Positions 1-64,000 of a stretch of DNA of 64,000 nucleotides are shown here, one piece after another. Made by a program: the position numbers and the translations under genes. Numbering within the stretch: the first letter of the stretch is position 1; the number at the start of each line of letters is the position of its first letter. The notes under the pieces are model-generated. The model had not been told where the DNA came from and did no database searches. It was given only the letters and a program-made list of their open reading frames with translations. Source of the stretch: Dolichospermum sp. DET69 (GTDB lineage: Bacteria > Cyanobacteriota > Cyanobacteriia > Cyanobacteriales > Nostocaceae); assembly GCA_017355425.1 (NCBI GenBank), contig CP070233.1, forward strand, positions 1,280,501 to 1,344,500. The letters run 5' to 3'.

Positions 1-199
1 ATAAACCAAACTGCACTATAAAAGGGACAATAAATCGAAAATCTCGGTATTGAACATTTAATGATGCTAACCATAAACCCGCACCGATAGAAGCAGCAAA
101 GGCAACACCAATAAACAATGGTAAAGTCAAAATCCGCCAACTAGGAACAAAGTTATACCATGCCATTAATGCCAATAAAATTATCCCCGAAATCATAAA
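1..199 (-). pseudogene. ABC-2 type permease, 3' portion (severed by transposon; runs off the window)
   Basis: The minus-strand frame reads as membrane permease sequence (AWYNFVPSWRILTLPLFIGV, then ASIGAGLWLASLNVQYRDF), which matches the second half of an ABC-2 / polysaccharide-export permease such as TagG/KpsM/Wzm. It has no start of its own. Joining it to the 5' portion at 8999-9441, with one copy of the shared ATAAA flank removed, gives a continuous frame (VDF-MISGIILLA). It is therefore the far side of the same gene. The role, export of polysaccharide or polyol phosphate with a separate ATPase subunit, comes from the family. The partner ATPase would lie outside the window. It is almost certainly non-functional here. 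Confidence 0.88.
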
Positions 200-1722
200 C
201 AGTAAACCAAAAAGTTTTTTCCTGAAGGGAGATCGCCAAATACTGTGTAGTATAAAATACTTTTTTATTCCCGATACTCTAATCAGCAGACATAGTATAG
301 ATAATAATTACTTATGATTAGCTGGTTAATAATTTCTTGACGCTAACCGGATGGAATATAAATGCTTTCAACGACTTGATATTTCTTCTGTAGGGCTTGA
401 GATAAAAAGGCTAACATCTGTTTGAGTGTAAAAAGTGTGCGATAAATTAATCTACTACCTTTCCTTTTACGACTGATTTTGAGCCATAGTAGATTCACCC
501 AGATGTTAATTAGAAGAAAGGATATTCCAATGAATAGTAATCTCAAGACTGGATTTTTGTTATTCGTCTTAATTCGACAAATATTTTTCAGACGATAACT
601 GGTTTCAATGCCAAATCTTTTTCGATAATCTTGATAGATATAATTTAAATTTGTTTTGACCTTATAAGCAACATAAACAAAGTATTGAACCCCATGCTTT
701 TTATGCTTTCCCTTTCTATATTTACAGACGATCCATAAATCAAATGTGACAAAATCATCTTTGTCTCTTGTAATAGTATAGGTAGTTTTATAACTTTTTT
801 TACCCTTGAGGAATTGTTTGATTCCTCCTTTTTTTCCAGTCTTGATAGCAGGCATAAGAAAGGGAATATCTAATGCCTGTAACCATCTAATTACAGGAGT
901 ATTAAAAAATCCCCTATCCAAATAGAGTTTTTTTACATTTATTTTTAGGGATTCAAGTTCTGCTAATAAATAAGTAATTAAAGCCACACTAGTATCTAAT
1001 TGGCGAACACCTCTTATTGCTAGAGTTACACGCTTATTATTACTAATAACATATAAAGTGGCATAGGCATAAAATGAATTAGTACCAGATTTAGCTTCAC
1101 TTCGATATATGTAGGGTAATTCTGACGATGTTGGTTGACCATAATAACAAATTAAATTTAAATCAATCGCTATTTTCAAACACCCTTTTTTTAATCCTAA
1201 AGGAATTCGACTTTTTAATGCTTGATTTATTTGCGCTTCTAATTCCTCAAAATTGTTAATTTTATTGAGATGATATCTAATATCATTAGCTGTCGGAATA
1301 TTTTTTAACAATTTAGCTGTGTTTTCAATACTGTCTCCAGTGCTGGCTGCTTTAACCAGAATCTCGAATAAAGTTTGTTGGTCACAGGCTCCTTGCGTTT
1401 CAATCGAAAAATTTTCTACTAAACACTGAATAACCTCATCAAGAGTTTCTGAGTCGGTTAAAACGAGTTCTTCTGTAGACTCGCCCCGCGTGGCTTTTGT
1501 TAGAGATGAAACAGTCAATTTTTTCAGCCAATATGCTACACACTACTTTCATCATTTCATATTTTGATCCAGTGCAAATTATGATAACTATTTCTTATAT
1601 ATTTGGTATTCTATAGTACATGAGTATCTGTCGTATTTTGTTAGTGATGCCTGCTGCGTCTGTAGCAATAGCGTCAGCACTCCGTAAAAATCACTCTTTG
1701 GGAAAAACTTTTTGGTTTACTG
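200..1722 (-). mobile_element. Insertion sequence, copy A (ISH3/IS4-type)
   Basis: It begins and ends with inverted repeats of about 20 bp (CAGTAAACCAAAAAGTTTTT) and contains one transposase gene. Its length, 1523 bp, equals that of copy B at 7476-8998, and the ends and the encoded protein are identical, so the duplication is recent. The left flank ATAAA and right flank GTTAT differ, so this copy did not arrive at this spot as a simple single insertion. Its right terminal repeat supplies the stop codon of the truncated gene next door. Confidence 0.9.
343..1518 (-). CDS. ISH3/IS4-type DDE transposase (copy A)
   Basis: A 391-aa transposase that would catalyse cut-and-paste movement of the IS. 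Candidate catalytic residues are Asp119 (LKIAIDLN), Asp201 (LYLDRGFF) and Glu305 in a YRKRFGIETSYR motif, the IS4-superfamily Y-(2)-R-(3)-E-(6)-K-like signature. The C-terminus is hydrophobic and then basic. The only plausible start is a TTG codon. In-frame stops upstream exclude an ATG, and weak initiation is common for transposases. The protein is identical to copy B at 7680-8855. The ISH3 assignment rests on the LDRGFF motif, the 5-bp duplication and recollection of the family. IS4 in the wide sense is safer. Confidence 0.9.
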   Translation of the reverse strand: MTVSSLTKATRGESTEELVLTDSETLDEVIQCLVENFSIETQGACDQQTLFEILVKAASTGDSIENTAKLLKNIPTANDIRYHLNKINNFEELEAQINQALKSRIPLGLKKGCLKIAIDLNLICYYGQPTSSELPYIYRSEAKSGTNSFYAYATLYVISNNKRVTLAIRGVRQLDTSVALITYLLAELESLKINVKKLYLDRGFFNTPVIRWLQALDIPFLMPAIKTGKKGGIKQFLKGKKSYKTTYTITRDKDDFVTFDLWIVCKYRKGKHKKHGVQYFVYVAYKVKTNLNYIYQDYRKRFGIETSYRLKNICRIKTNNKNPVLRLLFIGISFLLINIWVNLLWLKISRKRKGSRLIYRTLFTLKQMLAFLSQALQKKYQVVESIYIPSG

Positions 1723-1941
1723 GTTATCAGTTGCCTCTCCCATTTTCCCAGCAATAGCACCTACCCACTGGGGATAATTGGCCTGTGCGTCGGTCAATTT
1801 CTTCCAAACTTTAGGTTTAACAGTGACGCTAATTATCCTTCCATCGCAGTCAATCTCAAATTGTTGCCAACCATTTTCTACAGTCTTAACTTCTGGCAGT
1901 TCGTTGATTTTGATAGTTAGTTCTAATTTTCCTTCAATCAT
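1717..1941 (-). CDS. FinO-like small protein, C-terminus cut by IS copy A
   Basis: A 74-aa product beginning MIEGKLELTIKINELPE, with a basic centre (VTVKPKVWKKL) and YPQWVGAIAGKMG. It resembles the small cyanobacterial proteins I recall being annotated as fertility-inhibition FinO-like, which are RNA-binding and plasmid-associated. The homology is from memory. The stop codon TAA lies inside the IS terminal repeat (CAG-TAA), so the natural C-terminus has been replaced by GEATDNQ-stop at the junction. The gene is probably shortened, and whether it still functions is unknown. Its position beside a plasmid replication gene supports a plasmid origin. Confidence 0.6.
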   Translation of the reverse strand: MIEGKLELTIKINELPEVKTVENGWQQFEIDCDGRIISVTVKPKVWKKLTDAQANYPQWVGAIAGKMGEATDNQ

Positions 1942-2035
1942 AAATACATCCTTATAAATTAGCTGAATTCATTAATCCACACTTTTTACAAAAAAAGGGA
2001 ATAGGGAACAGATAAAAAACTGTGATGGAATTATC

Positions 2036-2410
2036 TCAATCATTTGATTTCAACTTATTCGCTAATTTTTTATCTAATGTTACTAACTCAATTTGATGAT
2101 ACTTAGCTGTAGCCGCAATAATAGAATCTGGTAATTTTGTTTTATGGGTATATCTAAAATTAATAGTTTCGTCCTCAATTTCTGATGTAATTGCTAAATA
2201 GGTCATCTGATTTAATAAAGATTTAATCGCTTCTTTTTCCGTAGAACTTATAGAAGGAAAGCTCAGTAACTCCATCCGAGTTATAGCACTATAAGCACAT
2301 TCATTAACTTTAATCAGCTTGTCTTTTAGCAGATTTAAGATTATTAAATCACGTTGAAACAACCCAATTAAAATATTTGTATCTAACAGATACTTAAGTC
2401 CATTCATCAC
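2036..2410 (-). CDS. VapC-type PIN-domain toxin
   Basis: A 124-aa PIN-domain ribonuclease, the toxin half of a type II toxin-antitoxin pair. The acidic active-site positions are visible: Asp in YLLDTNILIG near the N-terminus, Glu in TRMELL, Asp in LPDSIIAATA and Asp in TLDKKL. It overlaps the upstream antitoxin gene by 17 bp, the usual translationally coupled arrangement. Family members cleave tRNA or rRNA when the antitoxin is lost. Here the pair probably stabilises the plasmid-derived cargo. The start is either of two adjacent ATG codons. Confidence 0.85.
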   Translation of the reverse strand: MMNGLKYLLDTNILIGLFQRDLIILNLLKDKLIKVNECAYSAITRMELLSFPSISSTEKEAIKSLLNQMTYLAITSEIEDETINFRYTHKTKLPDSIIAATAKYHQIELVTLDKKLANKLKSND

Positions 2411-2621
2411 GTAATACTTTTTGTAATTCTAAGGGGTCTTGATTTTTAAATACAGGAAAATCAGGTAAATCATTAACTATATTTACCAATAATTGAGATG
2501 ATTGTTTTTGTCGTTCTACTAACAACATTTTTTTGATAACTTCTTGGACAACCATTTCCATATTAGGCAACTCTAAAAGTTGTTTTCCTAACTCATCAGG
2601 TAACTCTATCACAACTTGCAT
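2394..2621 (-). CDS. Antitoxin partner of the PIN toxin
   Basis: A 75-aa product starting MQVVIELPDELG. I chose this start over a longer in-frame one because AGGAGA lies just upstream (2631-2636), and the longer N-terminus reads as non-conserved. The IELPDELGKQLLEL start is typical of small ribbon-helix-helix or related VapB-like antitoxins in cyanobacteria. The C-terminal half (LPDFPVFKNQDPLELQ) would be the toxin-wrapping tail. The 17-bp overlap with the toxin gene supports the pairing. The exact antitoxin family is not certain. Confidence 0.75.
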   Translation of the reverse strand: MQVVIELPDELGKQLLELPNMEMVVQEVIKKMLLVERQKQSSQLLVNIVNDLPDFPVFKNQDPLELQKVLRDEWT

Positions 2622-2755
2622 AAGTTTTATTCTCCTAAAATGATAGCTCAATTCCAAATTCTTTACAAAATAAACTGATTTTAACATCAGTTACTTTACT
2701 TTGTTGCTAATCATGATCTTGATTATACTGTAATCGAGAACATTTAAAATCTTGT

Positions 2756-5700
2756 CTAGCCTGTGTTTCCCACTTCAATAACCCCATCCCTCCCATCTTT
2801 TACGATAGCTATCTCTACTATTGCTCCAATGAATGCCCCTAGAATGTCTGGTGCTAATTCCCTGGTAATCCTGCTAAATGCCTGATAACCAATAGCTTTA
2901 GCCACTTCTAGCAATCCCTGGACAACTTCTGGAGGCGGGTTATCTTTGATTAGGGGTAAATAGTCATTGACTAAGAATTTTTCATCGTCTGAGAGGTCAG
3001 AAAAATTATTACTACCCCTATATAGAGCTTCTATTAGGACTAGTAATATTTTTTTGAGGGCATTGAACCCACCAAATTTACTAGCAATTTTAGAAATATA
3101 GGGCTGTGATAATTTGCTTATTTTAGCAACGGCTTTTTGTGTACACTTAATTCCTGTATCTATACATTGCTTAAATGCTTCTAATAGATAATATCTGCTT
3201 ACCTGTTCTCTATCACCTGCTGTTGGTGTAATCTCAAAAGCAGTGGTTTTGGTTAAGGTTGCACCGGGGTAATAATCCAGTAGGTAACTCAGATCATCAT
3301 CACTGGTGAGATAAATTGTTAGTGCTTCATCAGGGCGACGGTTTGCTCGTAGTCTTCCTCCCATCTGAATAATCTCTGCTTTTACTAAATGCTCTATATA
3401 CTCCTGAAATTGGGGATTATCTTTACTGGTGTTGTAATCCCCTGTTAAAGTTGCGTATTTAGCCGCTACAGCCCCTATATCCTGATAAGGTGAACCGATA
3501 GCAAATAAAGCATCGTGATTCATATATTTATTAGTACCGCGATTATCCTTAAACCAGTAACCTTCACCATCTTGTTTGTGTTTGAGGTGGTCAATGACTC
3601 CCAAATTTCGATGATTGGATGCTAATGCTGTTTTTGTGGCATCTAATTGTTTAACTTTTGATTCACTTCTGTCTTTACCACATAATCCTAAATCAGTAAT
3701 TTGTACCACTTTTAAATTTGAGTAGTTAGGTAACTTTTCACAGATGACTAAGATTTCACTGGCATCTATTCCTAATTCAAAGGCTACTGTTTTCCGGGTA
3801 GCAGTTGCATCCAGTAAAAACACATTTTGGAATTTACTTAGTACCTCTAATTGCCTGTTGTTTTTTGTGGTAATGATTAACTTGTGATGTTTAATCCTCA
3901 ATGCCCCAGGACTAATATTAGCAATGATTTCTAATAATGGTGTTAACCAATTCACTATTAGGTTATCTAATAATTCATGGGATTCTTGACTTGCTTCTTT
4001 ACCGAATGTATAACGAATATATTTTAAGGTTTTGCGGCTTATTCCCTCTCTTTCACTTGCGTCAATTCCATCTAAGGATACGCTATCAGCAGATTGAAAG
4101 ATACCTTCTAAATCAGGTGATAGCACTTTTAAAGCCTCAATGATATTGGGGATAATTTTATGATCAATGTCTCCAAATATATCCATTACTTGATTGTGAT
4201 TATAACCATAGTAATTTTCTTTATGCTGGGAAGATAAATATTGCTCCAATGGTGAGATAAAATCTTTGATTTGTTCCCAAACTTCTGGTAAATGTCTAGC
4301 AATTTCTCCTAAAGTCTTTTGGTAGTCTGTTAATGATAATTCTGTAGTTTCTACTAGATTAATTTGACGACTAGATTCATCTACAAAAGCTATGGATTTT
4401 TTGGGTATTTCTGATGGTAATGAATTAATATGGCATCTGATTCTATCTTTCATCAGTGCCTCACGCCGATCTCTCCTGAAAGTTGCACCGTTTATTTTAT
4501 CCAATAGATTACCTTCAATATCTACACCTTGACAATTGGCTTTGAATTTACAAGTATGACAAATGGGATTTAATGATGATTCACTATTTGATTCTTGATG
4601 ATAGCCTTTAGATGCTAATTTATGAAATAAAGGTGTTTTGTGACAATTCCCTGGAATATTGGCAGCTTGATTTTTAGGCCAGTTAATGGTGGGATTACCC
4701 AAGGGGGTTAAGTTGTTATCATCTGCATATAGTCCATTATTTCTAACTGGTAAATCAGTGTAGTTTTCTTCTATTGATTTAGTGGTGGGATTGCGGTGTT
4801 CATTGGATATGTACCAGAGTTTATTGACTTTTAACCATTCTGGTATAGTTTCTCCTACAAAGTTGGATTTACCAGCCCCAGCACTGGACATATCTAATAT
4901 ATATTTTTTGCCACTTTGAATAGTTTGATTGTAGGTTTCTAATCTATTAGCAGAATCAAACCATACATCAACATCTAAATTACTCCTAGATGATTGTTTA
5001 AGTGGGATAGATGCTGGTATAGATTGTGGTATATATGCTTCCTTGAGCAGGGTTTCGATAAATAGTTTACATTCCCAATCTTCCCTAGATATTTCCTGAT
5101 TAACAGGTTGTTTTGTTACTGCTAATATGGCATCTATGTATGTATTCAGATGTTCTTTATAAGCTGTCTGAATTTCATTTTCTAGTAGTTGTCTACTGTA
5201 TAATCCATCCGCTATTAAATCAGCGATATCATAGCCATTTGTACTGTCTGGATTTAATCTCTGGGGATTTAATTCAATGTATGGTAATTGTGCTTTATTG
5301 GCTGCTATTCTTAGTCTGTTGGCTTTGTTGTAACCTGCTTTGTCATCGTCGGGATAATATACAATGCCAGCGATATTATGAGATTTTAAGCATTGACAAT
5401 ATTGTTCTAGTTTGTCATCTGTCCACTGTGAACCCTGAAAGGTAGTGGTAACTAAATTTTGTTGTCTAGCAGCATCAGTACATTTTTCTCCTTCAACTAC
5501 GAAGACAAATTGGCCTTGACCATGTTTGATGATTTCTTCTTGATGGTAAACAGGCCAGGGTTTGTCACCAATTCCTTTCACACTGTTACCAAGAATATCC
5601 AGATGGTAAGGAATGGTGAGCTTTTTCTGTTCACCATCTTCTATAAATTCGTATCTAATTACATACTGTGCATCTGAGTATGTATAGATGATTTGTGATC

Positions 5701-6064
5701 CTCTACTGTTATGTTTCTTTTGCGGAATGACACCAGGAGCAGGTAATTTGGCTAATTCAATGTTTTGGGGTAATGGTGCTGGTAACGGATCTGGTTTTTT
5801 GGCAGGGGTAATCTGTTGGTAGTTGATTCTGCCATTGTCAATACCCGCTTGTTTTAAAGCATCTTCTAAGGGATTAACAGCTTCTCGGATATCTTTTAAA
5901 TGCTGTTTGTTGTCAGGTTCTCCCCAACATTGGTACTTACCAGTTTTAATATCTATGGTTAATGAACCTTCACAGACTGGGCAAATATATCTATTTTTGC
6001 CTTTTTTGGGAGTGAGTCTGTCTAGGAAGTTCCTAATATCAAAGGTTTCTAGTATTTTATTCAT
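2756..6064 (-). CDS. Plasmid replication primase-helicase, CyRepA1/DUF3854-like
   Basis: A 1102-aa protein. Residues 28-47 hold a CPVC...YQCW zinc-ribbon like that of DnaG-type primases. Residues 187-241 form a Toprim-like unit (FVVEGEK, then GIVYYPDDDKAGY), as in DUF3854 proteins. Residues 393-400 (SAGAGKS) are a Walker A motif, followed by a CHTCKFKANC cysteine cluster, a Walker B-like IAFVDES and helicase-like segments. The architecture matches what I recall of the CyRepA1 family of cyanobacterial plasmid initiators, so it likely primes and unwinds plasmid DNA. A conserved chromosomal role is unlikely inside a transposon. The frame is intact, with no stops. The plus-strand side (6065-6645) may hold its origin. 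Confidence 0.8.
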   Translation of the reverse strand: MNKILETFDIRNFLDRLTPKKGKNRYICPVCEGSLTIDIKTGKYQCWGEPDNKQHLKDIREAVNPLEDALKQAGIDNGRINYQQITPAKKPDPLPAPLPQNIELAKLPAPGVIPQKKHNSRGSQIIYTYSDAQYVIRYEFIEDGEQKKLTIPYHLDILGNSVKGIGDKPWPVYHQEEIIKHGQGQFVFVVEGEKCTDAARQQNLVTTTFQGSQWTDDKLEQYCQCLKSHNIAGIVYYPDDDKAGYNKANRLRIAANKAQLPYIELNPQRLNPDSTNGYDIADLIADGLYSRQLLENEIQTAYKEHLNTYIDAILAVTKQPVNQEISREDWECKLFIETLLKEAYIPQSIPASIPLKQSSRSNLDVDVWFDSANRLETYNQTIQSGKKYILDMSSAGAGKSNFVGETIPEWLKVNKLWYISNEHRNPTTKSIEENYTDLPVRNNGLYADDNNLTPLGNPTINWPKNQAANIPGNCHKTPLFHKLASKGYHQESNSESSLNPICHTCKFKANCQGVDIEGNLLDKINGATFRRDRREALMKDRIRCHINSLPSEIPKKSIAFVDESSRQINLVETTELSLTDYQKTLGEIARHLPEVWEQIKDFISPLEQYLSSQHKENYYGYNHNQVMDIFGDIDHKIIPNIIEALKVLSPDLEGIFQSADSVSLDGIDASEREGISRKTLKYIRYTFGKEASQESHELLDNLIVNWLTPLLEIIANISPGALRIKHHKLIITTKNNRQLEVLSKFQNVFLLDATATRKTVAFELGIDASEILVICEKLPNYSNLKVVQITDLGLCGKDRSESKVKQLDATKTALASNHRNLGVIDHLKHKQDGEGYWFKDNRGTNKYMNHDALFAIGSPYQDIGAVAAKYATLTGDYNTSKDNPQFQEYIEHLVKAEIIQMGGRLRANRRPDEALTIYLTSDDDLSYLLDYYPGATLTKTTAFEITPTAGDREQVSRYYLLEAFKQCIDTGIKCTQKAVAKISKLSQPYISKIASKFGGFNALKKILLVLIEALYRGSNNFSDLSDDEKFLVNDYLPLIKDNPPPEVVQGLLEVAKAIGYQAFSRITRELAPDILGAFIGAIVEIAIVKDGRDGVIEVGNTG

Positions 6065-6645
6065 GCCACACCCCCACTAATTGCAATGGGTTGGCAAGAA
6101 TTAGAAGAAAAATGTTTACACTTTTGTACTTTGCAGTCTATAATCAAAGGATAAGACTGCCATGAATTAGTTCTCATGGTTCTCGTTTGTTGATCCAGAC
6201 TTCACTTAGGTTAGTTTTCCAGACGTAGACTAAGTAAAAAGCTGGGTTTGCTAATTTTTAGATTTTCTAAGCTCTCAAATTGTTGTCAAGACAGTTTGGG
6301 AGTTTTGATTTATACCTGTAATCAAGGGTTATCATTCTTCAAAGAGCTATAAAGCATGATTGAAAAATTGACTACTGATTACAATCATACTATATCAAAG
6401 AAAACCAATTTCAGGAAAATTTATTTTTACTATTAAAATTTCTTAATCTGTATTGTACGTGTCTAAAAGCTTATGTACATGAGAGTTTTTACTATCCTTT
6501 GGTGATGTCTGCGGCGATCGCTTATTTGTTGGGATGATAGGAGAGCGATCGCATATTTGTTGGGATGATAGGCGATTCCTCATGACAGCTTCGCTATATT
6601 TACCCCTAGATAATAGATTTTGTATAATTGTAGGTGTTATTAATA
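6065..6645. other. Intergenic region between rep and response regulator; possible plasmid origin
   Basis: These 581 bp are AT-rich and separate the divergently read replication gene and response regulator. They contain a near-duplicate of about 35 bp (GCGATCGC followed by WTATTTGTTGGGATGATAG) at 6514-6571, and a similar GCGATCGC...TGTTGGATGAT segment recurs at 7365-7400. I see no coding potential. Its location directly upstream of the replication gene makes it the best place for an origin, but I found no clear iteron array. Confidence 0.35.
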
Positions 6646-7293
6646 ATGAATGAAATTACTATTGTATTAATTGAGGATCATGATTTAACCCGGATGGCAC
6701 TCAAAACTGAATTGCAATCACACACTGGGTTTAAGGTGATTGGTGAAACGGGTAATGCAACTCAGGGACTAAAACTTTTGGAAACACTGAAACCAAATGT
6801 GGCTGTGATAGATATTAATTTACCAGATATAAACGGGATTGAACTGATCCGTAAATTTAAGCGTTATCAGGCAGAAACAGGACAATCACAGGTAAGAATA
6901 TTGATTTTGACGATAAATAATAGTGAAGATGTAGTTTTAGCTGCGTTTGCGACTGGTGCTGATTCTTATTGTATGAAGGAAACAAGTATTAATAAATTTA
7001 CTGAAGCTGTACAAGCAACTGCTAATGGTAACTCTTGGATTGATCCAGCGATCGCTAGTATAGTATTACGAAAAATGCGCCAAGGTGTCCCCGGTGATCA
7101 TCAATTGGAAATAGAATATGAACAAGTTTTAGAAACTTACCCCCTCACCATACGGGAACAGGAAATTTTAGGCTTGATTGTAGCTGGTTGCAGTAATTCA
7201 CAAATTGCGGAGAAATTATATATTACCGTAGGTACAGTCAAAACTCATGTTCGCAATATTTTAAATAAGTTATCCGCTGATGACCGTACCTAA
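6646..7293 (+). CDS. NarL/LuxR-type response regulator with premature stop
   Basis: A 215-aa regulator. The N-terminal receiver domain has an acidic pocket (IEDHD), the phospho-acceptor Asp in AVIDINLPDING and a Lys in YCMKETS. A LuxR-type helix-turn-helix follows (LTIREQEILGLIVAG...VGTVKTHVRNILNKL). The frame stops at SADDRT. Reading through the TAA gives VAVRALCSDLV, the usual tail of this family (DRTQVAVRALRSGLV), so a single CAA-to-TAA change probably removed about ten residues. I chose the ATG at 6646 over an upstream GTG. No histidine kinase is adjacent. The regulator is cargo of the transposon, with unknown targets. Confidence 0.85.
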   Translation: MNEITIVLIEDHDLTRMALKTELQSHTGFKVIGETGNATQGLKLLETLKPNVAVIDINLPDINGIELIRKFKRYQAETGQSQVRILILTINNSEDVVLAAFATGADSYCMKETSINKFTEAVQATANGNSWIDPAIASIVLRKMRQGVPGDHQLEIEYEQVLETYPLTIREQEILGLIVAGCSNSQIAEKLYITVGTVKTHVRNILNKLSADDRT

Positions 7294-7475
7294 GTTGCTG
7301 TGAGGGCTTTATGTTCGGATTTAGTGATGTAGTTAAATAATACCAATAGCTTAATTTCAAATAGCGATCGCTTATCTGTTGGATGATGAGAGAGCGATCG
7401 CTACAGGGTTTACTCTCAATGTTTCTATTACATTATTAGCAAGGGGTACAGGTTTAGTGTCGGGGTTTTAATAAT

Positions 7476-8998
7476 CAGTAAACCAAAAAGTTTTTCCCAA
7501 AGAGTGATTTTTACGGAGTGCTGACGCTATTGCTACAGACGCAGCAGGCATCACTAACAAAATACGACAGATACTCATGTACTATAGAATACCAAATATA
7601 TAAGAAATAGTTATCATAATTTGCACTGGATCAAAATATGAAATGATGAAAGTAGTGTGTAGCATATTGGCTGAAAAAATTGACTGTTTCATCTCTAACA
7701 AAAGCCACGCGGGGCGAGTCTACAGAAGAACTCGTTTTAACCGACTCAGAAACTCTTGATGAGGTTATTCAGTGTTTAGTAGAAAATTTTTCGATTGAAA
7801 CGCAAGGAGCCTGTGACCAACAAACTTTATTCGAGATTCTGGTTAAAGCAGCCAGCACTGGAGACAGTATTGAAAACACAGCTAAATTGTTAAAAAATAT
7901 TCCGACAGCTAATGATATTAGATATCATCTCAATAAAATTAACAATTTTGAGGAATTAGAAGCGCAAATAAATCAAGCATTAAAAAGTCGAATTCCTTTA
8001 GGATTAAAAAAAGGGTGTTTGAAAATAGCGATTGATTTAAATTTAATTTGTTATTATGGTCAACCAACATCGTCAGAATTACCCTACATATATCGAAGTG
8101 AAGCTAAATCTGGTACTAATTCATTTTATGCCTATGCCACTTTATATGTTATTAGTAATAATAAGCGTGTAACTCTAGCAATAAGAGGTGTTCGCCAATT
8201 AGATACTAGTGTGGCTTTAATTACTTATTTATTAGCAGAACTTGAATCCCTAAAAATAAATGTAAAAAAACTCTATTTGGATAGGGGATTTTTTAATACT
8301 CCTGTAATTAGATGGTTACAGGCATTAGATATTCCCTTTCTTATGCCTGCTATCAAGACTGGAAAAAAAGGAGGAATCAAACAATTCCTCAAGGGTAAAA
8401 AAAGTTATAAAACTACCTATACTATTACAAGAGACAAAGATGATTTTGTCACATTTGATTTATGGATCGTCTGTAAATATAGAAAGGGAAAGCATAAAAA
8501 GCATGGGGTTCAATACTTTGTTTATGTTGCTTATAAGGTCAAAACAAATTTAAATTATATCTATCAAGATTATCGAAAAAGATTTGGCATTGAAACCAGT
8601 TATCGTCTGAAAAATATTTGTCGAATTAAGACGAATAACAAAAATCCAGTCTTGAGATTACTATTCATTGGAATATCCTTTCTTCTAATTAACATCTGGG
8701 TGAATCTACTATGGCTCAAAATCAGTCGTAAAAGGAAAGGTAGTAGATTAATTTATCGCACACTTTTTACACTCAAACAGATGTTAGCCTTTTTATCTCA
8801 AGCCCTACAGAAGAAATATCAAGTCGTTGAAAGCATTTATATTCCATCCGGTTAGCGTCAAGAAATTATTAACCAGCTAATCATAAGTAATTATTATCTA
8901 TACTATGTCTGCTGATTAGAGTATCGGGAATAAAAAAGTATTTTATACTACACAGTATTTGGCGATCTCCCTTCAGGAAAAAACTTTTTGGTTTACTG
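7476..8998 (+). mobile_element. Insertion sequence, copy B (ISH3/IS4-type)
   Basis: A second 1523-bp copy, inverted relative to copy A, with the same terminal repeats (CAGTAAACCAAAAAGTTTTT at each end). Its outer flank ATAAA matches the outer flank of copy A, and its inner flank is ATAAT. Identical coding sequence in both copies indicates recent duplication or gene conversion. Confidence 0.9.
7680..8855 (+). CDS. ISH3/IS4-type DDE transposase (copy B)
   Basis: A 391-aa transposase identical in sequence to the product at 343-1518, with Asp119, Asp201 and Glu305 as candidate catalytic residues and a TTG start. It faces toward the outside of the composite element. With two intact identical copies, either can act on the four terminal repeats, so the whole 8.8-kb unit should still be mobile in principle. 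An inverted pair also allows the cargo to flip by homologous recombination. Confidence 0.9.
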   Translation: MTVSSLTKATRGESTEELVLTDSETLDEVIQCLVENFSIETQGACDQQTLFEILVKAASTGDSIENTAKLLKNIPTANDIRYHLNKINNFEELEAQINQALKSRIPLGLKKGCLKIAIDLNLICYYGQPTSSELPYIYRSEAKSGTNSFYAYATLYVISNNKRVTLAIRGVRQLDTSVALITYLLAELESLKINVKKLYLDRGFFNTPVIRWLQALDIPFLMPAIKTGKKGGIKQFLKGKKSYKTTYTITRDKDDFVTFDLWIVCKYRKGKHKKHGVQYFVYVAYKVKTNLNYIYQDYRKRFGIETSYRLKNICRIKTNNKNPVLRLLFIGISFLLINIWVNLLWLKISRKRKGSRLIYRTLFTLKQMLAFLSQALQKKYQVVESIYIPSG

Positions 8999-9441
8999 AT
9001 AAAGTCTACCAAGCTAACTACTACCGCACTTGTCGGCACTACCAACCGAGGAAAATAGACTTTAGAAAGTAAGTTAGCATTACTAATTAAACTATTACTG
9101 CATTCCGAGAGGGAATTAGAAAAAAACTGCCAAGGTAACATGGCGGAAAATACGAGAATTGGATAGGGCGCACCTTCAGATGGTAATTTTGCCAATTGTC
9201 CAAATACTACTGTAAATACTACCATCGTCAGAAAGGGACGAATTAGCGCCCAAATTATCCCAATAGCAGTTTGTTTATAGCGGACTAATATATCTCGCCA
9301 TGCTAGGAAATAAAATAACTCCCGATAACGCCACAAATCTTGCCAATATTGTTTTTCTGTGCGTCCTGATTCAATTATTAGCTCTTGCTGTAAACTGCTT
9401 TTTTTTATCATTTTCGATATCAAATTATCAGTGATTAACAA
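8999..9441 (-). pseudogene. ABC-2 type permease, 5' portion (severed by transposon)
   Basis: The N-terminal 145 or so residues match ABC-2 permeases of polysaccharide/polyol-phosphate exporters: a cytoplasmic start (YWQDLWRYRELFYFLAWRDI), the LVRYKQTAIGIIWALIRPF amphipathic/TM1 motif, and two further TM segments ending at SLVDF. Reading then runs into the IS end and stops after a meaningless tail. The start may be the first ATG or the MIKKSS methionine ten residues in. The 3' half is at 1-199. Neighbouring wzc and wecG-like genes suggest the exporter served cell-surface polysaccharide export. Confidence 0.9.
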
Positions 9442-9479
9442 CTTATTTGATGAAATTTATAGCTATGGTGCATTAGGTA

Positions 9480-9905
9480 TTAATTTGTGAATTTAAAATC
9501 ATTAATCTCTCTATAACCAAGCCTTTTAGATTGTCTGAGTGTGAATTCTCCAACAGAAGGATTGCTATGAGGGTGAATTACACCTGTTGCTTGTTGCCAA
9601 AGTTCTAATGATGCTCGTGATACTATGTAATTTAAGTTATCTTTACGGACATGATACCATTGAGTTTGTTGACAACTATCACACCAAAAAGCCTCTAACC
9701 ATTCACCTTCTAAAGAGACAGTCGTTTTTGCTGCGACTAACATTAAGGCTTCTCGTCTAGGGATACCCCGTTGCTGTAGTTGTCCAGCTTTTTCCGTAAA
9801 TAAAGAGTGTTTTTGGCTGACACTATCCATATAGCAATTATGTATTGGACAGTAGATAGCTCTCCGTTGAGAACGTTTCCGATTTCGATCACACCTTCTT
9901 TGCAT
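9480..9905 (-). CDS. Conserved hypothetical protein with paired Cys motifs
   Basis: A 141-aa basic protein (MQRRCDRNRKRSQRR). I chose this start because AGGAGG sits five bases upstream; a longer in-frame start has no such signal. Two metal-ligand-like pairs are visible, CPIHNC near residue 20 and CDSC near residue 75, which suggests a small zinc-binding fold. I do not recognise the family with certainty. It lies between the disrupted exporter and a Wzc-type gene read on the other strand, so its link to polysaccharide export is positional only. Confidence 0.6.
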   Translation of the reverse strand: MQRRCDRNRKRSQRRAIYCPIHNCYMDSVSQKHSLFTEKAGQLQQRGIPRREALMLVAAKTTVSLEGEWLEAFWCDSCQQTQWYHVRKDNLNYIVSRASLELWQQATGVIHPHSNPSVGEFTLRQSKRLGYREINDFKFTN

Positions 9906-10533
9906 TTTGGCCTCCTGATCATTAACTAAACAACAGATCAAAAGAAGGTTAAGTGGGAGGAACTGAGATCAAAAAGACCATCAAAGATCAACTCCTGTTC
10001 AATATCTAAAGTTATGAAATTTTTTCATTACAATTGACGATAAGTGAGAACAATATACATATCTAGCATTAGTTAGACATATCTAAAATTTAAGTTCTCA
10101 ATTTCACGACAATATTATTCTAAGAGAGTAATATATGTGAATTTAAAAATGTAGGATTGAACTAGATTAAATGGTATTTAAATAGAAAAGTCAATAGCCA
10201 ATTTGCAGTTTTTAGTTAACTTTACATAATCTTTACAATTTTGAATAGAACCATGATAACTACAGTGAAATTATAAATATTTAAAAAAGATATTACTTAT
10301 CTATTGGCCAACTCACAAGCAATATATTCCCAAAAATCACGGCTTACAAAGATTTTGCCAATTTGTCCACTACAACTCATGCAACAGTGTTAGGTTACAA
10401 CTTAGTTGATTTTGCACTTTCTATATTTATGTCAAATTATCCCAATATTCTGGTTATTTTATCAGGATTAAATGTAATTTGGCAATTATGATAATTGAGT
10501 TGAAATTAAATTAAAAAATATATCAGGTTTGAG
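9906..10533. other. AT-rich intergenic region upstream of the Wzc-type gene
   Basis: About 630 bp between divergent genes. It contains several AT-rich stretches and two ATATCTA direct repeats near 10060-10085, but no ORF, tRNA or clear hairpin that I can support. Its length and the divergent genes suggest it holds promoters for both. Confidence 0.4.
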
Positions 10534-12729
10534 ATGAGAAAAAAAAGCTATTCTCAGCAAAGGTTGTCTCAAATAAATGAACATCAGCGTCAACCTAAGT
10601 CTTTTGTTTATACAGTTCAGACTGAAGAAGAGAAGGAAGGAGGATTGAACTTAGGCCAATTATTGGCAGTTATTCACCGGAGAATATTTGTAATTATAAT
10701 TGGAACAACTGCTGTTGCCTCTGCCAGTGTAGGATTAGCTTGGAATAGTCCGCCAATGTATAGTGGTAAATTTGAAATTTTAACCGAACCAATCACCGCT
10801 GAAGATAAAGTAGCACGAGACGACAGATCAAGAACAGATGAGATTGCTAACAAAATTGATGAAACCAAGTTGAAGATCTTACAAAGTCCTAAACTGATGT
10901 CTCCCATTACTCAAAAAGTACAAAAATATTATCCAGATAGCAGCACACCTAAACTTAATATTAAACTTTTACCAAATACTCAAATTGTAGAAGTTACTTA
11001 CCAAGATCCCAACTCTGATAAAGTTTTATTGGTATTAAATAAAGCATCTGAAGCATACCTAAAATATAGTTTAGATGAACGCCAAACAGAAACTAAATTA
11101 GGAATTGAATTTGTTGAACAGCAGGTCCCAAAACTATTAGTGAGAGTAACAAATCTTCAGTTAAGGCTACAAAACTTTTGTCAAAAATATGGAATTATTG
11201 ATGCTCAGGTTCAAGGACAGCAATTGGCTAATCAACTTGATCAAATTGTCCAGAAACGGATAGATAATGAAATACAATTGGCTAGAATTCAAACACTTTA
11301 TACTATTTTGCAAAAACAGTTACAACTAGACTCTAATGAATCAGAGGCTATTTCAGCGTTGAGTGAATCTCCTGATTACCAAAAGCTATTGAGCAAACTT
11401 CAAGATGTAGAATCTACAATTGCCGTAAAATCGTCTCAATATACAGAAAATAGCCCAAATATTCAAAATCTGCTGATTCAAAAACAAAATTTACTGAATT
11501 TAATTCTCAAAGAAAGATCGCAGATTTTGGGAATAAAATTGTCAAATACGAATATGAATTCTTTATATTCAGCCGCACCAAATTCTGCTCGTCTGCGAGA
11601 AATTCAGAAATTTATGGAGACAACTAAGCAAATTGAACTATTGAAAACCCAAAAACAATCTCTTAATCAATCTGAACTTTCTCTGCGGAAGCAAGTTAAA
11701 CAGTTTCCCTTTTTAATCCGCCAAAAAGATGATTTAGAACGACAATTAAAAATTGCTGTTGATAATCTAAATCGTTTTTTAAACGAACGGGAAAGATTAC
11801 GCATAGATGCGGCCCAAAAGCAAATACCTTGGCAGATACTTACTCCTCCTACTCAGCCTGAAAATCTTGCACTAAGTACCGTACAAACTTTAATCTTAGG
11901 AGTGCTTTTAGGGTTATTATTAAGCACAGGATTGGCTTTGCTTATAGATACACTCAACAATGTTTTTTACAATCTTGAAGAAATTAAAGATAAAACTAAA
12001 CTACCAATATTAGGAAATATCCCTAATATTAAATTTAGCCAAAATGGTAAGCTTTCTCAAAGACTTAATCCATCAAATTTTTGGGAATCCTTTCGCTCTA
12101 TTCACACAAATATTTCTCTCCTAAATAGTGATAATTCTATCCGTTCTCTAGCAATTATTTCAGCTACTGCTGGAGATGGTAAATCAACCATTGCTATTTA
12201 CTTAGCTCAGACAGCAGCAGCAATGGGTAAACGGGTGTTATTAGTAGATGCAAATCTGCGTCATCCTAGTATCCACGAAATATTGAATTTACCCAATACG
12301 GAAGGATTAAGCAATCTTATTACTGAAGAACTAAGTTTTGAGGATGTTATCCACAGAAACAGTAGCGGTATCGGTGAAAAAAATGATGATGTGAGGAAAA
12401 AAAATTCAAAAAATATAGAACAATTATCCTTGGGGCATAACTTATCTATCTTAACTACTGGTCAAATTCCCTCCAATCCTACAATTTTACTTTCATCTCC
12501 TCAAATGAAAAATTTGACAGCACAATTTAAACAAAATTTTGACTTAATTATATATGATACATCACATTTATTAGGTTTTGCAGATACTAATCTGCTTACC
12601 AGACATATAGATGCAAGTATTTTAGTTATCAGAATAGGTAAAACAAACCGTTCTTGTTTAGCAAAAGGATTAGAGCAATTAAATTTTTCTTCCACTCCTA
12701 TGTTAGGTGCTATCGCTATTGATTTATAA
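10534..12729 (+). CDS. Wzc-type polysaccharide co-polymerase / tyrosine autokinase
   Basis: A 731-aa inner-membrane protein of exopolysaccharide assembly. A Wzz-type chain-length domain lies between TM1 (about residues 50-70, IFVIIIGTTAVASASVGLAW) and TM2 (about 455-475, ILGVLLGLLLSTGLALLID), with long coiled-coil segments in between. The C-terminal BY-kinase domain has Walker A (SATAGDGKST), Walker A' (VLLVDANLRHP) and Walker B-like LIIYDTS motifs. The C-terminus ends GAIAIDL without the usual tyrosine cluster, so autophosphorylation may differ or fall elsewhere. It is followed after 72 bp by a WecG-type glycosyltransferase, probably co-transcribed. It would control chain length and export of cell-surface polysaccharide. 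Confidence 0.88.
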   Translation: MRKKSYSQQRLSQINEHQRQPKSFVYTVQTEEEKEGGLNLGQLLAVIHRRIFVIIIGTTAVASASVGLAWNSPPMYSGKFEILTEPITAEDKVARDDRSRTDEIANKIDETKLKILQSPKLMSPITQKVQKYYPDSSTPKLNIKLLPNTQIVEVTYQDPNSDKVLLVLNKASEAYLKYSLDERQTETKLGIEFVEQQVPKLLVRVTNLQLRLQNFCQKYGIIDAQVQGQQLANQLDQIVQKRIDNEIQLARIQTLYTILQKQLQLDSNESEAISALSESPDYQKLLSKLQDVESTIAVKSSQYTENSPNIQNLLIQKQNLLNLILKERSQILGIKLSNTNMNSLYSAAPNSARLREIQKFMETTKQIELLKTQKQSLNQSELSLRKQVKQFPFLIRQKDDLERQLKIAVDNLNRFLNERERLRIDAAQKQIPWQILTPPTQPENLALSTVQTLILGVLLGLLLSTGLALLIDTLNNVFYNLEEIKDKTKLPILGNIPNIKFSQNGKLSQRLNPSNFWESFRSIHTNISLLNSDNSIRSLAIISATAGDGKSTIAIYLAQTAAAMGKRVLLVDANLRHPSIHEILNLPNTEGLSNLITEELSFEDVIHRNSSGIGEKNDDVRKKNSKNIEQLSLGHNLSILTTGQIPSNPTILLSSPQMKNLTAQFKQNFDLIIYDTSHLLGFADTNLLTRHIDASILVIRIGKTNRSCLAKGLEQLNFSSTPMLGAIAIDL

Positions 12730-12801
12730 GAAAAAATTTACTCAGATTTTAAATATCTGGTGAATATTTTTGCAACTACAACAACATAATCTAAAAAAGA
12801 T

Positions 12802-13653
12802 ATGCTAAACGCAAACAAGGAAATTCCAATTCAAAATCTTACTTCATCCTTAGAATTTGAACCTGCAAAAATTGATATAATTGGCTCTCCTGTAACTGCC
12901 TTACCCTTTGAGGTACAAATCAATATTATTTTAGAATGGGCTATGAATAAAGTCAGCAAAGTTATTTGTGTGGCTAATACTCATATGCTAGTAGAATCTT
13001 ATTGGCAGCCTGAATTTTCTTCTGTTTTAAAGAATGCAGATATTGTTACTCCTGATGGGATGCCACTGGTTTGGATGTTAAAATTAATGGGTGCTGGTAC
13101 TCAAAACCGCGTTGCTGGTATGGATATTCTTTTATCTTTGTGTAAATTAGCTCCACTAAGAGATATTCATCTTTTTTTCTTAGGTGCTAATCCAATAACT
13201 TTAGCCCAAATGAGAAAGAATTTAGCACAGTTTTTTCCGAATGTGACAATTGCTGGAATGGAGCCTTTACCATTCCGTCCACTCACACCTAAAGAGGATG
13301 AAGCTATTATTAAAAAAATTCACGATAGTGGAGCAGGAATAGTTTTAGTAGCTCTAGGATGTCCAAAACAAGAGTTTTGGATGGATCAACACAAAGACAA
13401 AATTCAGGCTGTCATGATTGGTTTGGGGGGAGCATTTTCTGTTTTTGCAGATACTCACAAAAGAGCGCCCTATTGGCTACGTCATTTAGGAGCGGAGTGG
13501 TTATATCGTCTGATTCAAGAACCATTGAGACTATTCAGTCGCTACGGTACAACTATCCCAGTTTTTATATGGCTGGCTTTAAAGCAATACCTTGGACTCA
13601 AAAAAGAGTGTCAACCACCCATCACTTCCCTTCGGGTAAGTGAGGGCTTGTAA
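12802..13653 (+). CDS. WecG/TagA/CpsF family glycosyltransferase
   Basis: A 283-aa GT26-family enzyme that transfers a sugar (often ManNAc-type) from a UDP donor to a lipid-linked intermediate of surface polysaccharide. Typical motifs are present: VANTHMLVES, ADIVTPDGMPLVW (the catalytic-Asp region), RVAGMDI, LFFLGANP, VALGCPKQE and GLGGAFSVFADTHKRAPYW. The last residues (CQPPITSLRVSEGL) look unlike the family and coincide with the start of the downstream omega-RNA-like element. Insertion of that element may have replaced the native C-terminus. It is probably in one transcript with the Wzc-type gene. Confidence 0.88.
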   Translation: MLNANKEIPIQNLTSSLEFEPAKIDIIGSPVTALPFEVQINIILEWAMNKVSKVICVANTHMLVESYWQPEFSSVLKNADIVTPDGMPLVWMLKLMGAGTQNRVAGMDILLSLCKLAPLRDIHLFFLGANPITLAQMRKNLAQFFPNVTIAGMEPLPFRPLTPKEDEAIIKKIHDSGAGIVLVALGCPKQEFWMDQHKDKIQAVMIGLGGAFSVFADTHKRAPYWLRHLGAEWLYRLIQEPLRLFSRYGTTIPVFIWLALKQYLGLKKECQPPITSLRVSEGL

Positions 13654-13654
13654 A

Positions 13655-13875
13655 AGTCTAGTTGACCAGACTCAGTTCTTGACCGAACTACGTTAGAGGT
13701 AAGAGTTAAAGACCTACCAGGGGATGCGTAGCTAGTTCCCTGCTCTAGAACTTTTAAGTTAAACAGGTTTAAGGGTTAAACCAGTGCTTTTAAGATAGTT
13801 ACCGACCTCTAACATTGTCGTTCGCGCCAGCGTGCCGGAGGCATTCAGCTAACATTACCCGAAAGGAGGGACTTC
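13655..13875 (+). ncRNA. HEARO / omega-RNA-like structured RNA upstream of an IscB remnant
   Basis: The roughly 220 bp before an IscB-type start codon are non-coding and rich in potential stems. TTAGAGGT (near 13694) can pair with ACCTCTAA (near 13806), closing a large multi-branch domain. Inside lie AGTTC...GAACT and AACAGGTTT-AGGGTTAAACC-type hairpins, and a strong Shine-Dalgarno (AAAGGAGGG) follows immediately before the ORF. Position, length and architecture match HEARO (omega) RNAs that guide IscB nucleases. Boundaries are approximate, and the 5' guide end may overlap the 3' end of the glycosyltransferase gene. Confidence 0.7.
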
Positions 13876-14237
13876 ATGTCCAAAATATTTGTAATTGACA
13901 CTGACAAACGACCATTAGATCCAATCCATTCAGCACAGACTAGGCAATTCCTAAAAAACAAAAAAGCAGCAATATTTAGACAGTTTCCGTTCACAATTAT
14001 TCTCAAAGAATCGCGTCCTGATTCTCCTGTTTCTCCTTTGAGATTAAAATTCAAACCGGAGACATTGTTAAAGCTGTTGTCATAAAAGGTAAAAAGATTG
14101 GGGCATATATCGGACGAGTAGCAGTGAGAACTAGCGGTAGTTTCAATATCTCAACAGCGTCTGGACTGATTCAAGGCATCTCTCATAAATACTGTAAATC
14201 AATTCACAAAAAGGACGGTTACGAATATGGAAAATAA
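13876..14237 (+). pseudogene. IscB-type RNA-guided nuclease, internally deleted remnant
   Basis: The first about 59 codons (MSKIFVIDTDKRPLDPIHSA...RQFLKNKKAAIFRQFPFTII) are the RRXRR/PLMP-type N-terminus of IscB proteins. After SPLRLK the sequence changes frame and continues as KIQTGDIVKAVVIKGKKIGA...GRVAVRTSGSFNIST...ISHKYCKSIHKKDGYEYGK-stop, which is the IscB C-terminus. About 300 residues, including the split RuvC and the HNH domain, are missing, and the junction is out of frame. The gene cannot make a nuclease. The open frame as it stands gives only 69 aa. The neighbouring RNA may still be transcribed. Confidence 0.85.
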
Positions 14238-14412
14238 AAGATTTGTTAATTGCTCAACTGTCCCTCTCATTGTTTGTGCTGGCGCACAAAATTACTCAAG
14301 GGACGTTTCACAATTAACCCAAATTCCTCCCATCACCAAACTAAGTACAGTTTTGGTGGGGGTCTCCTGGAGGTTTAGATGAAGAGAGAGGGTTGATGTA
14401 GTAGAGTTATAT

Positions 14413-14440
14413 TGATAGCGTGGCTTACTTCACGCTATCA
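14413..14440. terminator. Bidirectional hairpin between convergent genes
   Basis: A perfect 10-bp stem (TGATAGCGTG / CACGCTATCA) with an 8-nt loop sits between the IscB remnant on the plus strand and plsC on the minus strand, seven bases beyond the plsC stop. No long T-run follows on either side, so termination is inferred from the position and the stem. Confidence 0.55.
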
Positions 14441-14447
14441 GCAAACC

Positions 14448-15278
14448 CTAATTATGAATTTCTGCAAAAATGCGATCGCAAATTTTTGATTCTTGATGAC
14501 TTAATTGTTTTAATTTATGAGTTAAATCTGCTGTTAGCCTTTTAGCTTCTAGCTTTAAATTTCCATTCATATAATCTACAGCTTTAATAGGTTCACCAAT
14601 ATGAATATTCACATCAGTACCCCAATGAGGATAGGGTTCACTGTACTGAATACCGACAGGTATAATTTTAGTTCCTAATCCTGGGTAGCTTGATTCAGCA
14701 GTCATAGCTAAACGGGCGATTCCTGCTTTGAGAGGGTGAAGTTGACCATCACGATGAATACCACCTTCGGGATAAATAACTAACATTTCCCCTTGTTGCA
14801 TTAACTCTACTGTATGCCGGAGAGTAGAGATCGCCGGACGTTGAGTATTCACAGGAAACCCCCCCATTCGCAGCACAAACCAACCTTGCAGCCCCTGACA
14901 TTCATTACTCGTTACCATAAATCGCATATCTCTACCCGTCACACAACGACCAGTAGCGTAGGGCAAAACCAAGGAATCCCAACGGGAACGATGGGTAGGA
15001 GCAAGAATAACAGGACCACTTGTCGGAATATTTTCGCGTCCAGTCACTTTAATATGCCCAAAGAAAGATGGCAAAACTATGTAACGCCCTAGAAAATAAG
15101 CTACAGGAATTAACCACGGAGAAACCCGTGAGGTACTCTGAGCCATCAATGGTGGCCGAGCGGAGTTGAGGTGAGGATTTATCGGCACATTTGTGGTTTT
15201 TGAATGGCGGTTAGTAGAAGCAAAGTATGATTTGATCATAACGGCGGCTGATTTTTTAGCGAATAAAAGATGACACAA
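14448..15278 (-). CDS. plsC: 1-acyl-sn-glycerol-3-phosphate acyltransferase (PlsC family)
   Basis: A membrane-associated acyltransferase of phospholipid synthesis that converts lysophosphatidate to phosphatidate. The HX4D catalytic motif is clear (THRSRWD), followed by GGFPVNTQR and the YPEGG substrate motif. An N-terminal hydrophobic segment (WLIPVAYFLGRYIVLPSFF) would anchor it. The start is uncertain: ATG at 15278, the MIKSYF methionine at 15239, or one further in (MAQSTSR). The first 40 or so residues are low in family-like features. Members with this layout are common in cyanobacteria. tadA follows upstream on the same strand after 73 bp. Confidence 0.85.
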   Translation of the reverse strand: MCHLLFAKKSAAVMIKSYFASTNRHSKTTNVPINPHLNSARPPLMAQSTSRVSPWLIPVAYFLGRYIVLPSFFGHIKVTGRENIPTSGPVILAPTHRSRWDSLVLPYATGRCVTGRDMRFMVTSNECQGLQGWFVLRMGGFPVNTQRPAISTLRHTVELMQQGEMLVIYPEGGIHRDGQLHPLKAGIARLAMTAESSYPGLGTKIIPVGIQYSEPYPHWGTDVNIHIGEPIKAVDYMNGNLKLEAKRLTADLTHKLKQLSHQESKICDRIFAEIHN

Positions 15279-15351
15279 ACTTGATTATGTCCACCGTAGA
15301 TTTTCTTGGGTAATTTTTGTTTTCCCATCTGGACAGTTTGATCTGTGTCTG

Positions 15352-15831
15352 TTATTTTTGCTGACGTTGGGTAGCAAACCAACTTTGTAATTGTTCTCGA
15401 CAATCTGATTCTAGAACACCTCCTAGCACTTTCAGACGGTGATTAGAGGCTGGGTGATCAGGGATGTTGATAACAGTACGAATTGCACCAGTTTTAGTAT
15501 CGTCTATCCCATAGATCAATTTTCCTAATCGGGAATGAACTATAGCACCGGCACACATCGGACAGGGTTCTAGAGTTACATATAAAGTACATTGATGCAA
15601 GCGCCAACTTTGTAAAATTTGACTAGCAGCCCGAATCGCCATAATTTCCGCGTGCGCGGTCGGATCTTGATCCCGTTCTTTGCGATTTTCACCGACAGCA
15701 ACCACGTGATTGCCTGTGTCAACAATCACAGCACCAACAGGAACTTCCCCAGCATTACCTGCCACCTGTGCTAATTCCAGGGCGTAATTCATCCATTTTC
15801 TATGTTTTAAATATTCTGGGTATTCAAGCAT
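15352..15831 (-). CDS. tadA: tRNA-specific adenosine deaminase
   Basis: A 159-aa zinc deaminase that converts A34 to inosine in tRNA-Arg(ACG). The zinc ligands and catalytic Glu are in PTAHAEIMAIR and LEPCPMCAGAIVHSR. Further hallmarks are VPVGAVIV at the N-terminus and YGIDDTKTGA. The length is normal for TadA. It starts at an ATG just downstream of a heptamer repeat array that fills the gap to grxC, so its promoter lies in or beyond the repeats. Confusion with guanine or cytosine deaminases is unlikely given the PCPMC context and overall pattern. Confidence 0.93.
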   Translation of the reverse strand: MLEYPEYLKHRKWMNYALELAQVAGNAGEVPVGAVIVDTGNHVVAVGENRKERDQDPTAHAEIMAIRAASQILQSWRLHQCTLYVTLEPCPMCAGAIVHSRLGKLIYGIDDTKTGAIRTVINIPDHPASNHRLKVLGGVLESDCREQLQSWFATQRQQK

Positions 15832-15840
15832 GGGAGGAGT

Positions 15841-15890
15841 CAGTTGTCAGTTGTCAGTTGTCAGTTGTCAGTTGTCAGTGGTTAGTTGTC
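15841..15890. repeat. Heptamer tandem repeat, unit AGTTGTC
   Basis: About six imperfect copies of a 7-bp unit lie in the gap between tadA and grxC. The period and placement match the short tandemly repeated (STRR) sequences of Nostocales. Several other arrays with different units occur in this window. Confidence 0.85.
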
Positions 15891-15952
15891 AGTGGTTCAG
15901 AAGAAGAAAGGAAGAAGAAGGGAAAATAAGCAGAAAATTACCCAATTATCAA

Positions 15953-16273
15953 TTACCCATTACCCGCCAACTCAGATAATAGGGGGTCAAGTTGAGCTTT
16001 TGTATCTAGCTGATACAGGTCATCACAACCGCCAATATGTTGATTATTAATGAAGATTTGGGGGACGCTGCGGCCACCGTTGGCGCGTTCTGCCATGTTT
16101 GCTCTAGCTGTTTCGTCGCCATCAATTTTGTATTCGGTGAAATTAACACCTTTCCACCATAGTAGCATTTTGGCGCGAATGCAATAGGGACAAGTTTGCC
16201 AAGTATAAATTTCAACATTGGCTTTGATTCGCTCTGGATGGCGACCTAGAAGGGAATTGAAGAATTTTAGCAT
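15953..16273 (-). CDS. grxC: Glutaredoxin 3
   Basis: A 106-aa thiol oxidoreductase using glutathione. The CPYC active site is present (WQTCPYCIRAK), followed by the cis-Pro region SVPQIFINN and the glutathione-binding GGCDDL. About 18 residues precede the core, slightly longer than the shortest family members; the second in-frame methionine lies inside the domain, so the first ATG is kept. It stands alone between tadA and the divergent natF. Confidence 0.93.
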   Translation of the reverse strand: MLKFFNSLLGRHPERIKANVEIYTWQTCPYCIRAKMLLWWKGVNFTEYKIDGDETARANMAERANGGRSVPQIFINNQHIGGCDDLYQLDTKAQLDPLLSELAGNG

Positions 16274-16440
16274 ATTGTTAATTAAGAGGTTTTCTTTTCA
16301 TTAAATCTCATCTAGAAACATCCAGTTTAATAGATTGAGTCGCCTTAGTCGTACTCCCAACATGATATATTTTTCAAGAGTATCAATAAATGTTTCAATT
16401 ATTTGGAAACTTTTTTCAGGTTCTTGTAAAAAACTGGATT

Positions 16441-17523
16441 ATGAAATTTAGCAAATTATCTGTAATTTTACCTGGTATAGCCGCCCCTTTAATCTTGATT
16501 TTGAGTGGTTGTAGTGATGAACCACAAAATAATACAAAGAATCCTGTTAGCAAGCCCCAAGGAGAAGTTACTCGCGTCCTCTGGAACCGCATTAAAAGCC
16601 GTGGACAGCTTGTTTGTGGGACTAGCGGTGAACTACCAGGATTTAGTTTTGTGGGGACTGACGGCAAATATAGCGGTATTGACGTTGATATTTGTCGGGC
16701 TATAGCAGCAGCAGTATTTGATAATCCTGATGCTGTAGAATACCGCAATCTCAACGCTAAAGAGCGATTTACAGCTTTGCAAACTGGAGAAATAGATATT
16801 CTCAGTCGCAATACTAGCTGGACTTTTAGCCGCGCAACTTCCCAAGGTTTAGATTTTGCCCCGGTGGTATTTTACGATGGTCAAGCTGTAATGGTTCGCA
16901 AAAATAGCAATATTAAATCTATCAAAGACCTGAAAGACAAAGCTATTTGTGTGCAAACTGGAACTACCACTGAACAGAATTTAGCAGACCAAATGCGGAA
17001 ACGGGGTCTTACTTATAAATCCGTTGTTTTTGAGGATGTGAATGTTACCTTTGCAACCTATGCGGAAGGTCGTTGTGATGCTGTGACAACAGACCGTTCT
17101 GGGTTAGTTTCTCGACGCACAACCCTACCTAAACCAGAAGATAATGTGATTTTAGATGATGTTCTTTCTTCCGAACCTCTTGCGCCAGCAGTTGCTAAAG
17201 GCGACACTAAGTGGAGTGATATAGTTAAGTGGACTGTTTATGCTTTGGTAAAAGCAGAAGAATTGGGAATTAATTCTCAAAATTTAGCAGAGTTTGCAAA
17301 TAGCAAAGATCCCGAGATTAAACGTTTTTTAGGAACAGAAGGAAACCTGGGAGAAGGAATTGGTTTGACAAATGATTTTGCTGCCAGGATAGTAAAACAC
17401 GTTGGTAATTATGGCGAAATTTATGATCACAATTTGGGAACAAAGACCAAGATAAATCTTCCTCGTGGTCAAAATCAACTGGGAATAAAAGGGGGATTAC
17501 TTTATTCTCCACCTTTTCGGTAA
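16441..17523 (+). CDS. natF: Amino-acid ABC transporter substrate-binding lipoprotein (NatF-like)
   Basis: A 360-aa periplasmic binding protein of the polar amino-acid (PAAT) class. I start it at MKFSKLSV because that gives a normal lipoprotein signal peptide with lipobox LSGC at about residue 25; a longer in-frame start adds 17 unlikely residues. The SBP_bac_3 core shows SRGQLVCGTSGELPGFSF, YSGIDVDICRAIA and FTALQTGEIDI. The C-terminus (LGIKGGLLYSPPFR) matches general L-amino-acid binding proteins (AapJ/BztA). With natG, natH and bgtA downstream, the order fits the Anabaena N-II system for acidic and neutral polar amino acids, as I recall it. Confidence 0.88.
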   Translation: MKFSKLSVILPGIAAPLILILSGCSDEPQNNTKNPVSKPQGEVTRVLWNRIKSRGQLVCGTSGELPGFSFVGTDGKYSGIDVDICRAIAAAVFDNPDAVEYRNLNAKERFTALQTGEIDILSRNTSWTFSRATSQGLDFAPVVFYDGQAVMVRKNSNIKSIKDLKDKAICVQTGTTTEQNLADQMRKRGLTYKSVVFEDVNVTFATYAEGRCDAVTTDRSGLVSRRTTLPKPEDNVILDDVLSSEPLAPAVAKGDTKWSDIVKWTVYALVKAEELGINSQNLAEFANSKDPEIKRFLGTEGNLGEGIGLTNDFAARIVKHVGNYGEIYDHNLGTKTKINLPRGQNQLGIKGGLLYSPPFR

Positions 17524-17524
17524 A

Positions 17525-18097
17525 AAATATTGGGCGACTAGAAGTCACTACTACACAAGCAAAGTCCACCTCCGTGGACTAATATAAATAATATAAAATT
17601 AGAGATTTATTAACCTGCGAAGGCAGGTTTTGTCTGTATAGCTGCTACTTCTAGTAGCCCGGAGTAAAAATATTGGGCGACTAGAAGTCACTACTACACA
17701 AGCAAAGTCCACCTCCGTGGACTAATATAAATAATATAAAATTAGAGATTTATTAACCTGCGAAGGCAGGTTTTGTCTGTATAGCTGCTACTTCTAGTAG
17801 CCCGGAGTAAAAATATTGGGCGACTAGAAGTCACTACTACACAAGCAAAGTCCACCTCCGTGGACTAATATAAATAATATAAAATTAGAGATTTATTAAC
17901 CTGCGAAGGCAGGTTTTGTCTGTATAGCCGCTACTTCTAGTAGCCCGGAGTAAAAATATTGGGCGACTAGAAGTCACTACTACACAAGCAAAGTCCACCT
18001 CCGTGGACTAATATAAATAATATAAAATTAGAGATTTATTAACCTGCGAAGGCAGGTTTTGTCTGTATAGTTCCGCGACTTCTAGTCGTTCGGAGTA
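17525..18097. repeat. Four tandem 143-bp hairpin-rich repeats between natF and natG
   Basis: The 143-bp unit recurs with GGGCGACT starting at 17532, 17675, 17818 and 17961. Copies are almost identical. Each holds two strong hairpins (AGTCCACCTCCGTGGACT and AACCTGCGAAGGCAGGTT) and end sequences that pair (CGACTAGAAGTC with GACTTCTAGTCG, best preserved at the two outer ends). A single 104-bp relative is at 22707-22810. The array begins directly after the natF stop codon. It would form strong RNA structure in any natF-natG transcript. Confidence 0.95.
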
Positions 18098-18106
18098 TAA
18101 TAACCC

Positions 18107-18221
18107 AAGTTGCTAGTTATATAGTTGAGGCTGGTAATGGGTAATAAAATCCCAGTTTTAATCCTGTTAATCCTTAAATCCTGGATATCCTGATTCTGAC
18201 AGTTTCCGTAACTAGCAACTT
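18107..18221. repeat. 115-bp element with 13-bp terminal inverted repeats
   Basis: AAGTTGCTAGTTA at the left is the exact complement of TAACTAGCAACTT at the right. The interior is non-coding (AATCCTGTTAATCCTTAAATC type). It lies between the 143-bp array and natG, ending 20 bases before the natG start. This looks like a small non-autonomous mobile repeat. Confidence 0.75.
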
Positions 18222-18240
18222 ATGTTAATAAATTAAACCA

Positions 18241-19167
18241 ATGACTAATTCTAAACCTCCATTATGGCGTGATAATCGGTTTTGGCAAAATGCTATCCAG
18301 CTAGTTTTTGTGTTTTTAGCAATATTGATAGTTATGATCTTGTGGGGGAATGTCAGACGAAATTTACAACAATTAGGAATTCAATTTGGCTTTAATTTTC
18401 TCAAGCAACAAGCATCTTTTGATATTGGTGAAACTCTGATTAACTATAAACCAACGGATGCTTATAATTACGCTTTATTAGTGGGATTAATTAATTCCCT
18501 ACGAATAGCAGTTATGGGAATTTTTCTCACCACAATTGTGGGAATTACTGCGGGAATTGCGCGACTGTCAGATAATTGGTTAGTGAGAAATATTACTGTA
18601 GTTTATGTAGAAGTTTTTCGGAATACACCATTATTATTGCAGTTGCTATTTTGGTACTTTGCGGTTTTCTTGAGTTTTCCCAAAGCCGAAAATAAAAGTT
18701 CCTTTTTGGGTTTTGCTAAATTTAGTCAAAACGGAATTGAACTTCCTTGGTTTACCTTGTCTCCAGAGTTTTCTAGTTTGTTATTGGGGTTGACTTTTTA
18801 CACAGGTGCATTTATTGCGGAAATTGTCCGGGGGGGAATTCAATCAGTACCGAAAGGACAAATAGAAGCAGCCAAATCCTTGGGATTAAAACCAGGTTTA
18901 GCAATGCGATTGGTGATTTTTCCCCAAGCTTTGCGGGTGATTATTCCCCCATTAACTAGTCAATATTTAAATTTAACAAAAAATTCCAGTTTAGCGATCG
19001 CAATCGGTTATCCTGATATTTATTTTGTTGCTTCTACCACTTTTAACCAAACTGGTAAAGCTGTAGAAGTGATGCTGTTAATTATGATTACCTATCTGAC
19101 TTTGAGTTTAATGATTTCCCTGACTATGAATTTATTTAATCGTTCTGTGCAAATTAAAGAAAGATAA
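18241..19167 (+). CDS. natG: Amino-acid ABC transporter permease (NatG-like)
   Basis: A 308-aa inner-membrane permease of the HisM/AapQ family. It has about five to six TM segments. The first (LVFVFLAILIVMILWGNV) is followed by an extended loop typical of AapQ/BztB. The C-terminal half has the permease signature for ATPase docking, EIVRGGIQSVPKGQIEAAKSLGL. It would pair with NatH to form the channel for amino acids delivered by NatF, energised by BgtA. It is separated from natF by 717 bp of repeats, which is unusual for such a cluster, and probably has its own promoter or relies on read-through. Confidence 0.88.
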   Translation: MTNSKPPLWRDNRFWQNAIQLVFVFLAILIVMILWGNVRRNLQQLGIQFGFNFLKQQASFDIGETLINYKPTDAYNYALLVGLINSLRIAVMGIFLTTIVGITAGIARLSDNWLVRNITVVYVEVFRNTPLLLQLLFWYFAVFLSFPKAENKSSFLGFAKFSQNGIELPWFTLSPEFSSLLLGLTFYTGAFIAEIVRGGIQSVPKGQIEAAKSLGLKPGLAMRLVIFPQALRVIIPPLTSQYLNLTKNSSLAIAIGYPDIYFVASTTFNQTGKAVEVMLLIMITYLTLSLMISLTMNLFNRSVQIKER

Positions 19168-19171
19168 AAAG

Positions 19172-19230
19172 AATAACCCCACCCCCAACCCCCTCCCCGC
19201 TCTTCGAGAGGGGGCTATGATATACCTGAT
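19172..19230. repeat. Pyrimidine-rich dispersed repeat (CCCCACCCCCAACCCCC type)
   Basis: The gap between natG and natH contains a CCCCACCCCCAACCCCCTC run followed by GAGAGGGGGCTATGATATACCT, which can fold into a C-rich/G-rich stem. A better preserved relative, with perfect 12-bp ends, is at 31962-32033. The repeat ends shortly before the natH start and probably degraded after insertion. Confidence 0.6.
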
Positions 19231-19246
19231 ACTTTTAGGAAATACT

Positions 19247-20395
19247 ATGATAATTAAACTTACTTGGTTAAGAAAAAATCTCTTTAATAATTGGTACAAT
19301 AGTTTATTAACTGTTGTTTGTTTTATATTTCTATTTTGGCTATTTCAAGGATTTTTTACTTGGTTAATTACTAAAGCACAATGGCAAGTAATCCAAGTTA
19401 ATTTACAATTATTTTTAGTAGGAAGATTTCCTCAAAGTTTAGCTTGGCGGATTTGGGTTGTTTTGGGAATATCTACAACTTTAGCCGCAATTACTGGGGG
19501 TGCATTTACCAAAAAAGCAATATTTACAAAACACAATTTTCTGATTTCTACTCTTATTATTGGCGTTTTATTATTTATTGTCCCAATACCATTAATAAAC
19601 CGTTTATGGTTATTATTAATTACAGGTTTAATCTTTGCAGGTTTGATAATTGGTCAAAAATTCACTAAAATCATTACACCTTGGCTTTCGCTTATTTGGT
19701 TATTATCTTTTCCCATAATTATCTGGTTAATTGGTGGAGGTTTAGGATTACAATCTGTATCAACAAGCCTATGGAATGGGTTATTACTTACCCTATTAAT
19801 GGCAATAATTAGTATTGTTCTTTCCTTCCCTATGGGAGTTTTACTCGCATTAGGAAGAACAAGTAATTTACCTGTAGTGCGGTGGTTTTCTATTCTTTAT
19901 ATTGAAATTGTCAGAGGATTACCATTAATTGGAATTTTGTTTTTAGCCCAAGTCATGTTACCCTTATTCTTACCAGCAGACTTACGTTTAGATAGATTAC
20001 TCAGAGGAATTACCGGATTAATATTATTTAGTGCAGCATACATGGCCGAAAACGTGCGCGGGGGATTACAAGCAATTCCCAGAGGACAAATAGAAGCAGC
20101 CAAAGCCCTAGGATTAAATACACCTTTAGTCTTGATATTAGTAATATTACCCCAAGCCTTACGCGCAGTTATTCCGGCAATTGTCGGTCAATTTATTGGC
20201 TTATTTAAAGACACCTCACTTTTATCATTAGTGGGATTAGTAGAATTAACAGGAATGGCCCGCTCTATATTAGCACAACCGCAGTTTTTAGGAAGATATG
20301 CAGAAGTATATTTATTTATTGGTTTGATTTATTGGCTATTTTGTTATTCCATGTCATTAGCTGCTAAAAACCTAGAAAAACAATTAACAACATAG
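19247..20395 (+). CDS. natH: Amino-acid ABC transporter permease (NatH-like)
   Basis: A 382-aa permease of the AapM/BztC family. I start at MIIKLTWLRKN because the upstream ten codons overlap the pyrimidine-rich repeat and an AGGA lies before this ATG. It has several TM segments, an extra N-terminal membrane block compared with HisM, and the docking loop ENVRGGLQAIPRGQIEAAKALGL. It forms a heterodimer with NatG. The C-terminus (FCYSMSLAAKNLEKQL) is typical. bgtA follows after 59 bp on the same strand. Confidence 0.88.
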   Translation: MIIKLTWLRKNLFNNWYNSLLTVVCFIFLFWLFQGFFTWLITKAQWQVIQVNLQLFLVGRFPQSLAWRIWVVLGISTTLAAITGGAFTKKAIFTKHNFLISTLIIGVLLFIVPIPLINRLWLLLITGLIFAGLIIGQKFTKIITPWLSLIWLLSFPIIIWLIGGGLGLQSVSTSLWNGLLLTLLMAIISIVLSFPMGVLLALGRTSNLPVVRWFSILYIEIVRGLPLIGILFLAQVMLPLFLPADLRLDRLLRGITGLILFSAAYMAENVRGGLQAIPRGQIEAAKALGLNTPLVLILVILPQALRAVIPAIVGQFIGLFKDTSLLSLVGLVELTGMARSILAQPQFLGRYAEVYLFIGLIYWLFCYSMSLAAKNLEKQLTT

Positions 20396-20454
20396 GTTAG
20401 GTTGACGCTCATGTTACCCAACATTTATTAAGATTATTAAAATAGGAGTAATCT

Positions 20455-21195
20455 ATGACAGAATCAAAACCCATAATAATTGCTAAAGATGTTCATAAAT
20501 GGTATGGTAAATTTCATGTTCTCCAAGGTGTCAGTTTGACCGTAGAACGGGGAGAAGTCGTGGTTTTAATGGGACCTTCCGGTTCAGGAAAATCAACCTT
20601 CATTAGAACATTTAACGCTTTAGAAGAATATCAACAGGGAATTATTACCATTGACGGAATTACAATCAGTCATGATTTAAAAAATATTGAAACCATTCGG
20701 AAAGAAGTGGGGATGGTATTTCAGCAATTTAACTTATTTCCCCATTTAACAGTTCTCCAAAATATCACATTAGCGCCAACCTATGTCCGCAAAATATCCA
20801 AAGTTAAAGCCGAAGAATTAGCAATGCAATTATTAGAAAGAGTGGGAATTTTAGCACAAGCGCAAAAATATCCAGGACAATTATCTGGAGGACAACAACA
20901 ACGAGTAGCCATAGCGCGTGCATTAGCAATGCAACCAAAAATCATGTTATTTGATGAACCCACATCAGCATTAGATCCAGAAATGGTGAGAGAAGTTTTA
21001 GATGTCATGCGAAATTTAGCCAGTGAAGGAATGACAATGGTAGTTGTCACCCATGAAGTCGGATTTGCGCGGGAAGTTGCTGATAGAGTGGTGCTAATGG
21101 ATAGCGGTTTGTTAGTTGAATCCTCTACCCCCGACACCTTTTTTACTAATCCCAAAGAAGAGAGAACCAGAAAATTTTTATCACAAATTCTTTAG
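20455..21195 (+). CDS. bgtA: Amino-acid ABC transporter ATPase (BgtA-like)
   Basis: A 246-aa ATPase of the polar amino-acid uptake class. Walker A is GPSGSGKST, the Q-loop [10 protein letters not shown], the signature LSGGQQQR, Walker [13 protein letters not shown], and the H-loop [14 protein letters not shown] precedes the ATG. It powers NatG-NatH; in Anabaena the homologous ATPase also serves a second (basic amino-acid) permease, which the sequence alone cannot show. The stop codon TAG straddles the insertion point of a MITE: T and A come from the target duplication, G from the element. Before insertion the codon would have read TAA, so the protein length is unchanged. Confidence 0.9.
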
Positions 21196-21357
21196 AGGGT
21201 GTTTGAAAAGTATTAAATAAAACCAATAATCTCCAAAAACCTAACCCCCCTGCCCCCCTTCCCTAGGAGGGAAGGGGGGTTTCAAAGCCTCTCCCCGCTT
21301 CGGGGAGAGGTTTGGAGAGGGGTTAATTTATACCTTGAAAACTTTTAAAACATCCTC
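21195..21357. mobile_element. 163-bp MITE, copy 1, with TTA target duplication
   Basis: The ends are GAGGGTGTTTGAAAAGT and ACTTTTAAAACATCCTC, imperfect inverted repeats, and TTA stands on both sides (21192-21194 and 21358-21360). The interior has a palindrome (CCCTTCCCTAGGAGGGAAGG) and a GCCTCTCCCCGCTTCGGGGA hairpin. Copy 2 is at 54519-54732 with a TAA duplication. A TNA target fits IS5-type transposases, so a resident IS5-family enzyme probably moves it. It has no coding capacity. Confidence 0.88.
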
Positions 21358-21365
21358 TTAAAGAA

Positions 21366-21488
21366 GAGAACTCCAAAAAATAAATTATCCAATATTGTGG
21401 GATGGGCATCTGGCCCCTCCTGATATTATTAGCAGCCTGTTTAGGCTATACCACAAACAATTCTGGAATATTTTTTTATTTGCAAGTC
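21366..21488. repeat. Dispersed ~125-bp repeat (GTGGGATGGGCATC family), diverged copy
   Basis: Starts with AGAACTCCAAAAAATAAATTA and ends with TTTTTTTATTTGCAAGTC. Two better preserved tandem copies are at 49971-50224. The ends are roughly complementary (GGAACWCCAA against TTGGAAGTCC). The remainder up to the WD40 gene is a TTCTTC-rich simple sequence with no gene. Confidence 0.7.
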
Positions 21489-21628
21489 TCTACAAGGATA
21501 AAAACCCCCTCAATAAATATATTTAGGAGAATTTTAATTTTTCTTCTCTTCTATCTTCTTCTTCTTCTTTTCTTCCTTCGTGTCCTTCGTCCCTATCCCT
21601 GACGGGACGCTCCGCGAACGTGGTTCAT

Positions 21629-22678
21629 TCAATCCATATTCCTCAAAGGAGTTGACCAAACTATTAATTCACCCTGTTCACCACCAGCGGCTAATAATTG
21701 TCCTTGAGGATGCCAAGATAGAGTAGAAAAACCTGCCAAAGTGTCAGTAAAAATCTGTGATACTTCTTTGTTTTCATCCCACAAACACAACCAACCGTCA
21801 GCGCCAGCAGAAGCGAGAATAAAGCTTTGAGGTGCAAAAGATATAGCTTGAATAATATCCACATGATTGGTTAATACTTGCGCTTCCCAACCTACAGATT
21901 CATCTGCGGACTTTTCCCATAAAACTATGCCCTCAACGCTGGAAACAGCCAGCAGTGGCGCACCAGTGGATGTTTTTAGTTCTGACCATGCTAGATGACG
22001 AATTTTCCCTGGAAAGCCCCGCATGACCCAAGGATCAGGGTTTTCCCATTGTAAAACAGTGAGAGTCCGATCCATATTTCCAGATGCTAAATATTCACCA
22101 TCACTAGACCAAGCTATTGCTGTACTGACGGTAGACATTGCAAGTATAAATGGTTCTTGGTTCCAATCTTGAGTAGACCAAACTTTCACCCCTTTATAGC
22201 CATTAATAGCCAAATATTTGCCATCTTTGCGCCAATCAATTCCCAAAATTGAGGAATCATTAAAGGTGAGAGTGACAACAATTTCTGATGTGTCTGCATC
22301 CCAAATTTGCACATAACGCCCTAAACTAAAAGCTAGTTGATTACTAGTATGATTCCATGCTAATTGATCAACCCAAACAGGGGCATTTTCTAAGGTGGTA
22401 ATTAATTTATTTTCGCACCAAATTTTCACTTTTCCATCTTGTCCACCAATGGCTAAATATTTACCATCATGGGAAAAAGCCAAACAATTTACTGCTTTAT
22501 CTGTGGCAGATTGCAAGGTTATTAATTCGTCATTTTTCCATAAAACAACTTCTCCAGCAGCAGAACTAGCTGCGAGTATTTCACCTTGAGGAGACCAAGC
22601 TAAAGCAGTGACGTAATCTGCAAGTTTTGTGGAATAATGTTTGGTAAATTCTGGAGATGTACTGGTTGTTAAGTTCAT
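21629..22678 (-). CDS. WD40-repeat protein
   Basis: A 349-aa beta-propeller made of about seven WD40 repeats. Repeats show alternating LAWSPQGEILAASSAAGEV, CLAFSHDGKYLAIGGQDGKV, IDWRKDGKYLAINGYKGV, ISFAPQSFILASAGADGW and LSWHPQGQLLAAGGEQGEL patterns. No signal peptide and no catalytic domain are present, so it is probably a cytoplasmic scaffold. It is the next gene downstream of a COG0523 GTPase on the same strand, which suggests that it works with the metal chaperone, but this rests on position only. A palindromic repeat sits in the gap between the two. Confidence 0.85.
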   Translation of the reverse strand: MNLTTSTSPEFTKHYSTKLADYVTALAWSPQGEILAASSAAGEVVLWKNDELITLQSATDKAVNCLAFSHDGKYLAIGGQDGKVKIWCENKLITTLENAPVWVDQLAWNHTSNQLAFSLGRYVQIWDADTSEIVVTLTFNDSSILGIDWRKDGKYLAINGYKGVKVWSTQDWNQEPFILAMSTVSTAIAWSSDGEYLASGNMDRTLTVLQWENPDPWVMRGFPGKIRHLAWSELKTSTGAPLLAVSSVEGIVLWEKSADESVGWEAQVLTNHVDIIQAISFAPQSFILASAGADGWLCLWDENKEVSQIFTDTLAGFSTLSWHPQGQLLAAGGEQGELIVWSTPLRNMD

Positions 22679-22706
22679 AGTTTTTATATTTTATTTTCAG
22701 TATTGG

Positions 22707-22810
22707 GGCGACTAGAAGTCGCTACTACACAAGCAAAGTCCACCTGCGTGGACTAAATTTATAACCCACGAAGGTGGGTTTTGTCTGTATAGCTGTGACT
22801 TCTAGTCGCC
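22707..22810. repeat. Single copy of the GGCGACTAGAAGTC palindromic element
   Basis: A 104-bp element with perfect 14-bp ends (GGCGACTAGAAGTC / GACTTCTAGTCGCC) and two inner hairpins (GTCCACCTGCGTGGAC, AACCCACGAAGGTGGGTT). It is the single-copy relative of the units repeated at 17525-18097. Both inner stems have compensatory changes relative to the array units (CCTGC/GCAGG becoming CCCAC/GTGGG), so base pairing is conserved while sequence drifts. Confidence 0.88.
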
Positions 22811-22817
22811 TTTTTTT

Positions 22818-23789
22818 CTAACTCATGCAAGCAAAAAAATCTTGTTTCAATTTAGCTTCATCTAAATTTCTACCAATAAATACAAGTTCATTTTTACGCT
22901 TTTCATTGACTTTCCAAGGTCTATCGGCTTTACCCTCAAATATCATGTGGACTCCTTGGAAAACAAAACGATCATCTTCATTTTCAATATTTAAAATCCC
23001 CTTCATTCTGAAAATATCTGTCCCTTGAGTTCTGAGTAATTCTGACATCCAGGCATTGATTTTTTCACCATTTACAGAACCATCTGCAACTATAGCCACA
23101 GAATAAACACTTTCATCATGAACATGAGCATCTTCTCCTAAGAAATGAGGATCAATTTCTAAAGCATGATCTAAATTAAATGCGTTCACTCCTAATAAAG
23201 CTGACATTGCTAATTCAGAATTATGGGTGCGGTGAATTTTTGCCATTGCATTCATTGAGCGAATACGAGTTTCTAACTCATTTAAAACTTCTGGTGTTAC
23301 TAAATCAGTTTTATTCAATAAAATCACATCAGCAAAAGCAATTTGTTCTTGGGCTTCGTCTGCTTCCCAATGTTGCCAAATATGTTTAGCATCAACAACT
23401 GTCACTACTGCATCTAAGGACAATTGACTTTGCAAATCTTCATCCACAAAAAACGTTTGAATTACAGGTGCAGGATCAGCTAATCCGGTGGTTTCAATGA
23501 CTAAATGATCAAACTTATCACGGCGTTTCATTAAGTTGCCAATGATGCGAATTAAATCACCACGAACTGTACAACAAATACAGCCATTATTCATTTCAAA
23601 TATTTCTTCATCTGCATCAATTACCAATTGATTATCAATACCTACTTCTCCAAATTCATTAACAATAACGGCGACTTTTTTACCGTGTTCGTAGGTAAGA
23701 ATATGATTTAACAACGTGGTTTTACCCGCGCCTAAATAGCCTGTTAAAACGGTTACTGGTACTGGAGTGAATGTTTCTGAAGTGATCAT
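22818..23789 (-). CDS. COG0523 / CobW-family GTPase, metal chaperone type
   Basis: A 323-aa G3E GTPase. Walker A is GYLGAGKTT, the metal-binding CXCC motif is GCICCTVRGDL, Walker B-like LVIETTGLADP, and the specificity motif LLNKTDL. The C-terminal CobW domain ends in WKVNEKRKNELVFIGRNLD. A His/Asp/Glu-rich stretch (DPHFLGEDAHVHDES) in the linker suggests zinc or another divalent metal. Family members deliver zinc or cobalt to client enzymes and are often Zur-controlled in cyanobacteria. I did not find a convincing Zur box. Cobalamin synthesis is less likely, as no cob genes are near. Confidence 0.88.
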   Translation of the reverse strand: MITSETFTPVPVTVLTGYLGAGKTTLLNHILTYEHGKKVAVIVNEFGEVGIDNQLVIDADEEIFEMNNGCICCTVRGDLIRIIGNLMKRRDKFDHLVIETTGLADPAPVIQTFFVDEDLQSQLSLDAVVTVVDAKHIWQHWEADEAQEQIAFADVILLNKTDLVTPEVLNELETRIRSMNAMAKIHRTHNSELAMSALLGVNAFNLDHALEIDPHFLGEDAHVHDESVYSVAIVADGSVNGEKINAWMSELLRTQGTDIFRMKGILNIENEDDRFVFQGVHMIFEGKADRPWKVNEKRKNELVFIGRNLDEAKLKQDFFACMS

Positions 23790-23895
23790 AATGTCAAAGC
23801 AAGTTTGATAATCTTGCTTATGATGATAGCAAAAATCACGAAGAAGACATTGCCAGTAAGTCCCAAGACGGTAAAATTTCCTCGTTTTCTCGTTT

Positions 23896-24005
23896 TCTCG
23901 TTCCCATACTCTGTATGGGAATGAATTCTAGAAGGCTCTGCCTTCAATGACAGCAGAGGCACCAGCCTCTGTGATAGCATTCCTAGTCAGAGACTAGGAA
24001 CGAGA
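23896..24005. repeat. 110-bp palindromic dispersed repeat (TCTCGTTCC ends)
   Basis: The ends TCTCGTTCC and GGAACGAGA are inverted. Inner hairpins are CCCATACTCTGTATGGG, GGCTCTGCCTTCAATGACAG-type, and CTAGTCAGAGACTAG. A partial relative occurs at about 50325-50382 (GGCAGAGCC...CCCAGTCAGAGACTGGG). It lies immediately beyond the stop codon of the glucosidase gene and could act as a transcription end. Confidence 0.75.
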
Positions 24006-24011
24006 TTTTAA

Positions 24012-26273
24012 TTAAGCTTCAATCACGACACGCAAATTACCGCGTTTTTTGGCAACACGACAAGCGGTAGTGCTACCAACTCGTTCAAATTCTAAATCTA
24101 AAATTGTTCCCCCAACCCGCAAATTGTGAAAAGATAAACGATTAATTGATTTTGGTAAAGCTGGGTCAATGATTCGCAAACAATTATTTTGCGCGTCTGG
24201 GACTAAATTCACCATCATTTGCAAGAGTTGAAAAATACTCCCTGTAGCCCAAGCTTGGGGACTACAAGCAACGGGATACTGGACAGGACTATTATCACCA
24301 TTCATTTCATAGCCGCAAAATAGTTCTGGGGGGCGTTGATAGGGCTGTTTGCCGGTCATATTAAATAACCCTTGAAATAATTCCAAAGATTGATCTATTA
24401 AACCAAGCGATCGCAATCCCATGGCAATCATAGAATTATCATGAGGCCAAACTGAACCAATGTGATAACCCATGGGATTATATGCTGGTGACAAACTACT
24501 CAAAGTTCTAATTCCCCAACCATTAAACATATCAGGCGCTCGCAACCTTTCCGCCACACTATAGGCTTTTGTAGGTGTAAATATCCCCAAATTTAAACAA
24601 TGACCAGGATTAGAGGTAATACTATCTACGGGTTTACCCTCACCATCTAATGCTAAAGCACAGAAATCTTCATCTTCTAACCAAAAATCCTGGTTAAACT
24701 TAGCCCTGAGTTTTCTAGCTTCAGTTTGCCAAAGTTCTGCCAAATCTAGACGTTGTTGGATTTTGGCAATTTCCGCCAGGCGGTTTTTTGCTGCATAGAC
24801 ATAAGCTTGTACCTCACACAGAGAAATCGAACCAGTGGCTAATTCCCCTTTGCGGTTAACAATACAGTTACCAGAATCTTTCCAACCTTGGTTAACAAGA
24901 CCACCTTCAGATTTCCGAGCATAGCTGAGATAGCCAGTTTCCTGAAGTTGACGATCAATCCAACCCATAGCCGCTAAAGCATTTGGCCACAGTGCTTCCA
25001 AGGTTTCTTGGTCATGAGTCCAACTGTAGTATTCAGCATACAACATTAACCACAGAGGAGTTGCATCAACTGTACCGTAGTAGGGTGTATGGGGAATTTC
25101 TTGACATCTGGCCATTTCCCCTAACCGCAGTTCGTGTAAAATCTTACCTGGTTCTTCTTCACGCCAAATATTCTCAGTTTGACCTTGATATTCTGCCAAA
25201 AGTAACAATGTTTCTTTGGCAATTTGGGGATTTAACATCAAGGTTTGGGAAGCAGTAATCAGGGAATCCCGTCCAAACAAAGTGGAAAACCAAGGAACAC
25301 CCGCAGAAACAGTTTTATGCTTGCCAAAAGACTGAAGTAACAAATATATATCTTGTTCAGCCCTTGAAACTACACGATTAAAAAGACTTTTATCCGAGCT
25401 AATCCGAGTAATTTGATGTAACCAATTTTGCTCCTCCATTAACTCAGTAGCTTTCGCTTGTGCTAAGGTAGCGGCAGCACTGATAGTAGTGCTAGGCTGC
25501 TTATCAGTTAACATACTTAAGCGATAACCTAGCTTTTTAGTTTCGTGAGCCGCCAATTCTAGCCGCCAAACTGCGGTATAACCGTGAAAATGACTTGGTT
25601 GCAGATGCTGAAATTGAACGAGAGACTCCATAATTGAACCATCTAAACCCTGATAAGCCAGAGTAAGGGATTCTTCTCTGTGAATTTGAGTGGATGAAGA
25701 TGCAACACTATCAGATGTTGATTGATTTAGATATAAACGTTTGCCCTGCTTTTGTCTGTGATGACCCCTGACTTCAAATAAATCCACAAAATCAGCATCA
25801 AAACTGAGACTAAGTTCAAAGCTAATGCTGGTAGTGTTGTAATTAGCAACTTCTATTTCTTCAAATAATGCCCCATTGAGGACCATTTCTCGCCGAATCC
25901 CCACGGTATCAGCTTGAAACAGATTCTCTAAATCAGGATTAGTACATAAAACCGAGAGAGCAAATCCTTTGTCAGCGTTGCTACTCAGTAATGTAGGCGA
26001 TCGCCCTTCAATTTGTAACTCTAAACGACTCAAAAACCGGGTATCGCGGCAAAACATCCCCATACTTGGGGTACTACCATAAAGATAACAACCAGAAATA
26101 TTCCCCATCGTATCTGTGACTAGGAATAAATCATCATCTTTAACTGTAATCGTTGGTTGTGGTCTTTGACTGACTACACAAGGCCATTCTGCAATCTCTT
26201 TTTGATCTGCGGGAGTAAAAGTTCTGCCATCGAGGACAATTGTTTCTGGAGTCATTAATGTATTAAGTGTCAT
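24012..26273 (-). CDS. Amylo-alpha-1,6-glucosidase / glycogen-debranching-type protein
   Basis: A 753-aa protein. The N-terminal part (about 40-280) is a debranching N-terminal beta-sandwich domain (DTMGNISGCYLYGSTPSMGMF, FCRDTRFLSRLELQI). The rest is an (alpha/alpha)6 barrel glucosidase domain with GVPWFSTLFGRDSLITASQ, TPYYGTVDATPLWLML, NQGWKDSGNCI and GYHIGSVWPHDNSMIAMGL. It probably removes glucose branches from glycogen or a related glucan in the cytoplasm. No signal peptide is seen. The substrate is inferred from family only; a role in another alpha-glucan or in sucrose metabolism is possible. Confidence 0.85.
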   Translation of the reverse strand: MTLNTLMTPETIVLDGRTFTPADQKEIAEWPCVVSQRPQPTITVKDDDLFLVTDTMGNISGCYLYGSTPSMGMFCRDTRFLSRLELQIEGRSPTLLSSNADKGFALSVLCTNPDLENLFQADTVGIRREMVLNGALFEEIEVANYNTTSISFELSLSFDADFVDLFEVRGHHRQKQGKRLYLNQSTSDSVASSSTQIHREESLTLAYQGLDGSIMESLVQFQHLQPSHFHGYTAVWRLELAAHETKKLGYRLSMLTDKQPSTTISAAATLAQAKATELMEEQNWLHQITRISSDKSLFNRVVSRAEQDIYLLLQSFGKHKTVSAGVPWFSTLFGRDSLITASQTLMLNPQIAKETLLLLAEYQGQTENIWREEEPGKILHELRLGEMARCQEIPHTPYYGTVDATPLWLMLYAEYYSWTHDQETLEALWPNALAAMGWIDRQLQETGYLSYARKSEGGLVNQGWKDSGNCIVNRKGELATGSISLCEVQAYVYAAKNRLAEIAKIQQRLDLAELWQTEARKLRAKFNQDFWLEDEDFCALALDGEGKPVDSITSNPGHCLNLGIFTPTKAYSVAERLRAPDMFNGWGIRTLSSLSPAYNPMGYHIGSVWPHDNSMIAMGLRSLGLIDQSLELFQGLFNMTGKQPYQRPPELFCGYEMNGDNSPVQYPVACSPQAWATGSIFQLLQMMVNLVPDAQNNCLRIIDPALPKSINRLSFHNLRVGGTILDLEFERVGSTTACRVAKKRGNLRVVIEA

Positions 26274-26607
26274 TAGCTAACGTTGCCTATGCAGGTATAA
26301 ATTTGCTCAATTTGATGCAGGTAAAAAGAGAAAGTAATTAAATCTACAACAATGAATTTCTATAAATGTATACCTTATTAATTAGAAGTCAAGCCTGAAA
26401 ACTGGCTGTTTTCCAAGGGTTTCTTCCTTCATAAACATTGAGAGGTGCTAGAGGTAGAGAATACTTACCCAGAGATAAAATCTTGATGTGATAGCAATGG
26501 ACAGGGTTATTAGGACATCAGTTGATCATGAAACTTGGGCTATAATCGGCTTTTACTCCTAATTCCGTTAGGCTGATGCTCACAGATCAGCCCGACTTCT
26601 GTTATAT
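26274..26607. other. Intergenic region, no gene seen
   Basis: About 330 bp, AT-rich, between the glucosidase gene and the first HD-domain gene. The last about 35 bp before the HD stop codon are also repeated after the second HD gene, so they belong to the duplicated unit. Otherwise nothing recognisable. Confidence 0.4.
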
Positions 26608-27588
26608 CTAAATCAACTGATCAAATTCAAAAAATTGGATTAATACTTCTAAAGGTGTTTCTGAATCTGTGGGGGTAGTTGCTTCAATTTCTCTGATAGT
26701 TTCTAAATTTAAATACTTAAATACTTCTTGAGTTACAGTGGGGATGGCATCTGCTGGTAAAAAAGCCAACTCCCTGGAGAGACGATTTAAGCGAGATTTA
26801 GCAAAGTTGACTTGAAATTTCCCGCGTCGTAATAAACGCTGTCTCAGGTTTTCATAAAGTTCTGGATCATCTGTGGACAGAGTTCCTACACTTTGATTTT
26901 GAATGATAGGAATAATGTCGGGATTTTCTTCTAACAATAGCAAGCTACCCTCCCGATTATAATATGCTATTCCTTCAATGCCTAAAGAATTAATATCAGT
27001 TAAAGCAATGATGCCAGCTACTACTGAGATAGGCTGATTTTCATTATAAAGAGATGGTTGATAAATGGCTTGTTCTGCGACATCATAATCACAAATAGTA
27101 GCAATAATTGCTTCTTGAATAATTGCCAAATCCCTATCTGTGAAAATAGCGGTACTCTCTGGGTTAGATGTTAATATTTGTTGGTTAAAAACTTGAATAT
27201 ATGCAAATAACTTTTCCACCGTTGCATTTTCACTGACCCCTGCTTGTCTTCGTCGGGATGTGTGGTGTTCGTGAGGCATAAACACTTGTACTAGGTCATG
27301 AGCGATCGCACAAACATCCAACAATAATTCCATCCTGTTAATTGTCTCTACATCTGCTAACAAATAAGGACGAATGATCTGAAAAATTAATTGAGAGCGT
27401 TGCCGTACAGCTATTACATGATCTATTTTATGGTAGTACAATTGCTTGGCAATAATTTCCCGCTCAAACTCTGCTAGAACAAATTGATTTACCCTAGTAA
27501 CACTTTCAGCAAAAGTACAATTGATGTATGTTTTACCTACTTCGACTATTGGCTGTAATTCCCATTTTTCTTGGTTTTGTGAATTCAT
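26608..27588 (-). CDS. HD-domain-like protein, paralogue 1 of a tandem pair
   Basis: A 326-aa protein of unknown function. His in YHKIDHVIAV, the His-Asp doublet in CAIAHDLVQVF and Asp in ATICDYDV are spaced as in HD-type metal phosphohydrolases, so nucleotide or phosphoester hydrolysis is a reasonable guess. The region DPELYENLRQRLLRRGKFQVN...LNRLSRELAFLPADAIP is shared with the neighbour. It is close to paralogue 2 (27692-28651), with differences mainly in the N-terminal 60 residues, including a short insertion (VEVGKTYINC). It has no signal peptide or TM segment. The pair stands alone. Confidence 0.7.
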   Translation of the reverse strand: MNSQNQEKWELQPIVEVGKTYINCTFAESVTRVNQFVLAEFEREIIAKQLYYHKIDHVIAVRQRSQLIFQIIRPYLLADVETINRMELLLDVCAIAHDLVQVFMPHEHHTSRRRQAGVSENATVEKLFAYIQVFNQQILTSNPESTAIFTDRDLAIIQEAIIATICDYDVAEQAIYQPSLYNENQPISVVAGIIALTDINSLGIEGIAYYNREGSLLLLEENPDIIPIIQNQSVGTLSTDDPELYENLRQRLLRRGKFQVNFAKSRLNRLSRELAFLPADAIPTVTQEVFKYLNLETIREIEATTPTDSETPLEVLIQFFEFDQLI

Positions 27589-27691
27589 TGCTATTAGGAA
27601 TAATGAAGGATGTTTATTGTAGCAAGAAACAGGAGGAAAAGAGATCCGCTAACGCTCACGGCGAAACATAACTTCTGCTATATCTCAATAC

Positions 27692-28651
27692 CTAAATCAA
27701 CTGATCAAATTCAAAAAATTGGATTAATACTTCTAAAGGTGTTTCTGAATCTGTGGGGGTAGTTGCTTCAATTTCTCTGATAGTTTCTAAATTTAAATAC
27801 TTAAATACTTCTTGAGTTACAGTGGGGATGGCATCTGCTGGTAAAAAAGCTAACTCACTGGAGAGACGATTTAAGCGAGATTTAGCAAAGTTGACTTGGA
27901 ATTTCCCGCGTCGTAATAAACGCTGTCTCAGGTTTTCATAAAGTTCTGGATCATCTGTGGACAGAGTTCCTACACTTTGATTTTGAATGATAGGAATAAT
28001 ATCGGGATTTTCTTCTAAAAACAGCAAGCCACCCTCCCGTTTATAATATGCTATTCCCTCAATTCCTAAAGAGTTAATATCACTTAAAGCAATGATGCCA
28101 GCTACTACTGAGATCAGCTGACTTTCATCATAAAGAGATGGTTGATAAATGGATTGTTCTGCGACATCATAATCACAAGTAGTAGCAATAATTGCTTCTT
28201 GAATAATTGCCAAATCCGTATCTGTGAAAATAGCGGTACTCTCTGGGTTAGATGCCAATATTTGTTGATTGAAAACTTGAATATATGCAAATAACTTTTC
28301 CACCGTTGCATTTTCGCTGACCCCTGCTTGTCTTCGTCGGGATGTGTAGGGTTCGTGAGGCATAAACACTTGTACTAGGTCATGAGCGATCGCACAAACA
28401 TCCAGCAATAATTCCATCCTGTTAATTGTCTCTACATCTGCTGACAAATAAGGACGAATTACCTGAAAAATTAATTGAGCGCATTGCTGTACAGATATTA
28501 CATGATCTATTCTATGATAGTACAATTGCTTGGTAATAATTTCCCGCTCAAACTCTGCTATAACAAATTGATTCACCTTAGCGACACTTTTAGCAAAAGT
28601 ACATCCGATTAGTTGCTGTAATTCCCAGTTTTTTTGGTTTTGTGAATTCAT
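27692..28651 (-). CDS. HD-domain-like protein, paralogue 2 of a tandem pair
   Basis: A 319-aa protein nearly identical to the downstream neighbour over its last 260 residues. The HD-type ligands are kept (YHRIDHVISV, CAIAHDLVQVF, ATTCDYDV), so both copies could be active. The 103-bp gap between the genes and the identical 3' ends, including sequence beyond the stop codon, show a recent tandem duplication or ongoing gene conversion. Function is unknown. The upstream 330 bp hold no other gene, so this copy probably carries the promoter for both. Confidence 0.7.
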   Translation of the reverse strand: MNSQNQKNWELQQLIGCTFAKSVAKVNQFVIAEFEREIITKQLYYHRIDHVISVQQCAQLIFQVIRPYLSADVETINRMELLLDVCAIAHDLVQVFMPHEPYTSRRRQAGVSENATVEKLFAYIQVFNQQILASNPESTAIFTDTDLAIIQEAIIATTCDYDVAEQSIYQPSLYDESQLISVVAGIIALSDINSLGIEGIAYYKREGGLLFLEENPDIIPIIQNQSVGTLSTDDPELYENLRQRLLRRGKFQVNFAKSRLNRLSSELAFLPADAIPTVTQEVFKYLNLETIREIEATTPTDSETPLEVLIQFFEFDQLI

Positions 28652-28981
28652 TCTACCGCTTCCCTTGTGATTAAATATCTTTTTTAGATATCCAAAACCA
28701 TTGCTGTATATAGGTTTTATCTAAATTAAGAGCGATTCCTAGGTCGTGCTTCGCTCCTACTTTTGAAAAAATTAAAACCTCAAATCCAATTAGTGTAGGA
28801 ATTTCAGGGATATTTTGGATATTTTACCGAAAATATCATAAAGGGAGCGGTAGAACCATTATTTTTTTAAATTAATTAATGGTCATTATCAATCGCACTA
28901 ATGTGTTTTTGTTTACAAGAACGATTTTGTGTATTATACACATAGTATTGAATTATCAAACTTAATTTTGTCACTGATCAA
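28652..28981. other. Divergent promoter region, no gene seen
   Basis: A 330-bp gap between the HD pair (minus strand) and the NHLP transporter (plus strand). It contains an AT-rich tract and a GGTCGTGCTTCGCTCCTAC segment resembling a repeat scar, plus a GTGTATTATACACATAGTAT palindrome-like stretch 60 bases before the transporter start that might be a -10 or operator. I see nothing conclusive. Confidence 0.35.
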
Positions 28982-31690
28982 ATGACTCACTTACTTAATT
29001 TTAATACTGGCATACAAGTAATTAAAAGTAACAGCCCTTTTTCGATAGATACACCGGATACAGTGTGGATGTTGAAAGCTGGAGCAATGGCAGTGTTTGC
29101 GATCGCTATAACTAATGGTAATCCCCAGGGAGCGCGACGTTATCTTTTTGATGTCAATCCGTCAGATGTGTTGTTTGGTATCCCAACGGTATTAGAAGGA
29201 CAGTCTCATGGATTAATTGCTGTTGCTTACGAAGAAACCCATTTAGTACCAATTCCTCTGACGGACTGGATCACCCAAGTAATTACCGAGGGTAATGGCC
29301 AGAGAAAATCACTTTTTCAGCCCTTGCAACTATGGAGCGATCGCTTGGTAGAATCTTTACAAGAGGCTGATATTTCCCTCAATGGCATTAACCTAGAAGC
29401 ACTGCATAGTTTAGAGTCCGTCAGTGAACACCTGGAGCAATTCCATGCTGACTTTTTACTTTGCCTTCACCAACTCGACCAAAAAGAAATTGTCACCCGT
29501 GCCGAGCAATTTCAGTCTCGTCAACGGTTAAATCAAGCAGCAAGCGATCGCGCAGTTAATAATCTTACGGCTATTTTTCGCCGTCAAGAAGCCGAATTTT
29601 TTCAAGAAGGAACAGCCCTCTTAATTGCCGCCGGGGCAGTGGGTAGAGCGATGGGCATTGAAATCCGTCCACCAGCCCGATCAGAAGACCCTCACAGGGT
29701 AAAAGACCCCCTCTCAGCTATCGCTCGTGCCTCTCGGATTCGCACTCGTCGAGTCATTTTACGGGGGGCTTGGTGGGAATTTGACTCCGGTGCAATTTTG
29801 GCATACACGGCACAGGATGAACGTCCCCTGGCTTTGCTACCCGTAAGTGGCAATCATTACGAAATCTTCGATCCCGAACAGATGCAGCGGATTCGGGTGA
29901 ATGCAGACACGGCTCAATTGATTTCCCCGATTGCCTATGTTTTCTATCGGCCGTTTCCGGAAAAGATGTTGAAATCCCTGGAAATTCTCAAATTTGCTAC
30001 CAGAGGCATCATGCGGGATGGGGCAACAATATTAATTTTAGGTGCAGCGATCGCTATCTTGGGAATGGTAATTCCCCAAGCCACAGGGATTTTAATTGAT
30101 AATGCCATTCCTAGTGCCAATCGTGGCTTGATTTTGCAAATTGCTTTAGGGTTATTAGCAGTAAATTTTGGAAGCACCCTATTAGATTTAGTTCAGAATG
30201 TGGCTACTACTCGCGTTCAAGCCCTAGCAGAAGTCCAAACTCAGGCATCAACTTGGGACAGGTTGCTGAAATTGCCCCCCGCTTTCTTTCGTAAATACAC
30301 CATCGGGGACTTGCAATCTCGTGTTTCTGGTATTAACCAACTCAGCCAAATTCTCACAGGGAGTGTGATGAGGTCACTATTCGATAGTTTCTTTTCCCTG
30401 TTGAATTTGGGGTTACTGTTTTCCTACAATGCCCAATTAGCCTTAATAGCGATCGCTGTAGCCGCAATCAATATCCCTATTACCTATTTTTCTTTCTTTT
30501 TCTCCCGGCAAACCATGATTCCTATGCAAGAAATCACCGGAGAAATATCTGGTTTGACTGTGCAGTTAATCGGTGGTGTGACAAAGTTGCGAGTTGCTGG
30601 TGCGGAAGAAAGAGCTTTTGCCTATTGGTCAAAAAAGTTCGGGCAACAACTCAAATTAACCTTAAAAACTGAATCTGTGGAAGATATTGCCACACTTTTC
30701 AACACCATCTTACCAACTGTTAGTTCTATAGCGATTTATAGTGTGGCTGTTACTCTAATTGTCCAGGCACAAACCCAAGGACAAACAGGATTTTCTACAG
30801 GAACTTTTTTAGCCTTTAATGCTGCCTTTGGTACTTTCGTCTCTGGTATTACCAAACTAAGTAATACGATTATCAAAGTGATGGAAGTTAATGTAATTTG
30901 GGACCGAGTTAAGCCCATTCTGGAAGCTAAACCGGAAGTGGATGATGATAAAACTGATCCAGGGCGATTAATGGGTGGAATTAAACTTGATCGGGTGAGC
31001 TTTCGCTATGGAGAAGATAGACCATTAACCCTGGATAAACTCACAGTTGAAGCCAAACCAGGAGAATTTATTGCCTTAGTTGGACCATCAGGAAGCGGTA
31101 AATCAACAACTATCCGCTTAATGTTAGGATTTGAGCAGCCAGAAGAAGGAACAATTTATTATGATGGACAGAATTTATCAGGATTAGATATTTGGGCAAT
31201 CCGGCGACAATTAGGTGTAGTTTTACAGAATGGTCGGATTAATAGTTCTTCTATTTTTGAGAATATTTCTAGTGGTGCATTAGTGACAATGGATGAAGCT
31301 TGGGAAGCAGCGAGAATGGCAGGTTTTGCCCAAGATATTGAACAAATGCCGATGGGAATGCACACGGTTATATCTGAAGGGGGAACGAATCTTTCGGGAG
31401 GACAAAGACAGCGATTATTAATTTCTCGTTCTTTGGTTTTAAAACCGAGAATTTTGATTTTTGATGAAGCGACCAGTGCTTTAGATAATCGCACTCAAGC
31501 CATTGTCAGTGAAAGTTTAGAACAATTAGATGTCACCAGAATTGTCATTGCTCACCGTTTGAGTACAATTCGGAATGCAGACCGCATTTATGTAATTGTT
31601 GCCGGGGAAGTTAAGCAAGTAGGAAATTTTGAAGAATTGATGTCTCAACCGGGAATGTTTGCTGATTTGATGGCACGACAGGTGGCGTGA
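28982..31690 (+). CDS. NHLP/NHLM-type bacteriocin export ABC transporter, permease/ATPase
   Basis: A 902-aa transporter matching the ABC2-type component of NHLP-leader peptide export. It has a long N-terminal cytoplasmic region (about 1-340, with no C39 catalytic Cys-His pair), an exporter membrane domain with TM segments from about 345, and a C-terminal ATPase: Walker [10 protein letters not shown], signature LSGGQRQR, Walker B ILIFDEATSALD, H-loop AHRLST. The N-terminal region contains a weakly cNMP-binding-like start. It would work with the C39-type transporter and HlyD protein encoded convergently. Substrates are ribosomal peptides with nitrile-hydratase-like or Nif11-type leaders; none is obvious here. 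Confidence 0.85.
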   Translation: MTHLLNFNTGIQVIKSNSPFSIDTPDTVWMLKAGAMAVFAIAITNGNPQGARRYLFDVNPSDVLFGIPTVLEGQSHGLIAVAYEETHLVPIPLTDWITQVITEGNGQRKSLFQPLQLWSDRLVESLQEADISLNGINLEALHSLESVSEHLEQFHADFLLCLHQLDQKEIVTRAEQFQSRQRLNQAASDRAVNNLTAIFRRQEAEFFQEGTALLIAAGAVGRAMGIEIRPPARSEDPHRVKDPLSAIARASRIRTRRVILRGAWWEFDSGAILAYTAQDERPLALLPVSGNHYEIFDPEQMQRIRVNADTAQLISPIAYVFYRPFPEKMLKSLEILKFATRGIMRDGATILILGAAIAILGMVIPQATGILIDNAIPSANRGLILQIALGLLAVNFGSTLLDLVQNVATTRVQALAEVQTQASTWDRLLKLPPAFFRKYTIGDLQSRVSGINQLSQILTGSVMRSLFDSFFSLLNLGLLFSYNAQLALIAIAVAAINIPITYFSFFFSRQTMIPMQEITGEISGLTVQLIGGVTKLRVAGAEERAFAYWSKKFGQQLKLTLKTESVEDIATLFNTILPTVSSIAIYSVAVTLIVQAQTQGQTGFSTGTFLAFNAAFGTFVSGITKLSNTIIKVMEVNVIWDRVKPILEAKPEVDDDKTDPGRLMGGIKLDRVSFRYGEDRPLTLDKLTVEAKPGEFIALVGPSGSGKSTTIRLMLGFEQPEEGTIYYDGQNLSGLDIWAIRRQLGVVLQNGRINSSSIFENISSGALVTMDEAWEAARMAGFAQDIEQMPMGMHTVISEGGTNLSGGQRQRLLISRSLVLKPRILIFDEATSALDNRTQAIVSESLEQLDVTRIVIAHRLSTIRNADRIYVIVAGEVKQVGNFEELMSQPGMFADLMARQVA

Positions 31691-31696
31691 TATTTA

Positions 31697-32129
31697 TTAA
31701 CTCAGGGGCTTTTCATATCTGACTAAAAACTGCCAATGAACAATATCTAAATCGCTAATTCCTAGCTTTTCTCGATAATAGGAAATTGTAACTGGAGCAA
31801 GGCTGAACGCAAAGCTTTAAATACTCCTATTTCTTCAGCTTTTGAATAATACCTTTCCCACGCGGTAATGTGGGGTTCTGAATCTAAAGGAAAAGTTGGT
31901 GATTCTGTTAAATTGGTAGAGTTAAAAGTGGTTTGAGTGTAAGCTACAGCACTTCCCGATGTTATGAGGTACAAGAACCCCACCCCCAACCCCCACCCCG
32001 CAAGCGATGAGGGGGCTAAGATGTACCTCATAAGAGCGGAAACCGCTGTAATAGTTCGGTAATTTCTGCTGGTGAGCTTCCATAACCAGCCAAAATTTCA
32101 GTTTTTATTGTGTTAGTTTGTAAAGACAT
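31697..32129 (-). pseudogene. Small gene between the two NHLP transporters, broken by a palindromic insert and frameshift
   Basis: Reading from the ATG at 32129 gives MSLQTNTIKTEILAGYGSSP-AEITELLQRFPLL and then a stop inside a 72-bp palindrome. After the palindrome the frame resumes as SGSAVAYTQTTFNSTN...EPHITAWERYYSKAEEIGVF-KALRSALLQLQFPIIEK. One base change of frame later it reads LGISDLDIVHWQFLVRYEKPLS-stop. The pieces together would make roughly 115 residues. I do not recognise the family. It is not an obvious Nif11 or NHLP leader, as it has no GG cleavage motif. Its place directly downstream of the export operon suggests a lost export-associated gene. Confidence 0.65.
31962..32033. repeat. 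72-bp palindromic insert with perfect 12-bp ends
   Basis: TTATGAGGTACA at the left is complementary to TGTACCTCATAA at the right. The interior pairs CCCCACCCCCAACCCCCA with a GAGGGGGCTAAG stretch. It interrupts the pseudogene above and is a well-preserved relative of the repeat at 19172-19230. It is non-coding. Confidence 0.85.
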
Positions 32130-32232
32130 AATGAATTAAGTAGTCGGACAAAATTAAATTCACTCGTTGAGAGAGGGAACAGGGAACAGGGAACAGAAAA
32201 ATCAATTGTGTAATTAATTCTACCCCTACAAT

Positions 32233-34506
32233 TTATTCGGCTTGAATTAATCTTTGATATGCTCCTTCTACATCTTTCATTTCTTCATGAGTTCCTCTTT
32301 GAACAACTTTTCCTCGTTCCAAAATAATAATCTCATCACAATCACGAATTGTACTTAAACGGTGAGCAAAGATAAGACAAGTACAACCCCGTCGCCGGAT
32401 ATTCCTGTCAATTATTTTCTCTGTTTCTGTGTCCAGCGCACTTGTGGCTTCATCCATCACCAAAATTGACGGATTATTCACCAAAGCCCGGGCAATTTCT
32501 AACCGTTGGCGCTGTCCGCCACTCAAATTAGATGCACCTTCTAATAATTTGCCGTCTAAACCGCCGGGAATGGCCATGACTACATCCAAAATCGCCGCGT
32601 CTTGACAGGCTTTCATTAACTGCACATCAGAAATTGTCTCATCCCACAGAGTTAAATTATCCCGCACCGTACCACCGAACAGAAAAATATCCTGTTCTAC
32701 CATAGCTAGGGAATTGGTAATGACTGCACGGGGAATCTGCTGTCGGGGAACACCATCAAACAAAATCTCGCCCTCCCAAGGTTCGTATAAGCCGGTGACA
32801 ATTTTGGAGGCTGTAGACTTACCTGAACCACTTCCACCGACAAAAGCTACTCGCTGTCCGGGTTTGAGGATACAACTGAAGTTTTGAATTAATGCTTCTT
32901 CTACCCGACTGTATCCAAAGGTCAGATTACGGATTTCTACATCACCCTGTAAGCGACAGTTTTCTATCGGCCAAGCATATTGAACGGGTGATTTTTCACT
33001 GGTAGCTTGCTGTTTTAGTGCGGCATCAGTAGGATTTTTTAGGACATCATCCAAGCGTTTGAGATCACCGTCTAGGGTCTGAATGGTTGTACCCAGTCCC
33101 ACTAAGGTATTGACTGGAGTTTGAAATTTAATCATCAAGGTCTGAAAAGCCACTAACATTCCAATTGTTAAGTGACCATCTATCACCCGTAACCCACCGA
33201 CAACTAATAACAGCATGGTAGTTAAGGATGAGAGAAACGATGGTAGCAGCGATACCCACTGTTCATTCTGGCTCATTTCCTGTTCGGAACTGGTCAGTTT
33301 AGCATAGTATCCTGCCCACCGACTAAAAGTGTCGGACTCTAATCCGGCAGCTTTGATGGTTTCAATACTTTGTAATGCCCCGATTTCTACCCCAGCGAGT
33401 TTACCACTGTCTTGTGCTAACCGCATACTCGTATCAATCCGACGACGGAACAGCCACTGAATAGCAGCAACATTAATGGCAACAGCAATTATGCCAATAA
33501 GTGTCAGCAACCAATCGTAAGCCAGCATGATTCCCCCGTAGAAAATAATCATTACCGCATCAATCGTAGTTCTCGCTAATTGTCCTGATAGGATGGAGGC
33601 AACTTTGTTGTTAATCCCAATGCGACTGCTAATTTCTCCGGCATATCGCTGGGCGTAGAAACCTGTAGGTAAGGATAAAAGATGCCACAGAAATTGCCCT
33701 GTCATGCTGATGGAAAGGCGCAGATTTAGGTATCTTAGCTTTTGCAGTTGTAGTAAGTTCATAACTGCTTGCAGGAGGGCGATCGCACCCATACCAATTA
33801 ACATTGGTTTAAGCCATTCATACCTCTTTTCCATCAATATATTATCTATGAAAACTTGGCTCATGGCTGCTATTGCCAAGCTGGGAATTACTAACAAAAA
33901 GCCAATCAAAACACAAAATAACAGTTCAGGAAAGGAATTTTTGAGCCGAGAGGATAACGCGCCCATAATACTTGGTTTTTCCCCACCTTTCTTAAATTCT
34001 GTTCCTGGCTCCATGATTAACACAACACCAGTATAAGCCTCGTCAAACTCCTGCATGGTGACGCTACGAGGTCCAGTTGCGGGATCGTTTAACCAAACAC
34101 GCTCACGCAGTGTTCCACCACTGGTATTACTGACAAAGCCTTCTACTACCAGAAAGTGATTGAAGTTCCAAAAGATAATAAATGGTGGTTTGATTTCTTG
34201 CAGTTGTTTGATATCTTTTTTAAATCCTTTGGCCTGCATTCCATAATTACGTGCTGCTTTGAGAATATTGGAGGCTTTAGAACCATCACGGAAAACGCCA
34301 CAACTCACTCGTAGTTCTGCTAAAGGAACAATCAGCCCATAATGGCTGAGAATGATGCCTAAAGCGGCTGCTCCACATTCGACAGCTTCCATTTGCAATA
34401 AGGTCGGCGTTCGGAAACGATTGTTGTAATATTTGGATTTTTCGGGGGATTTTTCGGTTTTAGGTGTTGTTACAGCAGTTTTTTTGAGTTTTTCAAGTAG
34501 TTGCAT
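32233..34506 (-). CDS. NHLP-type bacteriocin export ABC transporter with C39 peptidase
   Basis: A 757-aa peptidase-containing transporter that would remove leader peptides at a double-glycine site and export the product. The C39 domain is near residues 45-180, with catalytic Cys in LQMEAVECGAAAL, His in NFNHFLVVEG and Asp in VWLNDPATG. Five to six TM segments follow, then the ATPase: Walker A GGSGSGKST, signature LSGGQRQR, Walker B ILVMDEATSALD, AHRLST. I start at the ATG at 34506, since a longer TTG reading frame only translates an ATTGGTA heptamer array. The HlyD gene ends 66 bp upstream. It is probably one operon with the HlyD and cNMP-binding genes. Confidence 0.88.
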   Translation of the reverse strand: MQLLEKLKKTAVTTPKTEKSPEKSKYYNNRFRTPTLLQMEAVECGAAALGIILSHYGLIVPLAELRVSCGVFRDGSKASNILKAARNYGMQAKGFKKDIKQLQEIKPPFIIFWNFNHFLVVEGFVSNTSGGTLRERVWLNDPATGPRSVTMQEFDEAYTGVVLIMEPGTEFKKGGEKPSIMGALSSRLKNSFPELLFCVLIGFLLVIPSLAIAAMSQVFIDNILMEKRYEWLKPMLIGMGAIALLQAVMNLLQLQKLRYLNLRLSISMTGQFLWHLLSLPTGFYAQRYAGEISSRIGINNKVASILSGQLARTTIDAVMIIFYGGIMLAYDWLLTLIGIIAVAINVAAIQWLFRRRIDTSMRLAQDSGKLAGVEIGALQSIETIKAAGLESDTFSRWAGYYAKLTSSEQEMSQNEQWVSLLPSFLSSLTTMLLLVVGGLRVIDGHLTIGMLVAFQTLMIKFQTPVNTLVGLGTTIQTLDGDLKRLDDVLKNPTDAALKQQATSEKSPVQYAWPIENCRLQGDVEIRNLTFGYSRVEEALIQNFSCILKPGQRVAFVGGSGSGKSTASKIVTGLYEPWEGEILFDGVPRQQIPRAVITNSLAMVEQDIFLFGGTVRDNLTLWDETISDVQLMKACQDAAILDVVMAIPGGLDGKLLEGASNLSGGQRQRLEIARALVNNPSILVMDEATSALDTETEKIIDRNIRRRGCTCLIFAHRLSTIRDCDEIIILERGKVVQRGTHEEMKDVEGAYQRLIQAE

Positions 34507-34572
34507 AAGTAATTGGTAATTGGTAATTGGTAATTGGGAAGACAAAGAAAAATCTTCTCCCTTGCCCCCTGC

Positions 34573-35532
34573 TCAATTCATGCCGGCTATTTCTCTCAAA
34601 AAGGGTAGTAGGAAAGTAATTGGCGATCGCTCTTCTACTGTTACTCTGATTACTGCTGTTGTTCCTGGTGTAATTTTCGAGTTGGGACCTTTGGAAGAAG
34701 ACCATTTGTAGCCGCTAGGATTGCGATCGTCAGTTTGTAAATTAGTCGTGATTTGAATTGCGGCTCCCGTCTCACCTATCAGACTTTTTACTATTTCTGA
34801 ATTGCCAATAATCGCAACTGTTCCTTCTACGGTGACAGGCAGGGGAGAAACAGCAGTAACCTGACCAACAATACCGCCAAATCGTTCTCTTTGGACTGTA
34901 TCTGGAGTAATTGCAATGGGCATTTCTGACTTAATTTGCTTACCATCTTTAATAGGAAAATAAGCCATTGCTAAACCCAATCTTTCCCCATTACCAACTC
35001 GCATATTTCCTAACCGAGTCCCAGGTTGTACTACCTGTCCCAAACTGGCAGTTAATTCTAAAATACAGCCATCTTGAGAACTAATAATTTTACTATTTTC
35101 GGTTACTTGTTGTTCTAGTCTTGTGATTTCCCGGTTAACTTCTTGGATTTCTTTATGACGCTGATTAGTAGTTTCTAGACGTAATTGTTCTCGCAGAGAA
35201 ACCGGATCAATAGTTGCCAGCACTTGATCTTTTTTTACGCACTGTCCGTTACTGACATTTAAAGATTTTAATTGTCCAGCAATAGAAGATTGCAATTCCA
35301 CAACTTGTCGAGGTTGTAAGAAAATACCTTTACCTTCAACGGTGATCGGAATCCGACCGACAATGCTCCATCCCAAACCTAAAATTGCCAAACTACCAAA
35401 AACTGTCAGAGCTAACCAATCTTTAGGAGCAATTACCTGCATCAATTGGTCTAAACGTTCTGGAGAAGACAAACGTTCTAAGGATTCTTGGCGAAAAATA
35501 GCTTCTTTTTTCTTATCCTGATTGAAAACCAT
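34573..35532 (-). CDS. HlyD-family secretion protein of the NHLP export system
   Basis: A 319-aa membrane-fusion protein with one N-terminal TM segment (WLALTVFGSLAILGLGWSIV). A lipoyl-like beta-domain follows (IFLQPRQVVELQSSIAGQL and SQDGCILELTASLGQVVQPG), flanking a short coiled coil (LETTNQRHKEIQEVNREITRLEQQV). The coiled coil is much shorter than in classical HlyD, consistent with the compact NHLM type. The domain near FGGIVGQVTAVSPLPVTVEG is the usual beta-barrel. It bridges the inner-membrane transporter to an outer-membrane channel, which is not encoded here. Confidence 0.87.
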   Translation of the reverse strand: MVFNQDKKKEAIFRQESLERLSSPERLDQLMQVIAPKDWLALTVFGSLAILGLGWSIVGRIPITVEGKGIFLQPRQVVELQSSIAGQLKSLNVSNGQCVKKDQVLATIDPVSLREQLRLETTNQRHKEIQEVNREITRLEQQVTENSKIISSQDGCILELTASLGQVVQPGTRLGNMRVGNGERLGLAMAYFPIKDGKQIKSEMPIAITPDTVQRERFGGIVGQVTAVSPLPVTVEGTVAIIGNSEIVKSLIGETGAAIQITTNLQTDDRNPSGYKWSSSKGPNSKITPGTTAVIRVTVEERSPITFLLPFLREIAGMN

Positions 35533-35599
35533 AATTGACTATTCGCAGATTATTTTCGTATTTTCTGGTATTTTTAGAAATGAGCGATCAGGATTAAAC

Positions 35600-36619
35600 T
35601 TAACGGCGGAGTTGTTGAATGATCCAATCAAAACGAGTACCGGCGATCGCAGTTCCTTCTAATAGGTCAAAATCAAGTTCATCTTCCACTTCGATATCTT
35701 CTGAAAGCATCCCCATGGAGGATTGACTGCCATTAGCCAGACTGCCACGGGTCAACAAGTCTAAACAACGATTAGACAGAATTAGAGCCAGGGAACGATA
35801 AAACCGTTGAGCAAATCCGTAGTCTTCTTGAAACTTGGCCGCCAACATTTTTTGTGGTAGTGCCAACACCCAAGCGTTTTCTAGAGATTTAACACTGGCA
35901 GAAGCTACACCACCATCAACAAAGGACATTTCTCCGAAGATTTCGCCTTTAACACGTTGAGCAATTTCTTTCTCGACAACACTGCCATTTTGAGGAATAG
36001 AAACATAGATGCCTAACATTCCTTCTAGCAAAAGATAAACGGCGGGTACGGGTTGTTCTTGTTGAATTAACGTATTACCTAAAGCAGCTTTTTCGGAAAC
36101 GCCGTTAGCTACCATCCAAGCGATATCGCTATCATTAAGAGTGGCAAATACAACTAAAACTTTCCGCAGAGGTTCGCCTTCTTTGAGGTTGCGATTTGCC
36201 ATTAATTTAGTTAATTTCCGCAAGCGTTCTGATAAGCAGATGGACAGAAGATGATAAAAGCGAGCCGCAAATTCGCTGTTTTGTGCTAATCTTTTTGTCA
36301 GTTGCTCTTGAGGTAAGACTAAAAGTTCAGCAGGTTCTTTAACCATGACGGTTGCTGCTTGTTGATCTAAAAGCAAATTTTCTCCGATAATTTCCCCTGG
36401 AGAAAACGTAATTAATTCTTCTTTGCTGGCTTCTAGTGGTGACACTGTTACTGCTAGACTACCGCTTAAGCAAATGTATAGATAAGGAGCAGATTTATTT
36501 TCCCCGGTTAAAACTGTTCCTGATGAATAATTTTTCTTTTGCCCGATTAATTCCAGCCACTCGAAATCAGCGTCTTTGAGAACTCGGAAAGGAGAAAAGC
36601 TTAAAAGGTTTTGTTTCAT
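35600..36619 (-). CDS. Protein with two cyclic-nucleotide-binding domains
   Basis: A 339-aa cytoplasmic protein with two CNB domains (about 20-130 and 165-285). The first shows LFICLSGSLAVT-like sequence (LYICLSGSLAVTV), FSPGEIIGENLLLD and VLPQEQL. The second shows YLLLEGMLGIYVS, KGEIFGEMSFVDGGVASASV and ALPQKML. The phosphate-binding arginine expected after GE(M/L)(S/A) is absent in both, so classical cAMP binding is doubtful. It has no DNA-binding domain. It opens the export operon (67 bp before the HlyD gene), and similar proteins accompany NHLP transporters, so it may gate or regulate export. Confidence 0.8.
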   Translation of the reverse strand: MKQNLLSFSPFRVLKDADFEWLELIGQKKNYSSGTVLTGENKSAPYLYICLSGSLAVTVSPLEASKEELITFSPGEIIGENLLLDQQAATVMVKEPAELLVLPQEQLTKRLAQNSEFAARFYHLLSICLSERLRKLTKLMANRNLKEGEPLRKVLVVFATLNDSDIAWMVANGVSEKAALGNTLIQQEQPVPAVYLLLEGMLGIYVSIPQNGSVVEKEIAQRVKGEIFGEMSFVDGGVASASVKSLENAWVLALPQKMLAAKFQEDYGFAQRFYRSLALILSNRCLDLLTRGSLANGSQSSMGMLSEDIEVEDELDFDLLEGTAIAGTRFDWIIQQLRR

Positions 36620-36660
36620 GACTGTTTTTTTCGTTATGAGTAGTAGTCTGTTAAGAGTAG

Positions 36661-36750
36661 TGGTCTGTCAAGTTTAAAATTGTCTGTATCCAATTTTGGG
36701 AATCTTTGATTTAGGAACCGATTAAACACAAAAACAAAATTGACAGACCA
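36661..36750. repeat. 90-bp inverted-repeat element (TGGTCTGTCAA ends)
   Basis: TGGTCTGTCAA at the left is complementary to TTGACAGACCA at the right, with a further AGTTTAAAATTG/CAAAAT similarity. The interior is non-coding. It lies between the export operon and a fold-back element in a 940-bp gene-free stretch. The sequence between it and 37185 is AT-rich and shows no ORF. Confidence 0.7.
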
Positions 36751-37184
36751 GTAGGTGGGCGGAGGAAAATCAAAAGTGCGATTCGTTTTGTGAAATGGCT
36801 AAAACTCAACCACAATAACGCATTGAGGTAAATTTACATACGTTACACGTTTTAGTTGTTTTACGTCTACCTACTTACCATAGATTGAGTTGACGCAAGA
36901 AAACCCAAAAAAATCCGGCTCTTGCGTCTCTTTTATGGTGATTGAGGATTGATGATAACAAAACCCTTACGGGACAAGGGTTATAAACAATTATTCCCAT
37001 ATTTTCAATAAAATGCCTACACAATAGGGCTTTCAATCATTTTGAACCAGGTTTTCCATAAAAATACCCGAAGAACCAAAAATCCTTGATACCTTATTAT
37101 ACATGAATTCTTAACGGATGACAAGGCGGTTGAAGTTGAATTTTTTCTGTTCCCTGCTCCCTCTGATAATTCCGCCCTGCGGTA

Positions 37185-37560
37185 CTAGTAGTCTGTCAAC
37201 CCGAAAATGACGGGTGAAGGCAAGCAGGGGGAGAAGAGAGGCGGGGGGGGCAGGGGCTGACAGGTGTAGGTTTTTTACAATTGGGTTTTATGCTGGACGA
37301 AAGAAGACAAGGAAGGAAAGTAGACAAGGGAGTATGAAGAAAAAGAACCGGAAAATTCTGCCCGATATGTTCCCTATCTTCATAGGTTTTAATTCTTCTT
37401 TCTCCTTCCTCCTTGTCCACTTTCCCTCCTTGTCTGCCAAGTCTGGCCCCTATTATCAATCTCAATGTAAAAAACCTACACTTGTCAGGGGGGCAGGGGA
37501 GGAAAGAACAGAAGTTTTTTCCGATCATTACCCGTCAAAATAAATTTGACGAACTACTAG
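37185..37560. repeat. 376-bp fold-back element
   Basis: The ends CTAGTAGTCTGTCAA and TTTGACGAACTACTAG are inverted, and most of the interior is a long imperfect palindrome. ACAGGTGTAGGTTTTTTACA pairs with TGTAAAAAACCTACACTTGT, and AGACAAGGAAGGAAAGT pairs with ACTTTCCCTCCTTGTCT. The centre is near 37370. It ends one base before the stop codon of the cyclase gene and has no coding capacity of its own. TGTCAA ends are shared with the 90-bp element upstream. Confidence 0.82.
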
Positions 37561-37561
37561 G

Positions 37562-39073
37562 CTATTTTTCGGTAAAACGCCAAACACCATTCCAATTTTC
37601 TGGCTTATCATTTGCCAATAAGTAATTGACACGAGTTAAATATAAATCTGCGGTTTTATCAGCAGAATTTACAGCCAAAACCTTTGCAAAATAATCTTTT
37701 GCTTTGTCAAAATCACCTGAAGTATAATATTCTAAAGCACGATCAAAATCAGACTGAGTTTGTAACTTAATAAATCGGATTTCATCAATTTCTCCATCTA
37801 ATACTTCATAAACAGAAATTGGTTCAGTTCTACCCTTAACAACTACCCGATCTAAAAAGCGAATTTGATATTTACTAGCATTACTAAGATTACCTAATAC
37901 TTGTTCAGAAATCAATAGAGATACACCATAAAATTTAGTCAATCCTTCCAAACGGGCTGTTAAATTCACATTATCAGAAAACGCATCTCCCTGCATTCGG
38001 TTTTCTTCTCCAACCATGCCTAACATCATGTGTCCGACATGAATACCAATCCCCACTTTGATAGAGATGTAGCCATTTTCAGATCGCTTTTTATTATATT
38101 CTTCTACCCGTTTAAGTTTAGAAACGCCAGCGGCTACAGCATCATCAGCACCATCAGGAAAAACCGCCATCATCCCATCACCTAAAAATTTGACTATTAG
38201 TCCATAATTGTTCCGAATTTCGGGACTAACTCGTTTGAGGTAAGCATTGACAAAATTAAAGTTTTCTTGAGGTGTCATTCCTTCTGAAATAGTTGTAAAG
38301 GAACGAATATCACTAAACATTACCCCCATAATTTTACTAACGTGATCACCTAATTTCACATCGATAATACTTTCTTTTCGTAAAAATCGCAGATATTCAT
38401 GAGGTACATATCTTCCATAAGCTTTTAATAAAGATTCTAATTGGGTATTAGCATTGGTGAGTTCTTTTTCCCTAGTTTTGACTGTTTCCACCATGTGAGT
38501 AAATACCCTTGCTAATTGTCCGAGTTCGTCGCTACGTTTAGCAACTTCTTCTAAAATAGTGGGTTGAAAGGCATCTCTTTCCACATCAGAAGCGGCACTT
38601 GTTAATTTACCAACTTGCTCAATATATGCTGCTTGACGCATAATTTCTGCTTTAAATAAAGCCTCTGCTTCTTGGCATTTGAGAAAGTTAATATAAGCTT
38701 TGGAATGATAACGAATCCGCGCTATTAATTCCATTGCATTTGGCAGTTTTACTAAGTAATCATTTGCCCCTAATTCAAATGCTTTGGCTTTAATAGTTGG
38801 ATCTTCTTTACTGGAAAGAACAATTAGGGGAATATGAGCAGTCAGACAATCTTGAGAACGCAAAAATTTAACTAATAATAACCCTTCCATTTGGGGCATT
38901 ACTAAGTCTTGGAGAATGACTGTAGGGCGCACATCTTTAGCTACTTTAATAGCTTTAGTAGGATCATTACAGTAATGATAAACGATATCTGCTTCAGGTT
39001 TGAGCATTCGATGAATGGCTTCACCGATGATAGATTGATCATCTATTAATAAAACTGTAATTTGTTCTTCCAT
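37562..39073 (-). CDS. Response-regulator adenylate/guanylate cyclase
   Basis: A 503-aa signalling protein. An N-terminal receiver domain (VLLIDDQSIIGEAI, phospho-acceptor Asp in TVILQDLVMPQMEG) is followed by a helical linker with HAMP-like features (SDELGQLARVFTHMVETVKTR). Next is a class III cyclase domain with metal Asps in FSDIRSFT and FLGDGMMAVFPDG, and a C-terminal TPR-like pair (LEYYTSGDFDKAKDYFAKVL). It would make cAMP (or cGMP) in response to phosphorylation. It is last in the chemosensory operon, so CheA is the natural phosphate donor and cyclic nucleotide its output. It has no GGDEF domain. Confidence 0.88.
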   Translation of the reverse strand: MEEQITVLLIDDQSIIGEAIHRMLKPEADIVYHYCNDPTKAIKVAKDVRPTVILQDLVMPQMEGLLLVKFLRSQDCLTAHIPLIVLSSKEDPTIKAKAFELGANDYLVKLPNAMELIARIRYHSKAYINFLKCQEAEALFKAEIMRQAAYIEQVGKLTSAASDVERDAFQPTILEEVAKRSDELGQLARVFTHMVETVKTREKELTNANTQLESLLKAYGRYVPHEYLRFLRKESIIDVKLGDHVSKIMGVMFSDIRSFTTISEGMTPQENFNFVNAYLKRVSPEIRNNYGLIVKFLGDGMMAVFPDGADDAVAAGVSKLKRVEEYNKKRSENGYISIKVGIGIHVGHMMLGMVGEENRMQGDAFSDNVNLTARLEGLTKFYGVSLLISEQVLGNLSNASKYQIRFLDRVVVKGRTEPISVYEVLDGEIDEIRFIKLQTQSDFDRALEYYTSGDFDKAKDYFAKVLAVNSADKTADLYLTRVNYLLANDKPENWNGVWRFTEK

Positions 39074-39233
39074 AATTATGTAAGTAGGTGGGCGTTAAAA
39101 ATTGTCGTTGGGGCAAGGGAACAGGGAACAGGGAACAGGAAGAGAGTTTTGAGTGATTTTACTTTTCTTCACATACCTTTAAATTTTTCTGTTCACCTAC
39201 TTAGTTGGTGATTGGTGATTGATACAATTTATC

Positions 39234-40244
39234 TTACTTATTTAAAAATTGTTGTAAATTGGCAGCTATACCCTCTAAAGATAATACCTGAACAGCAGCA
39301 TTTAATTCAACCGCAGCTTTGGGCATTCCGTAGACAATACAACTTTCTTGATTTTGGGCAATTGTATGCCAACCTTGGAGTTTTAAAGCATTTAATCCTT
39401 CTGCGCCATCTTTACCCATACCTGTGAGTAAAATTGCCGTTGCTTTCTTCTGCCAATGTTGGGCAAGACTGTGAAAAAATACATCAACAGAAGGACGATA
39501 AGGATAATCAATAGGATTTTTTGTATAGGCTAAGGTTAAATCTGGTTGTAAACAGAGGTGATCATTTGTTCCTGCTACTAAAACCGTACCTTTTTGCAAG
39601 CGATCGCCTGGTACTGCTAATCTTACAGGTAAAGGTGTTTGCTGATTTAACCAGTCGGCAAAACCGCTAGAAAAATGGCCATCAACGTGCTGCACAATAG
39701 CGATCGCAGCATTAAAATTAGTTGGTAGTTTTGATAAGATTGTTGCCAGTGCTTTGGGACCTCCAGTGGAAGAACCAATTGCCACTAATTCCAGTGATGT
39801 AAATATTGGATTTTGACGTTTTGATGTTATTTTCCTGGGTGTTGAACTCTTTTTAATTAACTTGGCAATTATAGCTATTTTATTGAGTAATTTATCAGTC
39901 ATATCTGCATATTTTCCTGTATCCATTACTGGAGTATTAACAACATCTAAAGCCCCATAACCCATTGCTTCATAAACTTGAGAAATATTATCTTTTGTAC
40001 TTCTAGTGACAATAAGAATCGCACAAGGAGAAGATTTCATAATATGTTGGGTTGCTGCAACTCCATCCATTACAGGCATAATCAAATCCATTAATATTAA
40101 ATCAGGAAGATTTTCCTGACATTTATTAATTGCTTCCTTACCATTCTTGGCAGCCCAAATTATTTCATAGTCTGGAACAGATTGGATAATGCGCCGTAGT
40201 GTGTTGAGAGCGACAAGTGTATCATTAACAATGGCAATTTTCAT
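39234..40244 (-). CDS. cheB: Chemotaxis response regulator / glutamate methylesterase
   Basis: A 336-aa CheB. The receiver domain has [12 protein letters not shown] and phospho-acceptor Asp in [14 protein letters not shown]. The methylesterase domain carries the Ser of [12 protein letters not shown], His of [10 protein letters not shown] and Asp of [13 protein letters not shown]. It removes methyl groups from MCPs, opposing CheR. It lies 64 bp downstream of cheA. The 160-bp gap to the cyclase gene contains a short GGGAACA heptamer array. The start is the ATG giving MKIAIVNDT, the usual CheB start. Confidence 0.92.
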
Positions 40245-40308
40245 ATATTGGGGATTGGGACTGGGGACTGGGGGGAATGGGGACTAGGTAAAGTGAATTA
40301 TCCAATGA

Positions 40309-43236
40309 CTAATTCCCAATTAAATCAATTACTGCATTAATTAAAGTATCGTCATGAAAACTACTCTTAGTTAAATAATAATCAGCCCCAGCTTCTAAAC
40401 CCTGAATTCTATCTTCTTCTCTGTCACGATAAGAAATAATAATCACAGGTAAATAATTTAAACGCGGATTATTTTTAATTTGCTTAACTAATTCAATGCC
40501 ATTCATGCGAGGCATATCAATATCACTAATTACTAAATCATATTCATTGGTTCTGACTGCGTTCCAACCTTCCACACCATTAACAGCAGTATCCACTTGA
40601 TAACCACGATTTTCTAATAGTTTGCGTTCCATTTCTCTGACAGTAATGGAATCATCAACTACTAAAATTCTTCGATGTCGAGTGACACTTTCTAACTCAG
40701 CTTGCATCATTACCTTAGATAAATTTCCACCTTTAAGAATGGCATTCATAGAACGTACCATATCAGAAACATCAATGATTAAAATGGGTGAACCATCTCC
40801 TAATAAAGCAGTAGCACTAATATCGGGAACTTTGCCTAAGCGGGGATCTAGGGGTCTAACTACTAAATCTCGCTCACCTAAAAACTTATCTACTACTAAT
40901 CCATAGGTGCTATTTTGGTCACTAATTACAACAATAAAAACTGGGACATTTTGCTGTTTTTGTGCTGGTAATTCTAAAACTTGATTAGCAGCTATTAAAC
41001 CAATATTTTGGTCATTCATGGTGAAATATTGGCGATTTTCTACATCAGTAATTTCGTCTCTTTCTAAAGTAACGATTTGGTCAATTCGCGCTAAAGGAAT
41101 AGCATAGGGTTTGCCAGAAATTTCTACTAATAGTGTTCTAACTACCGACAAAGTAAGAGGAAGTTGAAAATGAAAACTTGTTCCTTTGCCAAATTGAGAA
41201 TTTGCGCGTACCGTTCCGCCTACATCTTGTGCCATACTTTTGGCAATATCCAAACCCACACCTCTTCCAGAAATTTCTGTAACTTGTTTAGCTGTGGAAA
41301 ACCCAGGTAAAAACAGAAATTCCATCAACTCTGCATCGGAAAGTTGAGCAGCCATATCTGTTGTCACTAAATTCTTATTGATGATTTTTTGCCGTAACTG
41401 GTCACGATCTATACCTTTGCCATCATCGCTAATAGTAATTGCTAACATTCCTCCACGATGAAAGGCTTCTAAACGAATTGTTCCTTCAGGAGATTTACCC
41501 GCAGCAATGCGTTCTTCTGGAAGTTCCAATCCATGATCTACAGCATTTCTGAGAATGTGGGTTAAAGGTGCTTCTAATTTTTTGAGAATATCCCGATCAA
41601 CAGGTGTAGATTTACCAATAATTTCTAATTTTACTTGTTTATTAAGATTTCGTGCTAAATCTCGGATCATGCGCGGAAAACTTTGTAAACCATCTTCAAA
41701 AGGTCTCATGTGGGAATTAATTACTTCCCGATAAAGACGGTCTGATAAACTAGCAGTACGACGCACATATAACTCTAATTCATTCAAGCGATCGCCTATA
41801 TAATCAATACATTCTTGTTTTTGTTGTCTGGCTTGCACCAAATATTCTTTACCCTCTTCCTCATATAAATTCTGCTCAATTGACTCCTGTAATTGTTCCA
41901 AACTCCGGGAAATATCTAACATCCGAGATTTGAGCGACATCATTGAATCCGCAAAAGGTTGTAACCAGTTAGCCTCAATCAGTGATTCACCCGCTAAACC
42001 CATGATCCGATTTAAATTATCAGCACTTACCCGCACAACACGATCTTGATTATTGACAGTATTAGTATTTTCTCCCCCACGAGCAGCCAGTTGGGATTGG
42101 GGACTAGGGACTAGGGACTGGGGACTGGGGACTGGGGACTGGGAATTGGGGACTGGGGACTGGGGACTGGGAATTGGGGATTGGGGACTGGGAATTGGGG
42201 ACTGGGGACTGGGAATTGGGGATTGGGGACTGGGAATTGGGGACTGGGGACTGGGGACTGGGGACTGGGAATTGGGGACTGGGGACTGGGGAGTAACTAT
42301 CTGTGCATTGGTGTCAAAAGCAGTGTTTACCCTTTGCTTTCTACCCCCCGGCTGTAAAATTGCTGCCACATCATCACGGATATTGCTGAAATCGGCTTGA
42401 TGTTGTCCTAACCAACCTGGTAATTCCGCATCATTTAGTTGACTAATATTTTGCAGCAAGTCTACCCCTTGTAGTAACACATCCACATCATCGGGACTTA
42501 AAGTAATGGTTTTGGCTTGAGCCGCTACAAAACAATCTTCCATGACGTGGGCTAATTCTACCACCCCATCTAACCCAACAATTCTCGCAGCCCCTTTGAT
42601 CGAATGAGCCGCCCGCATCAAAGCTTCTAATTCCTGTGCTGATTGAGGCTTGTTTTCTATCACCAGCAATCCATTATTTAGGATAGTAACTTGCGCTTCA
42701 GCCTCCAACCTAAATAAATCCATCATCGAATCACCTTCATTACTCATTTCTGGTAGTTCGATAGAGCTAGGGATAGTGGGGGGAGTGGGGTAGGTAGGAA
42801 GAGAATTATCTGTTACCTGCTCCCTGTCACCTGTCACCTGTTTCCTATCTATTAAATTAGCAATAGTTTCCTGAGTAGTATTCCAATCCCAAGCATGGTC
42901 TGTTATCCATGTATCTAAATTACCTTCAGCCGCTTTACTAATACTCAAAAGTAAATCACTAGCATGAAGTAAGGTTTCAATTTCTTCTTCTTTTAAATTA
43001 ATGCTTTGTTGCTGAACAGCAATAAAGCAATCTTTCATTAACTGCACTAAATTGGCAGCTTTTTCTATTTCCATAATGCTGGTAGTTCCCCAAAGGGAAT
43101 GAGCCGCTTGTATTGCTTGCTCAATTTCATTTTGGGAACACGGCTGATTTTTCAATGTAGGAAGACATTGTTTCAGGGTAGCAACGCTAGTTTCTACTTG
43201 CTGACGAAACAGTTCTAATATGGTGTAGTTGCTCAT
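40309..43236 (-). CDS. cheA: Hybrid CheA histidine kinase with two Hpt domains and C-terminal receiver
   Basis: A 975-aa kinase. Hpt1 (about 1-110) has the His in AHSLWGTT, unusual for the normally Lys-Gly positions. Hpt2 (about 170-270) has the canonical [11 protein letters not shown] Pro-Ser-Gln repeat linker covers residues 316-382. The dimer and HATPase domains ([38 protein letters not shown]), a CheW-like domain ([16 protein letters not shown]) and a C-terminal receiver ([13 protein letters not shown], Asp in [13 protein letters not shown]) follow. It would phosphorylate CheB, the receiver-cyclase and its own receiver. The architecture resembles cyanobacterial/PilL-type kinases rather than enteric CheA. 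Confidence 0.9.
42095..42291. repeat. Heptamer tandem repeat inside the cheA coding region (GGGGACT)
   Basis: About 28 units of GGGGACT with variants (GGGAATT) run through codons 316-382 of cheA. Since seven is not a multiple of three but three units are 21 bp, the array translates into a seven-residue period (PSPQSPI). It belongs to the same heptamer-repeat class as the intergenic arrays in this window. It may be a flexible linker between Hpt2 and the kinase core. Confidence 0.9.
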
Positions 43237-43321
43237 AATAATCTAGGGAATAGGTGACAGGTGACAGGTGCTACGCCACGGGGACAGGTGCTACGCCACG
43301 GGGACAGGTGACAGTTAATTA

Positions 43322-43428
43322 ATAGGGAATAGGGAATAGGGAATAGGGAATAGGGAATAGGGAATAGGGAATAGGGAATAGGGAATAGGGAATAGGGAAT
43401 AGGGAATAGGGAATAGGGGATAGGGGAT
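43322..43428. repeat. Heptamer tandem repeat, unit AGGGAAT
   Basis: About 15 units of AGGGAAT in the gap between the second CheW gene and cheA. It is preceded by a two-copy 24-bp repeat (GGTGCTACGCCACGGGGACA, 43269-43310). The array separates otherwise tightly packed operon genes by 232 bp. Confidence 0.92.
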
Positions 43429-43468
43429 AGAGGTTAAATTTTACCAATCACCAATTATCAATTATCAA

Positions 43469-44269
43469 TTACAAAATCTTGTTATTAAGGGTATAAAACA
43501 ATAAATCAGAATCAAGATAATTTACTTTCTTACCTTCCCAATAAACTATTCCTTTGGTATAACCTTCTTCGGATTTGGTAATTACAACCGGTGCATCTTG
43601 TAATTCGTTGAGATGAAAGCGGAAAATTCCATGTACTTCATCTACTGGAAACACCCATTTATCTTCTCCTTGTCCAGCGACAATCATCCGTTGCGGATTA
43701 ATTGGTTTAACGGTGGAATTAGTTTCTTGATTTGGTTTTTTGTGGACAATATCCTGATTTATTTGGATATGTAAAAGATGATCCAGAGAAGCACAAAGTA
43801 AGGTTTCTCCACGAATGTTTACCAAACCTAAAAATAATTCATTGCTGCGATGGGGTAGAGGTTGAATGATGCAAGGATGGGTCACTTCTTGCATCATTCT
43901 GACTGGTAAGGCTAATTTCTCATTTCCTAATTGAAAGATAATGATAGAAATTGCCTCAGCAGTGCGAATAATTGCTTCATTACTGTCGTAAATATCAGGA
44001 TTTGCAGATGGTTCTTCCAGAATATTTATCCAGTTTTCGAGATAGTCTGCTGGTGGTTCTCTTTCCAAGAGACTATCCCCCACTGCCGCATAAACTGAAC
44101 ATTCATAGCAATGAATTACGGTTTTCAACTCGCTACAAGTGCGATCGCCCTTAACGCCAATTTGATTCCAGCAATCATTGAAAACTGGCTGTTCACTATT
44201 GACAATATTTAATATTGTCTCATCGCTTTCTTTGCCATTGCTGATATAACTAGATTCTTTCATCAGCAT
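43469..44269 (-). CDS. CheW-like coupling protein with N-terminal extension
   Basis: A 266-aa protein. The C-terminal 160 residues are a CheW domain (IIFQLGNEKLALPVRMMQEV, ELFLGLVNIRGETLLCASLDHLL, MIVAGQGEDKWVFPVDEVHGI). The first 100 residues are an extension with cysteines (CWNQIGVKGDRTCSEL, CYECSVYA) that is not in classical CheW; a metal site or redox sensing is conceivable. It lies between the MCPs and cheA in the operon, so it should couple one or both MCPs to CheA. A second, plain CheW is encoded at the head of the operon. Confidence 0.85.
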   Translation of the reverse strand: MLMKESSYISNGKESDETILNIVNSEQPVFNDCWNQIGVKGDRTCSELKTVIHCYECSVYAAVGDSLLEREPPADYLENWINILEEPSANPDIYDSNEAIIRTAEAISIIIFQLGNEKLALPVRMMQEVTHPCIIQPLPHRSNELFLGLVNIRGETLLCASLDHLLHIQINQDIVHKKPNQETNSTVKPINPQRMIVAGQGEDKWVFPVDEVHGIFRFHLNELQDAPVVITKSEEGYTKGIVYWEGKKVNYLDSDLLFYTLNNKIL

Positions 44270-44292
44270 TTCCTTTTTATTACCTATTTTTA

Positions 44293-46029
44293 CTAATTTT
44301 TGACTTGAAAATGTGAAATTTCTGAGCGTAATAATTGTGCTGCTTCTTCCAATTGTTCCAAAGCACCATTAGTTTCTCTCAAAGCATCAACAGTTTGCTG
44401 GGAAGCATCTGTTAATTGCTCCATTGCTTCACTAATTTGTGTTGCTCCCTGAGACTGTTCTTCCATACTTTCACTTACTTGGATAAACTGCGGTGGTAAA
44501 CTTTCCACTTGATTAATAACTTTACCAATTTGGTTACTAATTTTGTTTACCTGTTTAACACTATTAGTCACAGAATTATTGAATTTATCCATTTCCATCA
44601 CCCCTACAGAAACAGCCGATTGCATATCTTTCACTATTTGCTCAATTTCCAAAGTTGCGACAGCAGTTTGATTTGCTAATCGGCGAATTTCTCTAGCTAC
44701 GACTGCAAAACCTGCCCCATATTCTCCCGCTTTTTCCGCTTCTATGGCGGCATTTAGTGACAAAATACTGGTTTGATCAGCAACTTTAGTAATGGTGATA
44801 ACAACATTATTAATATTGCCTGCTTTTTTATTCATTATTCCTAATTTGGAAGTAATAGAATTTGTAGCTTCTGTTAATTCCCGCATGGTATTTTCCATTT
44901 CTTGTAATTCGTCACGGCTTTCACTTGCACCAACAGCAGTTTGTTTTGTCATATCTGCCACTTGCTCCATCATTTTTACTAAATTTCTAGAGGTAGCAGC
45001 AATTTCTTGAGCAGTAGCAGCAACTTCATTTGTAGAAGCTAATTGTTCGGTAACTGTAGCTTCTAATTGTTTTCCAGAAGCGGCAATTTGTGTACTAGAA
45101 GTTGTAATTTGTACCCCTGAATGCTGAATACGGCGAATCAAGGCATTTAAATCCTTGTTCATCATATAAAAGGCATTTTGTAATTTGCCAATTTCATCTT
45201 GACTACCTGCTGGCTGAATTTGAGTGGTTAAATCACCACTAGCTATAGACTTAGAAATTTTGACTAATTCATTAATATTGCGAGCCAGTGGCTCAGTAAA
45301 AATAACCCCAAAAACAACAGCAGTCATTGGACCAATTATTAAGCATAATAATATCCAGAAATTAGTTTGATCTGAGTCAGCCGCTGCTTCTTTTGCAGTT
45401 TTTTGTGCTAAATTAGTATTATATTCCAGTAGTTTCATTTCTATCTCATCTGCCGCACTATAGCTAGATGCTAATGCGGTAGTTGAAAAATTCAGCATTT
45501 TATCCTTCATTCCAATAGCAGCTTCAGCTTTACTAAATTCAGGTGTGTTAGCTTTCCCTTGTTGTGATAACAATAACTGCACTTTTCTAGGGTTATTTAC
45601 CCCATAGCTTCCATATTGGTCATTCAATTGTAAAAGCTGCTCATTATCCGCTGACCATTTATCCCATGCTGTTAAAACTGTTTTGTAAATTCGGTCTTCT
45701 TCTGAGTCACGAGGTAACTTGTTGTATTCCTCAAATCCCTCTTTAATATCCTGCAAAGCCATTTTAAGTTTGGCAACTTCTTTTTGTCCTTGCTCAATAC
45801 TTATCAATGGCGAAAGTAAGAGATTCTGAAATGCTAGGACTCTACTTTGTGCCTCATTAATTTTCCATAAACTAACGGTACTGGGAAATGTTTTATCCGC
45901 GAATGTTTTAATAGATCCAGTCATCCGGTTAGAACCACTCCACCCGATAATGCCCACGATGAAAACAATTAAACCGATAAATAAAAATGCACTAGCTAAC
46001 CGTGTCTGTAGGCTCAAATTCTTTAGCAT
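44293..46029 (-). CDS. Methyl-accepting chemotaxis protein, copy 1
   Basis: A 578-aa receptor. TM1 is near residues 12-34 ([18 protein letters not shown]), an extracellular four-helix bundle domain follows, and TM2 is near 225-247 ([21 protein letters not shown]). One HAMP domain comes next, then a signalling domain with the hairpin tip [20 protein letters not shown] and the conserved [14 protein letters not shown]. From the second HAMP helix to the end it is almost identical to copy 2, but the sensor domains differ. It should sense a different ligand while giving the same output. It is 23 bp upstream of the extended CheW gene. Confidence 0.92.
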
Positions 46030-46080
46030 GAATACCCCAATATTGATTTCAAAATCATTGCCGAATTGATTTTTTGTTAC

Positions 46081-47940
46081 TTAATTTTTAACATGAAAAT
46101 GTGAAATTTCTGAGCGTAATAATTGTGCTGCTTCTTCCAATTGTTCCAAAGCACCATTAGTTTCTCTCAAAGCATCAACAGTTTGCTGGGAAGCATCTGT
46201 TAATTGCTCCATTGCTTCACTAATTTGTGTTGCTCCCTGAGACTGTTCTTCCATACTTTCACTTACTTGGATAAACTGCGGTGGTAAACTTTCCACTTGA
46301 TTAATAACTTTACCAATTTGGTTACTAATTTTGTTTACCTGTTTAACACTATTAGTCACAGAATTATTGAATTTATCCATTTCCATCACCCCTACAGAAA
46401 CAGCCGATTGCATATCTTTCACTATTTGCTCAATTTCCAAAGTTGCGACAGCAGTTTGATTTGCTAATCGGCGAATTTCTCTAGCTACGACTGCAAAACC
46501 TGCCCCATATTCTCCCGCTTTTTCCGCTTCTATGGCGGCATTTAGTGACAAAATACTGGTTTGATCAGCAACTTTAGTAATGGTGATAACAACATTATTA
46601 ATATTGCCTGCTTTTTTATTTATTATTCCTAATTTGGCAGTAATAGAATTTGTAGCTTCTGTTAATTGCCGCATGGTATTTTCCATTTCTTGTAATTCGT
46701 CACGGCTTTCACTTGCACCAACAGCAGTTTGTTTTGTCATATCTGCCACTTGCTCCATCATTTTTACTAAATTTCTAGAGGTAGCAGCAATTTCTTGAGC
46801 AGTAGCAGCAACTTCATTTGTAGAAGCTAATTGTTCGGTAACTGTAGCTTCTAATTGTTTCCCAGAAGCGGCAATTTGTGTACTAGAAGTTGTAATTTGT
46901 ACCCCTGAATGCTGAATACGGCGAATCAAGGCATTTAAATCCTTGTTCATCATATAAAAGGCATTTTGTAATTTGCTAATTTCATCTTGACTATCTGTTG
47001 CTTGAATTGTTGTTGTTAAATCACCACTAGATATTTTTTGGGCAATATTTACTAATTCACCAATTTTAGATGCAACCGTGTAAAAAGCAGTTTGTAGTTT
47101 ACCAATTTCATCTTGTCCATCAGATGATTGCATCTGTCCGACAGAACTACTATTAGCTATAGATTTAGAAACATTGAGTAATTCATTCACCTTTTGAACA
47201 ATTGGTTTACTAAAAGCAAACCCAAATATCACAGCAGTGGTAGGAGCAACTATTAAAGAAAGTAACAAGAAAAATGAACCAGTAGCTGCATCTTTTTGCC
47301 CTTCTTTATAAGTTTCAATCCCAAATTTTTCATTCAGTTGAATATCTTCAAGAAGTAATTTTGTAGCGGCTTCAAATGAGGGGCGGTTATTTTTAGCTTT
47401 TTGTCTTAACTGTGTTAAAAAAGCATTTGCTCGTTTAGCTAATCCTATTTCTGGACTATTGGCTTGATTGAGTTCGATTAATTCCAGTTGCTTACCTACG
47501 GGATTGAGAATACCCAAGCTTTCAAACTGTTGATTCATTTGCAGGAATCTTTCATGATTCTTTTTCCATTCATCCCAACGACTCTGAAAATCAGTATATA
47601 ATTTTTTTTCGTCATCATCTTTAGGTGTTGGTTCGTATTCCTTAAATCCTTTATCAATTTGTTCCCAAGCTTGTTTAATTCTTGTTGTTTCGGCATTTCT
47701 TTCTACCAGGGTGAGTTGATCATTGAGTAAGGCTCGTTCTGACGATTCTATCTGGGTTTGTCCTTCGTTAACTTTCCATAGTCCTGAGATACTGGGGATA
47801 GTATTTACACTGAGACTATTGATTGCGTAACTTATGCGTGCATTCACACACAAGCTGAGTATACATACAATTAAAACAATTGAACCAATAAATAAAAATC
47901 CAGTGACTAAACGAGCTTGTAAGCTTAAATTCTTTAGCAT
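46081..47940 (-). CDS. Methyl-accepting chemotaxis protein, copy 2 (two HAMP units)
   Basis: A 619-aa receptor with TM1 near 12-34 ([18 protein letters not shown]) and TM2 near 222-246 ([20 protein letters not shown]). It has two HAMP-like units in tandem: [20 protein letters not shown] followed by [20 protein letters not shown]. The extra unit accounts for the 41-residue difference from copy 1. The signalling domain is near identical to copy 1 and carries the same hairpin tip. The sensor region is only distantly related. It is probably translated from the same transcript as cheR upstream. Confidence 0.92.
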
Positions 47941-47987
47941 GAAATATCCCGATTTTCTAGTTTAAATGAAATTTATTGGTAGTTATT

Positions 47988-48049
47988 CACTCCCCCCCCT
48001 CTAAAATTATCGAAACCCTTGATCTCTCGTTAAAGCTAGGGGGGGAGTG
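47988..48049. repeat. C-run/G-run inverted repeat between MCP and cheR
   Basis: CACTCCCCCCC and GGGGGGGAGTG flank a 40-bp loop in the 135-bp gap between copy 2 of the MCP genes and cheR. It could modulate read-through within the operon or be a decayed mobile repeat. Confidence 0.6.
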
Positions 48050-48075
48050 TGAACAGTTACATTTACTGAGATTGA

Positions 48076-49353
48076 TTATCTCACAATTATTCTTTGTAAT
48101 CTTTGCCGTAAAATTTTTGCTTTGCTTATATCTCCTCTTTCTTCTTTAAGTAAAATTAAATGTACTAAAGCATCTGGATTTTTTGGATCAAGGTAAATGG
48201 CTTTTTGGAAGCATTCTTCTGCTTGCAATTCTAGTTTTTGAGCCTGATAAATCTCACCAAGTAAAAGATATGCTTGTGCATTGGTTGAATTATTGGATAA
48301 ATAGCTTTGACATTGTGATGCAGCTTCTGTTAAATTACCTTCGTTAGCTAATTTAAGAATTGTATCTAAATTCTGATAAATTCTTTCTGTTGCCTTTGTA
48401 AAGATTGGCAATTCTATATTTTGGTTGTTATTGATTTGGGATTTTTCTAGTAAATTCGGATGTGTTTGTGTGGTTTTAATTGGTGGTGTTAGCTGTTTTT
48501 TATACTCTGTGAGCCTGTGATTATCTTTAGAGTCATGTAAATTGATATTTTCTGTATTTGTGAGTTTTTTTCGTCCTACAAATACACCATGTAACCGAAT
48601 TATTTCTAAGCCTAAATTAGCTAATTCTCCGGTTTCCGATGCCCCAACTAAGATTAAGCCCTCGCTTTTTAATAAACGATTTAAACTTTTTAATGTTGTT
48701 TGTCTAGACAATGAATCAAAATAAATTAAAACATTACGACACCAAATAATATCATAAGATTGTCTATCTAATAAAAACTGCGAATCAAGTAAATTACCTT
48801 GACTAAAGTTGACAATATTCTTTACTTGATCACATATTTGATATTCTTTACCTATGGGTTGAAAATAGCGGGTTTGAAATTCTAAGTTATGTCCTCTAAA
48901 AGAATTGCGTCCATAAATTCCTTTTTTCGCTTTATCTAAAGATTTTTTACTAATATCAATTGCATCAATATGAAACTGAGTGGATTTTAAGCCTAAATCT
49001 AATAATGTCATAGCCAGAGAATAAGGTTCTTCTCCAGTAGAACAAGGAACACTTAACAAGCGAAGTTTACTGTGGTGAAATTTATTTAACCATTGATAAC
49101 GAACATATTTGATCAGAGCATGATAAGGTTGACTATCGCGGAAAAACCAAGTTTCAGGAACAACTATCAATTCTACTAACTCATCAAATTCTTGGGTTGA
49201 GGTGTGTAAAATCTGTAAATAATCATTTACATTACCAACACCGCAGAGAGAACGACGAATTTCCATTGCCTTAGCAATTTTTCTAGAACCAATAATATTG
49301 GCATCAATGCCGATTTTTTTGCGTAATAGGTTCTCAATTTCTGGACAGATCAT
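48076..49353 (-). CDS. cheR: CheR methyltransferase with C-terminal TPR
   Basis: A 425-aa protein. The CheR domain (about 1-265) shows VVPETWFFRD, LRLLSVPCSTGEEPYSLAM (SAM site), IDAIDISKKSLDKAKKGIYG and YDIIWCRNVLIYFD. After a linker of about 60 residues come TPR-like helices (AQAYLLLGEIYQAQKLELQA, AEECFQKAIYLDPKNPDAL). It methylates glutamates of the two MCPs. TPR-bearing CheRs are typical of alternative chemosensory pathways such as Frz and Wsp rather than flagellar ones. It overlaps the upstream cheW by 20 bp. Confidence 0.92.
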   Translation of the reverse strand: MICPEIENLLRKKIGIDANIIGSRKIAKAMEIRRSLCGVGNVNDYLQILHTSTQEFDELVELIVVPETWFFRDSQPYHALIKYVRYQWLNKFHHSKLRLLSVPCSTGEEPYSLAMTLLDLGLKSTQFHIDAIDISKKSLDKAKKGIYGRNSFRGHNLEFQTRYFQPIGKEYQICDQVKNIVNFSQGNLLDSQFLLDRQSYDIIWCRNVLIYFDSLSRQTTLKSLNRLLKSEGLILVGASETGELANLGLEIIRLHGVFVGRKKLTNTENINLHDSKDNHRLTEYKKQLTPPIKTTQTHPNLLEKSQINNNQNIELPIFTKATERIYQNLDTILKLANEGNLTEAASQCQSYLSNNSTNAQAYLLLGEIYQAQKLELQAEECFQKAIYLDPKNPDALVHLILLKEERGDISKAKILRQRLQRIIVR

Positions 49354-49816
49354 TTATATAATTTTCTCCTCCTGTTAACAAGTAAGTATTTTGGACATCA
49401 GCAAATAATTGTTCTAAATGAATACGCTGAATGATCCCTTTTTCATCCATCAGCATTCCACCTAAATATGGTGCTTCTTTTACACGAATACCAGAATCTA
49501 CAAAAGCGGTTTCTGGTTTATTTAAAGTTTCTGTAATCTTTTCAGCAATTAATCCTAAGTATTGCTGTCTATCATGCTGATTAGGGTAGCTTACCATAAT
49601 AATCCGCGTACTTAGACAAAGACGGCTAGATGTACCACGAATTAAATGACACAAATCTATAACTGGAACAATTTTACCCCGGTAATTAAACAAACCAGCG
49701 ACATATTCCGGGACATGATGTACTTTTCTTAACGCCACTCTGGGTATAACTTCCACCACACGGGAACTTTCGAGAGCATATAAATCTTTACTAACGTAGA
49801 AAAGCAGCATTAACAT
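49334..49816 (-). CDS. cheW: CheW coupling protein, first gene of the chemosensory operon
   Basis: A 160-aa CheW (LLFYVSKDLYALESSRVVEV, HHVPEYVAGLFNYRGKIVPV, IDLCHLIRG, YLGLIAEKITETLNKPE). I choose the ATG at 49816 because AGGGA lies upstream; a longer frame adds 11 residues. It starts the operon and overlaps cheR, so translation is coupled. It links the MCPs to CheA. In WspB/FrzA-type systems this subunit is specific for one receptor, but this cannot be decided here. Confidence 0.88.
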   Translation of the reverse strand: MLMLLFYVSKDLYALESSRVVEVIPRVALRKVHHVPEYVAGLFNYRGKIVPVIDLCHLIRGTSSRLCLSTRIIMVSYPNQHDRQQYLGLIAEKITETLNKPETAFVDSGIRVKEAPYLGGMLMDEKGIIQRIHLEQLFADVQNTYLLTGGENYINDLSRN

Positions 49817-49970
49817 GATAGTGTCCCTGAAGGTAGTTGAAATGTACAATCATCGTATCATATTTGATTAAATATCAAAAATTTATGTATAATTCAATAC
49901 CTTGTCTAAATTAAAAAAAGCCTTGATTTGTAGCGACTGTCTTGATTGTCAAGCGATAGCTTTGTATCTT

Positions 49971-50224
49971 AGAGAACACCAAAAAATAAATTACCCAATT
50001 TTGTGGGATGGGCATCCTGCCCGTCCTTGATGGTTAGGGGACTTTTCGGCCCGCACCACAAGAAATTTTTGGGGATTTTTTTAATTGGAAGTCCCTTAGG
50101 GAACACCAAAAAATAAATTACCCAATTTTGTGGGATGGGCATCCTGCCCGTCCTTGATGATTAGGGGACCAGATACCCGCACCACAAGAAATTTTTGGGG
50201 ATTTTTTTAATTGGAAGTCCCTTA
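49971..50224. repeat. Two tandem 127-bp copies of a dispersed repeat
   Basis: The unit (AGRGAACACCAAAAAATAAA...GTGGGATGGGCATCCTGCCC...TTAATTGGAAGTCCCTTA) occurs twice at a spacing of 127 bp. A diverged third copy is at 21366-21488. The ends are loosely inverted (AGGGA-AC against GT-CCCT). The following 218 bp up to the transporter gene contain a partial relative of the 23896-24005 palindrome (CCCAGTCAGAGACTGGG) and no gene. Confidence 0.85.
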
Positions 50225-50442
50225 AAGGTATGCTAAAAGAAGTGGCAGACCGTCCCAACCTGGGTCAGAAAAGACCGCTTTGTAGCAAGGATAGCCACAA
50301 CAAGACTCAGTAAGTATCAATTATCATTGAAGGCAGAGCCTTCTAGAATTCATTCCCAGTCAGAGACTGGGAATGAGACGACTTGAGGTTTTTCGTAATT
50401 TTGTAAAAGTCCATGTCCGAACCGTGTTTAGTATAAATCATT

Positions 50443-51210
50443 ATGTCTACAACATCAGAAATAGCAGTTGAGTTTCGTAATGTCAGTTTTGAAATTAATC
50501 ATCGTCCCCTATTATCTAACTTAAATTTAAACATTTATCAAGGAGAAGCATTAATTTTATTAGGGCGTAGTGGTAGCGGGAAAACTACAACTTTAAAATT
50601 AATCAATCATTTACTTTTACCCACCCAAGGACAAGTTTTAGTCCAAAATCATCCTACAACTAACTGGGATGCCATTAAACTGAGAAGACGGATAGGTTAC
50701 GTCATTCAAGAAACAGGTTTATTTCCTCATTTTACCATCGCGGAAAATGTCGGACTCGTTCCATCTTTAGAAAAATGGCCACCACAGAAAATTCAAAATA
50801 GAGTTTATGAAATGTTAAACTTAGTGGGATTAGAACCGGAAAAATTTGCTCAACGTTATCCCCATCAATTATCAGGAGGTCAACGTCAGCGAGTGGGAGT
50901 TGCTAGAGCTTTAGCCGCAGATCCACCTATCCTATTAATGGATGAACCTTTTGGCGCACTTGACCCAATTACCCGTTTAGAATTACAACAACAATTTCAA
51001 CATTTACAACAACAATTAGGAAAAACCGTGATATTTGTCACCCATGATATTCAAGAAGCCTTCTTTTTAGCCACAAGAATTGGTTTAATGTGTGAAGGAA
51101 ATTTAGTCGTATTAGGAACAAGAAGAGAATTTCTCCAATCTCAACATCCAGAAGCAAAAGCATTTTTAGCTTGTTTAAATATTGGTAACAATTGGGAAGA
51201 ACTTAATTAA
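50443..51210 (+). CDS. Osmoprotectant/glycine-betaine-type ABC transporter ATPase
   Basis: A 255-aa ATPase of the OpuCA/ProV/OsmV class. Walker A GRSGSGKTT, Q-loop VIQETGLFPH, signature LSGGQRQR, Walker B ILLMDEPFGALDP and H-loop FVTHDIQEA are present. The N-terminal FRNVSFEI leads straight into the ATPase. The protein lacks the C-terminal CBS domains of classical OpuCA/ProV, so osmotic gating by CBS is absent. The gene for a fused permease/binding protein follows after 24 bp. Uptake of glycine betaine or choline is inferred from family. Confidence 0.85.
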   Translation: MSTTSEIAVEFRNVSFEINHRPLLSNLNLNIYQGEALILLGRSGSGKTTTLKLINHLLLPTQGQVLVQNHPTTNWDAIKLRRRIGYVIQETGLFPHFTIAENVGLVPSLEKWPPQKIQNRVYEMLNLVGLEPEKFAQRYPHQLSGGQRQRVGVARALAADPPILLMDEPFGALDPITRLELQQQFQHLQQQLGKTVIFVTHDIQEAFFLATRIGLMCEGNLVVLGTRREFLQSQHPEAKAFLACLNIGNNWEELN

Positions 51211-51234
51211 AATTAGATAAAAAATACAAAAATT

Positions 51235-52761
51235 ATGTTTTTATTTCAATACGGTACAGAAATAATTTTCCACAGTGGAGAACATTTAATATTAGTCATT
51301 ATATCCCTAGCGATCGCCATTTCTATTGGTCTTCCTGTCGGCATTTTTATCACTCGTCAACCAAAATTAGCTTCCCCCATTCTTGGTTTAGCAAATGCCA
51401 TTCAAACCATCCCTAGTTTAGCCATCTTTGGCTTTTTAATTTCCGTACCTTTTCTGGGAGGAATTGGTAAAACTCCCGCCATATTTGCTTTAACTCTTTA
51501 TGCTTTACTTCCCATAATTCGTAATACATATATTGGCATTAATAGCATCAATCCCGCCATTAAAGAAGCCGGGATAGGCATGGGAATGACAGATCAACAA
51601 TTACTATTGCAAGTAGAAATTCCCCTAGCTTTACCAGTCATTTTAGCAGGGGTAAGAGTAGCCACAGTTATATCCGTAGGAATTGCCACAATTGCTGCTG
51701 CTGTTGGTGGTGGTGGTTTAGGAGTATTTATTTTTCGTGGTATTTCCACAGTTAATAATGAATTAATTTTAGCCGGAGCAGTCCCCGCTGCTGTAATTGC
51801 TTTGAGTGCAGATTTCGGTTTAGGATTATTAGAAAAACACCTCACGAAACAAATAGCAAATAAAGGTAAATTTAATCAGCAAATAGGTATTGTTTTGGGA
51901 ATAATCACCTTAATTATCGCAGGATTAATAGCTTTTAACTATGAACAAGCACCAGCAAAAATTATTATCGGTTCTAAAAATTTCACAGAACAAGTAATTT
52001 TAGGAGAACTATTAGCACAACACATAGAAAATCATACCAAATTAAAAGTAGATCGTCGTTTTAATTTAGGAGGAACATTTATTGCTCATGAAGCAGTAAA
52101 AGCGGGAAAAATTGCCGGGTATGTAGAATATACAGGAACTTCATTTACGACTATTTTGAAAGAAAAACCAATTAGTGATCCTGAAAGTGTTTATAAAAAA
52201 GTCAAAAAATACTATGATCAAAAATTGAAATTAGCAGTGATGAAGCCTTTAGGATTTGAGAATACCTTTGCCATGATTATCAGAGAAGAAGATGCCAAAA
52301 AATGGCAAATTAAAAGCCTTTCGGAAATTGGTAAATATACTCCGCAAATGCAAGCAGGATTTGGATATGAATTTTTAGAACGTGAAGATGGTTATCCAGG
52401 ATTATCTAAAACCTACAACTTAAAATTTGCCAATATTAAACAAATGGAATTAGGATTAATGTATCAAGCATTAAAAGAAAAACAAGTAGATTTTATTGCT
52501 GCAAATTCTACAGATGGTTTAATTCCAGTTTTAAACTTAGTGATTTTAGAAGATGATAAAAAATATTTTCCACCTTATCAAGCCATACCTATTTTTAATC
52601 AAGAAATTCTCCAAAAATATCCAGAATTAACAGATACAATTAATCAATTAGGAGGTAAAATTTCTACAACTGCAATCCAAAAGATGAATTATCAAGTAGA
52701 TAATCAATCTCAACCCGTGGAAAAAGTTGTCAGTGAGTGGTTAAAATCTCAACAATTATAA
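51235..52761 (+). CDS. Fused permease / substrate-binding protein of osmoprotectant-type transporter
   Basis: A 508-aa fusion. Residues 1-215 form a permease with about five TM segments and an EAGIGMGMTDQQLLLQVEIP docking loop. A final TM (GIVLGIITLIIAGLIAF) then leads into a periplasmic OpuAC/OsmF-like binding domain of about 270 residues (IIIGSKNFTEQVILGELLAQ, RFNLGGTFIAHEAVKAG, YVEYTGTSFTTIL). Fusing permease and binding domain gives two binding sites per dimeric transporter. The SKNFTEQ motif is typical of quaternary-amine binders. A 17-bp perfect hairpin follows 47 bases after the stop. Confidence 0.88.
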   Translation: MFLFQYGTEIIFHSGEHLILVIISLAIAISIGLPVGIFITRQPKLASPILGLANAIQTIPSLAIFGFLISVPFLGGIGKTPAIFALTLYALLPIIRNTYIGINSINPAIKEAGIGMGMTDQQLLLQVEIPLALPVILAGVRVATVISVGIATIAAAVGGGGLGVFIFRGISTVNNELILAGAVPAAVIALSADFGLGLLEKHLTKQIANKGKFNQQIGIVLGIITLIIAGLIAFNYEQAPAKIIIGSKNFTEQVILGELLAQHIENHTKLKVDRRFNLGGTFIAHEAVKAGKIAGYVEYTGTSFTTILKEKPISDPESVYKKVKKYYDQKLKLAVMKPLGFENTFAMIIREEDAKKWQIKSLSEIGKYTPQMQAGFGYEFLEREDGYPGLSKTYNLKFANIKQMELGLMYQALKEKQVDFIAANSTDGLIPVLNLVILEDDKKYFPPYQAIPIFNQEILQKYPELTDTINQLGGKISTTAIQKMNYQVDNQSQPVEKVVSEWLKSQQL

Positions 52762-52807
52762 TTTTCAGATATTTGATTCTGCAGATAATTTTGTACCTCA
52801 GCAGACT

Positions 52808-52850
52808 AGAAATTATCTATATATTCAGGAGAAATATATAGATAATTTCT
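52808..52850 (+). terminator. Strong hairpin after the osmoprotectant-type operon
   Basis: A perfect 17-bp stem (AGAAATTATCTATATAT / ATATATAGATAATTTCT) with a 9-nt loop lies 47 bases beyond the stop codon of the fusion gene. It also faces the DUF427 gene on the other strand and could terminate transcription from both sides. Confidence 0.65.
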
Positions 52851-52906
52851 ACATGATGTTCATGAATTGTCAAACTATCAATTTTGATAACTGAAATTTT
52901 CCTTAT

Positions 52907-53401
52907 TTACCACCACATAGTTCCTGGTTCACCTTTAAATGGTCCAACAATATCAGAAGTAATCCACCCTCCGTAAAAATCACCTGTTTGCGCTTTAACT
53001 AATTCATCATTCACATAGCAAGCATCCATTAAACTAGGATAAAAACTGTAATATTCTTGAATTGATTCAAAATTAGGACTAGGTTGAATATATCGCCAAG
53101 CACCATTATTTATGTATTTATCTCCTACGGAAATATCATAATATTGACACCAACCTTTCCATTCACACCAAGTTTTTCTAGGTGTCTCTATTAAATGTTC
53201 TAACTTAATATCTTCAGCCGGAATATAATAACCTGGAGGATGACTTGTTTCTAAGACTCTTTTAGCTTGATGTGTTTGAGCCAAAACCATCCCATTCACA
53301 ATTATCTTGAGATGTTTGTTAGTATCTTGTAAAATTGCCGGACGGGGATAGTCCCAGACTGATTCTTGACCCGGTTGCGGGGGGATAGGATTTGGTTTCA
53401 T
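52907..53401 (-). CDS. DUF427 domain protein
   Basis: A 164-aa protein with the DUF427 pattern: WDYPRPAILQDTNKHLKIIV, GMVLAQTHQAKRVLETSHPP, GYYIPAEDI and TWCEWKGWCQYYDI. The function of the family is unknown. There is no signal peptide and no TM segment. It sits 38 bp downstream of the fatty-acid hydroxylase gene on the same strand, so the two may be co-transcribed. Confidence 0.82.
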   Translation of the reverse strand: MKPNPIPPQPGQESVWDYPRPAILQDTNKHLKIIVNGMVLAQTHQAKRVLETSHPPGYYIPAEDIKLEHLIETPRKTWCEWKGWCQYYDISVGDKYINNGAWRYIQPSPNFESIQEYYSFYPSLMDACYVNDELVKAQTGDFYGGWITSDIVGPFKGEPGTMWW

Positions 53402-53439
53402 GTTTAGTCAGTTGCTTTTGTAAAATTGCCAGTGAAATT

Positions 53440-54297
53440 TTAAGAAACTTCTACATCTACACTACTAGATAATTTGAGAGTTTTAATTTTATTCTCAAGA
53501 ATACTCACAGGAAACATAATTTCCAGCTTCTTGGTAGGAGGATTAAGTGTTTTAAATACTCTGTCCCAAAATCCATGAATACCATAATTTCCATTAAAAC
53601 TAGTGTGATGAAGATCATGAAAGTCTGAGGGAATGAAAAATATTGATAAAGAACTATGTCCTTCCAAATTATAAATGTTACCTATCAGACTCCATGCACA
53701 AAGTTGAGTGATGTCATATCCAAATATAAAGATTGGTAAAACGTCTGTGATGGTAACAATAATATATTCTAGAAGGCTTTTATGTCCAGCTACAAAACTG
53801 GATGTATCTTGAAATTCATGATGTTTAAGATGGATTTTGAGAAATGCTTTTTTATGAAATAATCTATGGACTATATAAAAGCAGAAATCAGCCGCAACTA
53901 TTCTCATCAAAAACCATCCCAAATTTAAAAGTAAACTATTACCTCTATGAACTTCTGGTGCTAAATATAGTATGATTAATGCTGCTATTAAACTTTTAAT
54001 TCCTCCTGTAATTATATCTGTTAAAGTGAAAGCAGGAAATGATTGTTTTTTTACTTTTTTAACTCTTGTAGTTAATTTTTCAGTTAAATCATCTTTACTT
54101 TTGATGAATTTTTCAATGAAAAAACCAATAGCATAAAATGAGATAGAACCAATCAGCCAGTATAGTAATACCTGGGTGATAAAATTAAGTTCTATATTAT
54201 TGAACAGAAAATAAAATCCCTGCTGAACCATTGTACAACCAATAGCAATCTTGAGATAAAATTCTAACTCGAAACAGCAATTAAAGAATTTTTGCAT
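53440..54297 (-). CDS. Fatty-acid hydroxylase / sterol desaturase superfamily protein
   Basis: A 285-aa integral membrane di-iron enzyme. The eight-histidine pattern is visible in HRLFH, HLKHHEF and FHDLHH, plus His of LEGHSS, and there are four or more TM segments (LIAALIILYLAPEV, FLMRIVAADFCFYIV and others). It would hydroxylate or desaturate a lipid or terpenoid substrate that cannot be named from sequence. There is no carotenoid-type signature to make it CrtR-like. It lies downstream of the ergothioneine genes, with the egtD fragment and MITE in between, so a functional link is not supported. Confidence 0.82.
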   Translation of the reverse strand: MQKFFNCCFELEFYLKIAIGCTMVQQGFYFLFNNIELNFITQVLLYWLIGSISFYAIGFFIEKFIKSKDDLTEKLTTRVKKVKKQSFPAFTLTDIITGGIKSLIAALIILYLAPEVHRGNSLLLNLGWFLMRIVAADFCFYIVHRLFHKKAFLKIHLKHHEFQDTSSFVAGHKSLLEYIIVTITDVLPIFIFGYDITQLCAWSLIGNIYNLEGHSSLSIFFIPSDFHDLHHTSFNGNYGIHGFWDRVFKTLNPPTKKLEIMFPVSILENKIKTLKLSSSVDVEVS

Positions 54298-54386
54298 TTT
54301 TGTAACCCATAAAAATCATCAATGATATCAGCATACAGCATTTTATAAAAATTTTAACTATTGAATCCTGAATGCTGACACAAAAC

Positions 54387-54752
54387 TTATTTAACTTGAC
54401 AAAGAATCAATCCAACCCACCATTTTTCGTCTGTCCAAATTTTCACAGTTTTCAATCTTTTACTCTGAAGTTGTTTTTCCATGTTTGTTAAATCAAACTT
54501 CCAATAAATTTTCGTTAAGAGGTTGTTTGAAAAGTATTAGATGAAACCAATAATTTCCAAAAACCTAACCCCCCAGCCCCCCTTCCCTACCCCTCCCTGA
54601 CCCTCCCCTACAAGGGGAGAGAAGCGGAAAAACTTTTGTTAGTTGGAATGGGGGTTTCAAAGCCTCTCCCCGCGTCGGGGAGAGGTTTGGAGAGGGGTTT
54701 ATTTATACATTAAAAACTTTTCAAACATCCTCTAAGATACTTTCTCCCTCAA
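54387..54752 (-). pseudogene. Duplicated 3' fragment of egtD, interrupted by a MITE
   Basis: With the MITE at 54519-54732 and one TAA duplicate removed, the minus strand reads EGESILTKIYWKFDLTNMEK and then LKTVKIWTDEKWWVGLILCQVK-stop. The intact egtD upstream ends EGESILTEISRKFDLATMEK and LKTVKTWTDEKGWFGLILCQV. Only about 50 codons remain, with no start. It is thus a decayed partial duplicate of egtD lying on the other side of the aminotransferase/methyltransferase gene, evidence of a past rearrangement here. Confidence 0.88.
54519..54732. mobile_element. 214-bp MITE, copy 2, with TAA target duplication
   Basis: The ends are GAGGTTGTTTGAAAAGT and ACTTTTCAAACATCCTC, with TAA on both sides (54516-54518 and 54733-54735). 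The interior shares the GCCTCTCCCCGCGTCGGGGA hairpin and the AACCTAACCCCCC run with copy 1 at 21195-21357, plus an extra 50-bp CCCTCCCTGACCCTCCCC-type insert. It is inserted inside the egtD fragment. Confidence 0.88.
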
Positions 54753-54773
54753 TAAGAGAGAAACCTCAGAAAT

Positions 54774-56285
54774 TTAATGTTTTCCTATGCTTGACTTTTG
54801 CAAAATCACTAGCTCATGGTTACAACTTTTTAAGACACTGATTTTTGTGTTTAAAATTTCTTGCCACACATTCAAAGCACAATAATCTTGGATAGGTTTG
54901 TAATACAAATCATCATCTTCAACTCTCAGAACCACAGCAAAAATACCACCTGGTTTGAGAATCCGAATTAATTCTTTAAAGCTTTCTAAAGGAACTTGAT
55001 TACGAGTAAAAACGCCAGTTGATACTAAAGCATCAAACCTATTATCTGCAAAAGAAAGGGTGTTACCCAACTCTTCTAAATGCAAAGCATTGTATATCCC
55101 CTGGTCTTTTAATAGGTCTAAAGAGTTTTGGCTAATATCAAGACCTTGGATATTTTTGAACCCGTAAGAATTAAGTTCTCGAGCTAATAATCCTGTGCCA
55201 CAACCAATATCTAAAATAAAAGTATCTGGCTTTAAATACGATTTGAGTGTGTAAGCAATATGATTGAGTAAAACAGTCCAACCATTGTCGTAATGTTCTT
55301 GGTCGTAAAATAATGCCCAAGAATCGTATTTACCTCTAACTTCTTCGATAGTTTCAAAGTGGTCTGTTAATCCATTAGGATAATCTTGATGATCATCTAT
55401 CCTCAAGATTTTATACAAAATGTCTTTGATAATGTAGCCTATTAATTTGATATCATCGGCATCAAAAGACGATGGCAACCTAATATCGCAAGCTAACGAG
55501 ATAATAGATTCTGTTTTTTCTAGACAGGGTGTCTCTTTAAATGAGTATTGCCAGTTTTTGTAATAACGAGAATTATCATCTCTACCAAAAATCTGGATAG
55601 CCACACCTCTCTCGCTGGTTTGTTGTAAAAATTGCTCCACTTGTTCTGAACTTAATCCTACAAGATTAAACTGCAAACTGTCAGGTGCGCGTTTTACTTT
55701 TTCCAAAGGAGAGGGAATATAAATATTTCTGACGGAACTGAGAGTTTCTATTAAGCAATCGTACCTTTGTTGACCTGAAGATATTTTGTGTTCTAAATAT
55801 TCCATCTGCGGTCTTAATACAGCAGCTGTTAAGTTACTCATTCTCAAACTAAAATTGGGAACATGAGGTTTGAGTTTTTCAAATAAATTGTCATCATCAG
55901 GACGAGCAAGATGTTTCTTGTACAACTTCTCGTAAGAACCTGCTGCTAGAATACAATAGGCTGCAAATTGTTCATTATTGGTGGCAATTAATCCCCCTTC
56001 ACCAGAGTTGAGTAATTTATAACTTTGGGTACTAAAGCAAGCAATTTCTCCATGATATCCTACTAAGTTATCATTCCATCTTGACCCTAAACTATGAGCG
56101 CAATCTTCGATTAAATAAATTCCTGCTTGATTGCAAATATTCTTGATAGTATCTAAATCGGATATATGTCCTCTCATATAGGACAAAACAAAAAACTTTG
56201 CATCTGGATAAAGTTCTATTTTGCATTGTAGATCTTCAATATCATTTTTTGGAGGCGATTGCCTCCAAGTTTGATTCCAAATCAT
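54774..56285 (-). CDS. DegT-type PLP enzyme fused to a SAM methyltransferase, N-terminally truncated
   Basis: A 503-aa fusion. Residues 1-290 match the DegT/DnrJ/EryC1 aminotransferase fold from its middle onward: IEDCAHSLGS (cofactor Asp) and the likely PLP lysine in STQSYKLLNSGEGG. The normal first 80-100 residues, with the phosphate-binding loop, are missing. Residues 310-495 are a class I methyltransferase with LDIGCGTGLLARELN, IQGLDISQNSLDLL and LIRILKPGGIFAVVLR. The gene starts 17 bp after the egtD stop, directly at a truncation. The methyltransferase could still work; the PLP half probably cannot. It may have been a lyase or methyltransferase acting on an ergothioneine-related product. 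Confidence 0.7.
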   Translation of the reverse strand: MIWNQTWRQSPPKNDIEDLQCKIELYPDAKFFVLSYMRGHISDLDTIKNICNQAGIYLIEDCAHSLGSRWNDNLVGYHGEIACFSTQSYKLLNSGEGGLIATNNEQFAAYCILAAGSYEKLYKKHLARPDDDNLFEKLKPHVPNFSLRMSNLTAAVLRPQMEYLEHKISSGQQRYDCLIETLSSVRNIYIPSPLEKVKRAPDSLQFNLVGLSSEQVEQFLQQTSERGVAIQIFGRDDNSRYYKNWQYSFKETPCLEKTESIISLACDIRLPSSFDADDIKLIGYIIKDILYKILRIDDHQDYPNGLTDHFETIEEVRGKYDSWALFYDQEHYDNGWTVLLNHIAYTLKSYLKPDTFILDIGCGTGLLARELNSYGFKNIQGLDISQNSLDLLKDQGIYNALHLEELGNTLSFADNRFDALVSTGVFTRNQVPLESFKELIRILKPGGIFAVVLRVEDDDLYYKPIQDYCALNVWQEILNTKISVLKSCNHELVILQKSSIGKH

Positions 56286-56302
56286 CCAAATTTAAACAAT
56301 AT

Positions 56303-57277
56303 TTAAACTTGACAAAGAATCAAACCAAACCATCCTTTTTCATCTGTCCAAGTTTTCACAGTTTTTAATCCTTTACCTTGCAATTGTTTTTCCATTGTTG
56401 CTAAATCAAACTTACGAGAAATTTCTGTGAGAATACTTTCTCCTTCTTCAAAATCAACCTTTAAATCTAATGCTTCTAAAGATACCGCATGACTTTTTTG
56501 ACAATGCAAATACATTTCAATTTGATTATCAACCTGATTATAAATTGCTTGATGTTTAAACAAACTGATATCAAAGTTACCTTGAAACCGCCAATTTAAA
56601 TGAGAAAGCATATTTAAATTAAAAGCAGCAGTCACCTCCTGACTATCATTATAAGTAGCTTCTAAAATATCCAGGGGCTTTTGTAAATCAATCCCTAGCA
56701 GAAAGTAATCTCCTGGTTGTAAGGTTCGAGAAACTTGATTTAAGAAAATATCACATTCTTCCTGATTAAAATTCCCTAACGAACTTCCCAGAAAAAACAA
56801 CATCCGTGATTGTAAATAATTCGATTCTAGATGAACCAAAGCCTGTTCATAAGTTCCTAATAACCCATGAATAGCAATATCAGGATACTTTTCTTGTAAC
56901 TGTAAAACACTAGTTTTCAGAATACCCCCACTAACATCAATAGGAAGATATCTACAAGAATTAGCAATTTTTTGATAAGCCGTTAATAAAGCTTGAGTTT
57001 TCGTAGAACTACCACTACCTAATTCTATCAAGTCACAACAATTTGTAATTGCGGCAATTTCATCAGCATATTCTTGTAAAATCCAGGCTTCTGTGCGAGT
57101 CGGATAATATTCTGGTAACTCACAAATTTTTTCAAATAATTGAGAACCAGGATCATCATAAAAATATTTGGGAGGTAAACTTTTCAGTTTTTCAGTTAAC
57201 CCCTTAATAACATCCTTGCCATCAATACTTAGCTCTTGATAATGATGATCTAAAACTGTTAAAGGCTGTGCAATCAT
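56303..57277 (-). CDS. egtD: L-histidine N(alpha)-methyltransferase
   Basis: A 324-aa enzyme that trimethylates histidine to hercynine with SAM, the first step of ergothioneine synthesis. The SAM site is CDLIELGSGSSTKTQALL. Other family marks are LPPKYFYDDPGSQLFEKICE, LPEYYPTRTE, FFLGSSLGNF and LLGIDLQKP. The length matches the family (about 320). It follows egtB by about 100 bp, with a 65-bp palindromic repeat in that gap. A second, decayed 3' part of this gene lies at 54387-54752. Confidence 0.93.
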   Translation of the reverse strand: MIAQPLTVLDHHYQELSIDGKDVIKGLTEKLKSLPPKYFYDDPGSQLFEKICELPEYYPTRTEAWILQEYADEIAAITNCCDLIELGSGSSTKTQALLTAYQKIANSCRYLPIDVSGGILKTSVLQLQEKYPDIAIHGLLGTYEQALVHLESNYLQSRMLFFLGSSLGNFNQEECDIFLNQVSRTLQPGDYFLLGIDLQKPLDILEATYNDSQEVTAAFNLNMLSHLNWRFQGNFDISLFKHQAIYNQVDNQIEMYLHCQKSHAVSLEALDLKVDFEEGESILTEISRKFDLATMEKQLQGKGLKTVKTWTDEKGWFGLILCQV

Positions 57278-57303
57278 TTTCTAAATCCTCTAGAGTGATT
57301 ATA

Positions 57304-57368
57304 AGATCCCCGACTTCTGATATCAATTGATAATTTATTCACAAAATAAAAAAAGAAGTCGGGGATCT
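57304..57368. repeat. 65-bp element with perfect 15-bp inverted ends
   Basis: AGATCCCCGACTTCT and AGAAGTCGGGGATCT flank a 35-bp AT-rich loop between egtB and egtD. The hairpin would form in a shared transcript and may act as a weak terminator or processing site. Confidence 0.85.
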
Positions 57369-57376
57369 CGATTTTA

Positions 57377-58699
57377 TTAATCCAAACTTGCAGCAATTCT
57401 AAAACCGACGTGCTGATAAAAAAATGGACGAAACCAGTTACGATAACAAGGTAAACCCATTGTACCATTCGTTGCCCAAGAACCACCCAACATCATAAAA
57501 TGTTTATTATCAAAAAATGGTGCAGATTGATCCTCATAAAGATGGTGAGTTTTAAATCCTGGTAAGGGTTTGAATGTTTCCCCTAACCATTCCCAGACAT
57601 TACCCCGTAAGTCATAAAGTCCAGATTGATGATTTTCTGAAAACATTCCTACAGGAGTTGGAGAAATAAATTGTAAGTTAAGATTATAGTTATTTGCTAA
57701 ACTGGAATCTGCTGATATTTTTAAGGCTTGATGCCATTCTGCTTCGGTCATTAACCGAGTATTTTTACCTTTCCAGCGACAGAATGCCATTGCTTCATAG
57801 TGATTAACTTCCACTGGCCAATCTAAAGGTAAATCTATTTCATCAAATGTAGCACGATAGCGATATTTATTTTCTCCACGTATCCAGAATTTGGGGTGTT
57901 GGATATTGTAGAGTTGTTTCCATGCCCAAGATTCAGTATGCCAATAATTTACATTATTATAACCACCGTCTTGGACAAACTCTAAAAATTCTCCATTGGT
58001 AATGAGATATTGACTTGCTAAAAATGGTTTTACTTCAACTTCTAAATGACCATATTCACTATCCCAACCAAAAGTTAAATCATCTTGGCGTTTTCCTAAT
58101 TTTACTACACCACCAGGAACTTCTCGCATTTGATGATGCGGAATTTCTCCATTAGTCGGTGCATAATTCCATCCTTGGGGACGTTTTAAGTTCTCAACGG
58201 GTAATTGACGCAGCAGCATGGAAGAGGTTTCGACATGAATACGACTATGTTCTATTCCCATTAATAAAGCCCAAATAGGATGCTGTTGATGAATGGGTAA
58301 ATCTAAAGGAGTCTTATTAATGATTGTGGTAATTTCTGCTCTGGCTTTGTTTCGATATTCCCAAACTTTTTTGATATCAGGCCAGTTGACTCCTTGAATG
58401 GCTACCTCTAGTTCTGCTGGTGTTTCTGGATCAACTCCTATTTCAAATAGGGTTTCATATTGGGGATTAATCCGATGTTTGATTAATCCTACCTGAATTA
58501 ATTTGTTGATATAAAAAACAGCCGAATGTCCAAGATAGAAAATTAATTTATTTCTTAAAGGATCGGGATTTAGATAAAATGTTTCTTCTTTAACCAAACT
58601 CTTCATTAAGGTTTCTTCCAGTTCCCAGGAATTTTCAAAATAGTTGAGTAAGGTTGTAGAACTACAATTATCGAGTTGGGGAATATGAGCCTCTGTCAT
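57377..58699 (-). CDS. egtB: Ergothioneine biosynthesis protein EgtB (iron-dependent sulfoxide synthase)
   Basis: A 440-aa enzyme that joins hercynine to cysteine or gamma-glutamylcysteine and oxidises the product. The N-terminal DinB-like domain carries the iron ligands (EHSRIHVETSS, plus an upstream His in YLGHSAVFY). The C-terminal FGE-sulfatase domain shows GGVVKLGKRQDDLTFGWDSE, NHYEAMAFCRWKGK, LYDLRGNVWEWLGE and MLGGSWATNG. The length is typical of cyanobacterial EgtB. It leads the cluster on the minus strand. No gene for gamma-glutamylcysteine synthetase or an intact C-S lyase (EgtE) is nearby. Confidence 0.92.
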   Translation of the reverse strand: MTEAHIPQLDNCSSTTLLNYFENSWELEETLMKSLVKEETFYLNPDPLRNKLIFYLGHSAVFYINKLIQVGLIKHRINPQYETLFEIGVDPETPAELEVAIQGVNWPDIKKVWEYRNKARAEITTIINKTPLDLPIHQQHPIWALLMGIEHSRIHVETSSMLLRQLPVENLKRPQGWNYAPTNGEIPHHQMREVPGGVVKLGKRQDDLTFGWDSEYGHLEVEVKPFLASQYLITNGEFLEFVQDGGYNNVNYWHTESWAWKQLYNIQHPKFWIRGENKYRYRATFDEIDLPLDWPVEVNHYEAMAFCRWKGKNTRLMTEAEWHQALKISADSSLANNYNLNLQFISPTPVGMFSENHQSGLYDLRGNVWEWLGETFKPLPGFKTHHLYEDQSAPFFDNKHFMMLGGSWATNGTMGLPCYRNWFRPFFYQHVGFRIAASLD

Positions 58700-58977
58700 T
58701 TTCTTAATTTGGGGAATTATTGGTATTATATGGAATAATTAACTTTTGTCAATAAAGCCAGTCTAATTTTACCATTGATAAACACTGAGCAACTATCTTT
58801 TGATGCTAATCTAAAATAAGGATATTAATTTCTAAAATGCCAAACTTTTGAGCAAATTCGCCACGCTGATGGATTAGCTCTGTTTATGGTATTTTAGGGT
58901 TAGTTGCGACTCAAGTTATATTGGAGTTAAGAAAAGAGACAAATTTTCTTTTTACTGATAATGGGTAAGATATATTT

Positions 58978-59091
58978 AATGACCAATGACCAATGACCAA
59001 TGACCAATGACCAATGACCAATGACCAATGACCAATGACCAATGACCAATGACCAATGACCAATGACCAATGACCAATGACCAATGACCAA
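58978..59091. repeat. Heptamer tandem repeat, unit CCAATGA (about 16 copies)
   Basis: A nearly perfect array of GACCAAT units in the 457-bp gap between the divergent egtB and histidine-kinase genes. It ends 65 bases before the kinase start. The antisense frame of the array gives an artefactual repetitive ORF. The rest of the gap (58700-58977) is AT-rich with no gene I can support. Confidence 0.95.
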
Positions 59092-59156
59092 GTTTAAATT
59101 GTACAATGCAACTTTGACGTGAATCTTCTCTAGATTGAGCGTTTAAATATATATTC

Positions 59157-61145
59157 ATGAGTATTTCCACTTCTGTGCTGAGTGATTTACTAAACTCACT
59201 CCCCCATCTGCGACCCCAGTTATATTTTAAGGCTTCACTAACCGCGCTCTCCCATGCAATGGAAGATCAAGTTTTAGCAGCTAATTTAGATCGTCCCCTG
59301 ATCATTGCTAGTTTCCAGAAAGAGCGATTCTACCGACAAGAAGCCCATCGCTATCAACGACTTGCTGATAAAAGTAATCAAATATATGTATTATCTGCGC
59401 CAGAAACGGAGTTTGCTAATAGCTCAGAATATTATGAAAAGGTCTCTTTTGACACTGATGATGCTTTAACTCAAGAATGGCATTTGCTAGTATTTGCCCA
59501 GAACTATACTACTTGCTTAATATGTCGGGAAAGTCTGGGTTCTTTGTCCAAAAATCAACCTATTCCAGAGATGATTCCTAGTTTGGATATGGATACAGCC
59601 CGAAGATTTGAGGGAATCTGGACATCGGAAAAAGGGGCGTGCTTAAAAGCTGCCCAATTGTTATTAGCTAGGATTGAGGTTTATCGCCCGGATTTAGCGG
59701 ATAAGATGAATGAAGTGAAGCAGCGGTTTAGGATTGAGGAAGCAATAAACAAGTCAAAAGTTAATTCCAGTCATGAATATGTTGCTGATATTGATACCGA
59801 CCCATTTGTACAGAGATTGGTAACATATCTGCAAGCTAGTCAATATAAACTGCATAAAGCCTATAGTTCAATTGCGGCTCAAGCCAGGAAAGAACGGTTG
59901 GTAAATTCCATTAGTACAGCAATTAGGCGATCGCTTGACCCAAGAGAAATTCTCCAAGTTGCGGCTCAAGAATTGGGACAACACTTAGAAGCCTGTCGTT
60001 GTCTAATTTATCGCGTCCAAGCTACAGATGCGAAAGCGATCATCGAACATGAATTTCTTAACTCTCAAGTAAAATCTGTCCTGGGACAAAGTTGGGAGTT
60101 AGAACATAATTCTCTATTCCAGCAGGTACTACGACAGCTTGAGGGCGTATATGTTGGCGATACTCTAGCCGATCCTAAAATTAAAAAATCATCCGCCTTA
60201 TCGTCAATTGTGAAGCAGTTTGGTGTGCGTTCTTGGTTAATCGAACCCGTATTATACCAAGGGCGACTACTGGGAATTGTCGAGTTACATTATTGCCATT
60301 TTCCTCCCCATGAATGGGAAGCAGGGGAGTTAGACTTAGTAAAAGCGATCGCTACCCAAATTGGTACAGCCCTGATCCAAGCGGAATCCTTTGCCAATTT
60401 AGAAAAACTCAACCAGCAACTAGAAGCCCTAGACCGCACCCGTAGTAACTTAATTGCCATTACCGGACACGAACTGCGTACCCCCCTATCCACCATTCAA
60501 GTTTGTTTAGAAAGTTTGGCTACTGAACCGGATATGCCTTGGGAACTGCAACAGGTAATGTTAAGTACAGCCCTTTGCGACTCAGAAAGAATGCGGAAAC
60601 TAGTACAAGACTTTTTGACCCTTTCTAACTTGGAAAGTGGCCGGGTAGAATGGCATCCTGAATCATTAACCATCCAAGAATGTGTAGATCTATCCCTCAG
60701 TCGGTTACGGACACGCTCCAGCCAAGAAAAAATACCCAAAATTAAAACCCAAATTCCGCGAACATTACCTTTAGTAAGAGCTGACGGTGATTGGTTAGTG
60801 GAGGTGTTAGCCAAACTAGTAGATAATGCTTGTAAATTCACTCCGGCTTCTGGGGAGATTACCATTCAAGCCATTAGCAATGCTCAAGAGATGCTAGAAG
60901 TCACAGTATCGGACACAGGGCGAGGAATTGAACCCAATCGCCTAGAAATCGTTTTTGACCGCTTTTACCAAGAGGAAGGGGCATTACGGCGAACTACAGG
61001 GGGAACGGGATTGGGTTTAGCCATTTGTCGGCAAATCGTCAACGGCTGGGACGGAAAAATTTGGGCAGAATCCACCGGCAAAGACCAAGGCAGTCATTTC
61101 CATTTTACAATTCCCATCGTCCATGGTAGTCAGCAGGATTGTTGA
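59157..61145 (+). CDS. DICT-GAF sensor histidine kinase
   Basis: A 662-aa soluble kinase. The N-terminal about 150 residues are a DICT sensory domain (LPHLRPQLYFKASLTALSHA, FQKERFYRQEAHRY). A GAF domain spans about 265-410 (LGQHLEACRCLIYRV, VRSWLIEPVLYQGRLLGIVE). The kinase core has the H-box ITGHELRTPLSTIQ, N-box LVDNACKFTP, G1 VSDTGRGIEP, F-box FDRFYQE and G2 GGTGLGLAICRQI. There is no TM segment, so it senses inside the cell. DICT domains are frequent in cyanobacterial light- or redox-related regulators, but the signal is unknown here. No response regulator is adjacent, so its partner is elsewhere. Confidence 0.9.
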   Translation: MSISTSVLSDLLNSLPHLRPQLYFKASLTALSHAMEDQVLAANLDRPLIIASFQKERFYRQEAHRYQRLADKSNQIYVLSAPETEFANSSEYYEKVSFDTDDALTQEWHLLVFAQNYTTCLICRESLGSLSKNQPIPEMIPSLDMDTARRFEGIWTSEKGACLKAAQLLLARIEVYRPDLADKMNEVKQRFRIEEAINKSKVNSSHEYVADIDTDPFVQRLVTYLQASQYKLHKAYSSIAAQARKERLVNSISTAIRRSLDPREILQVAAQELGQHLEACRCLIYRVQATDAKAIIEHEFLNSQVKSVLGQSWELEHNSLFQQVLRQLEGVYVGDTLADPKIKKSSALSSIVKQFGVRSWLIEPVLYQGRLLGIVELHYCHFPPHEWEAGELDLVKAIATQIGTALIQAESFANLEKLNQQLEALDRTRSNLIAITGHELRTPLSTIQVCLESLATEPDMPWELQQVMLSTALCDSERMRKLVQDFLTLSNLESGRVEWHPESLTIQECVDLSLSRLRTRSSQEKIPKIKTQIPRTLPLVRADGDWLVEVLAKLVDNACKFTPASGEITIQAISNAQEMLEVTVSDTGRGIEPNRLEIVFDRFYQEEGALRRTTGGTGLGLAICRQIVNGWDGKIWAESTGKDQGSHFHFTIPIVHGSQQDC

Positions 61146-61251
61146 CGGTTGACGGTTGATGGTTGACGGTTGATGGTTGACGGTTGACGGTTGACGGTTG
61201 ACGGTTGATGGTTGACGGTTGACGGTTGACGGTTGACGGTTGATGGTTGAC
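61142..61251. repeat. Heptamer tandem repeat, unit GGTTGAC
   Basis: About 15 copies of GGTTGAC with GGTTGAT variants. The array starts within the stop region of the histidine-kinase gene and ends about 95 bases before psaD, so it lies inside the probable psaD promoter region. Confidence 0.93.
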
Positions 61252-61345
61252 CAATGACTAAAAACTGTTACAGTCTATAACGCGATCGCAACATAAGTCG
61301 AGATCCGATGTTAGTATGCCGTAAAAACCTCTTGAGAGACAGTTT

Positions 61346-61762
61346 ATGGCAACTCTAACTGGAAAAACCCCAATCTTCGGTGGCAGCACTGGTGGTCTAC
61401 TCACAAAAGCTGATGTAGAAGAAAAGTACGCTATCACATGGACAAGCCCCAAAGAGCAAGTTTTTGAAATGCCCACCGGTGGCGCAGCTAAGATGGTTAA
61501 AGGCGAAAACCTACTTTACATTGCTCGTAAAGAGTATGGTATTGCTTTAGGCGGTCAACTCCGCAAATTTAAAATCACTGACTACAAAATTTACCGCATT
61601 TTACCAGGTGGCGAAACCACAATGATTCACCCTGCTGATGGTGTCTTCCCTGAAAAAGTAAATCCTGGTCGGGAAATGGTTCGTCACGTACCTCGCAGAA
61701 TTGGTCAAAATCCTAATCCTGCACAAATCAAGTTCAGCGGTAAAGCTACTCACGATGTTTAA
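61346..61762 (+). CDS. psaD: Photosystem I reaction centre subunit II (PsaD)
   Basis: A 138-aa stromal subunit that helps dock ferredoxin on photosystem I and stabilises PsaC. The sequence is highly characteristic: [82 protein letters not shown]. It is identified with certainty and is the best organism marker in the window. A GAGAG lies 11 bases upstream as a weak ribosome site. The region between the heptamer array and the start contains CTATAACGCGATCGC as a possible -10 context, but I could not find a matching -35. Confidence 0.98.
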
Positions 61763-61941
<179 letters not shown>

Positions 61942-63453
61942 ATGATTTTCCCCAATTTCGACCAGTTTCAAAAGCTTGCTGGACAAGGTAATTTTGTGCC
62001 AGTGTATCAGGAATGGATTGCCGACTTGGATACACCTGTATCTGCTTGGTATAAAGTATGTGCAGATAAACCTTATAGCTTTTTGCTGGAATCGGTGGAA
62101 GGTGGAGAAACTGTAGGACGTTATAGTTTATTGGGTTGTGATCCTTTGTGGATTCTGGAAGCAAGGGGTGATAAAACTACCCAAACACATCGAGATGGTT
62201 CTCAACAAGTTTTTACAGGTGATCCTTTTATTACTTTGTCTGAATGTCTAGCACCTTATCACCCAGTAAAACTACCAGAATTACCTTCAGGAATTGGCGG
62301 TTTATTTGGGTTTTGGGGTTATGAATTAATTAATTGGATTGAGCCGCGTGTACCAATTCATGCTCAAGATGAGAGAAATATCCCGGATGGGTTATGGATG
62401 CAGGTAGACCAACTATTAGTTTTTGACCAAGTAAAAAGGAAAATTTGGGCGATCGCTTATGCAGATTTACGTGACCCCGCAGGTTTAGAGGTAGCATATC
62501 AAAAAGCGAGCGATCGCATTCAAGAAATGGTACGCAAGCTATCTTTACCCCTATCACCAGAAAAAACTCAATTATCTTGGACAGCCCCCGGAAACAAGCC
62601 CAAAGCGGGAATAGAGGAATATACCAGCAACTTTACCCGCCCAGAATTTTGTGCCAGTGTAGATAAAGCTAAAGCACATATCAAAGCAGGTGATATTTTT
62701 CAAGTAGTTATTTCTCAACGCTTATCAACAGAATATAAAGGCAATCCCTTCGCCTTGTACCGTTCTCTGCGGCAAATCAATCCTTCCCCCTACATGGCTT
62801 ATTTTAACTTCCAGGACTGGCAAATTATCGGTTCTAGCCCTGAAGTCATGGTGAAGGCAGAATGTAATGATCAAGGGGAAATTATCGCCACAGTCCGTCC
62901 TCTTGCAGGAACTAGACCTAGAGGAAAAACCAGCCAGGAAGATGCAGCCTTAGCCGCTGATTTACTTCAAGATCCCAAAGAAATCGCTGAACACGTTATG
63001 TTAGTTGATTTAGGCCGTAATGATTTGGGGCGAGTGTGCAGCAGCGGTACTGTAAAAGTTGATGAATTAATGATCGTTGAACACTTCTCTCATGTTATGC
63101 ACATTGTTAGTAATGTCGTGGGTAAGTTAGCACCTGGTAAAACCGCTTGGGATTTACTCAAAGCTTGTTTTCCCGCTGGTACTGTTAGCGGTGCGCCTAA
63201 AATCAGAGCGATGGAAATTATCAACGAATTAGAACCAAGTCGCCGGGGTGTATATTCTGGTGTATATGGATATTACGATTTTGAAGGACAATTGAATAGT
63301 GCGATCGCCATTAGAACTATGGTATTACATAATCAGACGGTGACTGTCCAAGCTGGTGCGGGTTTGGTAGCTGATTCTGACCCAGAAAAGGAATATGAAG
63401 AAACTCTCAATAAAGCTAGAGGGTTATTAGAAGCAATTCGTTGTTTAAGGTGA
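61942..63453 (+). CDS. trpE: Anthranilate synthase component I
   Basis: A 503-aa chorismate-using enzyme of tryptophan synthesis; the glutamine amidotransferase TrpG would be encoded elsewhere. The N-terminal half has VSAWYKVCADKPYSFLLESV and GRYSLLG (with LLES as part of the Trp feedback site). The catalytic half has IFQVVISQRLS, PSPYMAYF, SSPEVMVK, PLAGTRPRG, AEHVMLVDLGRNDLGRV, VEHFSHVMH, CFPAGTVSGAPKIRAMEII and GVYSGVYGYY. The length and motifs are those of full TrpE; PabB and isochorismate synthase fit less well. Heptamer repeats occupy the immediate upstream region. Confidence 0.93.
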   Translation: MIFPNFDQFQKLAGQGNFVPVYQEWIADLDTPVSAWYKVCADKPYSFLLESVEGGETVGRYSLLGCDPLWILEARGDKTTQTHRDGSQQVFTGDPFITLSECLAPYHPVKLPELPSGIGGLFGFWGYELINWIEPRVPIHAQDERNIPDGLWMQVDQLLVFDQVKRKIWAIAYADLRDPAGLEVAYQKASDRIQEMVRKLSLPLSPEKTQLSWTAPGNKPKAGIEEYTSNFTRPEFCASVDKAKAHIKAGDIFQVVISQRLSTEYKGNPFALYRSLRQINPSPYMAYFNFQDWQIIGSSPEVMVKAECNDQGEIIATVRPLAGTRPRGKTSQEDAALAADLLQDPKEIAEHVMLVDLGRNDLGRVCSSGTVKVDELMIVEHFSHVMHIVSNVVGKLAPGKTAWDLLKACFPAGTVSGAPKIRAMEIINELEPSRRGVYSGVYGYYDFEGQLNSAIAIRTMVLHNQTVTVQAGAGLVADSDPEKEYEETLNKARGLLEAIRCLR

Positions 63454-63779
63454 TTTTCGCACAAAGACGCAAAGTTTGAGATTTTGAATTTTCCTGATCA
63501 ATACTGGAGTTAAATTATGATACCAGCTATTAGTAAACCTTCAACATTACTTGGTCGAATTAAAGTTGAAAAAGTAGATAAATTCAATTTATTTAGATTT
63601 ACTGATGAACTCCAGAAGCGAATGGAAGAACTTTTGGAGAGAAAAAAAGCTGATTTACTGACTTCAGAAGAAGTTGTAGAATTGGAAGTTATTGGAGAGT
63701 TAGACAGAATTTTTACTCACATCAATGCGATGTTAGTAGCTCAAGTATGACTATTGAAGCAATTCGTTGTTTAAGGTGA
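63430..63779 (+). repeat. 24-bp direct repeat of the trpE 3' end flanking a small-gene segment
   Basis: GAAGCAATTCGTTGTTTAAG followed by GTGA occurs at 63430-63453, the last codons of trpE including its stop, and again at 63756-63779. The 302 bp between hold one small ORF. The second copy starts an apparent mini-frame (MTIEAIRCLR-stop) overlapping the stop of that ORF. It looks like a duplication or insertion scar using the trpE end. Confidence 0.85.
63517..63750 (+). CDS. Small conserved hypothetical protein
   Basis: A 77-aa mostly helical protein (VEKVDKFNLFRFTDELQKRM, EELLERKKADLLTSEEVVEL, ELDRIFTHINAML). I recall similar cyanobacterial small proteins next to HNH or toxin-like genes, but I cannot assign a function. 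GGAG lies 9 bases upstream of the ATG. The ATGA overlap at its stop suggests that the next gene in an ancestral operon started there; that position is now occupied by a copy of the trpE tail. It may be an orphan antitoxin-like protein. Confidence 0.55.
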   Translation: MIPAISKPSTLLGRIKVEKVDKFNLFRFTDELQKRMEELLERKKADLLTSEEVVELEVIGELDRIFTHINAMLVAQV

Positions 63780-63816
63780 CTTTTAACCAATTAAATCCCA
63801 GCAGGAGAATAGAAAT

Positions 63817-64000
63817 ATGAGTATTGTGATTACAGATGAAGTTTTGCAGACAATTCAAATGTCTGATAAAGAATTAGTGCAAGAAATAGCAATTTTGCTC
63901 TTTGAACAAGAACGGTTTACTTTAGGACAAGCGAGTCATTTTGTAGGAATGAATCAACTTGAATTTCAACGATTACTTGCTAGTCGAAAAATTCCCATTC
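63817..64000 (+). CDS. UPF0175 family protein (cut by window end)
   Basis: The first 61 residues are visible, starting MSIVITDEVLQTIQMSDKEL, then QEIAILLFEQERFTLGQASH, FVGMNQLEFQRLLASRKIPI. This is the UPF0175 pattern, a small helix-turn-helix-like antitoxin often paired with a PIN/DUF3368 toxin downstream. AGGAGA lies 9 bases before the ATG. The toxin, if any, would be just past the window. Confidence 0.82.
   Translation, partial: MSIVITDEVLQTIQMSDKELVQEIAILLFEQERFTLGQASHFVGMNQLEFQRLLASRKIPI

Follow-up and report, generated by a model that had tools for sequence, protein, structure and literature searches.

Tn5 and Tn10 are composite transposons with inverted IS ends, in which the target duplication is found on the outside only. 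The ISH3 family of insertion sequences produces short target duplications of 4–5 bp.

Plasmid DNA is known to enter cyanobacterial chromosomes by another path. After the deletion of cyRepA1, pSYSA integrates via homologous transposase genes, as PMC9978351 describes it; the whole plasmid is taken up in this case and its replication gene is missing. PMC10100801 covers yet a different case, a whole plasmid integrated by homologous recombination. A further type of cyanobacterial replication protein is the CyRepX family, which is described with helicase motifs (PMC10899382). According to the same account, autonomous replication has been demonstrated for CyRepX1 and CyRepX2 (Slr6031 and Slr6090), which are both encoded on the Synechocystis plasmid pSYSX, so that one plasmid carries two replication gene copies.

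The window analyzed here is a 64,000-nucleotide stretch of the Dolichospermum sp. DET69 genome. Its positions 200–8998 have the structure of an 8.8-kb composite transposon that lies inside a chromosomal ABC-2 permease gene. As in Tn5 and Tn10, (near-)identical inverted ISs would move the DNA between them as a unit, and only an outer duplication is present. In contrast to these elements, the ends belong to the ISH3 family and the cargo consists of a replication gene and a toxin–antitoxin pair instead of a resistance gene. In contrast to pSYSA, a 5.7-kb segment that includes the replication gene would have been moved, and by transposition. What the sequence shows directly is the layout of the unit, one duplication for the pair, an intact gene in relatives, and the plasmid kinship of the cargo. 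We place the probability that a composite transposon brought a plasmid replication module into the permease at roughly 0.9.

The insertion sequences and the interrupted permease

The left IS (200–1722, minus strand, transposase at 343–1518) and the right IS (7476–8998, plus strand, transposase at 7680–8855) are, as the preliminary description had stated, identical and inverted relative to each other; they agree in 1,523 of 1,523 bp. The transposase is assigned to the ISH3 family by the profile NF033541 (248.9 bits, curated NCBIfam cut-off 225). A repeat search gives arms of 1,528 nt, which include five flanking bases with one mismatch. The outer ends of both ISs are the same IS end, and their first 61 bases are alike. 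Including this pair, the genome harbors 16 identical full-length copies of the element; 40 of 67 candidates were scored in one search, and a second search returned the same 16. No match to the IS was found on the whole of the second contig of the genome, C2 (200.8 kb, E up to 1e-3).

The pair is flanked by the duplication ATAAA, located at 195–199 on the left and at 8999–9003 on the right. The inner flanks differ (GTTAT at 1723–1727, ATAAT at 7471–7475), and because they mismatch the outer ATAAA, neither IS of the pair has a duplication of its own. At the base composition of the window, a chance match between two 5-mers is expected in about one of 746 cases. All 14 identical copies outside the pair are bordered by an exact 5-bp duplication, while the pair has it on its outer side only.

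The minus-strand permease gene is split into a left part (1–199), which continues beyond the window, and an amino-terminal part (8999–9441, ABC2_membrane, 29.6 bits). The homology of the latter to relatives stops at about 9409–9428, or at about 9385 in one locus (L078). When both flanks are joined with a single ATAAA, the resulting 206-bp query aligns without a gap across the join in 13 of 13 loci. These comprise 12 loci in 11 other genomes of the genus and a paralogue from the same genome (L083); a fourteenth locus with a 60-bp match (L085) was left out of this comparison. No permease match was obtained in four of 16 genomes (G005, G008, G010, and G011). Starting at a TTG, the joined frame stays open over 289 codons up to the stop and parallels the two intact permeases examined, L074 and L083. 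The repair of the permease upon removal and the single insertion of the whole 8.8 kb, both proposed earlier, are thus borne out by this open frame, the outer duplication, and the ungapped empty site in relatives.

The same observations bear on three other explanations. An IS-bearing plasmid could have recombined homologously with an IS copy that was already present in the permease and so become integrated; deletion and rearrangement would then have followed. pSYSA offers a precedent for such a route. A single crossover, however, would leave ISs in direct orientation with one end of each type at the chromosomal flanks, whereas the ISs are inverted, expose the same end to the outside, and share a 5-bp duplication; this explanation is strongly disfavoured. 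Alternatively, plasmid DNA might first have entered the permease by another route, and two separate IS insertions might have occurred next to it. This is hardly credible, even in a genome with many IS insertions: a duplication would be expected at each IS, as well as some plasmid DNA separating IS and permease. Neither is the case, and the permease aligns across the join without a gap. An assembly artefact from collapsed IS copies is very improbable as well. Sixteen identical copies allow mis-joining in principle, but the assembly consists of two contigs, matching duplications surround 14 of 14 other copies, and a false join is not expected to produce ATAAA on both sides together with two like outer ends and to restore the frame.

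The plasmid-derived cargo

The plasmid DNA in the cargo comprises 1723–6576 and 7364–7475. It is 97.4% identical to C2 over 4,859 nt and is found in part or as a whole on the Dolichospermum plasmids pUHCC0315a and pUHCC0315c and the Anabaena plasmid pANA02. On the left, homology begins exactly at 1723 in all three sequences that reach the edge (C2, pUHCC0315a, and pUHCC0315c). On the right, it ends exactly at 7475 in three of four (pUHCC0315a and two G002 contigs); in C2 it ends at 7438, short of the right IS. All three named plasmids carry a close relative of the cargo replication gene, and pUHCC0315a and pUHCC0315c additionally carry the VapC and FinO-like genes. Unlike the cargo, the stretches compared from these three plasmids have neither an IS pair around the module nor the response-regulator block described below. 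The donor plasmid was not found among the sequences compared.

The replication gene (2756–6064, minus strand) is complete and encodes a CyRepX-type Rep protein of 1,102 amino acids in a frame without an internal stop. Rep is homologous to CyRepX1 and CyRepX2 over about 735 residues (25% identity, E 2e-48 and 1e-50, respectively). The matching part spans residues 387–1078, and the amino-terminal part is without a match. C2 resembles pSYSX in harboring two replication gene copies; the copy in the cargo, only 25% identical to the pSYSX proteins, is chromosomal and lies within a transposon. Of the “complete plasmid-type primase-helicase” in the preliminary description, the complete gene and the kinship to the CyRepX proteins hold, whereas the primase part is represented by weak profile matches below the curated cut-offs. 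A single-sequence structure model of Rep (mean pLDDT 33.8) is too poor for use regarding the helicase DEXDc/HELICc fold, and a PDB sequence search gave only laccase matches (E 0.75), which were disregarded. A relation to CyRepA1 was considered and rejected. DUF3854 is absent from the cargo protein (E up to 0.001) and from the Rep proteins of C2, pUHCC0315a, and pANA02 (E up to 0.1), and the best BLASTP match against Slr7037 only reaches E 4.2.

A conserved noncoding block lies 5′ of rep (6065–6508, minus strand, limits set by eye). It is common to all eight aligned sequences and is a candidate control or origin region. It is followed by two repeat units with a GCGATCGC core (6514–6576), which are candidate iterons. 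The array gives 11 matches in 16 genomes of the genus, confined to two genomes, and all 11 are on contigs with rep or at least its beginning. A role as an obligate part of the origin is not supported, for the array is absent in two of the eight aligned sequences (pUHCC0315c and pANA02). An Rfam scan of 1–10000 at gathering cut-offs returned no match.

The array is interrupted by a block (6577–7363, plus strand) with a decayed response-regulator gene (frame 6646–7293). Plasmid copies spanning the site lack this block. The plasmid DNA resumes with a third repeat unit and continues as far as the right IS (7364–7475). The search for the 1723–7475 segment on plasmids was successful for both plasmid portions and not for the block between them. 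Genes of this response-regulator kind are present in the 15 other genomes of the genus. A recent copy of the genome's own chromosomal gene was rejected as the source: dS to that gene is 0.42, and the cargo gene groups weakly with a gene from G010 (support 0.82). As this block is inserted in plasmid DNA, the cargo is a mosaic, and at least one further event therefore took place between the plasmid and the present state.

The other end of the cargo harbors a VapC-like PIN-domain toxin gene (2036–2410, minus strand, PIN 58.5 bits, E 1.3e-15) and an upstream antitoxin-like gene of 75 codons that overlaps its start (2394–2621, minus strand). The proteins are each identical to their C2 counterparts. 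The antitoxin-like gene had no family match in profile searches. In PHROGs, the PIN protein of the cargo gave one weak match, of unknown function. The toxin–antitoxin pair named in the preliminary description is accordingly retained as an intact, putative vapBC-like pair, in which the antitoxin is assigned by position only. Next to it, a FinO-like gene (1717–1941, minus strand) is truncated by the left IS to a 74-codon frame. It has 97 codons on C2 and pUHCC0315a and is uncut in pUHCC0315c, too; the label follows the annotation in both pUHCC0315 plasmids.

The module might be active in its chromosomal position by firing local replication, by supplying Rep in trans, or by stabilizing the region through vapBC. 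In favor of this, the rep frame is intact and constrained (dN/dS 0.18 against copy a of C2), the upstream block is intact, and toxin and antitoxin are identical to those of C2. But the constraint may predate the capture, since the identical IS copies make the move look recent, and the changes private to the cargo amount to nine synonymous and eight amino-acid-changing ones. We regard such activity as unlikely and favor the module as a passenger. Rep could most likely still be made and be active.

Proposed origin and wider occurrence

In the favored course of events, whose order is inferred, two copies of one ISH3-family element would have entered a Dolichospermum plasmid in opposite orientation, flanking its replication and maintenance region. 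The transposase would have treated the two outer ends, both of the same type, as those of one transposon, and the 8.8 kb would have moved into the permease gene under duplication of ATAAA. The replication module would now be copied passively by the chromosome. The donor was probably a relative of C2 and not C2 itself, because C2 is 2.6% divergent and lacks the IS. As the IS copies are identical, the element is probably active, and the module may transpose again.

Recombination between inverted repeats inverts the intervening DNA and does not excise it. Given the inverted ISs, homologous recombination between them would flip the 5.7 kb rather than release it. A joint of 1723 to 7475, suggested earlier as a mark of an excised circle, is no expected product of either IS recombination or transposition by the IS ends. 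The suggested departure of the module as a circle with its own replication gene is not supported.

CyRepX-like genes were searched in 217 genomes of the family, with at most three candidates scored per genome. Among the matches listed, five loci on contigs of at least 1.5 Mb and one on a 0.43-Mb contig (L147) were examined. One of the five large-contig loci (L146) has an IS-like pair around rep. It was rejected as a composite element, because one member is bordered by an 8-bp duplication of its own and the flanks of the other do not match (judged by eye). No repeat pair above 200 bp flanks rep at the other four large-contig loci or at L147. Short arrays lie beside rep in two of these five loci. 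Among the titles listed in the literature search, none deals with a cyanobacterial replication gene inside a composite transposon, although this does not prove that no such report has been published. The element itself is of a known kind with a familiar mechanism; its cargo is unusual.

The composite transposon, its plasmid cargo, and the complete rep with a toxin–antitoxin pair support the suggested route for plasmid replication genes into the chromosome. A bolder reading sees a transposable replicon, in which active IS ends enclose a working rep, an addiction pair, and the control region of rep. This reading is unlikely. If true, the unit could sit in the chromosome, later jump onto replication-deficient DNA to turn it into a plasmid, and recycle replicons between chromosome and plasmids. 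The cargo draws attention to the conserved upstream block and the repeat array tied to rep, both of which are testable as origin parts. The locus provides one clean case of a plasmid replication region that reached a cyanobacterial chromosome by composite transposition, with the plasmid counterpart and the uninterrupted target identified. Plasmid replication genes in a chromosome thus need not imply whole-plasmid integration or misassembly.

The IS pair and its empty site

The element at window 200-8998 (G000:C1:1280501-1344500 is the window in the 5,839,262-base chromosome contig C1 of a two-contig genome) is bounded by two identical IS copies of 1,523 bp each (window 200-1722 and 7476-8998). 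The copies are inverted to each other, and the transposase of both scores above the curated ISH3-family cut-off in a profile search. The genome harbors 16 full-length copies of this IS, all on C1 and identical in sequence throughout, besides one 94% copy and fragments. This count was obtained by scoring the best 40 of 67 first-look candidates, and a separate search returned the same 16. Three full-length or nearly full-length copies (98-99%) occur in the genus-mate G008, so the IS is not confined to the source species.

Every one of the 14 IS copies outside the pair is flanked by an exact 5-bp duplication, whereas neither paired IS has a duplication of its own (flanks ATAAA/GTTAT and, in IS orientation, TTTAT/ATTAT). 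The outer flanks of the pair agree (ATAAA/ATAAA), a 5-base match expected by chance about once in 746 at the base composition of the window, and the two outer ends of the pair are the same IS end. A single outer duplication combined with outer ends of the same type is the product expected of a pair transposing as one unit; integration via a resident IS, the rival explanation, does not give this combination. The single insertion of the whole 8.8 kb proposed in the preliminary description is thus upheld by the contrast between the lone outer ATAAA duplication and the individual duplications of the other copies.

The anticipated uninterrupted permease was likewise found in relatives. A query of the left flank, one ATAAA, and the right flank matched ungapped over the join at all 13 loci tested, 12 of them spread over 11 other genus genomes and one being the paralogue in the same genome (L085, a 60-bp match, was left out); four of the 16 genus genomes have no permease match. 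The joined permease frame reads from a TTG start through 289 open codons and runs in parallel with both of the intact permeases that were inspected. Because an intact paralogue (88% identical) lies at another place on C1, loss of the interrupted copy may be tolerable. Homologous recombination between inverted ISs inverts the cargo; restoration of the permease would need precise excision.

Plasmid origin of the cargo and its replication gene

The size and gene content of the second contig, C2 (200,795 bases), suggest that it is a plasmid. Window 1723-6576 shares 97.4% identity with C2 across 4,859 nt and also resembles the Dolichospermum plasmids pUHCC0315a and pUHCC0315c and the Anabaena plasmid pANA02, the similarity to the latter being limited to the replication gene (rep) and its upstream block. 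The left limit of homology is exactly 1723 for C2, pUHCC0315a, and pUHCC0315c, and the right limit is exactly 7475 for pUHCC0315a and two contigs of the genus-mate G002, and 7438 for C2. A FinO-like gene is truncated by the left IS and uncut on C2 and pUHCC0315a. C2 also encodes VapC and antitoxin-like proteins identical to those of the cargo. A second copy of the vapBC-like stretch is located elsewhere on C2 (L165:5189-5875, 95.8% over 687 bp). A search of the entire C2 contig gave no match to the IS, and C2 diverges from the cargo by about 2.6%, so a relative of C2, not C2 itself, was probably the donor.

The rep gene (window 2756-6064, minus strand) has 1,102 codons without internal stops. 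Its residues 387-1078 are homologous to CyRepX1 and CyRepX2 of the Synechocystis plasmid pSYSX (25%, E 2e-48 and 1e-50); a relationship to CyRepA1 was undetectable and was rejected. CyRepX1 has been demonstrated to confer autonomous replication in Synechococcus 7942; a stop codon placed after its start abolished replication, and the neighbouring small frames were dispensable (PMC10899382). C2 carries rep in two copies (L050:4216-7524 and 10937-14254, 34 differences in 3,267 compared bases), together with a third relative (48% identical), and in carrying two Reps it resembles pSYSX, for which the same was reported (PMC10899382). The dN/dS between the cargo rep and C2 copy a is 0.18, and the changes private to the cargo copy are 9 synonymous and 8 amino-acid-changing; the other five copies together have 42 and 23, respectively. 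The substitution pattern points to a gene that evolved under constraint, which may predate the move. Elsewhere on the chromosome, a large frame (L111, G000:C1:4118320-4119240) shows 40% identity to Rep residues 6-293 and possibly represents another primase-bearing element.

Upstream repeats and the response-regulator block

About 440 bp upstream of the rep start are common to all eight aligned sequences, which include two contigs of one genome. Farther upstream, units of 27-31 bp with the core GCGATCGC form an array (window 6514-6576 and 7364-7394; L092:5852-6326), which is longer in pUHCC0315a. At up to three mismatches, the repeat has 11 matches in the 16 genus genomes (two genomes positive), all on contigs with at least the rep start; across these genomes it was seen solely beside rep. 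The array is missing in two of the eight aligned sequences, and a plasmid can therefore probably persist without it. The units are candidate iterons, with two plasmids lacking them.

The array is split by window 6577-7363, and here the expectation that the whole segment 1723-7475 would occur on a plasmid held only in part: homology starts at 1723 on C2, pUHCC0315a, and pUHCC0315c and reaches 7475 on pUHCC0315a, but 6577-7363 is absent from the plasmid copies spanning the site (C2 twice, pUHCC0315a, and two G002 contigs). The response regulator encoded by the block is NarL-type, and genes of this kind are present in the 15 other genus genomes. Relative to 29 other aligned genes, it lacks 12 residues and is cut short by 13 codons at its end. 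It also alters 11 of the 142 positions at which 20 orthologues are invariant, compared to 0, 1, and 3 of 149-152 positions for three of those orthologues treated in the same way. Its dN/dS is 0.18-0.21 versus four orthologues and 0.08-0.15 for the compared orthologue pairs among themselves, so that, averaged over the history of the gene, constraint was weakened but still present. The block has the look of a copy in decay that came from another Dolichospermum lineage; its gene, now lying within plasmid-derived DNA, probably originated on a chromosome of the genus. Entry on the plasmid is likelier than entry after transposition, because the block has diverged far more than the two ISs, which are still identical.

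Related loci and standing of the element

A Rep protein match at E 1e-20 or better was found in at least 108 of 217 family genomes, among the matches listed and with up to three candidates scored per genome. Five rep-like loci on contigs of at least 1.5 Mb were fetched and inspected. Four lack any flanking repeat pair longer than 200 bp. At the fifth, two IS-like copies surround the gene, but one carries its own 8-bp duplication, and the pair was rejected as a composite. A composite transposon thus fits one of the six loci inspected on such contigs, the present one included.

The genus-mate G010 harbors chromosomal carboxy-terminal rep fragments at two places (L055:4785-5636 and the matching part of L056), adjoining transposase-like frames and genes that resemble xisH/xisI. 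Their break point, window 2785, is the same in C2 copy b and nearly the same in pANA02. In G028, a CyRepX-like gene and its neighbours lie on a 3.76-Mb contig (L146:6116-14982), and in a related genome they lie on a 146-kb contig (L149, G227:C2). The matching stretches are 94-99% identical in the unmasked parts compared, and plasmid integration or misassembly are possible reasons for the difference.

Two IS insertions into a plasmid, followed by a single transposition of the pair, would account for everything seen at the present locus except the extra block. As judged from sequence, the locus is a well-supported further case of an element type that is already known, and what is unusual about it is the cargo.
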